A DNA stretch of 40,490 nucleotides from a virus: positions 1 to 40,490 of the IMG/VR virus record IMGVR_UViG_3300048586_000056; one strand, 5' to 3'. Shown piece after piece: positions 1 through 40,490 of this stretch. The position numbers were made by a program, and so were the translations under genes. Positions within the stretch are counted from its first letter, which is position 1. Each line of letters begins with the position of its first letter. The notes below the pieces were generated by a model, which was given only the letters and a program-made list of their open reading frames with translations, did no database searches and had not been told where the DNA came from.

Positions 1-257
1 CATTCTGCCATATTGTTGCTTGAACTTAACGTATCGCTTGGTAAGTCTGATGTCTTTACCTGTTTTACGCTCAATAGTGAGTACGAGCTTTGGTGAACCC
101 TCTAGTAGAACATGGTCTAAGGCACGAGTGACTTCTTCTTTAATGGTATCTGACGTAGCAAGAGTGGGCTTTTCTATCTCTTGTATTACTTGTGCGAGTT
201 TCTCGTAGTAGGATTCTTGCTCTATGCTTACTGAGCCGTCATCGTTCTTAGAGTAGG
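1..257. repeat. Left copy of terminal direct repeat (circular overlap)
   Basis: Bases 1-257 match 40234-40490 with seven substitutions (left positions 10, 22, 73, 79, 112, 115 and 130, approximately). From 131 to 257 the copies are identical for exactly 127 bases. The repeat lies inside one gene and all seven differences are silent third-position changes. This looks like the overlap of a circular or permuted genome assembled from two closely related haplotypes, and not like a biological terminal repeat with its own function. The identical 127 bases equal a k-mer size commonly used by assemblers. Confidence 0.9.
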
Positions 258-285
258 TTGTTATCTTCTGATGTTTTGGTGTCAT
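1..285 (-). CDS. Small hypothetical protein, 3' end cut by contig edge
   Basis: The start ATG at 285 follows GGGAG by six bases. The frame runs to the contig edge at the codon for residue 95. In the other copy of this gene at the right end, TAA follows directly, so the full protein is 95 aa. It is charged, with a central helical stretch (SYYEKLAQVIQEIEK) and a basic C-terminal part (IERKTGKDIRLTKRYVKFK). I recognise no domain. It overlaps the end of the upstream gene by 38 bases and continues in TAATG overlap into the zinc-ribbon gene at 40231, so it belongs to the terminase-to-portal block. A nucleic-acid or packaging role is possible but unproven. Confidence 0.7.
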   Translation of the reverse strand, partial: MTPKHQKITTYSKNDDGSVSIEQESYYEKLAQVIQEIEKPTLATSDTIKEEVTRALDHVLLEGSPKLVLTIERKTGKDIRLTKRYVKFKQQYGRM

Positions 286-562
286 AGTCAGCTCCCTTTA
301 TTCTTACTTCCATAACGTTGTGCGGTGTATAGAAGAGTTTGTCTTTACTTTGTTTTACTTGGTCTAATATCTCTGAGTATTCGCTCATAAACTGTAGTTC
401 TTCGGCATCTAGTAGGGAATCGTATTGCTCTTGGGTAAGAATGATTACACTCGGTAATGGTTGTAAGAAGAACGCCTGTGTATCTCCTACGATTTTAATA
501 ACCTCATCTACAAGCGGTCTGCCTGTTAGCTTTAATACTGTTACATCTAGTTCTTTAGACAT
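248..562 (-). CDS. Hypothetical protein downstream of terL
   Basis: A 104-aa protein whose ATG lies inside the last codons of the terminase nuclease gene (8-base overlap), so it is probably translated by coupling. The N-terminal half is hydrophobic/beta-like (VTVLKLTGRPLVDEVIKIV, FFLQPLPSVIIL). The middle is an acidic helix (DSLLDAEELQFMSEYSEILD). No signal peptide, membrane span or known motif is visible. Its position between terL and portal fits an accessory head or packaging protein, but nothing in the sequence shows the function. Confidence 0.7.
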   Translation of the reverse strand: MSKELDVTVLKLTGRPLVDEVIKIVGDTQAFFLQPLPSVIILTQEQYDSLLDAEELQFMSEYSEILDQVKQSKDKLFYTPHNVMEVRIKGADYDTKTSEDNNLL

Positions 563-1199
563 GGAACTTTAGCTTTTTCCTTTCTACTTGGTGTCTTATT
601 TTCTTTATTGGTGGGTTCTCTGATTGGTATAACTGCCATGCAATAGCAAGTGACATGATTAAGTCGTCGTGTGCGCCTTGTTCTGCTTGGGCTTTCCAGC
701 TACTTGAGGTTTGGCTGACAATAAATGAAAACATTTCATTGATGGTAGGTTTGTCGTATATTCTGATGAGCTGGTTATCAATGGCTTCTTTAAGCATAGA
801 TAGCATGATTGGTCGGGTAGCTGATGATGTAGTGAACCCTAACTTAACTGAGTCTTCTACAAGGTCTGTAGTACCTACGTTCTTCTTCTGGGTGTATATC
901 GTGTACTTACCATCACGATTAAGTGTTGCAAGGCGTTCTATCTCTGCTGTACCACCATTGTTGGTTTCAAAGGCTACTACTGGTTTAACCTTAGTGATGT
1001 CGTAGATTCGTTCTAGTTCTAGGTGTATCTGTGGGGTCATTTCAGTTGCTAAGACTTTAGAGTGGAACACTACGGGAATATCTAGGTTTGTCTTTGATAG
1101 GAATTGAGCAGCGCAGTAGTCTGTTCCGCCCCATGATGTGTCTACGCCTACTACGATGAACTCATTTGGATGGTAGTTTCTGTACCTACGAAAGCTCAT
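555..1199 (-). CDS. terL: Terminase large subunit, C-terminal nuclease piece
   Basis: This 214-aa polypeptide is the RNase H-like nuclease half of a large terminase, which cuts concatemeric phage DNA during packaging. Visible catalytic acidic positions are D20 (VGVDTSWGG), E78 (AFETNNGG) and D178/D179 ([14 protein letters not shown]). The ATPase half is a separate gene, 1737-2534, and an HNH endonuclease gene fills the gap. I chose the ATG at 1199, which overlaps the HNH stop as ATGA and has AGAGAGG six bases upstream; an in-frame start at 1229 lies within the HNH gene and has a poorer site. The piece has a complete fold and its own ribosome site, so it is probably made as a separate chain that works with the ATPase piece. 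Confidence 0.85.
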
Positions 1200-1762
1200 G
1201 CGTACCTCTCTAATATTTCTTTTGCCCACTTAACCTTGTCTGCTATACGCTGTCCGCATGGTTGACTTGTATTCCATAGTTCTAGGTTTTCTATTCTATT
1301 GTCGGTACGTACACCGTTGATGTGGTGTACGTTCTCATCTTTATCTAGTGGCCTACCTAGATAATTCTCCATTACTGTTCTGTGTTCTAACTTACCTGCA
1401 ATTATTCTGTAACCATCGTGATTAAGATAGCCGCCAGCAAATTTTGGATGCCTGTCTCCCTTTAAACACTCCCGGCAATAATCGGTCTGCCTCCTATTAC
1501 CATCGTTTCTACCCATCGGTTTCTTACACGATTCGCAATACCCGTAATGGCCAGAAGCTATCTTCTCTGCTCTCCACTTGTCTCGGTATGCTTTTAGCTT
1601 TATTGGGTCTCTGCTGCCGTTCTTACAAGGTTTACACTGGTTTTCATATCCATCAGTATTACCAGAGGCTTTGTAATAACTTCTATAGTCTTTTGTTTCT
1701 TTGCAGGTTCGGCAGGTTTTCTCTCCCTTAACGTAGCTATACATTGATTGGTTCTCTCGCAT
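1196..1762 (-). CDS. HNH homing endonuclease inserted in terL
   Basis: A 188-aa free-standing HNH endonuclease. Two CxxC pairs near the N terminus (CRTC 17-20, CKPC 43-46) and two more (CESC 76-79, CREC 96-99) look like zinc ribbons. The HNH core is at about 126-163 ([13 protein letters not shown], then [19 protein letters not shown]), followed by the QPCGQR...WAKEILERY tail common in this phage family. Such enzymes cut an intronless allele so that repair copies the gene in. It starts 26 bases before the ATPase piece ends and stops in ATGA overlap with the nuclease piece. It fills the gap, leaving little room for a separate group I intron core. M7 at 1744 is an alternative start. Confidence 0.88.
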
Positions 1763-2534
1763 TCTCTAAATACCACCTGACGGCTTCTATATCCATATAA
1801 AGCGAACCCGACGTAACAAAAGCAGTTTGAGCATCTTTGGGATGTTCCTGGTCAAATAACCTACCTAAACGCTTTCTCTCTGCTTCTATGAACTCTGGTG
1901 GGTAGAACCCGTGTGAGGTATAGAAATGAGCGGTAAAACCTGTTTCGCCTAGTACTGATTCATCGTAGAACTCTTTGAACTCGTTAAACCCGTTAGCAGT
2001 GGTCTCAATCACAAACCGTCCGGTAGGGGTAAGAGCTGTTCCTGCTGAGGCGTGTAGCTTACGGAAGTGTTTATAAAAGGCTGCTTCACTCATGTGTAGG
2101 TTAGTAATGGTTTTAGATCTACCAAACTCTGTGTTCTCGGCTGTTCCGATAATGTATCTACTGTTTGTTTCTGCGTTGTGTAGTTCGTATTTAGAGTTGT
2201 ATTTAAGCGGTATCTTTGTGTTGTTCTTTTCTTCGTATGCTTTGATGTACCACTTAACTCTAGCTAAGAGGTCTTGTGCGTTGTCTGCTATGTCAGCAAT
2301 AACTACTGATAAGCTGTTCTCTTTGAATATGAAGTCTTTAGTAAAAGCACCAAGTATGAATGATGAGAAACCCATCTGCCTACCTTTTAAGATAATGTCT
2401 TTACCTGTTGCTTCTGCTACAAAGCGTCTCTGTATGGGGTTGAGTACAAAGGGTACTTCTGTTCCAGTCTTATCTATAATCGTTAGTTGGTCTTCTATGA
2501 ATAGGGCTGATTTCTCGTAGGGGCTAGTCGTCAT
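1737..2534 (-). CDS. terL: Terminase large subunit, N-terminal ATPase piece
   Basis: A 265-aa packaging ATPase domain. The Walker A-like motif is GRQMGFSS (51-58), the Walker B-like stretch is NLHMSEA (145-151, E150), and the coupling motif ETTANG is at 177-182. The frame stops after REPINV, about where terminases pass from the ATPase into the nuclease domain (1199-555). The start at 2534 has GGGGG four bases upstream and overlaps the terS end by 11 bases; an upstream in-frame start at 2567 has no such site. The ATPase would power DNA translocation through the portal. The break is caused by the HNH gene and the two pieces together account for a normal-length terminase. Confidence 0.87.
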
Positions 2535-2910
2535 ACTTCCCCCTCTGCTGCATAAGTAAGTTACCAAAGTTGTTTACTGTTGTACTGTCTTTCTTCTGAC
2601 CTACACCCATAACCTTGAGTGCTCTATCACTACCTTTTAATCTCATTTCTAGGTCATCACTATTGAGTGCATCGTCTATTGGCTTTAGTACACGTTCGGG
2701 TGTTATATTGAGTTTTACCCTTGCTAATTCTATGGCTTCTTGTATCGTAGGTTTTCTCAAGTTCTCTGCTGCTATGCTACTTCCTACGTTATCTTTGTCT
2801 AGACTCTCTATTTCATACGCATCTATGGCAGCTTGTGTGTTAGTTTTACCTTCTGCTATACCTTTAACGAACTTAGCTTGTTTCTGTGTTAGTTTAGGTT
2901 TGTTAGTCAA
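2524..2910 (-). CDS. terS: Terminase small subunit
   Basis: About 128 aa from a TTG start at 2910, which overlaps the upstream stop as TTGA and has GAAGGGA upstream. An ATG at 2940 (138 aa) is possible but lies inside the preceding gene. The N-terminal region (LTQKQAKFVKGIAEGKTNTQAAIDAY) is the helix-turn-helix typical of small terminases that bind the packaging site. The middle (LRKPTIQEAIELARVKLNITPERVL) and DDALNSDDLEMRLKGSDRALKVMG match the Terminase_2-like pattern. It sits directly before terL. It should recognise viral DNA and load the large subunit. Confidence 0.82.
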   Translation of the reverse strand: MTNKPKLTQKQAKFVKGIAEGKTNTQAAIDAYEIESLDKDNVGSSIAAENLRKPTIQEAIELARVKLNITPERVLKPIDDALNSDDLEMRLKGSDRALKVMGVGQKKDSTTVNNFGNLLMQQRGKYDD

Positions 2911-3050
2911 AGTTCTATCCCTTCGTATATCTGTATACATTCAGTGTGATAATGCTCTCTGAAGTAACCGCTTTGTATAAAGCCCCATCCTGCGTCTGAT
3001 GTATCTATTGGTTTGTCGCAGTACATACAAATCTTTTCCTCTGTTTTCAT
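2907..3050 (-). CDS. Small zinc-finger-like protein
   Basis: A 47-aa ORF reading MKTEEKICMYCDKPID and ending IQIYEGIEL. It has CMYC and a later H-x3-H-x2-C cluster (REHYHTEC), which fits a single zinc site. It overlaps the TTG start of terS by four bases, an arrangement that supports both. The region immediately upstream lacks a strong ribosome site, so it may be the first gene after a promoter. The function is unknown; treble-clef or zinc-ribbon proteins of this size next to terS or HNH genes are common in phages. Confidence 0.6.
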   Translation of the reverse strand: MKTEEKICMYCDKPIDTSDAGWGFIQSGYFREHYHTECIQIYEGIEL

Positions 3051-3185
3051 ATAATTGTTTACAAATTAGACTGTGCTTAGATTTATGTTTGTTTCAAGTA
3101 GACTGAATCTGCGAAAATGAAAGGGGTATAAGTTGTATATCCAAAAAAACACCTAATGGGATTCTACGCACAGTACGCAAAGTAC

Positions 3186-3211
3186 AAAACCACCACTTTA
3201 GGTGTGATGGT
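3186..3211 (-). terminator. Probable intrinsic terminator after the early operon
   Basis: On the minus strand ACCATCAC pairs with GTGGTGGT (8 bp with one G-U) around a 7-base loop, followed by TTTTG. It lies about 100 bases after the last early gene (stop at 3314) and before the terS gene, so it could separate early from packaging transcription. The rest of 3051-3313 is AT-rich and holds no gene I can support; I see no clear promoter in it. Confidence 0.5.
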
Positions 3212-3313
3212 TTCTAATTTATAAACAAGTTGTACCCTCTAGGGGCAATAGTGCGTGATTTACCTATATTATCTCAGTAAATGCTTTTGTTCGTCTAGTG
3301 ACTTATCCACATG

Positions 3314-3526
3314 CTACCTAGAGAGTAATCTTTCGTGTGATCTAGCAGCCATATCTAGCCATTCTTGTTTCTTGGTTTGACGTTCTTCACTCTTTAATCT
3401 ATTGCGTTGATTGGAGTAGGTAAGGTGACAACTCTTACAGGTGTTCTTTCTGAGTGTTCGTGAGTATGCTTCAAAGTTAAAGTTTGTTTCTGGTTGTGTG
3501 ATGTTACAGTCTTTACAGGTTTTCAT
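3314..3526 (-). CDS. Small zinc-ribbon protein
   Basis: A 70-aa protein starting at the ATG at 3526, with GGAGG five bases upstream and in ATGA overlap with the preceding gene. The pattern is CKDC near the N terminus and CKSC about 25 residues later, a four-cysteine zinc ribbon, followed by a strongly basic helix (NRLKSEERQTKKQEW). Such pieces resemble the N-terminal halves of phage HNH proteins, but no HNH core follows, so it may be a DNA- or RNA-binding remnant or a stand-alone ribbon. It is the last gene before a terminator-like hairpin. Confidence 0.7.
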   Translation of the reverse strand: MKTCKDCNITQPETNFNFEAYSRTLRKNTCKSCHLTYSNQRNRLKSEERQTKKQEWLDMAARSHERLLSR

Positions 3527-3864
3527 AGTTCCTCCCACTTGAACCTATCGTCTAGTTCAGTATCTTCAAACTGCATGATAGTAAAGGCGTTCCATGCAAC
3601 AGCAGCTAAGTGATCCTCTGACTTATCACCCATTCTATAGGCTTCTACATGGCGCATAAGACTATCCAGTACTCGTGAGGTAGGTTGTCCCAGTGTCCAG
3701 TTATGATCGTCATACTTAACAGCACCTCGTACATATAGATCTGCTAGTCTTTTCAGCGGTGCAGGTGGTATCAGAGTGTATCTAGGTTTACCATCTTGAG
3801 TGTCACGCCTAGATCCTGTACTAAACTCTTCACGCTTACCACTGTCTTTAGTTATATAGGTCAT
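3523..3864 (-). CDS. dATP/dGTP diphosphohydrolase-type domain protein
   Basis: A 113-aa protein with the pattern GKPRYTLIPPAPLKRLADLYVRGAVKYDDHNW, then SRVLDSLMRHVEAY and DHLAAVAWNAFTIMQFE. This matches the phage family formerly DUF5664, named dATP/dGTP diphosphohydrolase N-terminal domain and related to MazG/MazZ-type all-helical nucleotide hydrolases. Members are thought to act on purine dNTPs. The acidic and His positions typical of the fold (GDKSEDHLAA) are present. No PurZ or other Z-base gene is in the window, so I do not infer 2-aminoadenine DNA. It is translationally coupled on both sides. Confidence 0.75.
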   Translation of the reverse strand: MTYITKDSGKREEFSTGSRRDTQDGKPRYTLIPPAPLKRLADLYVRGAVKYDDHNWTLGQPTSRVLDSLMRHVEAYRMGDKSEDHLAAVAWNAFTIMQFEDTELDDRFKWEEL

Positions 3865-3994
3865 TGTCTACCTTTCTATATTGTTCGGGGTATACCTCCC
3901 GTCTTAATCTCATATCTGTAGAGTGTGCTAGCGTGTGTGGGTAGCAGTACTCTCCGCTTTCATAGACTGAGTTAGTGCAGTCTTTACACTTCAT
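3848..3994 (-). CDS. Small Cys/His protein
   Basis: A 48-aa ORF starting MKCKDCTNSVYESGEYCYPH. CKDC plus C and H 13-16 residues later make a plausible single zinc site. The ATG overlaps the upstream stop as TGATG, and its end overlaps the start of the dGTPase-type gene, so it is fully embedded in the operon. The first residues resemble those of the zinc ribbon at 3526 (MKTCKDC). The function is unknown. Confidence 0.6.
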   Translation of the reverse strand: MKCKDCTNSVYESGEYCYPHTLAHSTDMRLRREVYPEQYRKVDNDLYN

Positions 3995-4287
3995 CAGTAA
4001 ACTCCTGTTTCTCCTGTGCGTATAAAGGCTTCTATCATACGCTTGTTAGTTGCTCTTTGGCGTTCTATGGACTTTTCTGGTGCGCCTGATAGACGTTTGT
4101 GTTCTATGAGCCATTGGCAGACACCATGAATTATGACAATCTTTTCTGCTTTGCCGTGCGGTAAGCGGTCTAGTGCCATATCAATGGGGTAGCCGTGATT
4201 TGTGTAGACCTTACCTATACCTATGCCGTAGTCTTCTAGTTCTTGGTAGTTGGGTAGGCGTTTGGTTTCTAGTAGTTCTTCAAGCAT
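3994..4287 (-). CDS. Hypothetical protein
   Basis: A 97-aa protein with an acidic N-terminal third (LEELLETKRLPNYQELEDYG) and a basic C-terminal half (IEHKRLSGAPEKSIERQRATNKRMIEAF). There is no cysteine cluster except one residue and no membrane span. It overlaps both neighbours by a few bases, as expected of a real operon gene. No family is recognised. Confidence 0.65.
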   Translation of the reverse strand: MLEELLETKRLPNYQELEDYGIGIGKVYTNHGYPIDMALDRLPHGKAEKIVIIHGVCQWLIEHKRLSGAPEKSIERQRATNKRMIEAFIRTGETGVY

Positions 4288-4417
4288 CTATTTGCTCCTT
4301 AGTTTGCCACTGTTCGGCAAGTTCCAACAGATGTTGTATAACTATAAGCCTAAAGGCTATTGGGTAGTCTTTTTCTTGAGCTACTGCTGCGATTGTTTCA
4401 AGTATTAAGTCTTGCAT
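4280..4417 (-). CDS. Small hypothetical protein
   Basis: A 45-aa ORF reading MQDLILETIAAVAQEKDYPIA and ending EQWQTKEQIDA. The ATG at 4417 has AAGGAG six bases upstream and overlaps the previous gene by 20 bases; its stop overlaps the next ATG by 8. The sequence is one amphipathic helix-rich domain. The clear ribosome site is the main support. Confidence 0.6.
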   Translation of the reverse strand: MQDLILETIAAVAQEKDYPIAFRLIVIQHLLELAEQWQTKEQIDA

Positions 4418-4790
4418 TATCACTCCTTAGTTTGTTAATAGCTTCTCTTTGGGTGGCTCGGAGTTGGTTTCTTGCCTTTATTGCGCCCCTGTAGCCTCTC
4501 CCGTCACCAGCTATTGCCATTATTATCATCTGTGGCTTATCGTCTTCACCAATCACTTCTTCTAATAGCCTGTCTAGTAGTTGGTTTTGGTGGCGGTTAA
4601 TGAGGGCTATAAACATCTGCTCTTGGGCGTGGTCTGTTGATTGTGCCTTTATTGATAGCCATGCTTTCTTTAGCTCATTATTTGTAGTACTCACCTCATT
4701 GTGTTGTGGGGCATATTTACCACCAGTGATGTTAAATCCACCAGTTTGCAGTATGTTAATAGCATCATCTATATCTGGTCTGTCGCTCAT
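4398..4790 (-). CDS. Hypothetical protein
   Basis: A 130-aa protein. The N-terminal 40 residues are polar and glycine-containing (FNITGGKYAPQHNEVSTTNN). The rest is predicted helical (MFIALINRHQNQLLDRLLEEVIGED, and ARNQLRATQREAINKLR). The basic C-terminal helix could bind nucleic acid. ATGA-type overlap with 4787-5086 supports the start. No family is recognised. Confidence 0.65.
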   Translation of the reverse strand: MSDRPDIDDAINILQTGGFNITGGKYAPQHNEVSTTNNELKKAWLSIKAQSTDHAQEQMFIALINRHQNQLLDRLLEEVIGEDDKPQMIIMAIAGDGRGYRGAIKARNQLRATQREAINKLRSDNARLNT

Positions 4791-5086
4791 TTCTTATCTC
4801 CATCTATGCCGTCATTACCGTTGAACGAATAGCCTATGCAAGCAGATATTAGTAGCCCACCACTTCCAAACTCGTAATATACGTCATGCTTTCTAGCAAC
4901 AGCATCTATTCTGTTAATGTCCTTTTTAGAGAACGTGCCAGCAACCGTAATGCCGTAGTACCAGTCTTTAGTGTACTCGTTGTAATTAGCCTTAATCGTG
5001 CAGCTAAACGCAAGTTCGCTCCAAATGCTCTGACGTAAATCATCAAGTATTCCGTGTAGGTTAATGTCTTTAGGGTCTTTTCTCAT
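4787..5086 (-). CDS. Hypothetical protein
   Basis: A 99-aa protein with the strong ribosome site GGAGG before ATG at 5086. The central part (KDWYYGITVAGTFSKKDINRIDAVARKHDVYYEFGSG) looks like a small alpha/beta fold. The end is Gly/Asp-rich (GNDGIDGDKK). It contains no recognisable catalytic motif or membrane span and is coupled by overlap on both sides. Confidence 0.65.
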   Translation of the reverse strand: MRKDPKDINLHGILDDLRQSIWSELAFSCTIKANYNEYTKDWYYGITVAGTFSKKDINRIDAVARKHDVYYEFGSGGLLISACIGYSFNGNDGIDGDKK

Positions 5087-5415
5087 TTCTCACCTCCATC
5101 TGTGTTAGATTGTAGTTCAGCAATTTCTGCCTTACTCATAACCTTTAGTTTTACTGGTGTTCCACCATCTCTATCAACTAGGTAATAATATCTGTTTTCA
5201 AGCTCTCGCATAGTCGTATACGATAGTGCGGTCTTTACTTCTTCTATCCTTGCTCTATTACACTCACGTTCAATGATGGCTTGGATTGATTGTTCAGCCT
5301 CTTTTCTACTTATTCCAGCCTGGTCTGCTGGCACTTTACTGCCCTCATCAAGCATTCTGCCACGCCTTATCATCTCTACTAAATTACTTATTCGCTCGTC
5401 TAGTTCGTCTGTCAT
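5083..5415 (-). CDS. Hypothetical helical protein
   Basis: A 110-aa protein, mostly helical and highly charged (LDERISNLVEMIRRGRML, AEQSIQAIIERECNRARIEEVKTAL). The start at 5415 has AAGAGGACAC upstream. That spacer and ribosome site are nearly identical to those before the small gene at 5498, suggesting a local duplication of the translation signal. No family is recognised. Confidence 0.65.
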   Translation of the reverse strand: MTDELDERISNLVEMIRRGRMLDEGSKVPADQAGISRKEAEQSIQAIIERECNRARIEEVKTALSYTTMRELENRYYYLVDRDGGTPVKLKVMSKAEIAELQSNTDGGEK

Positions 5416-5498
5416 AGTGTGTCCTCTTTTATTGGCCAGCCCTCGTAAGTATCACCACCAAATAGTTCTTCTTCTGTTGTGTAGTTGGTTATGCTCAT
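5412..5498 (-). CDS. Very small acidic protein
   Basis: A 28-aa ORF starting MSITNYTTEEELFGGDTYEG, with AAAGGACAC before ATG at 5498. It overlaps the neighbours as ATGA on both sides, which is the pattern of real genes in this operon. The function is unknown; a short acidic peptide like this could be an inhibitor-type early protein, but that is speculation. Confidence 0.5.
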   Translation of the reverse strand: MSITNYTTEEELFGGDTYEGWPIKEDTL

Positions 5499-5680
5499 AG
5501 TGTGTCCTTTGGTGGTGTTACGCATCTTACTGGTGCATCTTTAACGCTATGAAAAGAACAGGGCGTGTAGTTAAGCCATACATATCTGATACCAAAAGCT
5601 ACCGCTATTACTGCAATTAGTATTAAAACGGCAGCCACCATAATGCCAAAATCTTCTATCTTGTTTCTAATCTTGCTCAT
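5495..5680 (-). CDS. Single-span membrane protein
   Basis: A 61-aa protein with one clear membrane segment at about 13-33 (IMVAAVLILIAVIAVAFGIRY). A basic N terminus (MSKIRNKIEDF) predicts N-in orientation. The outside tail of about 25 residues contains two cysteines that could form a disulfide. It has AAGGAGATAAGAAT before the ATG. It is one of several small membrane proteins in the early region. The role is unknown; superinfection exclusion or envelope modification are possibilities. Confidence 0.65.
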   Translation of the reverse strand: MSKIRNKIEDFGIMVAAVLILIAVIAVAFGIRYVWLNYTPCSFHSVKDAPVRCVTPPKDTL

Positions 5681-5692
5681 ATTCTTATCTCC

Positions 5693-5911
5693 TTATTTAT
5701 GGTTAGTGGGGGTGGATTTAGCTATCACCATATAGGCGTTCCATATTCTGTTTCCCTCATCATCTTCAACATCATAATTTCTTCCGATACCAATGTTTTC
5801 GGGCGATGTATCTTCTACTACTTTAACCTTTGTATTACCGTGACTAGCAATAAACTCATCACCAAAATAGACCTTATTGCCATTAGCATCTTTGATATTC
5901 GCAACTTTCAT
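5693..5911 (-). CDS. Hypothetical small beta protein
   Basis: A 72-aa protein starting MKVANIKDANGNKVYFGDEF, with AAGGAGAAAGT before the ATG. The alternating pattern (VYFGDEFIASHGNTKVKVVEDT, then YDVEDDEGNRIW) suggests a small SH3-like or YopX-like beta barrel. It is the first gene after the structured noncoding stretch 5912-6168. No specific family is recognised. Confidence 0.65.
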   Translation of the reverse strand: MKVANIKDANGNKVYFGDEFIASHGNTKVKVVEDTSPENIGIGRNYDVEDDEGNRIWNAYMVIAKSTPTNHK

Positions 5912-5937
5912 ACTTTCTCCTTATTTAGTTAATTGAT

Positions 5938-6016
5938 GGTTGGGTGGCTGCGAGTAATAAAGCGAGCTGGTCTTAGAGTGCACTCTGCACAGCCTGTTAC
6001 TCACAGCTAACCAACC
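5938..6016 (-). ncRNA. Long branched hairpin in intergenic region
   Basis: GGTTGG (minus strand, from 6016) pairs with CCAACC at 5943-5938, then GCTG with CAGC and GAGTAA with TTACTC, giving 16 base pairs in three helices separated by small bulges. The apex contains a 5-bp hairpin GTGCA-GAG-TGCAC. It is followed by no T-run on either strand, so it is not an ordinary terminator. It lies in the leader of 5693-5911. It fails a tRNA test: there is no T-arm or standard anticodon loop. Orientation is assigned by the surrounding transcription only. Confidence 0.45.
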
Positions 6017-6028
6017 ACCAGTCTTAGT

Positions 6029-6086
6029 GTGAGATGGGCTTGTATAGTGTCATCGCAACAAGCACCTACAAGATTATCCATCTCAC
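6029..6086 (-). ncRNA. Second strong hairpin, next to the first
   Basis: GTGAGATGG pairs perfectly with CCATCTCAC (9 bp). Inside it CTTGTA pairs with TACAAG (6 bp) around a 22-base loop. It lies 12 bases from the neighbouring long hairpin, so together they make a structured block of about 150 nt. A weak 40-aa frame (6129-6007) runs through both hairpins without a convincing ribosome site; I treat the block as RNA structure. Confidence 0.45.
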
Positions 6087-6168
6087 TGTTCTTGGCTGTT
6101 ACTTTGGTTAGGTATTTAGCCGTTCCCATTGTCACTTAGCTTCGTCAAGCACCAAGTATATTAAAGTT

Positions 6169-6348
6169 CTACCAGCCGTAGCCGTTGCCGTTGCCGTCGC
6201 CGTAGCCGTTGCCGTCGCCGTAGCCGTCGCCGTAGCCGTCGCCGTAGCCGTTGCCGTCGCCGTAGCCGTCGCCGTAGCCGTTGCCGTTGCCGTAGGTCGT
6301 TAGGCTATCCTCTCCCAGACTCGCAACGATATTTGTTGCGACTGACAT
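6169..6348 (-). CDS. Glycine dipeptide-repeat protein (YG/NG/DG)
   Basis: A 59-aa protein. The N-terminal 18 residues are ordinary (MSVATNIVASLGEDSLTT). Then come 20 X-Gly dipeptides in which X is only Tyr, Asn or Asp, and a final Trp. The ATG overlaps the upstream stop as TAATG and AAGGA lies nine bases upstream, so translation is expected. Every codon in the repeat ends in C (TAC, AAC, GAC, GGC), unlike the AT-rich third positions elsewhere, because the DNA is a 6-base tandem repeat. The product should be disordered, flexible and possibly adhesive or phase-separating. Function unknown. Confidence 0.7.
   Translation of the reverse strand: MSVATNIVASLGEDSLTTYGNGNGYGDGYGDGNGYGDGYGDGYGDGNGYGDGNGNGYGW
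6175..6294 (-). repeat. Hexanucleotide tandem repeat, 20 units
   Basis: Twenty imperfect copies of a 6-base unit NACGGC (N is T, A or G) run without interruption and in frame with the small gene at 6169-6348. Higher-order blocks of TAC-GGC-GAC-GGC recur, as expected from slippage or unequal exchange, so copy number may vary between isolates. GC content here is far above the surrounding sequence. Confidence 0.9.
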
Positions 6349-6689
6349 TAGTTTAGTTCCTTGTCCCAGAGTTTATCGTCACAGTTTATAGTGGCTACTA
6401 CAGTAAGAACGTGAAACTCTACATGACCAGCCTTATCTAGTTTTGTGTTTGGTTGCTTTCCGTCTAATGCAAGCTCACCAAGTCCTTTAGTAGTACCCCA
6501 AGTTCGGATAACGTGTGCATTTTCTAAAGTTATAATATCTCCATCTATAGAATATCTGCCAATCATTACCCAGCCTCTTTGTAGGACTACAATCTTAATG
6601 TCGCTGTTCTTTGGTTCAGTACTTTGTGAGCCCTTTAATACATACACTTCGCCGTTTATTTCTAGTTCGTTAATAGTTGTTTTACTCAT
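6348..6689 (-). CDS. Hypothetical protein
   Basis: A 113-aa beta-rich protein (VYVLKGSQ, IKIVVLQRGWVMIGRYSIDGDIITLENAHVIRTWG). The ATG at 6689 lies seven bases after AAGGAG and is preferred over the ATG at 6695, which sits too close. The pattern of a residue-specific control over VIRTWGTTKGLGELA resembles small phage proteins of unknown function found in many tailed phages. It ends in TAATG overlap with the dipeptide-repeat gene. Confidence 0.7.
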   Translation of the reverse strand: MSKTTINELEINGEVYVLKGSQSTEPKNSDIKIVVLQRGWVMIGRYSIDGDIITLENAHVIRTWGTTKGLGELALDGKQPNTKLDKAGHVEFHVLTVVATINCDDKLWDKELN

Positions 6690-6707
6690 ATTCATTCTCC
6701 TTATTAG

Positions 6708-6878
6708 TTAAAGTTCTTCCCCGTATGTTGGGTATTCGCTAATCTCACCTCTACAGACTAAATGACCAAGTGCTATTTGTTGTCTGCGTGTCCATATCTC
6801 TATTTGAGATTGTGCGTGGTCTACCATACTCCATAAATGGTCAGATGGTAGGTCTTTGAAGTTTATGTGTTCGCTCAT
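6708..6878 (-). CDS. Small hypothetical protein
   Basis: A 56-aa ORF starting MSEHINFKDLPSDHLWSMVD and ending EYPTYGEEL. The ATG overlaps the upstream stop as TAATG and AAAGGAGGTG precedes it. It is helical, with Trp and Gln-rich surface, and has no membrane span. Too short to assign a family. Confidence 0.62.
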   Translation of the reverse strand: MSEHINFKDLPSDHLWSMVDHAQSQIEIWTRRQQIALGHLVCRGEISEYPTYGEEL

Positions 6879-7162
6879 TACACCTCCTTTAGATAATCGT
6901 TTATTAGTTTGGTAAGGTCTTCGTCTGATATGTGGAAAAGTAATCCCATAACATCATCTCTACCTCTTTTCATATAAAGAGCGTTGAATATTACTTGCCC
7001 AAGTCTTTGACCCTTTAGTTTATCTTTGGCTGGTTTTGCTGTGATAGGCTCTGCGAGTATCTCTGCCATTTCTTTTACTAACCAAGCTAGGTCAGATTGC
7101 AGAGTGAGCTTGTGCGTGTTGAGCAGTATCTCCAGTTCTTTTTCTCTTGATAATCTTTTCAT
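6878..7162 (-). CDS. Hypothetical helical protein
   Basis: A 94-aa protein, mostly helical (KELEILLNTHKLTLQSDLAWLVKEMAEIL) with a basic middle (KPAKDKLKGQRLGQVIFNALYMKRGRDDV). The start overlaps the preceding stop by one base. No motif is recognised; the basic central segment could contact nucleic acid. Confidence 0.65.
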   Translation of the reverse strand: MKRLSREKELEILLNTHKLTLQSDLAWLVKEMAEILAEPITAKPAKDKLKGQRLGQVIFNALYMKRGRDDVMGLLFHISDEDLTKLINDYLKEV

Positions 7163-7374
7163 TACTGCTCCTGCACATTCTTAGCTGGTTGAACATTATA
7201 GTGGTTGTCTGTTTTTCCGTAGTTGTCTTTTACTTCTAGTGTGGTGTAGCCTGTTTCTTCTACCTTAAAGTCTGCCATAACTCTTGTTACAAATATGTGT
7301 GTAGCTATGTAGAACGCTCCAAATAGTGATAGTAGAAAGAGTAGCCAAACTGTTATTAAACCTCTGTTGCTCAT
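7162..7374 (-). CDS. Small membrane-anchored protein
   Basis: A 70-aa protein with one hydrophobic span at about 7-29 (ITVWLLFLLSLFGAFYIATHIFV) followed by a polar tail of 40 residues. Start in ATGA overlap with 7371-7553. It could be anchored in the host membrane with the tail on either side; topology signals are weak. Function unknown. Confidence 0.65.
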   Translation of the reverse strand: MSNRGLITVWLLFLLSLFGAFYIATHIFVTRVMADFKVEETGYTTLEVKDNYGKTDNHYNVQPAKNVQEQ

Positions 7375-7553
7375 TTAAGTGACCTCCTATGATGACTTAA
7401 TGTCTTTTTTAGTTGCCAAAGTGCTGCTTTTGCCCCGTCTGATTCTGCGTAGGGAATTAGGTTTAGTACGGTTATTTCGTCTTGGTAGTAGTCCATTATC
7501 AGAATTAGTCTTGCGAGGCTTTCTCTTAGTTTTGTTGTTGAAGTTGCCGTCAT
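7371..7553 (-). CDS. Small hypothetical protein
   Basis: A 60-aa protein (MTATSTTKLRESLARLILIM...) with an excellent ribosome site, GGAGGGACA, before ATG at 7553. It ends in ATGA overlap with the membrane-protein gene. It lies almost wholly inside another open frame, 7387-7620, read one base out of register. The strong site makes this the better supported of the two. Confidence 0.65.
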   Translation of the reverse strand: MTATSTTKLRESLARLILIMDYYQDEITVLNLIPYAESDGAKAALWQLKKTLSHHRRSLK

Positions 7554-7620
7554 TGTCCCTCCATAGAATTAGTGCTGTGAATAGTATTGATAGAATAGCT
7601 AGAAGTTTAACGGCTAGCAC
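7387..7620 (-). CDS. Possible overlapping membrane protein with basic tail
   Basis: A 77-aa frame from a GTG at 7620 that overlaps the upstream gene by 14 bases, with AGAGG upstream. Residues 3-20 form a membrane span (AVKLLAILSILFTALILW). The remaining 55 residues are extremely basic (KTKRKPRKTNS, RRNNRTKPNSLRRIRR) and overlap the gene at 7371-7553 in another frame. A membrane span plus basic tail is a plausible small effector, but the overlapping part may simply be a shadow of that gene; the true product might also be shorter. Confidence 0.4.
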   Translation of the reverse strand: MLAVKLLAILSILFTALILWRDNDGNFNNKTKRKPRKTNSDNGLLPRRNNRTKPNSLRRIRRGKSSTLATKKDIKSS

Positions 7621-7828
7621 TTGAACCTCTACGGCTTATTGCTCCACCTTTAGAACCACTGCTGCTTGGGTGTCGTGGGTCGTCTTCTGAGTAGTGAAGT
7701 TTAGCGTATGCAAAACCTCCTGTAGTTCCTTTCTTACCTCCCAACGCTCCGATTTTACGGTAATAGTCGGGGTCACGTTCTTTAAGTTTAAGGGCGGTTA
7801 TAGATCCGCCAGTTTTGTTACCTGCCAT
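7607..7828 (-). CDS. KGG-type small basic protein
   Basis: A 73-aa protein rich in Gly, Lys and Ser, with repeated GG-K motifs (KIGALGGKKGTTGGFAYA and GSKGGAISRRGSSASR). This resembles the short KGG-motif phage and stress proteins that bind nucleic acid or are disordered. ATG at 7828 lies directly before the stop of the nuclease gene upstream. Function not established. Confidence 0.65.
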   Translation of the reverse strand: MAGNKTGGSITALKLKERDPDYYRKIGALGGKKGTTGGFAYAKLHYSEDDPRHPSSSGSKGGAISRRGSSASR

Positions 7829-8224
7829 TTAGTCCTCCCATTTATGTTGCTGTTCTTCTTGTTCAGCTATTATCTTTTCTAAATCCATTACTTGCTTGCG
7901 TAAGTCCATATAGTCTTCCATTTCTAGCACGGTAAGTATTGGTCGGTTGTTGCCAGTAATGTGTAGTACGGGTACTTGTGCGCCAGTAGCTTGTGACTTC
8001 GCCTGTTCCCAGAACGCCCATAGTTGAACTTTCTCTTGGTTCTTCACTTCGTCTACATACTTGTAATCGTTAGGCTTCCATATATCGCCTTTGTGCCACT
8101 GCATAGCACCAGACATAGGCATACGGCTAGCTTTCGGGTCTATCTCGTATCTTCTATAGGATTCTGCTACTTTACGTTCTGCACGGTTGCCTTTTTCTTT
8201 CTTACTGCGTGGTGTGGTAGCCAT
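7829..8224 (-). CDS. Holliday-junction-resolvase-like PD-(D/E)XK nuclease
   Basis: A 131-aa protein with an N-terminal basic stretch (RSKKEKGNRAERKVAESYRR) and the catalytic pattern MSGAMQWHKGDIW...VDEVKNQE: D47, E59 and K61 fit PD-(D/E)XK, as in archaeal Hjc-type and phage resolvase-like nucleases. The C terminus is an acidic coiled helix (IIAEQEEQQHKWED). Beside ERF and the SSB-like protein it would process recombination or replication intermediates. It starts in TAATG overlap with 8224-8508. Confidence 0.72.
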   Translation of the reverse strand: MATTPRSKKEKGNRAERKVAESYRRYEIDPKASRMPMSGAMQWHKGDIWKPNDYKYVDEVKNQEKVQLWAFWEQAKSQATGAQVPVLHITGNNRPILTVLEMEDYMDLRKQVMDLEKIIAEQEEQQHKWED

Positions 8225-8508
8225 TAGCGCACTTCCTCTGCCACTGTTGCACCCCGTGAATAACGAGCGTTCTTGAACAAGTTGTATCGCATTTCTTCAA
8301 CTTCTTCTGTAGCAGGGTAGAGTCCTTGTTCCTGTAACTTCTGACGGGTTCGCCTGATAGTTTCAGGGCTTATTGCTTTGTATTGAAAGAACTTACGAAA
8401 GTTTAGTTCGTAGTCGTGGTCTTGTAGCCACCATACCGCTAGAATAAGTTTCTTGTCGTCACTTCTGGTTTCTGGGTATAGTTGTAAGGCTTTTTCTGTT
8501 AGTGTCAC
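8224..8508 (-). CDS. Hypothetical, possible DNA-binding replication protein
   Basis: A 94-aa protein from the GTG at 8508, which overlaps the upstream stop as GTGA and has GGGAGGG eight bases upstream; a longer frame to 8583 lies inside the neighbour. The sequence DDKKLILAVWWLQDHDYELNFRKFFQYKAISPETIRRTRQKLQEQGLY looks like a winged-helix or helix-turn-helix segment (SPETIRRTRQKL as recognition helix). It sits between a nuclease and the SSB-like gene and could act in replication; this is inferred from position. Confidence 0.65.
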   Translation of the reverse strand: MTLTEKALQLYPETRSDDKKLILAVWWLQDHDYELNFRKFFQYKAISPETIRRTRQKLQEQGLYPATEEVEEMRYNLFKNARYSRGATVAEEVR

Positions 8509-8882
8509 GTTATTACCCTCCCAATGTTCTTTTCTCTTGTTAAATGATTGTGACGTGATTGCGCCACTCCAACCTGCCGCCACGCAGAAGCAACTATTCT
8601 TGTGAGGTATTTGATTTGACCTTTTTCTTCAGCCATTTCAAACCTTACTCTGCTTTCTGCTGCGCTGGCAGATGACCCTCCGGTAATGTACTCGCCTAGC
8701 TTTTTACCTAAGCGTATTTCATAATCTCGTTCAAAGGTTGCTAGATGTAGTTCAACTGCTCCGGTGTACTGTGCAAGTCGTTGCATCTGTTCAGATATTG
8801 CATCTGGGTCTGATGTACCATTTTTAGTACGGAGTTTGTCTTGTGCATCTAGCATTCCCTTGATAGCGGTTTCTAAGTCCAT
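8505..8882 (-). CDS. Hypothetical helical protein of the recombination block
   Basis: A 125-aa protein, all helical, starting MDLETAIKGMLDAQDKLR and containing LAQYTGAVELHLATFERDYEIRLGKKLGEYITGGSSASAAE. Its C-terminal part (ASAWRQVGVAQSRHNHLTRE) resembles a helix seen in small phage proteins near SSB and recombinases. It overlaps the next gene as GTGA and begins one base from the SSB-like stop. Function unknown. Confidence 0.65.
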   Translation of the reverse strand: MDLETAIKGMLDAQDKLRTKNGTSDPDAISEQMQRLAQYTGAVELHLATFERDYEIRLGKKLGEYITGGSSASAAESRVRFEMAEEKGQIKYLTRIVASAWRQVGVAQSRHNHLTREKNIGRVIT

Positions 8883-9178
8883 TAGAATGGTATCTCGCTT
8901 AAATCTACTTCGTCCGGCACTTCTGCCACTACTTCATCTTTCTTAGCAAACTTTTCTCGTTGTGCTTCCCAACTGCCTTTACTCTCGGTCTTCTGATACG
9001 GTTCACTAAAACTGATTGAAAAGTACTCCCGTCCATCATGAGTAGTTCTTCCCCACAAGGCCAGTTCAAAGTCAACTCCGTTGAAGTTTCCTTTGCCTCG
9101 GTAGTCTGGGTGCTTTTCTTGTTCTTTCTTGTCGTTGAAAAAAGCAACGCCTTTATTCTTGTTGTCATAGTCTGCCAT
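8882..9178 (-). CDS. SSB-like OB-fold protein
   Basis: A 98-aa protein with strands NKGVAFFNDKKEQ, DYRGKGNFNGVDFELALWGR and REYFSISFSEPYQ, resembling the small single-domain OB proteins of phages. It ends in an acidic tail finishing DLSEIPF, which mimics the DDIPF-type tip by which bacterial SSB recruits partner proteins. It is adjacent to helical and nuclease genes and one gene away from YopX and ERF, so a single-strand-binding role in recombination is likely. The family assignment rests on pattern and context. Confidence 0.6.
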   Translation of the reverse strand: MADYDNKNKGVAFFNDKKEQEKHPDYRGKGNFNGVDFELALWGRTTHDGREYFSISFSEPYQKTESKGSWEAQREKFAKKDEVVAEVPDEVDLSEIPF

Positions 9179-9537
9179 TATTTCTCCTTAGTTAATAGTT
9201 CTGGGTTCTCGTAGATGTTTCCGATAACTTTGTTATCTCGTATAAGTTGCCATAAGTCCGTTCTAAAACCGCTTTTAGTCCACCTACCTACATAACCGCC
9301 TTCGTGGTATTCAATAATGCAATTCTCATCATCTAGTCCGATATATATGACATCTCCCTCATATATCTCTACACCGTTCTTGTCTTTAAGGCCGGTGTAT
9401 TGCATAATGTCGTGCCTTAGTGATGCACTTGCCACTGAGTCAATAAATGGCTCAAACTGGTCTGAGAAGTACCACGTATCGGCATCAATCATCTCTTTAG
9501 TGGTTCTATCCCACGCTCTAAACTTAATCTCACGCAT
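9178..9537 (-). CDS. YopX family protein
   Basis: A 119-aa protein with the YopX hallmark beginning MREIKFRAWDRTTKEM, then IMQYTGLKDKNGVEIYEGDVI and IIEYHEGGYVGRW. YopX proteins are small phage proteins of unknown biochemical role. The ATG at 9537 is chosen because the conserved REIKFRAWD starts there and it lies just after the preceding stop; a GTG at 9546 is in frame. It ends in TAATG overlap with the SSB-like gene. Confidence 0.85.
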   Translation of the reverse strand: MREIKFRAWDRTTKEMIDADTWYFSDQFEPFIDSVASASLRHDIMQYTGLKDKNGVEIYEGDVIYIGLDDENCIIEYHEGGYVGRWTKSGFRTDLWQLIRDNKVIGNIYENPELLTKEK

Positions 9538-9538
9538 A

Positions 9539-9805
9539 CTATTCACTCTTGTTTAAGAATCTTAGAAACTCATAGGTTGCTCGTACACCAACCACGATTA
9601 GGGCAAACATCACTATGTAGTACCAAACATCGTTTGTAATTGATTTAGCTTCTGTATAAGCGAACACCGCTACTACTAGAAGTGCTATGCTTTGTATTAG
9701 CTGTTCAGCGTTCTTTACTACTCGTGCTGTGGTGCTTACTGTGTTCTTAACTGTTTCTTTAGCCTTGTTAGGCTTAGATTCTTTAACTTCTTTAGATTTA
9801 CTCAT
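9539..9805 (-). CDS. Two-span membrane protein
   Basis: An 88-aa protein. Residues 1-35 are very basic and polar (SKSKEVKESKPNKAKETVKN). Two hydrophobic segments follow, at about 38-52 (IQSIALLVVAVFAYT) and 61-78 (WYYIVMFALIVVGVRATY). It overlaps the end of the ERF gene by 8 bases with GGAGGAC as ribosome site. It may anchor replication or recombination proteins to the membrane, but that is speculation. Confidence 0.62.
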   Translation of the reverse strand: MSKSKEVKESKPNKAKETVKNTVSTTARVVKNAEQLIQSIALLVVAVFAYTEAKSITNDVWYYIVMFALIVVGVRATYEFLRFLNKSE

Positions 9806-10433
9806 CTTGTCCTCCTAGACTTGTTAATACTTCAAGCACCTTATCTGCTTCTTCTTCAGTGGTTACTTGTTCTTTACCAATTTCTTTACGAATAAACTCT
9901 TTCATTTCTTTATGGTCGGTAATTCCACCGTTCCAAAACTCGTGTATGATTTCACTACGCTTTTCATCTAGCGGTGTAATCTTTGCTTCACGTTCTTTGC
10001 GAGTTGGTGGCTTTGGAAAACCAGTTACTTGTGACTGTTGGTATGACCTTGCAGCCTTGTTGCCGTCATCGTCTTCATCTGCAACTATTCCTAGTGCTGA
10101 CATAGCACCGTATCTGCGAGCGTATGTGATTGCACTACCTTGACCTTGAGGGTCGTTCTTAGGTAGTAGTAGTGGCATTGTTGCGCTCATAAACTCACCA
10201 CTCGTATGTATGAGTGTTGTTGTGAGTGAACTTTGCCCGTCTATGTTGCTAACAAACTGGGTAATTGCTAAACCGTTCTTAGATAAGATGGGTAGCATTG
10301 ATTCCATAACTGTCGCTAGATCTACATACTTGCTTTTGAAAAATGGGTTATCTGCTGTTTTCTTTAGCTTTGGCATTTCTTCTTGTACCGCCACTAAAGC
10401 TTTAGCTAGTTCCGCTATTGATTCGCTTTTCAT
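9798..10433 (-). CDS. ERF family single-strand annealing protein
   Basis: A 211-aa recombinase. The ERF pattern is clear: KKTADNPFFKSKYVDLATV, then PILSKNGLAITQ, SSLTTTLIHTSGEFM, and GSAITYARRYGAMSALGIV followed by the acidic ADEDDDGN. ERF proteins anneal complementary single strands and support circularisation or recombination-dependent replication. The C-terminal third is charged and helical, as usual. AAGGAGG precedes ATG at 10433. It is probably the central enzyme of the recombination block that includes the SSB-like protein and the resolvase-like nuclease. Confidence 0.87.
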   Translation of the reverse strand: MKSESIAELAKALVAVQEEMPKLKKTADNPFFKSKYVDLATVMESMLPILSKNGLAITQFVSNIDGQSSLTTTLIHTSGEFMSATMPLLLPKNDPQGQGSAITYARRYGAMSALGIVADEDDDGNKAARSYQQSQVTGFPKPPTRKEREAKITPLDEKRSEIIHEFWNGGITDHKEMKEFIRKEIGKEQVTTEEEADKVLEVLTSLGGQDE

Positions 10434-10442
10434 AATTCCTCC

Positions 10443-10574
10443 TTAGTACTCGTCACCAAAGCGTGGCTCTGGGTCAGGGTATTCTTGATACATTGGGTGA
10501 TTTTCTCGTTCCCACTCTGCACGATCGTAATCGTCTTGTTCTCGGTGTTCGTCTTCTAAAATACCGCTATCCAT
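10443..10574 (-). CDS. Small acidic protein
   Basis: A 43-aa ORF beginning MDSGILEDEHREQDDYDR and ending PDPEPRFGDEY, strongly acidic and with AGGAGG seven bases before ATG at 10574. It overlaps the 3' end of the upstream gene by 19 bases and stops nine bases before the ERF start. Acidic DNA-mimic-like composition is noted, but the protein is too short to judge. Confidence 0.6.
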   Translation of the reverse strand: MDSGILEDEHREQDDYDRAEWERENHPMYQEYPDPEPRFGDEY

Positions 10575-10777
10575 GTCTTGCCTCCTTGTGTGTAAGATTC
10601 ATACTCCCAGTCTTGTTCACCGTTCTCAAACTTAACGGTAATCTTCTTAGTAGATACGTCTTTAACTGGTATTCGTTTTGCCTTACCAGTTCTTAACTCC
10701 GCTAGCTCCATCATGCGTGGTTCTATGTCACGCTTAAACACGGCTAAAAAGCCAGTTGCCTTTGATACATCGTTCAT
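10556..10777 (-). CDS. Hypothetical early protein
   Basis: A 73-aa protein beginning MNDVSKATGFLAVFKRDIEP, with AAGGAGG before the ATG. A basic central part (RTGKAKRIPVKDVSTKKITVKFENGEQ) and a beta-like end (WEYESYTQGGKTWIAVF) are visible. It is the first short cytosolic gene after the secreted SLT-like protein. A GC-rich palindromic stretch with GGGGGGTGC and CCCCCC at 10806-10845 separates them. No family is recognised. Confidence 0.62.
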   Translation of the reverse strand: MNDVSKATGFLAVFKRDIEPRMMELAELRTGKAKRIPVKDVSTKKITVKFENGEQDWEYESYTQGGKTWIAVF

Positions 10778-10860
10778 AATTTCCTCCTTATTCTTACGCT
10801 CTAATCGGGGGGTGCAAAATCATCGCACCAACTACCCCCCAAACAGAGCGCAAGGCTCTG

Positions 10861-11355
10861 TTAATACCAGTGATTAACTTTCCAGAATTGATACGCCTGA
10901 TAGTAGCTACCATAACGACTTGTTACATACTGGTACTGCCACTTCAGCGCTACAACTGGGTCACGCCAATCACCTTTAATCTTTGAACAAGGTAATGCCT
11001 GTGCTAATGAACACGCACCGCTACCTTTATTGATAGCGTTCGGATTCCAGCTTGCTTCACGGCTTACTATATAATCTGCGTACTGCCAGTCGCTTTCTGG
11101 TACTCCGGCTTGTCTTAGCCAGTCATACTTTGTTCCTGTTATTTGAGGCTTCGGTACTGGTGTAGGTGCAGGTTTTGGCTGCTCAACTGGTTTTTCTACC
11201 TGTTCACTCGTAAGAGGTGGCTGCTTAGAACTCTCAGTTGCTACGTCCGTTGCGTTGTTAATGTGTACCGGAGCTGCCTCGGTTAATCTTGTCGGCTCTG
11301 CTGCAAGTAGTACGAATAATGCCGCCACTACTGCGAACCTGAAGATTATCTTCAT
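10861..11355 (-). CDS. Secreted SLT/lysozyme-like protein
   Basis: A 164-aa protein with an N-terminal signal peptide (MKIIFRFAVVAALFVLLAAE), a Pro/Lys linker (about 55-72), and a C-terminal domain 74-164. The domain pattern is YIVSREASWNPNAINKGSGACSLAQALPCSKI...DPVVALKWQYQYVTSRYGSYYQAYQFWKVNHWY, with likely catalytic E100 and a possible C115-C123 disulfide. It would cleave or bind peptidoglycan outside the membrane. Similar domains occur in Actinobacteria and, to my knowledge, Saccharibacteria. AGGAG precedes the ATG. It is the first gene after the attenuator and structured leader, so it is the lead gene of the early operon, far from the lysis cassette. Confidence 0.78.
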   Translation of the reverse strand: MKIIFRFAVVAALFVLLAAEPTRLTEAAPVHINNATDVATESSKQPPLTSEQVEKPVEQPKPAPTPVPKPQITGTKYDWLRQAGVPESDWQYADYIVSREASWNPNAINKGSGACSLAQALPCSKIKGDWRDPVVALKWQYQYVTSRYGSYYQAYQFWKVNHWY

Positions 11356-11382
11356 GTGCTTCTCCTGTTAATGTATTGCTCG

Positions 11383-11467
11383 TTCAGAGCTGAGGGCCGT
11401 ATAGGAGTTGCACCTATATATCGGCTACCCTCTTGGGTAATTGCTCGCCCAGCCCGTTAGCTCTGAA
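11383..11467 (-). ncRNA. 85-nt three-way-junction leader element
   Basis: The outer stem TTCAGAGCT/AGCTCTGAA (9 bp, 11383-11391 with 11459-11467) encloses two branches. The larger pairs GAGGG with CCCTC, CCG with CGG and TATAGG with CCTATA around a 7-base loop. The smaller is a 4-bp TGGG/CCCA stem. In the direction of transcription it lies 28 nt before the SLT-like ATG at 11355, so it could control ribosome access or act as a ligand- or protein-binding leader. Tests for tRNA fail (no U33, no T-arm). Confidence 0.5.
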
Positions 11468-11484
11468 TGAACACCTGCCTGAAC

Positions 11485-11503
11485 TTCCCCTCAGAAGCCC
11501 TTG
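11485..11503. repeat. 19-bp inverted repeat, left copy
   Basis: TTCCCCTCAGAAGCCCTTG here is the exact reverse complement of 12279-12297. Each copy reads CAAGGGCTTCTGAGGGGAA in the direction of the transcription unit that follows it: leftward leader here, rightward small RNA there. It lies just after the leftward attenuator. It could be a protein operator or a shared RNA element. Confidence 0.75.
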
Positions 11504-11521
11504 TTGTTAAGGTTGCCTATT

Positions 11522-11586
11522 AAAAAAGCGAACCTTGCGATTCGCTTGTATCTCACTTGGTATATTGTGCGACTTTTGCGAATCTA
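11522..11586 (-). ncRNA. Leader RNA A with intrinsic terminator (attenuator)
   Basis: From the promoter at 11593-11621 the transcript should begin near 11586. It ends at a hairpin AAGCGAA/TTCGCTT (7 bp, 8-base loop) followed by six Us (11547-11522). Near its 5' end it carries GATTCGCAAAAGTCGCAC (11584-11567). Its GATTCGC part can pair with GCGAATC (11545-11539) in the terminator's ascending arm, which would open the terminator. Its full motif is complementary to small RNA B. Read-through leads into the 85-nt leader and the SLT-like gene, so this looks like an attenuator controlling the early operon. Confidence 0.55.
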
Positions 11587-11592
11587 GTTTTA

Positions 11593-11621
11593 ACTATACT
11601 CCCTATTTACGCTTATGTCAA
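11593..11621 (-). promoter_or_regulatory. Strong sigma70-type promoter, leftward early operon
   Basis: TTGACA at 11621-11616, a 17-base spacer, then TATAGT at 11598-11593 on the minus strand, five of six consensus bases in the -10. It drives leader RNA A and, on read-through, the genes from 11355 downward. It lies back-to-back with the rightward promoter at 11641. Confidence 0.75.
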
Positions 11622-11640
11622 TGTCTTTTTTGTATTTTTA

Positions 11641-11669
11641 TTGCTTTTTCCACAGTTTCTTGATATAAT
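11641..11669 (+). promoter_or_regulatory. Rightward promoter for small RNA B
   Basis: TTGCTT, 17 bases, then TATAAT with TGA directly before it (an extended -10, TGATATAAT). The -35 is only partly consensus, but the -10 is perfect. Twenty bases separate its -35 from that of the leftward promoter, so the two may compete or share a regulator. Confidence 0.65.
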
Positions 11670-11675
11670 CCCCTT

Positions 11676-11728
11676 ATAGCAGCTCCAGGTGCGACAAAGC
11701 GAATCGTCAAGACTGGAGCTGTTTTTTT
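11676..11728 (+). ncRNA. Short antisense-like RNA B
   Basis: From the promoter above, the RNA is only about 53 nt and consists essentially of one terminator hairpin: CAGCTCCAG/CTGGAGCTG (9 bp, 11680-11688 with 11713-11721) followed by seven Us. Its 24-base loop displays GTGCGACAAAGCGAATC (11689-11705). This is complementary in two 7-base blocks to the 5' part of leader RNA A. Binding would keep RNA A from forming its antiterminator and so favour termination. The RNA overlaps the last bases of the gene 11727-11948. Confidence 0.55.
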
Positions 11729-11948
11729 ATTGGTTTACTAATTTAATGATTAGCTTTGTTCGTCTTTTGTTCTTTCTTGACCGATAGCGATCTGAAAACA
11801 TTTCTGCTTCCTGACGGGTTAGAACTATCTTACCGTGACAGTTATCACAATAGGCTACGAATATTCTCATGCGGTCTTGTTCATCAAAGATGATACTCCC
11901 TGTTGCCTGTTTCTTACCCATGTAAGTAAAGTTGTTTAACACTTGCAT
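11727..11948 (-). CDS. Small CxxC protein between the regulatory RNAs
   Basis: A 73-aa protein beginning MQVLNNFTYMGKKQATGS, with a CDNCHG motif at about residue 34-39 (half a zinc ribbon) and a very basic C terminus (RYRSRKNKRRTKLIIKLVNQ). AGAAAGG lies upstream of the ATG. It is isolated from other genes and flanked by RNA units, and its basic tail suggests nucleic-acid binding; a regulator of the adjacent promoters is an attractive but unproven idea. Confidence 0.6.
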   Translation of the reverse strand: MQVLNNFTYMGKKQATGSIIFDEQDRMRIFVAYCDNCHGKIVLTRQEAEMFSDRYRSRKNKRRTKLIIKLVNQ

Positions 11949-12325
11949 ACAAACCTTTCTTACCCTCCAATTAAAAAAGCCATAGAGTGTCCATATATCC
12001 CTGTATATACTTAGGATAGTTAGAACATCTAAAGCTAGAGTTACTTATCTTTTGAAATACCCCTGTTAATATTTCTTTTATAAGTGTGTGGTTTAGTCTT
12101 TATATTGACTCGGATTTGTCTTGCTCTCTTGCTTTCGCTTTAAGAACGGCTGAACCTTTCGGTATACAGGTCGGTAGTTGCAGGACTGGCAGAGCTACCC
12201 TATTTTTGCCTAAGCAATTCTCTCCGTAGGTTTTTATTAGTAGTACCCACTAACTACTTACCCTCGCTTATTTGTATGCAAGGGCTTCTGAGGGGAAATT
12301 GATTAAACTATTGTACCACTATGGT
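11949..12325. other. Noncoding structured stretch
   Basis: About 380 bases with no gene I can support. Contents: a GGTAG/CTACC hairpin with inner TGC/GCA pairs at about 12172-12198 and an ACCT/AGGT pairing just before it, a run of TTTTTATT near 12230, and the right copy of the 19-bp inverted repeat. The region is AT-rich near 12060-12110. It may hold the promoter of 11727-11948, further RNA, or an origin, but I see no decisive signal. Confidence 0.4.
12279..12297. repeat. 19-bp inverted repeat, right copy
   Basis: CAAGGGCTTCTGAGGGGAA, exact reverse complement of 11485-11503. It ends 28 bases before the -35 of the rightward promoter at 12326, a usual location for an activator or upstream regulator site. 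Confidence 0.75.
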
Positions 12326-12354
12326 TTGACAATTACAAGTAGTTACTATACAAT
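12326..12354 (+). promoter_or_regulatory. Consensus-like promoter for small RNA C
   Basis: A perfect TTGACA, 17-base spacer, TACAAT on the plus strand. No plus-strand gene follows, only a short RNA and a terminator, so the promoter most likely serves a noncoding RNA. Confidence 0.75.
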
Positions 12355-12360
12355 GTAAAG

Positions 12361-12458
12361 TAGCGGTATGCTAAAGCAAAGTGTTGAGAACACCATACCG
12401 AAAAGATAGTATTGCAATCTACTAGAACTACCAGATCCCTCGCTGGTAGTTCTTTTCT
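12361..12458 (+). ncRNA. Small RNA C, about 97 nt, with terminator
   Basis: Starting about seven bases after the -10, the RNA has a stem CGGTATG/CATACCG (12364-12370 with 12394-12400) whose end holds a second helix GTGTT-gag-AACAC. It ends in an 11-bp terminator AGAACTACCAG/CTGGTAGTTCT (12424-12434 with 12443-12453) with loop ATCCCTCG and a TTTT tail. The loop contains UCCCUC. A 13-codon frame (MLKQSVENTIPKR) begins inside the first stem, without a good ribosome site. It is transcribed against the minus-strand genes that end at 12457. Confidence 0.6.
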
Positions 12459-12534
12459 ATTCAAACGGTGAAACAATAATGTATTCAGGTACTTTGTAGA
12501 TCACGTTTAGTAGGTGTTCGTTACTGTGTTTCAT
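12457..12534 (-). CDS. Very small protein
   Basis: A 25-aa ORF, starting MKHSNEHLLNVIYKVPEYII, in ATGA overlap with the upstream gene. No ribosome site other than by coupling. It ends at the terminator of the opposing RNA C. Low information; the overlap is the only support. Confidence 0.35.
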   Translation of the reverse strand: MKHSNEHLLNVIYKVPEYIIVSPFE

Positions 12535-12626
12535 AATGTCCAACCTATAAACAGAATCAAAGCTAGTAATGCGCTTGCAGCTATAAGAAAGTTCTTTAGT
12601 TGTTCGTGGTTAGGTTCAAAGTCCAT
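12531..12626 (-). CDS. Tiny single-span membrane protein
   Basis: A 31-aa ORF (MDFEPNHEQLKNFLIAAS...) whose last 20 residues form a hydrophobic segment ALLALILFIGW. Its ATG overlaps the upstream stop as TAATG. Small membrane peptides are common in phage early or lysis regions; this one is separated from the lysis cassette by several genes. Confidence 0.45.
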   Translation of the reverse strand: MDFEPNHEQLKNFLIAASALLALILFIGWTL

Positions 12627-12964
12627 TACTCTTGCGCCTCTCTTAACCAATCTTTTGGTACTGTTTTAGTGTTTTTCAAATCCTGTAGTAAATCTGCGTG
12701 GTGTTGTGCTAGGTCACTTTTAGATACTTCGGCCATATTTAAGTGTTGGACGTAGTTGTTTTCTATTATGAACTTAGCTAGTTTTGCGTATAGTGGGTTC
12801 TCTACCCAAACGTGCTGTGCAAGGTTGTCCTCCCAGTCTAATATAAGAAACACATGATTATGCACCGCCAGTCTTCCGAAGTAAGTAAACAATGCGCCGT
12901 TGTTCCTGGTCATAAACCAGGGTTCACCGTTTCTCTGTAGCTCGTAACCCTCTTCGCTACTCAT
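12626..12964 (-). CDS. Hypothetical protein
   Basis: A 112-aa protein beginning MSSEEGYELQRNGEPWFMTR. The first half is beta-like and aromatic (NNGALFTYFGRLAVHNHVFLILDWED); the second is helical (LYAKLAKFIIENNYVQHL, then DLAQHHADLLQDLKNTK). The ATG at 12964 is preferred because GGGGCGG lies four bases upstream. It overlaps its neighbours on both sides. No family is recognised. Confidence 0.62.
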   Translation of the reverse strand: MSSEEGYELQRNGEPWFMTRNNGALFTYFGRLAVHNHVFLILDWEDNLAQHVWVENPLYAKLAKFIIENNYVQHLNMAEVSKSDLAQHHADLLQDLKNTKTVPKDWLREAQE

Positions 12965-13133
12965 CACCGCCCCTTTGGTTTAGTTCAAATACTATATGTG
13001 CTAGTCTTCTGCTGATTGCTTGTCTTCTTTCATCACCATGCGGTATCATTCTTGTTTCCAGTAGGTCGGTTAGTGCTTCGTTTAGTCGCCAGTCTGACCA
13101 CTCAGTAAAGTCATATAGTTCATGGTTACTCAT
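12957..13133 (-). CDS. Small hypothetical protein
   Basis: A 58-aa ORF, beginning MSNHELYDFTEWSDWRLNEA, helical and charged, with three Trp residues. It is linked by overlap to both neighbours: its ATG sits within the last codons of the upstream gene and its end overlaps 12626-12964. Function unknown. Confidence 0.55.
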   Translation of the reverse strand: MSNHELYDFTEWSDWRLNEALTDLLETRMIPHGDERRQAISRRLAHIVFELNQRGGDE

Positions 13134-13281
13134 AATCTAACTCCAACTGCACAGCGTATTTTGCCATTAGCTGTGTCTGACTTATGCCTAAACGTATACA
13201 GTGTTGCTCACCTAATAAGTCGGTGTAGAGAATTGCTTTGTCCATTTTCTGGTCAAATACTGACTGAGGTATAACTTCCAT
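13126..13281 (-). CDS. Small hypothetical protein
   Basis: A 51-aa ORF (MEVIPQSVFDQKMDKAILYT...) with AAGGAGG before the ATG at 13281, in TAATG overlap with the upstream stop. The part GEQHCIRLGISQTQLMAKYA could be a small helix-turn-helix. No family is recognised. Confidence 0.58.
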   Translation of the reverse strand: MEVIPQSVFDQKMDKAILYTDLLGEQHCIRLGISQTQLMAKYAVQLELDYE

Positions 13282-13646
13282 TACGCAGCCTCCTTACCAA
13301 GTCCGAGAAAGTCAATTTGCCATTCTAGGTGTTGAGCGTACTGATAGGCTTCATCGCCTACTTCATCATCTTGTGAGGCTAAGTGCCATAGGTAATCAGC
13401 CTGTACGATTGCACCCTCTCTGCCGTCTGTAACATCTAAACCTCTTAAATGAGATATAGCAAGCTGTCCGAGTTGTTGGCTCGGTGGTTTAATTGGTGGT
13501 ATTTCTTGGTGTAAGCGGTTGTGAGTTGGTATGTAAAGTCCGTGAATAATCATGCCTGGGTGTTCACGAATTGCCCGTGTTAAACGGTTCTCAGCCCATT
13601 GTCGCTTGTTCCAATTTAGGTGGTGGTCATTGTATTGGTGTTTCAC
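13281..13646 (-). CDS. Hypothetical protein
   Basis: A 121-aa protein from a GTG at 13646 that overlaps the upstream TAG stop. His/Gln-rich N terminus (MKHQYNDHHLNWNKRQWAEN), a Pro-rich middle (HQEIPPIKPPSQQLGQL), and an acidic helical C terminus. No catalytic motif is visible. It directly follows the exonuclease gene and may be its partner. Confidence 0.63.
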   Translation of the reverse strand: MKHQYNDHHLNWNKRQWAENRLTRAIREHPGMIIHGLYIPTHNRLHQEIPPIKPPSQQLGQLAISHLRGLDVTDGREGAIVQADYLWHLASQDDEVGDEAYQYAQHLEWQIDFLGLGKEAA

Positions 13647-14536
13647 TATTTATACCTCGGATTTCTGCGTATTGATGTCCTAGACTGTGACCAACCGCCA
13701 CAATCCCCACATTGAAACCTCTCTACGGTTGTGGTGGCGTTAGCCTTAAACTTTTCTCTTGGTTGCATATTTTGTGACATACACTTCGGGCAAACACCCT
13801 CTTGACCGCTTAGTATGTTCATAGGTGGGTGGTTTTCTATCCACGGGCGCATACGGATATATATGTCTTCTAATACAACTACGTCTTGTCTGTTGTATCG
13901 TTTTAACTTGTTCCACGCCTTTTGGTCGCCATTGATACAAGCAAGCCATACAGAGAAACCGCCTAGTTCAGCTTTGCGTTCTACGTCTAGTTTTTCTGCA
14001 AGGTCTTTTAAGCTGTTTGATGTAAAACGAAAATACCGCTTGGCGACTTGTAGTGTGTCAACCGAGCGGTATGGTGCTGGTGGGTCAAACCCGAACTCTA
14101 GAAACTTTGCATTAAGCATTTTGTTGTCAAACCCGTTTGAGTTGTGACCGATTACTACGTCTGCTTCGCTTAATGCTTCATGTGCGATGGCAAGTAACTC
14201 CTCCTCCGTGTATTCATCTTGTGCGTACACTTCTATGGCTCTCTTGCCTAGCCATTTGAACCCGTACGCCATAAGCTCCCACTGTTTCTCAAACTTTTGT
14301 ACGTTCGTTTCCCACTTGCCGTAAACGTAACCCAAGTTTGGGCCAGCTTCTATGTCGTGTAGAAGCACTTTTGGCTCTCTGTGTACGGGTTGTCGTTCCA
14401 TTTTTATTCTCCAGTATCGTTTAGTGCTTTGTAAGTGTTGTCTGCTGTAGCCTGGGTACTTTGTCTGCAATTCTTCTATTGAAAGGCTGAGTAAATCTTT
14501 TAGCCTTTCCCCTTCCCAAAAGGCAGTACGTCCCAT
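13646..14536 (-). CDS. DEDDy-type 3'-5' exonuclease with C-terminal zinc ribbon
   Basis: A 296-aa RNase H-like exonuclease. N-terminal 45 residues are a small helical (possibly HTH) segment with TKYPGYSRQHLQSTKRYWR. Catalytic acids: D61 and E63 in LLHDIEAGPNLG, D137 in IGHNSNGFDNKML, and D218 in the YNRQD motif, giving Y-x3-D, i.e. DEDDy. The C-terminal domain has CPKC (249-252) and CGDC (276-279), a four-cysteine zinc ribbon. Such proteins degrade or proofread DNA or RNA ends; no polymerase is present in the window, so it probably works in recombination or with the host polymerase. Located between the lysis cassette and the small-gene block. Confidence 0.78.
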   Translation of the reverse strand: MGRTAFWEGERLKDLLSLSIEELQTKYPGYSRQHLQSTKRYWRIKMERQPVHREPKVLLHDIEAGPNLGYVYGKWETNVQKFEKQWELMAYGFKWLGKRAIEVYAQDEYTEEELLAIAHEALSEADVVIGHNSNGFDNKMLNAKFLEFGFDPPAPYRSVDTLQVAKRYFRFTSNSLKDLAEKLDVERKAELGGFSVWLACINGDQKAWNKLKRYNRQDVVVLEDIYIRMRPWIENHPPMNILSGQEGVCPKCMSQNMQPREKFKANATTTVERFQCGDCGGWSQSRTSIRRNPRYK

Positions 14537-14539
14537 TCT

Positions 14540-14731
14540 TTAGCCTTGTGGTTGGTCTGGCGTTACATTAAATGCCGCCAAAGCACTTACGCCTGTTACG
14601 AACGCTGCCCATAATTGAGCTACTAATTCGCTAGCAATTCCCTGACTTACAAGTACTGCTACAAGTGGTGTACCTATAACAGTGATGACGTAAAGTGTTG
14701 CTCGTAGTTTTGCTGGTAATGTTACTTTCAT
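14540..14731 (-). CDS. Holin-like membrane protein
   Basis: A 63-aa protein with two hydrophobic segments: about 10-30 (ATLYVITVIGTPLVAVLVSQG) and 36-54 (LVAQLWAAFVTGVSALAAF), a basic N terminus and a short polar C terminus. This matches r1t/actinophage-type holins in size and pattern. It follows the endolysin by four bases of overlap. It would form the membrane lesion that releases the endolysin. Confidence 0.72.
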   Translation of the reverse strand: MKVTLPAKLRATLYVITVIGTPLVAVLVSQGIASELVAQLWAAFVTGVSALAAFNVTPDQPQG

Positions 14732-15621
14732 TTCTTAATCCCCATTCTGGCAATAAGCCATCTTAATACTTCACCGAGTTTGTTTAGGAAGTCGGTGTCT
14801 TCGCTATCTCCGCAAGTTGCTAGTTGTGCTTTAAGTTCTGCGTTCTCCTTTTCTAAGTCGCTTACTTTATCTGCTAAGGTATCTACCTCTGCTTGTTTTT
14901 CGTTCACTGTTTGCGTTAAACCAATAATCTGAGCTGATTGCTTTTCAATGGTTGCTTGCTTATCTGCTACTGCTTTGGTGAGCTGGGTAATCTGTGTGTT
15001 CAAGTTAGCGTTAGTCGCTTTAAGCGCATCACGTTCTGCGTAGACTTTCTGTAGTCGGCTATCTCGCCACTCCCTTGCTTCGGCACTCAAGAAAAATGCA
15101 CTCATTTGAGCGTTGCTTAATTCTTTACCGTATATGTCGCCTTGTTTTGCTTGTAGTGCGTTTGGCTTGCCGTCATAGCCATTACGACCCATGAAGTGCC
15201 AGCCTATTTGCCTTGATACGTCGTCGTTAATTCCTGCCATAGAAACCTCCTGTGTTACCACTCTTACGTTGTTTACTAATTCACCCCAGCCTAGGTAACT
15301 ACCGCCTCTAAGGTAGTTCGTAGATAAGGTGTTTACATTTGCATAATATTTACCGTCCGTCCAGATACGTCCGTCTGCTAATCTGACAGCGATGTGACCC
15401 CAGTTCTTGGTTACTCCACCAACGTTGCCAGTCCAATTGAAGTAAACAGGTACGCTACAACCGCTAGGGAAGTTTTGGTCTTTGTGCTGGACGTTGTTCT
15501 GCCAATCCAAAAGGGCGTAATCCCACTTGGCTGGTATGCCGTAGCCTTGGCGAACATTTTGCAAACACCAGTACGGTTTTGTACCAGCATTGGCGATGAT
15601 AAATGGTTTTACTTGTGTCAT
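14728..15621 (-). CDS. Endolysin, CHAP/NlpC-like cysteine hydrolase with coiled coil
   Basis: A 297-aa protein. The catalytic N-terminal domain (1-115) has a likely nucleophile C19 (YWCLQNVRQGYG) and H76 (NWGHIAVRLADGRIW), as in CHAP/NlpC-type peptidoglycan amidases. Residues 185-260 form a regular coiled coil (QITQLTKAVADKQATIEKQ, KVSDLEKENAELKAQ), and a short basic amphipathic end follows. No signal peptide, so release depends on the holin. The ATG at 15621 overlaps the preceding stop as ATGA and lies after AAGGGGGAG; an upstream in-frame start is inside the previous gene. The coiled coil may oligomerise or target it. Confidence 0.82.
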   Translation of the reverse strand: MTQVKPFIIANAGTKPYWCLQNVRQGYGIPAKWDYALLDWQNNVQHKDQNFPSGCSVPVYFNWTGNVGGVTKNWGHIAVRLADGRIWTDGKYYANVNTLSTNYLRGGSYLGWGELVNNVRVVTQEVSMAGINDDVSRQIGWHFMGRNGYDGKPNALQAKQGDIYGKELSNAQMSAFFLSAEAREWRDSRLQKVYAERDALKATNANLNTQITQLTKAVADKQATIEKQSAQIIGLTQTVNEKQAEVDTLADKVSDLEKENAELKAQLATCGDSEDTDFLNKLGEVLRWLIARMGIKK

Positions 15622-15848
15622 TTTCTCCCCCTTATGTGGTTGATGATGTACCAAGACAGAAGAACCACCAGTGGAGTACCCAAGAGAGCGGTGACGTTCG
15701 GCAAGTGAAGTATCGTGTTGGTGATAATCATTGTCAGGTAGATAAAGACGATTGACGCACCGAGGTAGTCTTTGTATCTAATCGTGAACCCCAGCATAAA
15801 TACGATTATTCCTATTCGCAAAACCATGAGGGTGTAAATTGCGTCCAT
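15618..15848 (-). CDS. Multi-span membrane protein of the lysis cassette
   Basis: A 76-aa protein with three hydrophobic segments: about 5-22 (YTLMVLRIGIIVFMLGF), 29-46 (LGASIVFIYLTMIITNTIL) and 53-70 (TALLGTPLVVLLSWYIIN), ending in the basic HIRGRK. It resembles a second holin or antiholin. Coupled to the endolysin by ATGA. Confidence 0.68.
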   Translation of the reverse strand: MDAIYTLMVLRIGIIVFMLGFTIRYKDYLGASIVFIYLTMIITNTILHLPNVTALLGTPLVVLLSWYIINHIRGRK

Positions 15849-15849
15849 G

Positions 15850-16170
15850 TCATACTCCTTTTATGGCGACATAACCAGCTATCAGCGTGGCGAGTGCCCC
15901 GAATATCCCTACGAGAACCTTTGCCCAGTCAGTTACAGGCTTGTCTTTCGTGTTGTCAAAATGAGCGTTGAAGTCTTTTTCAAGATTGGTAACTTTATCT
16001 TCTAGGCGGGCAATCGCTAGGGTATTGGCAGAGTGGGCTTCGGCACTACGAGCGTTGGCTTTTATCTGCTCTTGGTAGTTGCGCTCCATCTGGTCTTTGA
16101 GTTCGTCAAGTCGGTAGAGAATCAGTGCGACGTTGTCTTTGTTGGAGTTGGTGTTTGTTCGGGGTGTCAT
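15850..16170 (-). CDS. Coiled-coil membrane protein (XhlA/holin-accessory-like)
   Basis: A 106-aa protein with a long polar coiled-coil region (LYRLDELKDQMERNYQEQIKA, LARLEDKVTNLEKDFNAHF) and one C-terminal span at about 86-104 (VLVGIFGALATLIAGYVAI). This is the layout of XhlA-type lysis accessory or spanin-like proteins. There is no recognisable ribosome site before the ATG, so its translation may depend on the fibre gene 13 bases upstream. Confidence 0.65.
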   Translation of the reverse strand: MTPRTNTNSNKDNVALILYRLDELKDQMERNYQEQIKANARSAEAHSANTLAIARLEDKVTNLEKDFNAHFDNTKDKPVTDWAKVLVGIFGALATLIAGYVAIKGV

Positions 16171-16182
16171 AGCGGTGAATTG

Positions 16183-17361
16183 TTAGGCTGCCTCGTACTC
16201 GATTGTCAAAGAGTTTATACGCTTGTTTCCACTTGCAGTAAATGCGTTGAATGCGTAGTCTAATGCCACAGTCACAGTGCTGCCTCCAGAAACAATTACG
16301 GCTAGGCCAGGTACGTTCTTTGCTGTTCCGTTATCAACAATCTCCGCAGGGGCAGTCCATCGAGCATTGGTTCTCGGAACGGCAGTAAATGGTAAGGTGA
16401 CTGTACATGTAGTGGCATTACTTGTGCCGTTATTGGGTTGCCGTATGTTAAGGGTGATTTTCTTCCCTCGGCGGCAGTAGTAGTAGACACCACCTGAAGG
16501 GTTAGCACTCCAGCCAGATAAAGTTGGGTTCCATTCTCGCCATTCTTCGGTTTTTTCTGGGCCATTTGGGCTGACTGGGTTGCCAAGCGAATCACCGCCA
16601 GCCTGTACCACGCTTGCAATCGCTGACACGTTCGTGACCACCTTTGCCACACGGATATTTCCTGCCGTGAGGGATGGTGAGGCTGCCCCATTGGCTACTT
16701 CTGTGTAGGTGACAGTTCCTGAAGCGTTGATGTCTACATAGGTGTCTTTAGAAGCGGTATAGGTCTTGTTGGCTACTGAATTAGCCGTGTAACGCACCCC
16801 AGAGATGTAATAGACGATGTTGGAGAACGTGCCGACAAGTCCAGCTGATTGAGCGACTGTGCCACCGCTTGCTACAAAGTTAGAGATAATCTCAGAGCGT
16901 ATAGTGTCAAGTGATACAGAGTTTTGTTGTAAGTCAGTCGTGGCGTTAATAGTTGCTGCCGTTACACTAGTTGCTGTGACTGCTCCGTGAGTACCGTCTT
17001 GATTGTGTTCTACTAAAACACCATCAGTAAAGCGGTTGTCACGATAGGCACTGACTAGTATATAAACCCTAGTTGTGGCTGCTGCTGCATAGTTTCGGTT
17101 TGCGTCACCGCCTACATAGGTTAGGTTATTGACTTGAGTGGCTCCTGATACGGTTCCCCTGAAGACGTTATAAGTCCCAGAAACACGGTTGCCGTCTGCG
17201 TCTGTTTCGTCTATAGCAAAGGTAACACCAGTGCTCGTTGGCCAGTTGGTTGTTGAGGCTACGTTGATAGACGTATCGCCTATTGTGTAGCCTGGTGCTG
17301 ATAATGTTGTTGCGGTACTTCTGCCGACTTTGTGAAAAAAGTCATCTGCTGATGCGCTCAT
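16183..17361 (-). CDS. Tail fibre / baseplate-type protein
   Basis: A 392-aa beta-rich protein of Ser/Thr/Ala/Asn repeats. The N-terminal part (MSASADDFFHKVGRSTATTLSA, NTYNVFRGTVSG) resembles anchor domains of short fibres, the centre (HNQDGTHGAVTATSVTAATIN) resembles collagen-free fibre shafts, and the C-terminal 120 residues form a separate domain with a conserved WREWNPTLSGW motif, often seen as a carbohydrate-binding module. It would bind the host surface. Last gene of the tail module before lysis. Confidence 0.7.
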   Translation of the reverse strand: MSASADDFFHKVGRSTATTLSAPGYTIGDTSINVASTTNWPTSTGVTFAIDETDADGNRVSGTYNVFRGTVSGATQVNNLTYVGGDANRNYAAAATTRVYILVSAYRDNRFTDGVLVEHNQDGTHGAVTATSVTAATINATTDLQQNSVSLDTIRSEIISNFVASGGTVAQSAGLVGTFSNIVYYISGVRYTANSVANKTYTASKDTYVDINASGTVTYTEVANGAASPSLTAGNIRVAKVVTNVSAIASVVQAGGDSLGNPVSPNGPEKTEEWREWNPTLSGWSANPSGGVYYYCRRGKKITLNIRQPNNGTSNATTCTVTLPFTAVPRTNARWTAPAEIVDNGTAKNVPGLAVIVSGGSTVTVALDYAFNAFTASGNKRINSLTIEYEAA

Positions 17362-17383
17362 TGGTTTACTCCTGTGTTATTTT

Positions 17384-19357
17384 TCATGCTTTTAATACCA
17401 AATCCTCTAATCTGAACCCTTTAGAATTGACAGCAGATAAGATGTAATCTGATCCAGCCGTGTCTGCTACGACTTCCCAGCTCAACTCTGCTAATAATCC
17501 TTTGGGGCGAACTTTCAATACGGCGACTGATTTACCGTAGGTGTTTACAGGACCGGGGTCAGCGTCGTATTCATATACGTCATAAATCCAGTCTTCATAA
17601 CCTGTTGGGGTGGTAGTAACGGTAAAAGAATCGGATCCGGTAGATTGTTGCACCCCTTTTCTGGTAAGCCCTGTAGTGTTGATTGTGACCGTGCCTTTTG
17701 GATATAAGAGTTTGGCGTAAAGTTTTCTAATTTTAGCCAAGGTAAGTCCGTCTTCATCCCATACCATAGCCTTGAAAGCTGCACGGCTTCTAAATGGTGT
17801 GCCGTTGTCTTGGTGGGTTTGTGCGCCAGCTCTGGTAAACTCTAAAATGATGTTGTCTTGTAAGATACAAAAATGAGTCTTACCTGAGTTGTCTTCGTAC
17901 AGCCACATATCTTTGGCAGAAACAGGCCAGCGAAGAATCCAAGCATTTTTTCTAGCAGTGTCCATGTACCATATCTCGTTGTTTTCGGTGCTTCCGACTG
18001 GTAAAGCCCAGTAAAGTCGGTCTTGGTATTCAACTCCTACGGCTTTGTGAAGATTAGCTAGACTTAAATTGTCTACGTCCGGCTCTATTCCTGTTGAAAT
18101 TGAGTTAGTAGTAAGGATATTAACAATGTTTTGTGAAGTTCCAGTACTCTTAAAGTCTTGTCCAGTTGGGTAGTAAAGAGAGTCACGAGCCTTAATAGTT
18201 CCTCGTGGTGCGTAAGTGCCTGATTGTCCGTTCGCCTCGTAGACGTTAGGATAAACAATTACTTGGTCGCCAATCGTTAAGGTTTCAAAACTAACGTGGA
18301 ATAATTTACCTTTTCCGGCAGCACCTCTCGCTGAAACTGTGATAACTGGGTCACCTTTACCATTTCTGAAGCCGTCTACATAGTTAAGTTCGGTGTCACC
18401 GTCTTCGTCTATTGGTACAAAACCACCACCTTGAGAGCCTACAAATGCCCCTGTGCGTGGGCCACTGTAGTAGAGTTTGTTATCTGCTGTGATTCCGAAT
18501 ATCTGTGAGCTACGGTTGTCTGCGTACATATAAGTAAATACCGCACCCTCTGTTGAGTTATCGTCCGGTGCTGGCTTATATGGATTCGTAGCTAAAGTAC
18601 CTAAGTCCCTAAAAGTTACCGCTCCTGATACGGTGTATAGTTCTTCAAAGTTTGCGTTGTCCGTTGAGTAGTAAATCGTATAAGAAGTCGCACCACTAAC
18701 TAAACCCCACGTGACATCAATATAATCGGTATTTTCTATCCAGTCGTCACGAATCTTACCAGAACTTACCGTACCTGACGTTGAAGCGATAGATTCGCCA
18801 ACATCATTATTAGCTGATACACGGTAGTAATGAGGGTATGTCGGCCCAGTCATACCTGATTTAGTAACTGTTGAGATGGTTGGTGTAGATAATGAAGAGT
18901 ACGTCACTACTGAATCAGTAGCTAAATTGACATACGATAGGTTATCAACGCCATTATATATGTAGGCTTTACCCATGTTTTGAACACATGAAGCCCACGC
19001 TTCATCGTCGTACGTTCCGCCTATTAACGTAAATGTACCACCGTCTTTTTGTTTGTAGAGTTTTCCAGTTCCAGAATCGTTTAGCATCCACATTAAATAG
19101 CGTTCGCCACTATGTTTGAACTTACCCCGTCCGATTACTGGTAGGGTAGGTTGTGTACCGTATCTGTTAAGGGGTGGTCGTGGTCGTACTACACCGTCCT
19201 GTACGAGTTCCATGTTAGTCATGTCAGAAAGAGAATCTGGTGGTCTGCGTGAATCATCTATTGTAGAGATGTATGCTTTTAACCACTTATTCTGATGCAC
19301 GTTTACTTCTTTTCGTGCCTTTCGTCTATTTCTCTTAGAGGTTACTTGATACGGCAT
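17384..19357 (-). CDS. Tail hub / stabilisation (nozzle-like) protein
   Basis: A 657-aa beta-rich protein. A basic N terminus is followed by propeller-like repeats (YLMWMLNDSGTGKLYKQKDG, WASCVQNMGKAYIYNGVDNL). Residues about 150-250 resemble a fibronectin type III insert (PHYYRVSANNDVGESIAST, ...SYTIYYSTDNANFEEL). Later blades contain the DRLYWALP and WILRWPV patterns. Size and position directly after the adaptor fit the podoviral tail-tube/nozzle (P22 gp10- or T7 gp12-like) protein. It ends 23 bases before the fibre gene. Confidence 0.68.
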   Translation of the reverse strand: MPYQVTSKRNRRKARKEVNVHQNKWLKAYISTIDDSRRPPDSLSDMTNMELVQDGVVRPRPPLNRYGTQPTLPVIGRGKFKHSGERYLMWMLNDSGTGKLYKQKDGGTFTLIGGTYDDEAWASCVQNMGKAYIYNGVDNLSYVNLATDSVVTYSSLSTPTISTVTKSGMTGPTYPHYYRVSANNDVGESIASTSGTVSSGKIRDDWIENTDYIDVTWGLVSGATSYTIYYSTDNANFEELYTVSGAVTFRDLGTLATNPYKPAPDDNSTEGAVFTYMYADNRSSQIFGITADNKLYYSGPRTGAFVGSQGGGFVPIDEDGDTELNYVDGFRNGKGDPVITVSARGAAGKGKLFHVSFETLTIGDQVIVYPNVYEANGQSGTYAPRGTIKARDSLYYPTGQDFKSTGTSQNIVNILTTNSISTGIEPDVDNLSLANLHKAVGVEYQDRLYWALPVGSTENNEIWYMDTARKNAWILRWPVSAKDMWLYEDNSGKTHFCILQDNIILEFTRAGAQTHQDNGTPFRSRAAFKAMVWDEDGLTLAKIRKLYAKLLYPKGTVTINTTGLTRKGVQQSTGSDSFTVTTTPTGYEDWIYDVYEYDADPGPVNTYGKSVAVLKVRPKGLLAELSWEVVADTAGSDYILSAVNSKGFRLEDLVLKA

Positions 19358-20034
19358 TAGTTAATCTCCGCACTGCGTATCCTGTAATGATTGTGAGATG
19401 TAACTCGTGGGTTGTTGTATGTACCTCTGCGGTTGTTGCGTACCATTTGCATATAGAGAGCGTTAGCTTTGGCGTTCAAGCCCTCAGCTTTGTCTTCGTA
19501 TACAATGTCGTTAAATGCTACTTCAGCAGCAACAGCCATTACTCCCCAGTAAGGGTCGGGTAGTGGTAGGTCGTCATCTTCAAGCGAAACATCTGCGGGC
19601 ATATAGTAACCTGGTAGATAAAGCGTTCCGCCTACTATATCTTCGCCAGCTTCTATTTCGTTGGTAAAGTAAAGTATTTGAGGATTAACACCAGCTAGGT
19701 ATACTTCTCGCTTGTTGTCTTTGCGTTCACGAGGTTTTATTAGGTCGTAATATACCTTTTGTGAGTTAGTGTCTACGATAAATGCTTTGTCGGAGGGTGC
19801 GATTAGTTCGGTTTCGCAGTTATATGTAGGTGTTGCAGAAGCGGTAACTACACCTAAAGAATCAACGCTCCAGGTTGCGTCCCATAGAACACGAGAGTTG
19901 CGATATAGTTCGTCTTTTTTACGGTTAAGTGTAGCTACCCAGTAGTTAGCTTCGTCAGTACCAAACGTAGGTGCGTCGTCGTCAGTTCCACGTAATGCCA
20001 GATTAACGTGAGTTAAGAACTCACTAACTGTCAT
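19357..20034 (-). CDS. Head-tail adaptor protein (gp4/gp11-like)
   Basis: A 225-aa protein with acidic N-terminal half and a helical C-terminal part (WGVMAVAAEVAFNDIVYEDKAE, NALYMQMVRNNRRGTYNNPRV). This pattern and the position before the hub protein fit the adaptor that connects portal to tail tube in podoviruses. Its ATG has only a weak ribosome site (ACGGAAAT) and overlaps the end of a 15-codon leader frame (starting MTTLPKSYKPSSTEI, 20082-20035) as ATGA, which suggests translational coupling. Confidence 0.68.
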   Translation of the reverse strand: MTVSEFLTHVNLALRGTDDDAPTFGTDEANYWVATLNRKKDELYRNSRVLWDATWSVDSLGVVTASATPTYNCETELIAPSDKAFIVDTNSQKVYYDLIKPRERKDNKREVYLAGVNPQILYFTNEIEAGEDIVGGTLYLPGYYMPADVSLEDDDLPLPDPYWGVMAVAAEVAFNDIVYEDKAEGLNAKANALYMQMVRNNRRGTYNNPRVTSHNHYRIRSAEIN

Positions 20035-20129
20035 ATTTCCGTACTAGACGGTTTGTACGATTTAGGTAATGTTGTCATCTGCCTAGCTCCGTGCACGGCT
20101 GACGTAACAGATCGTACTATTATGATTAC

Positions 20130-20157
20130 ATTATAGCATATTTTTCTATACAGTTAA
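20130..20157 (-). promoter_or_regulatory. Promoter upstream of the adaptor/tail genes
   Basis: TTAACT, 16 bases, TATAAT with TGC before it (extended -10 TGCTATAAT) on the minus strand, start expected near 20123. It lies between the HNH gene and the adaptor gene, partly over the HNH stop, so tail genes can be transcribed independently of that gene. The 90-nt leader can form ACGATC/GATCGT-type pairings but nothing decisive. Confidence 0.6.
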
Positions 20158-20772
20158 AGGCTTGTGGTATAGTAATTCACCATTTTTTCTAAGCTGTGTG
20201 GCGGTTGCTTTGTCTTTTGAGCTACCTAAGTGTATGTTTTTACCATTTACACCAATCGTTGCTACCCATAGGTCGTATTGTGGCACATATCTTACTCCTG
20301 AGTGTCCAGATGTATTTCCTCTCATTAAACCTCTGTTTATTGCTTGAACAGTTGCGGTTGCCCACCTTAAATTACCAGGCACATATCCTTTTGTTACATC
20401 AATTCTATCTATGCTGTGGTTCTTTGTTGGCCTTTCGCCAAGATTTGTGATTACATATTCTCTGAAATTACTGTATCCGTTTATTCCAAGCCATTCATCA
20501 TATACAGATATGCCCTTTTCCCCATAGGTGTAGTACATTTGTGCATTTTTGTTATAGCAGCGTTCTTTTATTTTGTGGTATTTCTTATATAAGTAGTCGT
20601 TGTGTCTTGATTCTCCTCTGATTGCTACCGCATCGGTATTGCCATGTCTTTTTATCCTAAGATAATGAGCGTTACAATATCCATTTACCAGGTATCTTTT
20701 TGTCTTGTTTCTATTTAGTTTTCCAAGACCCGTGCAGTTGTCTACTTTACAGGTTTTGTTTGATATAATCAT
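20146..20772 (-). CDS. HNH homing endonuclease with AP2-like C-terminal domain
   Basis: A 208-aa protein. An N-terminal zinc site (C8, C13, C33, H36) is followed by a helical part (KKYHKIKERCYNKNAQMYYTYGEKGI), an HNH core at about 119-138 (HSIDRIDVTKGYVPGNLRW) and an AP2-like DNA-binding domain at 156-204 (SGHSGVRYVPQYDLWVATIGVNGK). It shares this plan with 39369-39953. AGGAG precedes the ATG. It lies between the ejection-protein and adaptor genes without breaking either. It should cut and home into this intergenic site. Confidence 0.85.
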   Translation of the reverse strand: MIISNKTCKVDNCTGLGKLNRNKTKRYLVNGYCNAHYLRIKRHGNTDAVAIRGESRHNDYLYKKYHKIKERCYNKNAQMYYTYGEKGISVYDEWLGINGYSNFREYVITNLGERPTKNHSIDRIDVTKGYVPGNLRWATATVQAINRGLMRGNTSGHSGVRYVPQYDLWVATIGVNGKNIHLGSSKDKATATQLRKNGELLYHKPLTV

Positions 20773-20835
20773 AGTTAAGTCTCCTATTTACTTTAAGCGG
20801 TGGTAGGAGGCGTTTTTGTACGTCTCTTATCTGTT

Positions 20836-20844
20836 ATTATATCA
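20836..20844 (-). promoter_or_regulatory. Extended -10 promoter of the HNH gene
   Basis: TGATATAAT on the minus strand; the TGA is also the stop codon of the 1501-aa gene. No convincing -35 is visible at 17 bases. It would give the HNH gene its own transcript with a leader of about 55 nt. Confidence 0.5.
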
Positions 20845-23800
20845 CGATTGGGCTTCTTCAAGCAACTGGCGTAGTGACTTGGTAATAGAGGTAGGGTTAG
20901 AGCCAAAGCCGAATAGTTTGTAGTCCATACCGAGTGAACGTTTGCCGGATCGTGAACTAGACTTTTTCTTAGTTGATGTTTTCTTAGTAGTTTTTGTAGA
21001 TGTTTTTGGTGTCACTGTACTGAATGGGTCAAAACCTTGTCCTTGTAGGTAAGCTATTTGGTCTTTGGTAAGTTTCTTGCCGTCAGCTTCTATGACGTTG
21101 TTCTTAACGCCCCATGCTATCTTTTCTGAGCCGTATACAACATCGTTAATCTTCTTTAAGACTTTAACTTTGTCTTCATCAGATAGATTCTTGTATTGGT
21201 CTGATTTCATTACTTCTTCGTAAACTGGTTTCATAGCTTTACCAGTTGTTTGGTTCAAGTCAAGTACTTGTTTTTTATCTAGGTTTACGTCTTTTCCAAA
21301 GGCGTTTTTGTTTGCTTCTGACGGCAATATACCGTTGTCTGTTTCAAACAGTCTTCTTAGCTCTGCGGTGGTGTCGTCGCCACGAACCTTACTTGGTCGT
21401 AGTGGGTTTACATACTGATTTAAGAAGTTGTCTTTCGCTGGTAGTGGTTCACCGAATATGTCGTTTTTAGTAGGCACGTCATCTCGTAGTCCAGGTATAC
21501 CAAGCTTAATAGACTCTGGTATAGAGGTTGCTTTTCTCTGAACTGGGTCGGCTGCTCTTGTGGCTGCTCGTACAAAGTTAGGGGTAACGGAGCTAAATGT
21601 CTGTTCCATCCAGCTTCGTGCTTCTCTTTGTGGGTCTTGTATTGCGCTTAGTACACCGTTAATACCTTTTAAGAACGATTGCTCTTGAATAGACTGCGCT
21701 GCCGTAGATAGAGCTTTAGTAGAAGCCTCACCTGCTGATAAGCCGTCGTCCATGTCTTGTTTAGCCTGTCCACCGATGGCCAGTAGAGTTCCGAAAGGTT
21801 GTAGGTAGTTAAGAGAATACCACCTATCGCCAACTCGTACTGAATATGGTTGTTTGCCCTCTGAGTCCCAGAGCTTACGTTCTTTTTCGTCTTGTGGGTA
21901 GCCAAAGGTCATTAAGTCGTTACTTGCAAGTGCCATACCTGCGCCTATTGCTACTGCACCGAACGAGCCGTTTCCTATTGATTGCGCCATAGCTCTTTGG
22001 TCAAAAGGCTTTCCGGCTTTTACGTTTACTATTTGATTTACGGTTTCTTTTGCAAGTCCGATAGGTGTGCGCTCAATTAAGCGTGTTGCTATTGCACTCG
22101 GTGTACGAACGAACGGCATTACAAAGTCTGATACAGCCTTAGCCGCTGGTGACTTCTTTTCTAGTTTCTGTTTTAGTCCTGAAGCGATGTCGTTAAGTAA
22201 TGTGTCGTTCTGGAAGGTAGCTCGTGTACCCTCGTCTGCTGCACGTTGCATAGCTTCTTTTGGTGGGTTGGCTAGGTATTCTTGTACAAATTGTTGTTTA
22301 GCTTTGCCTTTTAGCCCTTTGTTTATAGCTGCTGCATTCGCCATTGAGCTTATTGCCTCACCTTGTGCGCCCATTCTAAATGGTGCATCAGCTACACCCA
22401 TAAGTCGGTATGTGCCATTTACATATGCACCAAACCCTTTTCCTAGTGGGCCATTACCGTAGTTTATTGTTCCGCTGTTTTCGTATTTAGCTTTTAGGTT
22501 TGCGTCGCCAGGTTGGTAGCCAGTCCTAAAGTATTCAGGAAGAGTTTGAGTTCCTTTTATAGTGCCTTTTGTGCCACTGCCTAAATCAGCTCGTGCCATT
22601 GTACGCTTGCCAGTTTTTAGGCTCATTAGAACGTCTGCTGCGGTTGCTACTGGGTTTACAAAACCTTTTCTGATAGCCGTTTCGCCAGTGTTGGCTAGTA
22701 AGTTACCTGCGGTGGTAACTGGAGAGGTAAGAAGTCCGGCTCGCCATATATTAACTGACTTGTTCCAGATGTTATCTGGTACTTGTTTCTTAACAAACTC
22801 ATTAACCTTATAGGTAGCTTTAACCTTAGCTTCTGGGCTTGTAGCTGTTTTGACTGCTTTGGTAAGTGTTACAAGTTCTTTTTCAACTTCTGGGGTAACC
22901 TCAACTCCAGCTTTCTTCCATACTTGCATAGCGTGTCTGCGCAAGCCCTCTGGACTTCTGCGTGACATAATAGCTGCTGCTTGTATAGTTTGTCCGGCTG
23001 CGGTGAGGTGTTCGCTAATCTTGTCGTAGATTTCTGAGGCTTTTGCGTAGTTACCGTCTACGTCTAGTTTAGCTGCGTATGCTTGAGCGTTAGCAACGTC
23101 TTGTCCGCTAATAGAACCCCTTTTACCGTTTAGTGCTTCCATTAAGTCGTTTTCAAACTTAGCGTCACCTTTTTTCTTTAGATCCGTTAAAGCCTTGTTG
23201 TATCGTAGCTTTTCATTTTCTGGTGTATAGAGTGGTGCGTTCTTCTTTGTTTGCTCTTTAATAGGGTTAGATACATACTCACTTTGAGGTACGGTTTTAG
23301 AAGCGTACTTAGTAGACTTTTGTTTGCCTGCGCCTAGTTGTGGCGGTGTTTCTGCTACTGGTGGTTTCTTTGGTGGTGTAACACCTTGAACACTCGCTTT
23401 TGTGAGTGCCATCTCCTCGTTTACTTGAGGTACTACTCTTGGTTGTCTGACAGTCGTTTGAGTGTCTGCAACATCTGCGATGCTGCTTTGCGCTGTGCTG
23501 GTGTTCCTTGTAGAACCGCCTTGTACAATTGCGCTATTTCTTCCACTGATATTTGATTTTGCTGCTCTGTAGCTTGGTCGTTTGCTAAATCTTTCATATA
23601 GTTCCTTTGTTAATATATTATACTCCGCACCGTCAATACTTCCTGTACCTTTTAGTGAGTCGGCTATTTCCTTAAATGTTCCACCAAACTTATCTGCAAG
23701 TACATTTATATTCTTAGTAAACGTGGTTATGTCACCATTTAAGAACACGTTATCTAGTGCGCTCTTTGCATCACCGCCCACTTTTAGAGTTCCGCTTGGT

Positions 23801-25347
23801 GTGTTGTATGTGCGTTGTACTCCAGTTATCTTGTAAAGACTTTTTGGTGCGTTAAAGTGTTTAGCTATTTTATCTGCTATTTGTAACAAGTTATCGTTTG
23901 CGCTCTTATCAACACTATTGATAGCTTCTTTGCGTAAAGTATCAGCTACGTCTGCAAGTGCAGCGGATTCTATTCTATCTATCTCTGCCTGTGCTTTTTT
24001 GGCTATCTGAGTGCCGTATTCTTGTGGTAGTGATTCGCCAAGTAGTTTTGCTGTTTCTAGATCGCCATCTTTGATTGCTTTATCGGCGGCATCCATTACT
24101 TGTTTAATTTCTGGGTCTATAGCTGTCTTACCTACTTGTGGGGCATCCGGTACTCGTATTGGTTCGCCATTGATACCACCTCGGTTCATTTTGCCTATTT
24201 CTTGGTCAACTTGAGCTATGTAGCGGTTTATTTGTTCTCTTACTACAGGGTTTGTTTCACGTTCAAAAGCTAGTACTGCATCAGCTCGGTTGGCTCGGAG
24301 TGCTTTAATAGCAGGGTTGGCTACTTCAGTAAGTTTGTTGTCAAAAGTTTGTACTGCTTTACCAGTGTTTTTAACTAAGCCAGTGGTAGCTTTCTTAGCT
24401 ACTGGTGCTAAAGCTGAACCTGCTACAAATGCCGTTGGTAGGGCTGCACCAAAAGCTGCACCCATTTTTACGCCAGTCATAGCTTCTTGAGCCGTAGCGT
24501 TGGGGTTGTTTATGTATGTTGATAGTCCGCCACTTGCACCACCCATAGCGGTTGTTTTAGCTGTGTCAGTTGCAAACTTTCCTGCGCCTGCTACAAGTCC
24601 GGTAGTGACTTTACCACTAGATTGTTTGGCTGCTTGATATGCTGCTTGCGTGACCGCTTTCGTATTACTTGCAACTCCCAACGTAGCGAGGTCTAAGGCT
24701 AGTGAGCCACCTGCTGCTATCAGTCTTTTTGGGTCGTTTTCAGAAGCTACTTTTTCTCTAATAGCGTCCATACCACTTTGAAAACCTTGTGTCTTGTTTA
24801 AGTAGTTGGCTGCACGTTGTTGCTGTTCTGGTGTCCCGTTTCGGTAGAGTTTGAGCATATTACCGTAAACTTGGGTGTCTATATCTCGTGCGATTTTCTC
24901 TGATTCTTGAGCGTTCTTAAAGTCCTGTGATTTAACTGCAAAGGTATTACCAACACCACGCCCCAAAGTTCTTGCGCCTTCTGTAGCACCGTCTACTGCT
25001 GCACGTCCGGTAGTAACTAATCTCTGGGCTGGGTTTAGGTTAATGCTCCGTTCGTCTATACCCATTTGTCGCTGTTGGTCTTGGTATAATTCAGCATTTC
25101 CTGATTCAATACGCTTGTATCTGTCCATAGCAGAGTTAGCATCAAATACGTCTGTAAACTTGTTGAATACGTTTTGTTTCGGTTTTTGAGCAACCTGTAC
25201 CTGATTATTAACTACTACAGGTTTTTGTCTGACTGTTTGAGCTGGTGGTGCATTACGGTTCGTGCGAACAGTCTGTGCGGTTTTACCACCGTCAAAGGGG
25301 TTTAGCTGTGCTTCAGCTTCTTTTAGCCTGTCTGATAGCCAACTCAT
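20842..25347 (-). CDS. Large internal virion / DNA ejection protein
   Basis: A 1501-aa protein, the largest in the genome. Alternating Gln/Lys-rich helical parts, Gly/Ala-rich hydrophobic segments (SGGLSTYINNPNATAQ, GAAFGAALPTAFVAGSALA, GAVAIGAGMALASNDLMTFG) that could insert in membranes, and a Lys/Ser-rich end (TKKTSTKKKSSSRSGKRS). Podoviral ejection proteins of this kind leave the capsid with the DNA and form a channel or DNA motor through the cell envelope. No lytic transglycosylase motif is evident. GGAGG precedes ATG at 25347. It probably acts with the 364-aa protein upstream. Confidence 0.68.
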   Translation of the reverse strand: MSWLSDRLKEAEAQLNPFDGGKTAQTVRTNRNAPPAQTVRQKPVVVNNQVQVAQKPKQNVFNKFTDVFDANSAMDRYKRIESGNAELYQDQQRQMGIDERSINLNPAQRLVTTGRAAVDGATEGARTLGRGVGNTFAVKSQDFKNAQESEKIARDIDTQVYGNMLKLYRNGTPEQQQRAANYLNKTQGFQSGMDAIREKVASENDPKRLIAAGGSLALDLATLGVASNTKAVTQAAYQAAKQSSGKVTTGLVAGAGKFATDTAKTTAMGGASGGLSTYINNPNATAQEAMTGVKMGAAFGAALPTAFVAGSALAPVAKKATTGLVKNTGKAVQTFDNKLTEVANPAIKALRANRADAVLAFERETNPVVREQINRYIAQVDQEIGKMNRGGINGEPIRVPDAPQVGKTAIDPEIKQVMDAADKAIKDGDLETAKLLGESLPQEYGTQIAKKAQAEIDRIESAALADVADTLRKEAINSVDKSANDNLLQIADKIAKHFNAPKSLYKITGVQRTYNTPSGTLKVGGDAKSALDNVFLNGDITTFTKNINVLADKFGGTFKEIADSLKGTGSIDGAEYNILTKELYERFSKRPSYRAAKSNISGRNSAIVQGGSTRNTSTAQSSIADVADTQTTVRQPRVVPQVNEEMALTKASVQGVTPPKKPPVAETPPQLGAGKQKSTKYASKTVPQSEYVSNPIKEQTKKNAPLYTPENEKLRYNKALTDLKKKGDAKFENDLMEALNGKRGSISGQDVANAQAYAAKLDVDGNYAKASEIYDKISEHLTAAGQTIQAAAIMSRRSPEGLRRHAMQVWKKAGVEVTPEVEKELVTLTKAVKTATSPEAKVKATYKVNEFVKKQVPDNIWNKSVNIWRAGLLTSPVTTAGNLLANTGETAIRKGFVNPVATAADVLMSLKTGKRTMARADLGSGTKGTIKGTQTLPEYFRTGYQPGDANLKAKYENSGTINYGNGPLGKGFGAYVNGTYRLMGVADAPFRMGAQGEAISSMANAAAINKGLKGKAKQQFVQEYLANPPKEAMQRAADEGTRATFQNDTLLNDIASGLKQKLEKKSPAAKAVSDFVMPFVRTPSAIATRLIERTPIGLAKETVNQIVNVKAGKPFDQRAMAQSIGNGSFGAVAIGAGMALASNDLMTFGYPQDEKERKLWDSEGKQPYSVRVGDRWYSLNYLQPFGTLLAIGGQAKQDMDDGLSAGEASTKALSTAAQSIQEQSFLKGINGVLSAIQDPQREARSWMEQTFSSVTPNFVRAATRAADPVQRKATSIPESIKLGIPGLRDDVPTKNDIFGEPLPAKDNFLNQYVNPLRPSKVRGDDTTAELRRLFETDNGILPSEANKNAFGKDVNLDKKQVLDLNQTTGKAMKPVYEEVMKSDQYKNLSDEDKVKVLKKINDVVYGSEKIAWGVKNNVIEADGKKLTKDQIAYLQGQGFDPFSTVTPKTSTKTTKKTSTKKKSSSRSGKRSLGMDYKLFGFGSNPTSITKSLRQLLEEAQS

Positions 25348-25356
25348 GTCGGCCTC

Positions 25357-26451
25357 CTATGCTTCTTCTTGACGTTTCTTATTTAGGAACTGTGAGTAAG
25401 GGCTGTATGCCTCTTGTCCGCCACGATTAGCACTTACGTTAGCTTTGTTTACGAAGTAATCTTTTAGTGAAACAGGCGCAACACTTACGTCACGAGCTGT
25501 TACTGCATTTCTGAATTGGTTAGGTAGTTGGTCAATAGTGTTTTGTGCGTTTAGGTAAGATTGTCGGTAAGGGTCTTGTGCTGCTCTTACGGCTTGGTAG
25601 TTACCACCCATAAGTGAAGCTCGTTTACCTGTAATATCTGCAAGTGTGTTCCAGATACTTTGTTTTTGTGATTCTACACCAGCTCGTAGGCTTTCTTCAG
25701 AACCACGCTTTTGTGCTTCTAGTTCGCCTAGTAATGCGTCGTAGTCTTCTTTGGTGCGGTCACGGCCAGTCTTTAGTTGCCCCATGTTAGTTGCGTAGTC
25801 ACCAAGTACACCTGTGCGGTTTTGAGATGCTTCACGAGCAATAGCTGTGTTAGCGTCGTCCATAGCTGAACCACCACTAGCACCTGCAAGTCCTAGTAAT
25901 CTGCGTACACTGTTCGCTAGAGTGCGTGAGTTAGCGTTTACTTTGTTGATACTTTGTTGTTTGCCGTAGTTTGTTTCGTATTCTTTTTGGTTGTAGTCTG
26001 TTTCAGCACGTCCGAATTGTGTGTTTGCTTTGTTTTTGCTTTGGTTGTATTGGTCAAGAATACTGTTAAGTCCACTACCTAGGGTGCTGTCTGCTGACTG
26101 TAGTAGTCTTTCGTAAAGTGATTTCTGATCGTCTAGGTATGCTAGGTCTGCTGGGTCGTAAGAAGAACCACCGCCTGAACCAGTTGTAATGCCACCGTTG
26201 CCACCAGTTACTCTTGCTGGGCCACCTGTGTATGCGTCCCACATTTCTTGGTTGTTATTTTGTACTTCATCTCTTGAGAAACGATAGCCACCGTTGTTAG
26301 GGTCACCCATTCCTAAGAAGTTGCCACTATTACTTGCCCAAGTGTCGTTTACTCGTCCGTCGTCACCTACTACTTGTAAAAGGGAATCTGCAACTTGGTT
26401 GCCTTGATTTGCAAGGTTTTGTAACCAAGAGCGATATGTTGAATCTGCCAT
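25357..26451 (-). CDS. Internal virion protein / ejection partner
   Basis: A 364-aa protein. The N-terminal half is Gly/Asn-rich (FLGMGDPNNGGYRF, GGITTGSGGGSSYDP). The centre is a long helical, Gln/Ala-rich region (DQYNQSKNKANTQFGRAETDY, SQNRTGVLGDYATNMGQLKTGRD) and the C terminus is basic. CGGAGAT precedes the ATG. It lies ten bases before the 1501-aa gene, the arrangement of smaller ejection proteins in podoviruses. The assignment rests on composition and context. Confidence 0.6.
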   Translation of the reverse strand: MADSTYRSWLQNLANQGNQVADSLLQVVGDDGRVNDTWASNSGNFLGMGDPNNGGYRFSRDEVQNNNQEMWDAYTGGPARVTGGNGGITTGSGGGSSYDPADLAYLDDQKSLYERLLQSADSTLGSGLNSILDQYNQSKNKANTQFGRAETDYNQKEYETNYGKQQSINKVNANSRTLANSVRRLLGLAGASGGSAMDDANTAIAREASQNRTGVLGDYATNMGQLKTGRDRTKEDYDALLGELEAQKRGSEESLRAGVESQKQSIWNTLADITGKRASLMGGNYQAVRAAQDPYRQSYLNAQNTIDQLPNQFRNAVTARDVSVAPVSLKDYFVNKANVSANRGGQEAYSPYSQFLNKKRQEEA

Positions 26452-26500
26452 ATAGAAAAATCTCCGTGTAGAGCCTGATAGATTAGGTTTTACAAAGAGA

Positions 26501-27016
26501 TTAGTCTAAATCGCAGAAGTGTTGTACGCCAATATCACCGTTTATTCCAAAACCAGTAGTTTCATAGTCTGGGTCCAGCATAGCTTTTTTGTGTGCCGGA
26601 GAGTTTAACCACCATTCTATAGCAGCGGCATTTCTATCGGTAGTTCCTGAACTAATGATATTTTCACTTGCGTATGTACACTGGCTTTGGCTTTTTAGAA
26701 TATCTACCATATTCTCGTCTGTCACTGGGTCACGGTGGCTAAAGTAGTGTCTTGCTACCATATCATCTGCACGGCTTTGTGCAGTTGTATCTAAGCGTGT
26801 ATCTCTCACAAGTGGTTTAACACCAGCTTTTGCACGTTCATCGTTAATCATAGTGAATAATATGTCTGCGTCTAGCAAAGATACTGTAACTACTGGCTTA
26901 ACTTGCTCTGTGGCTTGCGTAGGGGCTATTTCAGCCGACTTTACTTCATAGTTAGCTAAATATATAACTCCGACTATTAGTGCCAACACGGGGGCTATAT
27001 ATAACCACTTCTTCAT
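26501..27016 (-). CDS. Membrane-anchored CAP/SCP-domain protein
   Basis: A 171-aa protein with an N-terminal membrane span (MKKWLYIAPVLALIVGVIYL), then a CAP domain (about 50-171). Hallmarks are H90/H94 in ARHYFSHRDP, E118 in ASENIIS, and H142 in WLNSPAHKKAML, the usual CAP cavity residues; C113 and C168 may pair. CAP proteins in bacteria are secreted or envelope-associated, of varied function. It begins the ejection module. The start at 27016 is chosen because a near-ideal promoter places the transcript start exactly on this ATG; an upstream in-frame ATG at 27034 lies inside the promoter. Confidence 0.82.
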   Translation of the reverse strand: MKKWLYIAPVLALIVGVIYLANYEVKSAEIAPTQATEQVKPVVTVSLLDADILFTMINDERAKAGVKPLVRDTRLDTTAQSRADDMVARHYFSHRDPVTDENMVDILKSQSQCTYASENIISSGTTDRNAAAIEWWLNSPAHKKAMLDPDYETTGFGINGDIGVQHFCDLD

Positions 27017-27022
27017 AGGTGC

Positions 27023-27051
27023 ATTATAGTACATTGTTGTGTATTTGTCAA
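27023..27051 (-). promoter_or_regulatory. Consensus promoter giving a leaderless CAP mRNA
   Basis: Perfect TTGACA (27051-27046), 17-base spacer, perfect TATAAT (27028-27023) on the minus strand. Six bases separate the -10 from the ATG at 27016, so transcription should begin on the A of that ATG. No ribosome site fits between promoter and start. Confidence 0.8.
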
Positions 27052-27249
27052 TGACCGTTAATCTTCTTGTAAAACCTAATTATCAAGGAACTCTGAATTA
27101 TCAGTTGTTAAATGATAGTTCTTTCTCTTGGCTTCGTAGAGCTTCCTTTAGCTTAGGTACAAGTGTAAAGTTGAATCTGAACTAGAGATGCCGATGTAAC
27201 GGTTGTCTGTACTTATAATTATAGCATAAATTAACTGATATAATAAGCC
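27052..27249. other. Noncoding stretch before the CAP promoter
   Basis: About 200 bases without a gene. On the minus strand an extended -10 (TGCTATAAT, 27226-27218) could start a transcript near 27212 that runs into the CAP gene. It could fold with GAACT-ATCA...TGAT-A...AGTTC at about 27085-27122. On the plus strand TGATATAAT at 27236-27244 is an extended -10 pointing to RNA F. Confidence 0.4.
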
Positions 27250-27467
27250 CCCTTTGTAGCCTGGTTACTACATCAGCAGGTAAAACATATAGGTAACTTT
27301 CTATTACGGTGGTTAGTCGTTTAGTGTTAGTTCTCTTTTAAGAGCAAGCCAGGCACCTGGTTGTCAGGGGGTCGGACAGAGCCAGGGTTTTCGTCTGCTC
27401 TCAAATACGTCTTTGTTGTCAATAAGAGGTCGTACAACTCTCATACCTATAAGTGTTTGTACGTTTT
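27250..27467 (+). ncRNA. Candidate structured RNA F, about 215 nt
   Basis: It follows the extended -10 TGATATAAT (27236-27244). Pairings seen: CCCCCT 27248-27253 with AGGGGG 27366-27371, GCCTGG 27259-27264 with CCAGGC 27349-27354, a CTCTTTTAAGAG hairpin, AGAGC/GCTCT at 27378-27401, and a terminator-like CGTACAA/TTGTACG with TTTT (27431-27467). The first helix begins close to the expected start, so the real start may be a few bases earlier. No coding frame is evident. Confidence 0.42.
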
Positions 27468-27477
27468 ACCTAGCTAA

Positions 27478-27577
27478 TAAAAAGAGCCAGTCACTATCTA
27501 AATACTTGAAGTAGATAATGAAGCTGGCGTGATCGCTCTTGCTTAATTGCGTGGGTAAATCTCAACGATAAACTTAC
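27478..27577 (-). ncRNA. Candidate small RNA E with long terminator hairpin
   Basis: A -10 TATAAT lies at 27587-27582 with a weak TTGCAC 17 bases upstream. The RNA would begin with GGGTAA...TTACCC (6 bp) and end in a large hairpin using GCCAG/CTGGC and TATCTA/TAGATA at 27482-27540, followed by TTTTT. It starts just after the terminator of RNA D. Confidence 0.42.
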
Positions 27578-27593
27578 CCATATTATACCAAAA

Positions 27594-27640
27594 AGAAAAG
27601 AGCCGTGCAACTCGTTGAGGGATTACACGACTCTAGGCCT
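27594..27640 (-). ncRNA. Candidate small RNA D, or terminator of the tail-protein gene
   Basis: AGAGTCGTG pairs with CACGGCTCT (9 bp with one G-U) around an 18-base loop with AATCCCTCAACGAG, followed by TTTTCTTTT. This is a strong terminator for the gene ending at 27658. An extended -10 TGTTATAAT at 27655-27647 (the stop region of that gene) could also start a separate 45-nt RNA. The loop contains UCCCUC, as does the loop of RNA C. Confidence 0.5.
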
Positions 27641-27657
27641 GAGTACATTATAACATA

Positions 27658-28107
27658 CTATTTCAACACATTAAACCTACTCTTGGTTAATGCTCGTGGA
27701 TCTTCCCATACATCATCTGCTGTAAGTCCGCCACCACCGCCAGTTGCTACACCAATAGCCTGTACTGGTTGCTGGTCACGAATAACCACGTTGTAACTGC
27801 CTGTAGTAGTGGTGTACGGTGTTGTGCCGTCATCGGTTAGTAGAACTGCGTTTGTGACTCTGAGAGTGTGGTTGGCTTCTTTTGGTTTTACTTTCCAGCC
27901 GTTCTGTAGATAGATATAAACAGGTATAGACGTTCCAGCATCTACATCAATGTCGTTACCGCCTACTTGTTCCATTACTAAGCCGTATTTTGAGTTATCA
28001 CTTGTGAGAAACCAGTTTACCCATGCAGTCCATAGTGCTTTCACATCTAGCTCTGTGTCAGTTGTTATTGTTATGGTCTTAGAACCACCGTCAAAAGCGA
28101 GGGACAT
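27658..28107 (-). CDS. Tail-associated protein
   Basis: A 149-aa beta-rich protein beginning MSLAFDGGSKTITITTDTEL, with WTAWVNWFLTSDNSKYGLVME, a strand-rich centre (IPVYIYLQNGWKVKPKEANH) and a Gly-rich C-terminal hinge (VATGGGGGLTADDVWEDP). The DVW-x-PRALT ending resembles a motif at the ends of small fibre or decoration proteins. The ATG at 28107 overlaps the HNH stop as TAATG. It follows the 458- and 862-aa proteins, so it is probably part of the same surface structure. Confidence 0.63.
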   Translation of the reverse strand: MSLAFDGGSKTITITTDTELDVKALWTAWVNWFLTSDNSKYGLVMEQVGGNDIDVDAGTSIPVYIYLQNGWKVKPKEANHTLRVTNAVLLTDDGTTPYTTTTGSYNVVIRDQQPVQAIGVATGGGGGLTADDVWEDPRALTKSRFNVLK

Positions 28108-28652
28108 TATAACCACCCCCATTGTCTTCCGTGTCTAACGGCTGATACTGTAACCAGAGAAACATTATATTCTTTTGCTAGTTTTGTGAGTTCTCCACGT
28201 TTTACAGTCTTCAAGTCTTTAATATTTTGCGCTTGTTCTTGGGTTAGTTTTGCTTTCACGTTTTTCTCTCCTCTTTTATGAGTACCGTGTGCTAGCTTGT
28301 CAGCTTCGTTGCCCTTGTGCGTGTCGTATCTTAAATTAGTAAGCCTGTTGTTTGTTGGGTCACCGTCATTGTGGCATATCACCATACCATCTGGTCTTTC
28401 GCCAACGAATGCCAACATTACCGCCCTATGTGTGGGCATGGTGTTGCGAGTTCCATCAGCTTTCATTAGAGTGCAGAATGTTCTTAGCGTTCTTCCGGTT
28501 TTACTAACATATTTACTTTGTGCCAATAAACCAGGTGTGCGCTTTTGCCCTCTGCTATCTGCTGTAATCAATGAGCGTATTCTGCCAGCATCAGAGACTT
28601 CATATCTCTGTTCGTAGCCTGGTATTGGTAGCCATTTTTCAGAATTTGCCAT
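28107..28652 (-). CDS. HNH endonuclease with NUMOD4 domain
   Basis: A 181-aa protein. NUMOD4 at about 5-28 (KWLPIPGYEQRYEVSDAGRI), HNH core at about 75-112 with HRAVMLAF, then ICHNDGDPTNNRLTNLRY, and a C-terminal helix-turn-helix (130-178; LTKLAKEYNVSLVTVSAVRHG). This is the plan of phage homing enzymes of the HNH_3/NUMOD4 group. AGGAG precedes the ATG. It sits between two tail genes and breaks neither; the downstream start overlaps its stop. Confidence 0.85.
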   Translation of the reverse strand: MANSEKWLPIPGYEQRYEVSDAGRIRSLITADSRGQKRTPGLLAQSKYVSKTGRTLRTFCTLMKADGTRNTMPTHRAVMLAFVGERPDGMVICHNDGDPTNNRLTNLRYDTHKGNEADKLAHGTHKRGEKNVKAKLTQEQAQNIKDLKTVKRGELTKLAKEYNVSLVTVSAVRHGRQWGWL

Positions 28653-28666
28653 TTTTAACTCCTATA

Positions 28667-30043
28667 CTAACTTAGGTAAGCCCTATCTGTTTCTGCGCTT
28701 AGTGAGATTGATATACCTTTACTTCGTGAGATTGTACCTGTAGCGACTACTGGTTTAGCGTAGCCTGGGTTTCCTGCGATTACTGTAATTGGTGCATCTT
28801 CACCGTCTGAACCTGTACCACGTTGGGTGTTGCCGTCATAGTCGTAAGTGAAGCTGATTGAACTGCTAGAGATTGTTCCTGCTATGTCTGATGAGCTTGC
28901 ATCGTCTACTGTGATTGCACCTGAAGTTCCGTAGTCGTTACCAGCGTTTGCACCAGCATCGTCATTAGTAAAGTACATTCGGTAATAACCAGCACCACCA
29001 GTCGTGAGGTTGCTAGAGAAGTTTAGTGTTCCTGAAGCGGTGTATGGGTAAGTACGTTCTACATCGTTTTGGTCTAAGAAGACTACTCGGTTTAGGTCGT
29101 TAGCAATAACACCATCTATAAACACTCCCGTAGTAGTGTAAAGGGTGTCGCCAACAAAGTAACATAGTGAGTTAGCTGTTTTACCAGTCACTGTACCAGC
29201 ACCATCATCTATGTCAGAGTTTTGGCGTAGCTGATACTGTACAAAGGTATAGATTTCTTCTAGTGTTGCATTTGCGGTGGTGTTGTCTATAACGACTCGG
29301 AATGGATACGAGCCAATATCGTAGCCTGTTTGGTCTGTACCAAAGTACTCAATGCCAAGTGAGGTATAGGGTGCTGAAGAAGCTACCGTAGAGTCATCGT
29401 CTTGGATTTTAAGATCTGAGCCAACTGAGATAGGTAGCGACACTTTGTAAGCACCTGTTCCAGTTTCACCTACGTCTGCAAGAACTGCATCGTCATAGGT
29501 ATAGTTATATTCTCGTAAGAACATCTTGAAGTATGTGCGGTTGTCAAAGTTGCCATTTGAAGCATCACCGTATACCTGAATACCCTCGTTTGGTGCATCG
29601 TCAAATGTGAAGTTGATAGCTGAACCACCACTTGCTCGTTGGTAGTAGAACTGTGCGCCTGAAGCAAAGCCAGAGGCTAAAGCTACGATACCTACATATT
29701 GTCGGTTAAGTACACCAGCGTTTGAGTATTCGCTCCAACCAGCATCTCTAATCATCTGTCTAGTGGTGTCGTCTGCTGGTTTCCAGCCGTTATAAGTTCC
29801 TTGTGGGTCTACACCAAACTCGTACTGTCCAGAACGTGCATCAAGTACGTTCATTGGGAATGGGTACGGTTTATAGGTAGTACCAGTTGCCCATAGGTCT
29901 ACAAACTTTGCCCATAGAGCGTTACCCGTTACTCCGTCTTTAGCGACAAGGTTGCCAGCTTCTACTAATGTAAAAGTCTTCGCACTCGTGTCTATTGTTA
30001 TTTCTGTTCCTACATTGAGGTCATCGGGGTCTACAAGCTTCAT
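28667..30043 (-). CDS. Virion surface / tail protein with C-terminal DRxYL motif
   Basis: A 458-aa protein, beginning MKLVDPDDLNVGTEITIDTS. It is rich in Gly, Thr, Ser and Asp with alternating beta patterns (TFTLVEAGNLVAKDG, NRTYFKMFLREYNYTYDD, YPFRVVIDNTTANATLEEI). I recognise it as a type common in marine and freshwater phage contigs, of unassigned function. Its end, ETDRAYLS, resembles that of the 862-aa protein (TVDRDYLT). AAAGG precedes the ATG. It likely forms part of a fibre or appendage. Confidence 0.65.
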   Translation of the reverse strand: MKLVDPDDLNVGTEITIDTSAKTFTLVEAGNLVAKDGVTGNALWAKFVDLWATGTTYKPYPFPMNVLDARSGQYEFGVDPQGTYNGWKPADDTTRQMIRDAGWSEYSNAGVLNRQYVGIVALASGFASGAQFYYQRASGGSAINFTFDDAPNEGIQVYGDASNGNFDNRTYFKMFLREYNYTYDDAVLADVGETGTGAYKVSLPISVGSDLKIQDDDSTVASSAPYTSLGIEYFGTDQTGYDIGSYPFRVVIDNTTANATLEEIYTFVQYQLRQNSDIDDGAGTVTGKTANSLCYFVGDTLYTTTGVFIDGVIANDLNRVVFLDQNDVERTYPYTASGTLNFSSNLTTGGAGYYRMYFTNDDAGANAGNDYGTSGAITVDDASSSDIAGTISSSSISFTYDYDGNTQRGTGSDGEDAPITVIAGNPGYAKPVVATGTISRSKGISISLSAETDRAYLS

Positions 30044-30056
30044 GTTTTTGCCTTTC

Positions 30057-32645
30057 TTATGTTAAGTAATCCCTATCTACCGTTTGTGACACTGGTACAC
30101 TTGCGTTACTGCTCGTTAAAGCGTAGTTACGGATATAGAATGGTCTGTAACCAGTCTTGAATATCCCGATGTCCACGTTTTCGGTAGTAGAGTAAGTGTA
30201 CGTTGTTGAAGTCCCCGAAATATCTTCGGATTGTTGACGGACTGTTTCCGTTCCTGCCTGATAAATAACTACGTCTGAACCAGTCACAAATCCAGATATA
30301 GTGAGGGTGATGGTGTCTAGTGGGTATAGGTTGTCGGTCTGTGCCGTAAGTGTTGAAGTGGTAGAGATACGAATGTAGGTAATGGCGTTTGTCGTTGAGG
30401 CGGTTGCCGTGACGATTCGGTACTTCAACTTGAAGCCGTCAGCAGGGTCTATGCCCGTTTCAGCATTTAGGTTTGCTCCAGTAAGGTCTTGCCAGCTACC
30501 GTTCCAGCCGTTGCCGTCGTTCTTGTCTATCTGATAATAGATGTCGTGGTTGCCCCATCGTGCACCTGATGAATAGGTGACGTTTGTTCCTGTTACTACT
30601 GGTGCGGTGCTTGGTAGGTCAGTACAGCCTTTCACGAAGTAGCTTTGTTCAATAATCACCTCATCGTTTACTGTTTGCATCGTAAGTTGTCCAGCAGAGG
30701 TGAACTTCGGTGTTCCTGCCACATAAGTCACAAGTGAGCTCGTTTCTGTGGTTGGTTCGTTCATTGATAGAACAACACGCCCTGCGGTATCTGAGGTGAA
30801 TACGTCCCAGAAGTGCGTACCATACACAGAGGCTTGCCCTGTCGTGGTGTTGGTTGCGCCACAGTTCTTAACTTCGGTGTTAAGCGAAGCTACTACCATC
30901 GTGTCTGCTACATCTCCATAAACGTGTTCGTAGGTCATATTCTTATCTGAGTTTAGTGTGCTAATTGCACCCGTACGAGTTGGGGACATATAAACACGTT
31001 GGAACTTTACAGTGTCGTTGTTACCACTAGATAAGAAGATGTAAGCAGGGTTGTTTGCAGAACCACCAGATAAGAAGCTAGAACGGCTACCGATATTCCT
31101 GAACTTTAGATTAGATGACTGACCATAGTTAATCACTCCGAGATATGGGTGTACGTTAGCTATTGTGCCACCCAGCCCAAATGTTAGTCCGTCTACCACT
31201 ATGTTGTCGCTAGAGGCTGAGATGACAATAGCGTAAATACCAGTTGTGTTAGTTGTGCCGACATACCTATCGCAGTGGTCATAGTCATTGATGGTGATAT
31301 TCTTGCTTGTAGTTATTGCTAGTTGTTGGTTAAAACCTTTACAGTTGCTAATTGTAATGTCTGAGCTTTGGGTAATTTGAAAAGCCTGTCCATTTGAGCG
31401 AGCAAATGTTAAAATACCAGACTTTACGTTATCTAAGGTTACGCCCTTGTTATAAAGCATTTCAAAAGCGTGGTCATTTGAGCCAGCAGATGAACGGTGA
31501 CTACTCCAGTTTGAGACTGTGCCACCTGCGAAGTTAGATGTAAGGGTTACAGTACGAGCGTCTAGTGATGCACTCATACCATTACCACCATCATCTATAT
31601 CGAGGGCAGTCGCACACTCAGATATGTTGATGTAGTCAAATGTTGCAACGTGATTAAGGCGTACTGAATACGGTTGAGCGAATAGCATATACCAGTCGTT
31701 AGCGAAGTATTCACAGTCAATCGCACCAGCAGAAGTTGTGGTGAAGTCTGGTCGGGTCGCTGCGGTGGCACTCGGTAGTGCGTTGGTAGCTCTTGCACCA
31801 GTCGTACATTGTCTACCTAAGATGTTAGGTATGCGAACTTTACACCCAGAACCAGGCACATAGCCTACTGTTGTAGTTCCGTTATGCCCGATACGGATAT
31901 TGCCGTTGGTTTCCATACAGACGAACTTAGAACGAGCGTCAGTACCTAAGTTGGCAGTAATCATTAAAGCAGCAGCGATTGCGGGGTAAAACTCGTATAC
32001 ATCTGAACCTGATGATGTTTCTATCCATACACCAGGAACGTAGGCTGTTGCACTTCCGTTGGTCGGTACTTGTATCTGTTGGTTGGCCGAACCCGAAGTA
32101 TTTGTGAGGTAGAACCAATCGCCACGGGTTTGGAATATACCTAGTCGGGGAACGGTTATTGCAGTAGCTTGGTCGTGTACTACTTCTATCCAGCCTGTAA
32201 CGTCTACACCATTAGCGGTTGCAGAGATACCAGAGAGTACATCATTGTCTACATAGGCTGCATCAGCTTCACGAAGCTTAATAAATCCCGAAGCTGGCAT
32301 CGCAGCACCTACAGCAGTCGGAGCAGAGGTAAGTGAAGCCCACACTCCCAGTAGATAGCCGTTTGCACCAGATGTACCACCAGTAATTGTAGTTCCGACA
32401 GCAGGTACAGTCCCAGAACCGGCGTCAAACGGTAGCCAGCGTACATTCGTTGCATCTATGTAATACCCACCGCCTAGCGTAGAAGAAATAGTTACCGCAC
32501 CGAGCGAACCAGTCATTGAAGCAGGAGAGTTAGCGTGCCAACGTGTATCAGTTCTAACAGTTAAAGAACCACCGTTAATTGTCATCGCTTCGCCAGCACT
32601 TCTGGCTGCATCTTCAAGATATACTGCTGTTGTTAGTGTTGCCAT
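30057..32645 (-). CDS. Large beta-rich tail fibre / receptor-binding protein
   Basis: An 862-aa protein, beginning [20 protein letters not shown]. The N-terminal domain (about 1-100) looks like a virion anchor. The middle is Asn/Ser/Thr-rich with regular beta-solenoid-like repeats ([34 protein letters not shown]), resembling pectin-lyase-like depolymerase or fibre shafts. The C-terminal part has Ig-like strands ([18 protein letters not shown]) and ends TVDRDYLT. It probably recognises or degrades a surface polymer. GAGGCG precedes the ATG. An HNH gene lies antiparallel just upstream. Confidence 0.68.
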
Positions 32646-32673
32646 TAAAACGCCTCGTCAAATCTTTTTATTT

Positions 32674-32683
32674 GTGCTATACT
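32674..32683 (+). promoter_or_regulatory. Extended -10 promoter, leaderless HNH gene
   Basis: TGCTATACT on the plus strand, six bases before the ATG at 32690, the same spacing as at the CAP gene. The predicted transcript begins on or next to the A of that ATG. The -35 region is weak. Confidence 0.6.
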
Positions 32684-32689
32684 GTGGGT

Positions 32690-33139
32690 ATGAAAACTAA
32701 AGAATTTCCTATTTGCAAAGCCGATGGCTGTAATAGCTATGGAAGAAAAGAATCTGATAGACCAAGACCGTACCTTGCGCAAGGATACTGCAATAGACAT
32801 TACCTCAAGCTTAAAAGATATGGTGACCCAAACGTGAAAAAGCACATCATGGACGGACGTGAATCTAGCCCCCTTCTCGTTCACTATCGCTGTATGTTTA
32901 ACAGGTGCTACGACAAAAAATTTAAACAATATAAGGATTATGGTGGACGTGGTATTGTTGTTGGTGAAAGATGGCAGGGTGAAACAGGGTTTTGGAACTT
33001 TGTTGAAGACATGGGTGAGAAACCCACCCCTAAACATACGCTTGACAGGATTGATGTTAATGGTCATTACGAGCCTAGTAACTGTCGTTGGGCTACTCGC
33101 AAAGAGCAAGCTGCCAACCGTAGAAGTTTTGATAAATAG
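32690..33139 (+). CDS. HNH endonuclease, the only clear plus-strand protein gene
   Basis: A 149-aa protein with an N-terminal zinc site (C9, C14, C34, H37), a helical region ([23 protein letters not shown]) and an HNH core at about 116-136 ([19 protein letters not shown]). It is the short form of the plan in 20146-20772 and 39369-39953, without the AP2-like domain. It fills the gap between two minus-strand virion genes with its stop one base from the neighbour. The ATG at 32690 is chosen from the promoter position; longer in-frame extension upstream lies inside the promoter and the neighbour's start. Confidence 0.85.
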
Positions 33140-33140
33140 G

Positions 33141-34121
33141 TTAGAAAGCTTCATGAAACACTCCATAAGTTAATGTCGCAATAGCAGCCCACGCATCTGC
33201 ATAGGTTGTTACTGAGCCATTATTAGTTTCTGTTGCGTATCGTGTCGTGGTTTCTGTAGCCTTTTTGATAAGCCATGTTCCGTCTGGTTTAGTGAATCCG
33301 TAGTACTCAGTGTCTGGTGTAGTGGTGTTGTCTGAATCATTGATAGCAAAGTCAGCAAGCGTTGAAGCTGAAGCTGTTATAGAACCAGTAATAGGTACTG
33401 CACCGGACTGAAGCTCAATAGGTACTGGTACGCCACTTTCGTTTACGGCTACCCAGCTAGATCCGCCACCACCGCCACCGCCAACAGGCTTTTCTAGCAA
33501 ACCTTTAAGTAACTCGTTAGATTTCTTTAAGAGTTTTTCTACTTCTTTGTTGTCTGTTTTGTATTCAGGGAAGACTAGAGATTTAACAGATTTTACGACA
33601 TTAGCCATTTCCTTTCGGAGTGGCTCAAGGTTCGGTGCTTCTACGTTTACAACAGGTGCTTCATGTTCACGTTCCTGTACGGTAACTGATAGGTCTTTTT
33701 CTTTGACTATCTTCTCTAGTGATTTAACCGCTTCTACCATGTTGGCAAATTGTTCGGTGTAGTCTTTGTCTTCTTTTTCTTCTGGGAGATTCTTTGGTAT
33801 GAGTTTTGCTTCATCAAGGATAGACTTCAACACTGTAGTCATTTCAGTGAGGTCTACGTTTTGGTGTGTTTTTAGTGTTTCGTGTAGGTCTTCAACGGCT
33901 GATACAACTTTTAGTGCGTCTGGTGTAGCTATTTCTTTAAGTTGATTAACTACGAGCGTTTTAGAGGTTTTACCGTCTAAATAGTCTACGAGCATAGAAA
34001 AAGACTTAACTATGGTCTTCTGCAAATCAACGTTAGCAGATAATTGCTCTAGTCGTTTCTTGGTATCAAGTTCTGACTGAGCCTGCTGTTCTATGATTCG
34101 TTTTAGGTTAGTTAAGTCCAT
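33141..34121 (-). CDS. Coiled-coil virion protein with C-terminal beta domain
   Basis: A 326-aa protein. The N-terminal two thirds are helical and charged (LKRIIEQQAQSELDTKKRLEQL, NMVEAVKSLEKIVKEKDLSV, EKLLKKSNELLKGLLEKPV). A poly-glycine linker (VGGGGGGGSSW, about residues 216-227) leads to a beta-rich end of about 100 residues (SWVAVNESGVPVPIELQSGA, YYGFTKPDGTWLIKKATETTT). This layout fits a fibre, tape or structural assembly protein. AGGTAG precedes ATG. It lies three bases from the decoration-like gene. Confidence 0.62.
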   Translation of the reverse strand: MDLTNLKRIIEQQAQSELDTKKRLEQLSANVDLQKTIVKSFSMLVDYLDGKTSKTLVVNQLKEIATPDALKVVSAVEDLHETLKTHQNVDLTEMTTVLKSILDEAKLIPKNLPEEKEDKDYTEQFANMVEAVKSLEKIVKEKDLSVTVQEREHEAPVVNVEAPNLEPLRKEMANVVKSVKSLVFPEYKTDNKEVEKLLKKSNELLKGLLEKPVGGGGGGGSSWVAVNESGVPVPIELQSGAVPITGSITASASTLADFAINDSDNTTTPDTEYYGFTKPDGTWLIKKATETTTRYATETNNGSVTTYADAWAAIATLTYGVFHEAF

Positions 34122-34124
34122 TTT

Positions 34125-34415
34125 CTACCTGTAGCTAACTGTTACGTTTACGTCTGCTGTTGTTGTGAACCCGATGTATAAACCAGTATTAAACGAAACA
34201 TCTAGCACAACTGTCGTAGGTACGAATGGTGTTGTTGTGAATGTGTGGTTGAATATCTGTGTTCCGGTTTCTGATAGTGAGTCGTATACAATAACTGAAC
34301 CAGCAGTAGGGGCTGCGTCATTACAGCTAAATGTAAGCGTGTGTAATACACCTGGACCAGCTTTAACTTGTGCGTCTGCTGCTTTTACTGTGTATAGAAA
34401 TGGTGCGTCTGCCAT
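34125..34415 (-). CDS. Small beta-sandwich virion (decoration-like) protein
   Basis: A 96-aa protein. It is all-beta (FLYTVKAADAQVKAGPGVLH, SVIVYDSLSETGTQIFNHTF, PTTVVLDVSFNTGLYIGFTT). Such short, charged-poor beta proteins next to capsid genes are commonly head decoration or minor tail proteins. AAAGGATATT precedes ATG. It follows a strong hairpin. Confidence 0.63.
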   Translation of the reverse strand: MADAPFLYTVKAADAQVKAGPGVLHTLTFSCNDAAPTAGSVIVYDSLSETGTQIFNHTFTTTPFVPTTVVLDVSFNTGLYIGFTTTADVNVTVSYR

Positions 34416-34437
34416 AATATCCTTTCTTTAAGTGATT

Positions 34438-34484
34438 CCTGCCCCTCTAGGGTCGTGCATTTGCCCCCTAGTCACTGGGGCAGG
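34438..34484 (-). promoter_or_regulatory. Strong hairpin between two head-protein genes
   Basis: CCTGCCCC/GGGGCAGG (8 bp) encloses CTAGGG/CCCTAG (6 bp), perfect in both arms and GC-rich. No T-run follows on either strand. It may be a transcript-stability or processing hairpin setting the relative amounts of the proteins on either side. Confidence 0.6.
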
Positions 34485-34499
34485 TATTCACGTTGTTAA

Positions 34500-34871
34500 C
34501 TACGCTTCAAATGTGAACGTACCGAGAGATTCTACAATTGCCCAGCCGTTTGCATCACCGTACTCAAGTACGATAAAGCTACCAGCAGGTTGGTTGGTGA
34601 AAATCACGTCTTTGTTGTCTGCTCCAGCACCAGAGCTTGCAGCACCAGCACCAGCGATTAAGTCTGATGCGTTAGGGCTGATAGTTACTGTGATGCCTTC
34701 TGCCCCAACTCGTACTGCATAGCGGTGCATTGTACCGACAGCAGGTAGTGTAAGTGTGCAAGTTTCAGTTACGTTTACAACCTTACCGCTGTGTGTGGTA
34801 AGAGCAAGCGTAGTGTTTGTTGCGACATCTACTGAGTTAGAGTGTCCGAAGCCTCTTAGGTCTACTGACAT
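34500..34871 (-). CDS. Small virion (decoration-like) protein
   Basis: A 123-aa protein, all-beta (NTTLALTTHSGKVVNVTETC, YAVRVGAEGITVTISPNASD), with a Gly/Ala-rich turn (AGAGAASSGAGADNKD). Similar to small virion proteins in environmental phage contigs. Its stop is followed by the GC-rich hairpin. Probably a capsid decoration or spike base. Confidence 0.63.
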   Translation of the reverse strand: MSVDLRGFGHSNSVDVATNTTLALTTHSGKVVNVTETCTLTLPAVGTMHRYAVRVGAEGITVTISPNASDLIAGAGAASSGAGADNKDVIFTNQPAGSFIVLEYGDANGWAIVESLGTFTFEA

Positions 34872-34873
34872 TT

Positions 34874-35104
34874 TTACTTCCCTTTCTTAGGGGTTGGACT
34901 CTTGAACCTAGAGAGTTCTTCGTCTGCAAGTTCCTCTACAGCACCGAAGCCCTTTGCTTTTGCGTTTTCGTAGGCTTCTTTTTCTTGCTGTTCACGTAGT
35001 CGTCTAAGGTAATTAAACTTTGCGTCAAGTTTTACTTCTTCTAGGTTTGTCAATGTTCTTGGCTTTTTAAGTCCAGCCTTTAGTTCGTTAATATCTTTTT
35101 CCAT
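34874..35104 (-). CDS. Small charged helical head-region protein
   Basis: A 76-aa protein, beginning MEKDINELKAGLKKPRTLTN, charged and helical (KFNYLRRLREQQEKEAYEN), with GGAGG before the ATG. It sits directly downstream of the capsid gene after a short TAGGTT-AAA-AACCTA hairpin in the gap. Size and position fit a head-completion or capsid-associated protein; no motif is recognised. Confidence 0.6.
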   Translation of the reverse strand: MEKDINELKAGLKKPRTLTNLEEVKLDAKFNYLRRLREQQEKEAYENAKAKGFGAVEELADEELSRFKSPTPKKGK

Positions 35105-35139
35105 GTGTCCTCCGTTAGGTTTTTAACCTATCAGGACTA

Positions 35140-35976
35140 CTAAGCCGTCTTGTGTATACCGATAACGTTTACTTTGTTGGTATCAACAAAAGCGTCGTAA
35201 CGGTGGCGGTATTCAAGTAAGTCACCGCTGATTCCAGGTGGGTTGTTGTGTAGTGTGTAGTCTACTAACTTTTCTGGAGATACAGTTGCAACTGGGTGAG
35301 TGATAACTAAGTCTGTGTTAGCTGGCATACGTCCGCTAGGAACGATTACAACTTCACAGCCGTCTACTTGACCTAAGCTACCAGATTTGCGGTCACCGTA
35401 AGCCTTGTCGCTTGCAAGTACGAAACCTGATTGTTTTAGGAAATTGTAGTAGTCAGCAGTCATTAATGCTACACGGCCTTCTTCTGGAGCTTCATCGTCA
35501 GTAATCTGAGCGTTGATTTCAGTGAAGTTTGTGTAAGCGTTAGATGAGCTAGTAGCTGCGTCAGAAACGATGTCGTCACGGTTAGCTACTTCACCAGCAG
35601 TTACGATGGTTGCTATAACGTATGCGTCAATTTCTGGTACTAATACGTTCTTAGTTGCTTGAGCTAGGTACTTACCTGGCTTGCGAACCATCATAGTGTC
35701 CTGATAGTTTTTCTTGTCAATGATCTTCGTCCATGCACGATCTCGTAAAAGTGTCCATGTTTGAATTGTGTCTTCCACTTCGGTTGGGTTACCGTAGCGG
35801 TTTGCTCCGCCTGCTGCATCGTAGTTGCCCATTGTTGGGTCTGTTAGTGTGTATACGTTAATTGCGCTTACACCGTCCCAGCTCCAATCGCTGTTTACTA
35901 CGCCAGAAGTCTTTTTGCGGGCTTTTAGAAGTTCTGAGGTTTTGCTCTCAAACTTTGATGCGTTGTTAATCGCCAT
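35140..35976 (-). CDS. Major capsid protein
   Basis: A 278-aa protein, positioned directly after the scaffold gene. It has a helical N terminus (KFESKTSELLKARKKTSGVV), a beta-rich body (INVYTLTDPTMGNYDAAG, EGRVALMTADYYNFLKQSGF, DGCEVVIVPSGRMPANTDLVITHPVATVSP) and an A-domain-like end. This agrees with an HK97-fold coat protein of P22-5-like or related type. The family label rests on order and pattern. The gene has no clear SD close to its ATG (AAAGGCTAAAGAG). Confidence 0.75.
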   Translation of the reverse strand: MAINNASKFESKTSELLKARKKTSGVVNSDWSWDGVSAINVYTLTDPTMGNYDAAGGANRYGNPTEVEDTIQTWTLLRDRAWTKIIDKKNYQDTMMVRKPGKYLAQATKNVLVPEIDAYVIATIVTAGEVANRDDIVSDAATSSSNAYTNFTEINAQITDDEAPEEGRVALMTADYYNFLKQSGFVLASDKAYGDRKSGSLGQVDGCEVVIVPSGRMPANTDLVITHPVATVSPEKLVDYTLHNNPPGISGDLLEYRHRYDAFVDTNKVNVIGIHKTA

Positions 35977-36003
35977 CTCTTTAGCCTTTCTAAATTGAGA
36001 GGC

Positions 36004-36828
36004 CTACCACCTATTCGCTTCTTCATCAAAACCTTCCATGTCTGGGTCAGTCTTGACGGGTTTTGGTGTTTTAACAGGCGTTTTTACAGTTCTCGCCTTC
36101 TCCTGCGCCTTCTGTTTAACTTGCTGTCTTGCGCCAATACCTGCGATTTTGCGGAGGGACTCTGCTTTATCTTGTAAATATTGGTACACGTCAGCTTCCA
36201 CTTTTATGAAGTTACCTCGTTCGTCCTTGACTACATACATTCGTTCAAAATCATCTAGTGACTTTGCTAGTTCCTCTTTCATCTCTGGCGTACCAGTTCT
36301 GAATAGGTCTATGTTTGCGAGTGCTTTGTCAATTCCTACTTGCAACTTCTCCTGAGTAAGAGCAGATTGCTCTTGATTCATGTGGTATTGCTTTACTTGC
36401 AATTCACGTTTTGCATACTCAAGTTCGTCGTCTTCGGCTTCCTGTAAGTAGCGGTTGAGGTTTTCCTCTTCACGTTTCTTACGTTCTTCCCGTAACTCTT
36501 TTTCTGCAATTCTGCGTTTTGCCATCTCGTCGTTAAAGCGTTTTCTCGCTTCTTCTGGAGATTCTGAGGTTGTGTCTTCCTCCACAGCTTCCTCTGAGTC
36601 TGCTTCCTCTTGAGTTTCCTCTACATCTGATTGTTCAGGTGCGTCCTCGGTTACTTCCTCGGATTCTTCTGCAACATCTTCCTCTGTTGATTCCTCTGAC
36701 TCGTCTGCGCTTGATTCGTCTTCGGTAGATTCAAACGATTCGTTATCGTCCCAATCTTCAAACTCATCATTAGTTGATGTTTCAACGGGTTCGTTTTCCG
36801 TTGCTTTTACTGATTCATCATCAGCCAT
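36004..36828 (-). CDS. Scaffold protein, acidic
   Basis: A 274-aa protein. The first 100 residues are extremely acidic (Glu/Asp/Ser runs such as ESTEDESSADESEESTEED). The rest is helical and charged (RFNDEMAKRRIAEKELREER, DELEYAKRELQVKQYHMNQE) with a basic end (KAQEKARTVKTPVKTPKPVK). This is the normal signature of a podoviral scaffold upstream of the coat gene. The ATG at 36828 has AAGGAG six bases before it; a GTG at 36834 is in frame. Confidence 0.82.
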   Translation of the reverse strand: MADDESVKATENEPVETSTNDEFEDWDDNESFESTEDESSADESEESTEEDVAEESEEVTEDAPEQSDVEETQEEADSEEAVEEDTTSESPEEARKRFNDEMAKRRIAEKELREERKKREEENLNRYLQEAEDDELEYAKRELQVKQYHMNQEQSALTQEKLQVGIDKALANIDLFRTGTPEMKEELAKSLDDFERMYVVKDERGNFIKVEADVYQYLQDKAESLRKIAGIGARQQVKQKAQEKARTVKTPVKTPKPVKTDPDMEGFDEEANRW

Positions 36829-36900
36829 ACTCACTCCTTCTTTTATTACTTCACGTTATTAAGCGTCGGTGCGCACTACAGTTTTGAAACTTGTGGGTTT

Positions 36901-36949
36901 AGAGTTGGAGGTAACTCTTATGGGCGGTCATAAGGAGGCACAACCGCCC
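36901..36949. promoter_or_regulatory. Tandem hairpins in the scaffold leader
   Basis: AGAGTT/AACTCT (6 bp, 6-base loop) and GGGCGGT/ACCGCCC (7 bp, 14-base loop) are adjacent. In the minus-strand transcript the loops read ACCTCC and TGTGCCTCCTTATG, so both expose CCUCC, the anti-Shine-Dalgarno core. On the plus strand the same DNA has GGAGGT seven bases before an ATG with an 18-codon frame (36920-36973), which may be chance. Confidence 0.5.
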
Positions 36950-36956
36950 GTAACAA

Positions 36957-37175
36957 TTACCTACGAAACTTGAAATGTCTGTGATTGGCGTGTCCAGCTC
37001 CCTCGCAACTCATTACTTCACCACGATCTACCCAGCGGTGCGTCACTTGTGGTAGGTTGTTCAAATCAAAGGTAAACTCAGCTCTCTTAGCCAGTTCGTC
37101 GTGTATCTGTTTGCGTACTTCTTCTGACTGTGAAGCCTTGTATTCGGTTTGTAGTTCGTCTAGTCTATTGCTCAT
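36957..37175 (-). CDS. Small conserved head-region protein
   Basis: A 72-aa protein. It is helical at the N terminus (LDELQTEYKASQSEEVRKQI) and contains FDLNNLPQVTHRWVDRGEVMSCEGAGH, a pattern I associate with small proteins near portal genes in podoviruses. It overlaps 37165-37482 and precedes the scaffold leader. Function unknown. Confidence 0.62.
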   Translation of the reverse strand: MSNRLDELQTEYKASQSEEVRKQIHDELAKRAEFTFDLNNLPQVTHRWVDRGEVMSCEGAGHANHRHFKFRR

Positions 37176-37482
37176 TGGGTTCTCGCATAATGTTTTTAAG
37201 ACGTGATGCTAAGTTATCCATTGAGCCTTTATATAGGTTTAGTGATGCAATAACAGCGTTAGTAACCTCCTCTGGTGTAGTGGCTTCAATGGTTTCTAAC
37301 AAAGCTAGTACGGTACGCTGTTTCTCTTTTTTAAGTTCATCAAGCACTACATTTACAGCAGGTACGAGTTTAGTTCGCTTATTTTGCTTGTCTTCTAGGC
37401 GTTGTTTGCGAGCCTCACGCTGTTTTTCTAGTTTGCTTGCTTGGCTTGATACGCCAGTCCATAGTAATGAATCATCACGCAT
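37165..37482 (-). CDS. Small helical protein downstream of portal
   Basis: A 105-aa protein, highly charged (SKLEKQREARKQRLEDKQNKR, VNVVLDELKKEKQR). Its start overlaps the portal stop by eight bases. It may be a scaffold-, portal-associated or assembly protein, by position only. Confidence 0.62.
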   Translation of the reverse strand: MRDDSLLWTGVSSQASKLEKQREARKQRLEDKQNKRTKLVPAVNVVLDELKKEKQRTVLALLETIEATTPEEVTNAVIASLNLYKGSMDNLASRLKNIMREPNEQ

Positions 37483-39382
37483 TTAGTTCTCCTTGTGCCT
37501 GATTTAATGCCGCTACGATTTGTTCTTGAGGTACGCCAGCGTATTCTGCGTCTAGCATTTCAGCTGCGGTGTCTTCATCAATGCCATACTCTTGCATAAC
37601 GGCTTCTAGGTTAATCTGTGCTTGTTCTGGGGTAAGTTCACCCTCTGGTTGTTCCATTTGACCTTGAGCCTGTTCTTGAGCCATTTGCTCTTGTGCCAAC
37701 ATTTCTTGGTTAGCCATATCAAGTTCTTCGGCTGATACTTCTTCTAATATCTTGTCGTTGTCAGTAGTGAGCTTGATAATAGAGCTAAACAGTTCACCGA
37801 GGTTTAACTTATAGCCTGATTGGAATAGTGTTTGTTCTATGGTTGGGTCAGTTGCTCGTAGTTCTACTATCTTTAAGAGTGATTCTAGGCGTTGCTGGTC
37901 ATCAGTGGTTTTGTCTTCTTCAGCGTCTACTTCAAAGTCAAAGGTTGCTCGTGCTTCGTCCCAGATAATCTCTAGTTCGTTAGATGGGTTGCCTTCAGCG
38001 TCTACAGGGAACTCTAAGCCTGCGCTTGCTAGACGTTCTCGTTCGTCATCAGTGAGTTTCATTAGGTCTACACCCTGCATATTCGCAAAGGTAAGGTTTA
38101 TAAGGTTCTTCGCTACTGCTTCAAAGGTGATGTTTAGGTTATCCTTGAAGTCCTCATCGTCTATAGATAGGTTCGCTTGTGCCATTTTAACGCCAGCAGG
38201 TGTCTTAGACTGTAGAGGGTCGCCAGCTTCAGCACTTACTGATACGTCGCCCATTGGTATTAACTTGTTAAGTGATGACTGATACATTTGCATACGGGTA
38301 GGTAGTTGGTTATATATGCCGTTAGCCATTTCTATTGTTTCTACGTCTGCATTACCCACATACCAGTTAGCGTCTTGAGCATAGACAAGTGAATCTTCGT
38401 CTATTTCGTCTTCGTTGCCTTTAATCTTCTTTGGTGGTCGTATACCAAGTTGCGTAGAGAGAACATCAGCTTGTCGCATATAATCTAGGACGTTCTGTGT
38501 ACCGCCAGCGAGCTTAACTATTCCAACACCGTACGGGTTGTTGAAGTCCTGATAACAGTAGAGGTATTTAACAGGTATATCTCCAGTTGGGTCTGGGTTC
38601 TCCCATTCTCTTACTACTTGGTCAGTACCTTTGTGGTACATATAAAACGGTGATTTCTCACCACGTTGAAAAGCGATACAGAACTTTATGCCACCTTTAG
38701 TAACGGCTAGATCGTCTTTGCTCTCGTGTGTTTCTCGTGAGTCACGGTCTTGGGTGTGGTTACCCTCATAGATAGATTCAAGAGCTTTAACGTTCCACTT
38801 GTTATAGCCGTCAAGAGGGTTTTCTTTGGTTTCTTCTTTGGCTTGTTCTATTAAATCTCGTACTTGTTTGCGTGTGTAGTATACGTCCCAGAAGATAATG
38901 TCTGAGTCGTAGTCTGATACTTTACCAGCTTCTAACTTAACATCTTGTGCGTAGGGTACGATGAAGTCAGCGGTTACCTTTTCGTCCTTGCTCATTAAGA
39001 GAGAGATGATAGGTTGTCCGCCATAGATAGCAGCTTTACGAACAGCGTCTTTCCACTTACGGGTAAATGGTGCTTGTGAGTTTGCATTAGGGATAATCTT
39101 GTTTTCCCAGTATATATTCGCAAGTTCAGTTATCCATTCGTCATCAACATCAAGAGCCTTAGCACGTCCGGTAAGGTTAGAGTTTACAATTCTTTTAGGT
39201 AACTTAAATAAGGCGGCTGCGAGTGAGCCGTCGTTTACTTCTGGTAGGTTTTCATCTAGGTCGTCAATTAAGCCGTTATCAGCAAGTCTTTCATACTCAG
39301 CGTAGTTCTTACGCCATTCCTTAGCTTCTTTATCGGACTCTTCGTATAAATCTTTAAGTTCTTGAGGGTTAAAGAACGCCAT
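37475..39382 (-). CDS. Portal protein
   Basis: A 635-aa protein of podoviral portal size. An N-terminal part (NPQELKDLYEESDKEAKEWRK) precedes the portal core (TRKWKDAVRKAAIYGGQPII, IFWDVYYTRKQVRDLIEQAK, YCYQDFNNPYGVGIVKLAGG, PLQSKTPAGVKMAQANLSID) and a Gln/Glu-rich tail (MAQEQAQGQMEQPEGELTPEQ). The portal is the dodecameric DNA channel at one vertex and docks the terminase. The ATG at 39382 is used; the first codons (MAFF) equal those of the HNH gene just upstream, whose last 14 bases overlap the portal start. No clean ribosome site apart from GGGGG. Confidence 0.85.
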   Translation of the reverse strand: MAFFNPQELKDLYEESDKEAKEWRKNYAEYERLADNGLIDDLDENLPEVNDGSLAAALFKLPKRIVNSNLTGRAKALDVDDEWITELANIYWENKIIPNANSQAPFTRKWKDAVRKAAIYGGQPIISLLMSKDEKVTADFIVPYAQDVKLEAGKVSDYDSDIIFWDVYYTRKQVRDLIEQAKEETKENPLDGYNKWNVKALESIYEGNHTQDRDSRETHESKDDLAVTKGGIKFCIAFQRGEKSPFYMYHKGTDQVVREWENPDPTGDIPVKYLYCYQDFNNPYGVGIVKLAGGTQNVLDYMRQADVLSTQLGIRPPKKIKGNEDEIDEDSLVYAQDANWYVGNADVETIEMANGIYNQLPTRMQMYQSSLNKLIPMGDVSVSAEAGDPLQSKTPAGVKMAQANLSIDDEDFKDNLNITFEAVAKNLINLTFANMQGVDLMKLTDDERERLASAGLEFPVDAEGNPSNELEIIWDEARATFDFEVDAEEDKTTDDQQRLESLLKIVELRATDPTIEQTLFQSGYKLNLGELFSSIIKLTTDNDKILEEVSAEELDMANQEMLAQEQMAQEQAQGQMEQPEGELTPEQAQINLEAVMQEYGIDEDTAAEMLDAEYAGVPQEQIVAALNQAQGELNA

Positions 39383-39953
39383 ATCCAACCCCCACTTGAT
39401 TAAGTATTGCTTTACTGCCTCTTGTTTCTATGGCTCTCTTGTTCCATGCAACGGCAGCAGAGTCTATATCTGTAAACGTTCCTATGTATTCATCACGTCC
39501 GGTATTACGAATCTTAGCAATCCATTTTTTCCCACTAGCATAAACACCCCTGTATTTTTGAGGTCGGTATCTTTTGTTATAATTCTGTACTTCTGCAAGC
39601 ACCCATCTACAGTTCTCTGGTGTGTAGTCACCGTTGTTGTCTATGCGGTCAATTGTATGTTTACTAGATGGTCGGTCACCCATATCTTCATAGAATGCCC
39701 TGAAGTCTTCCCATCGCTCGTTATACTTAATACCACGCCCACCATAGTATTTGTAAGATGAATAATTTTTGTTTGTACACCTCTGTTTTATGCCATTCCA
39801 TACATGATATTCTGGAGATTTAGAAAGATTGTGCTTAACACCTTGAGTATTACCATGCTTTTTGAATAGCTGGTAGTGTTTATGGCAAAGCCCCTTAGCG
39901 TGGTGCTTGTTGTTACATTTATTCTCTGTACATTTTTCTAAGAAAAAAGCCAT
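39369..39953 (-). CDS. HNH homing endonuclease with AP2-like domain at portal start
   Basis: A 194-aa protein. N-terminal zinc site (C8, C13, C23, H26), helical middle (VWNGIKQRCTNKNYSSYKYY), HNH core at about 99-117 (HTIDRIDNNGDYTPENCRW) and an AP2-like domain at 133-185 (KYRGVYASGKKWIAKIRNTG). Its start has AGGAG and reads MAFF like the portal, and its end overlaps the portal start. It has its own promoter at 40008-40036. A mobile insertion right at the portal initiation region is the best explanation. Confidence 0.87.
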   Translation of the reverse strand: MAFFLEKCTENKCNNKHHAKGLCHKHYQLFKKHGNTQGVKHNLSKSPEYHVWNGIKQRCTNKNYSSYKYYGGRGIKYNERWEDFRAFYEDMGDRPSSKHTIDRIDNNGDYTPENCRWVLAEVQNYNKRYRPQKYRGVYASGKKWIAKIRNTGRDEYIGTFTDIDSAAVAWNKRAIETRGSKAILNQVGVGYGVL

Positions 39954-40007
39954 TTGCTCCTAAGCCTGTGATAGTGCTTAGGTACAAGATGGCTATCTAT
40001 TACTTAC

Positions 40008-40036
40008 ATTATATCAAGAATGGTAAGGTTTGTCTA
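40008..40036 (-). promoter_or_regulatory. Promoter for the HNH/portal unit
   Basis: TAGACA (5 of 6), 17 bases, TATAAT with TGA before it, on the minus strand. Start expected near 40001, 48 nt before the HNH ATG. Because the HNH gene precedes portal directly, this may drive the head genes as well. Confidence 0.72.
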
Positions 40037-40231
40037 TATGAGCTTATCTAGGTCGGACTTTTGACGTACAAACTTATAAGTATTCTCTACTTCTGCGGTT
40101 TTCTCGTTGTGTTGTGGTTCTGCTTTACATACAGGGCAGTGTCCACCCATAAACTCATACCATGATGGTTGATGGGGTTTTGCTTCGTGTCCTCTGTGTT
40201 CGGTGAGGTCTTCGTAGTAGGTTATCTTCAT
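40034..40231 (-). CDS. Small zinc-ribbon-like protein
   Basis: A 65-aa protein, beginning MKITYYEDLTEHRGHEAKPH, with CPVC and several His residues upstream (HRGHEAKPH, GHCPVC), which could complete a zinc site. The ATG overlaps the stop of the contig-crossing gene as TAATG. It lies in the terminase-portal block. Function unknown. Confidence 0.65.
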   Translation of the reverse strand: MKITYYEDLTEHRGHEAKPHQPSWYEFMGGHCPVCKAEPQHNEKTAEVENTYKFVRQKSDLDKLI

Positions 40232-40490
40232 TACATTCTGCCGTATTGTTGCTTAAACTTAACGTATCGCTTGGTAAGTCTGATGTCTTTACCTGTTTTA
40301 CGCTCTATAGTAAGTACGAGCTTTGGTGAACCCTCTAGTAGAACGTGATCTAAGGCACGAGTTACTTCTTCTTTAATGGTATCTGACGTAGCAAGAGTGG
40401 GCTTTTCTATCTCTTGTATTACTTGTGCGAGTTTCTCGTAGTAGGATTCTTGCTCTATGCTTACTGAGCCGTCATCGTTCTTAGAGTAGG
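40231..40490 (-). CDS. Same 95-aa gene as at the left end, 5' end cut
   Basis: The second copy of the gene at 1-285, lacking its first nine codons at the contig edge, with TAA at 40233-40231. Compared with the left copy, every one of the seven differences is silent. In the circular genome this is a single gene. Confidence 0.85.
   Translation of the reverse strand, partial: YSKNDDGSVSIEQESYYEKLAQVIQEIEKPTLATSDTIKEEVTRALDHVLLEGSPKLVLTIERKTGKDIRLTKRYVKFKQQYGRM
40234..40490. repeat. Right copy of terminal direct repeat (circular overlap)
   Basis: The counterpart of 1-257. Identical from 40364 to 40490 (127 bases), with seven substitutions in 40234-40363. Supports a circular or permuted genome of about 40.2 kb. 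Confidence 0.9.

Follow-up and report, generated by a model that had tools for sequence, protein, structure and literature searches.

The window analysed here, the whole stretch of 40,490 bases, is the record of an uncultivated tailed phage, and practically all of its credible genes lie on the minus strand. Bases 158–257 repeat the last 100 bases of the window, which suggests a closed, near-complete genome; an exact end-to-end repeat of the window was looked for and none was found. At 555–2567, an HNH endonuclease gene apparently separates the terminase large subunit into two ORFs. A very short promoter–terminator unit of ~40 nt with a 13-bp stem (27640–27599, minus strand) was located in a noncoding gap of the structural gene cluster (27035–27657), and a relative (L194) carries units like this one at 8167 and 8611.

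The control region investigated here is located upstream of a gene run headed by a transglycosylase-like gene and containing Erf-like, SSB-like, and RusA-like genes. The features nearest to it on the gene side are the following:

9798–10433, minus strand: gene for an Erf-like annealing protein, on the same strand as the lysozyme-like gene and downstream of it
10861–11355, minus strand: gene for a transglycosylase/lysozyme-like protein, probably exported, the first gene behind the putative attenuator
11377–11473, minus strand: predicted branched structured RNA between the terminator of leader A and the lysozyme gene

The RNA at 11377–11473 has a strong branched fold (−43 kcal/mol, z −3.6) and is without an Rfam or tRNA match. 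A tRNA reading of the leader fold was rejected, and covariance-model matches of the control region to Rfam families were at chance level only.

Upstream of these genes, back-to-back promoters were identified by consensus match, a leftward one for an RNA termed A and a rightward one for an RNA termed B, in agreement with the original prediction. The intrinsic terminators that it had placed at the ends of both RNAs were also found, with stems of 9 bp and 11 bp, respectively, followed by T-runs. The predicted parts are as follows:

11593–11621, minus strand: promoter of leader RNA A, TTGACA (11621–11616), 17 nt, TATAGT (11598–11593), with 11 of 12 consensus matches
11520–11587, minus strand: leader RNA A, predicted start near 11587, ~66–68 nt if terminated
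11567–11584, minus strand: GATTCGC-AAAA-GTCGCAC, serving both as the predicted target of B and as the antiterminator's 5′ strands
11539–11556, minus strand: 3′ arm of the antiterminator, GTGAGAT-ACAA-GCGAATC, whose last 9 bases are the ascending arm of the terminator
11526–11547, minus strand: intrinsic terminator (putative attenuator) of A, with a 9-bp stem and a GCAA loop followed by a T-run
11641–11669, plus strand: promoter of RNA B, TTGCTT (11641–11646), 17 nt, TATAAT (11664–11669), with a TG extension
11676–11728, plus strand: predicted antisense RNA B, ~55 nt, fold of −21 kcal/mol, z −4.1
11689–11705, plus strand: recognition loop of B, GTGCGAC-AAA-GCGAATC, complementary to the two blocks of A

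RNA A is predicted to be the first part of the lysozyme/Erf operon transcript. The promoter of B combines a perfect extended −10 with a weak −35 (3/6), placing the RNA start near 11676. The hairpin of B (11678–11723) consists of an 11-bp stem and a 24-nt loop, with the T-run next to it, and was missed by the standard terminator scan because the loop limit of that scan was 8. Promoters were called by consensus match alone, with A and the RNA C described below each reaching 11/12. As a class, promoter-like sites in the region were not above chance (8 found vs. 8.9 expected), so transcription itself is something we infer.

RNA A contains two blocks, GATTCGC (11584–11578) and GTCGCAC (11573–11567), both within its first 21 nt, and the loop of B was confirmed to match them in the two 7-base stretches originally predicted, giving 14 bp with an internal loop. 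When the B loop was compared with the facing 380 bases, only 1 of 20,000 shuffles matched the score of this block chain, and none of 20,000 permuted B loops paired as well with the 5′ end of A. The motif GTGCGAC-N3/4-GCGAATC occurs at only two places in the window, in A and in B (0/100 shuffles), and the looser form GTG(A/C)GA(C/T)-N3/4-GCGAATC has three copies within 170 bp and no others window-wide. A crude duplex energy test did not single out B (25 of 150 shuffles were as good), because that test allows the stem arms of B's terminator to pair; the relevant tests for B are those that use the loop only.

The B loop (GUGCGAC-AAA-GCGAAUC) is a near copy of the antiterminator 3′ arm of A (GUGAGAU-ACAA-GCGAAUC) in the opposite DNA orientation. 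The differences between them strengthen the pairing with the blocks of A, which was −20.5 for the B loop vs. −13.7 for A's own 3′ arm. The spacers are A-rich in both RNAs (AAAA and AAA), which on the plus strand gives TTTT and AAA, respectively. Since a copied DNA site would keep its letters on one strand, the A-rich spacers, which fit unpaired RNA rather than a copied DNA site, suggest selection at the RNA level.

Co-transcriptional folding of the growing A, with 9 nt hidden in the polymerase, was used to follow the predicted structures of the leader. In these folds, the GTCGCAC–GTGAGAT pairing forms first and the GATTCGC–GCGAATC pairing second, yielding a complete antiterminator, in agreement with the original proposal that GATTCGC can pair with the ascending arm of A's terminator. 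The antiterminator reaches −14.2 kcal/mol with the polymerase at nt 58–59 and is the best fold through nt 68. It is thereby predicted to capture the ascending arm of the terminator before the descending arm leaves the RNA polymerase and, without B, to be the best fold while the polymerase crosses the U-tract. Over nt 58–68, its energy ranges from −13 to −14.2 kcal/mol, compared with no better than −5.5 if the blocks cannot take part; in the latter case, the ascending arm is free and the terminator is predicted to begin forming as the second arm emerges. Antiterminator and intrinsic terminator are mutually exclusive in the predicted folds. The energy of the antiterminator was reached by 3 of 5,000 permuted leaders, and the probability that the terminator's ascending arm pairs upstream (0.77) by 4 of 2,000. 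In the full read-through leader, the antiterminator is kept in the best fold. At equilibrium the finished terminator is slightly more stable than the finished antiterminator (−15.5 vs. −14.5 kcal/mol), and because the two are nearly equal, the outcome, including read-through as the default, depends on kinetics.

A second divergent pair of the same geometry was found ~700 bp from A/B. The original prediction, whose pair A/B was confirmed, had missed this second pair as well as the long complementarities of its leader. It consists of RNA C and leader D (12252–12453), with a match of 6+8 bases:

12326–12354, plus strand: promoter of RNA C, TTGACA-17-TACAAT
12361–12458, plus strand: predicted RNA C, ~95 nt, with an 11-bp terminator hairpin at 12424–12453, z −3.7
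12426–12444, plus strand: boxes AACTAC-CAGAT-CCCTCGCT in the hairpin of C, complementary to the start of D
12310–12338, minus strand: promoter of leader D, TTGTAA-17-TACAAT with TG, predicted start near 12303
12252–12268, minus strand: AGCGAGGG-TAA-GTAGTT, the predicted target of C, within the first 60 nt of D
12271–12300, minus strand: 5′ segment of leader D, with complementarity to two targets, the 73-aa ORF around its start and A in its read-through part
11482–11503, minus strand: the stretch of A's read-through part that complements D
11727–11948, minus strand: 73-aa ORF between both cassettes, predicted to be read from D

With the first 60 nt of D as the target, 2 of 20,000 shuffles equaled the C–D match; this was a post hoc comparison, chosen after the region had been seen. 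No intrinsic terminator that would support attenuation at C/D was found behind the target of C in D. The next segment of leader D has 12 nt of complementarity with the start region of the 73-aa ORF (−20 kcal/mol) and 22 nt, including one G-U, with the read-through leader of A (−42 kcal/mol). The structure model of the 73-aa ORF (pLDDT 47) was too poor for use. Both targets of D have four bases, CAAG, in common at the joint, and for this reason the CAAG-flanked stretch 11504–11941 (438 bp) may be a small inserted segment, accompanied by a 4-bp duplication, that interrupts one copy of a 30-nt inverted repeat and leaves the second copy, at 12271–12300, intact. Alternatively, 12271–12300 may be an antisense segment with two targets.

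Relatives of the phage were collected from IMG/VR, where a portal search gave 64 related loci and an alignment of the structural protein gave 22. The only annotated record matching the large 862-aa protein was MW202577 (Manatee Spring). Neither the relatives nor the phage and plasmid records nor the pattern scans of IMG/VR yielded a DNA homologue of the control region. Specifically, the DNA patterns of the A/B pair and of CAAGGGCTTCTGAGGGGAA returned nothing in IMG/VR. Erf, the DNA-polymerase exonuclease, lysozyme, the 73-aa ORF, the portal, and the structural protein all served as queries for relatives, and the control region was absent from the family members retrieved with the portal and the structural protein. 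One bacterial-genome scan yielded portal relatives alone, in a metagenome bin. In relative G027 (L170), a consensus promoter, leader, and terminator precede a lysozyme with 64% identity across the matched stretch. This leader was rejected as a conserved attenuator, having no significant antiterminator (0.35 vs. 0.30 expected), and no antisense partner of it was seen; by our reading of the sequence, an integrase-like gene may lie upstream.

Several relatives contain short promoter–terminator units in noncoding stretches in similar places. Between the late and early genes of L204 (17960–19560), there are about five tandem short units of this kind, three of them with a common TTTGTGNTATAATA promoter, and nine terminators vs. 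1.7 expected. As antisense RNAs to the facing leaders, the divergent short RNAs of L198, L199, L202, and L203 were rejected, as their complementarity to these leaders in no case beat shuffles. A divergent 51-nt RNA in L202 (19129–19273) shares ATAGACGTAGTAA (13 nt) with the 3′ arm of the facing leader hairpin, which may be a parallel to B/A and could equally represent operator copies. In MW202577 (L150:13540–13800), the control region holds repeated TATCCGTCATT/AATGACGGATA boxes that resemble protein operators.

With moderate confidence, we interpret A/B as a transcription attenuator, controlled by antisense RNA, that acts on the early operon. Without B, the antiterminator would form and the polymerase would read into the lysozyme/Erf operon. 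With enough B, its loop would capture the two blocks in the still unstructured nascent leader and prevent the antiterminator; the terminator would then form and transcription would end at ~11520, ahead of the operon. Because B pairs with the blocks better than A's own arm does, it should block the antiterminator and force termination. This logic, put forward in the original prediction, holds and is more specific in the co-transcriptional folds, and the regulation is still one that we infer. As a guess, B would rise with phage copy number, since every genome makes B, or would be found in a carrier cell; the early genes would thereby be shut down. In favor of attenuation are the second divergent pair C/D, with its same geometry, and the composition of the window, in which no integrase or repressor was recognized among nearly all ORFs. 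Counting against it are the weak −35 of promoter B, an A–B pairing (14 bp) shorter than that of the plasmid systems, the slight equilibrium advantage of the terminator over the antiterminator, the G027 leader with its terminator but no significant antiterminator, and the failure to find, in the data searched, a homologue with both motifs that could have shown covariation.

Three other explanations were weighed. It is quite unlikely, in our view, that A and B form a paired target and sponge or act in RNA decay, with a constitutive A terminator and an operon transcribed mainly from D or elsewhere. The shortness of A, its terminator being the equilibrium fold, and the leftward promoter at D, which could serve the operon too, are all consistent with such an arrangement. 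A sponge, however, needs neither an antiterminator far beyond chance nor one built from exactly the blocks that B targets, and A has both. We find it more doubtful that the bipartite motif is a DNA operator of some repressor, bound at both promoter starts, with the RNA pairing incidental. The three motif copies within 170 bp adjoin two promoters and recur nowhere else in the window, and a member of the family, MW202577, has the repeated TATCCGTCATT boxes noted above. Yet the spacer varies in both length and letters (TTTT, AAA, ACAA), the site is not palindromic, and no HTH protein was recognized. An operator also does not predict copies that coincide exactly with the ascending arm of the terminator and with its antiterminator partner, and this reading is weakened. 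The least credible explanation is that B arose from A's 3′ arm by neutral inverted duplication and that its complementarity has no role. The near identity of the two in opposite orientation, the abundance of inverted repeats here (including a 22-nt pair), and the lack of any conservation found would allow this. Against it, a strong terminator hairpin with a predicted promoter of its own carries the copy in its loop, the differences of the copy improve the pairing with the blocks, and the same design appears in C/D.

Antisense transcription attenuation, the mode of action preferred here, is a familiar mechanism of a few plasmids and, among phages, mainly of P4. In pT181 and pIP501, the antisense RNA is the opposite strand of its target. 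These plasmids use a short antisense RNA that binds a nascent leader with an antiterminator sequence, so that a terminator forms before the gene (PMC3753616), and they are listed as antisense attenuators of plasmid rep genes (PMC5415839); in pT181, binding occurs through kissing hairpins (PMC3753616). A/B resembles them in its predicted leader, with exclusive antiterminator and terminator, and in an antisense RNA complementary to an antiterminator strand. It differs in that B comes from a separate divergent copy ~100 bp away and, as the original prediction had recognized, does not overlap its target (11676–11728 vs. 11567–11584). Unlike in pT181, B would pair over 7+7 bp with the unstructured 5′ end of A, and the genes controlled would be phage early genes, lysozyme-like and Erf, rather than a plasmid replication initiator.

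In the immunity of phage P4, the CI RNA acts by pairing with leader sequences, so that transcription of the replication operon terminates prematurely; it is processed from the untranslated transcript under its control and has two sites, seqA and seqC (PMC4825925). A/B likewise involves a phage RNA pairing with a leader and a predicted premature termination, whereas B lies on the other strand and has its own predicted promoter and terminator instead of being processed from the leader. The c4 RNA of P1 and P7 is made from the same transcript as its target, the ant mRNA. It is a small phage antisense RNA that acts on this mRNA and whose complementary sequences are presumed to be located in loops (PMC12197685). 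B shares its small size and a complementary sequence in a loop, and differs from it in that the predicted effect is intrinsic termination. A/B would work like pT181/pIP501 and P4 CI and be a member of neither, because B is neither the opposite strand of its target nor processed from the leader; antisense transcription attenuation is its most likely mode of action. The account best supported by the sequence, the complementarity, and the predicted folds is such attenuation by a divergent, separately encoded regulator that would mimic the 3′ arm of the antiterminator, with transcription, binding, termination, and biological role all predicted from these.

A broader and speculative proposal, which we consider unlikely, is that a stacked RNA circuit (B on A, C on D, and the D leader, able to cover the start of the 73-aa ORF and the read-through leader of A) controls the early region instead of a repressor protein, acting as a copy-number timer or as RNA-based immunity. 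If the attenuator reading is true, switches of this kind can originate from a local inverted duplication and can work in trans. With a predicted leader of 68 nt and a predicted regulator of 55 nt, the parts are small, and synthetic attenuators could reuse the design. It would offer a phage a very compact means of timing its early genes with no need of a protein repressor.
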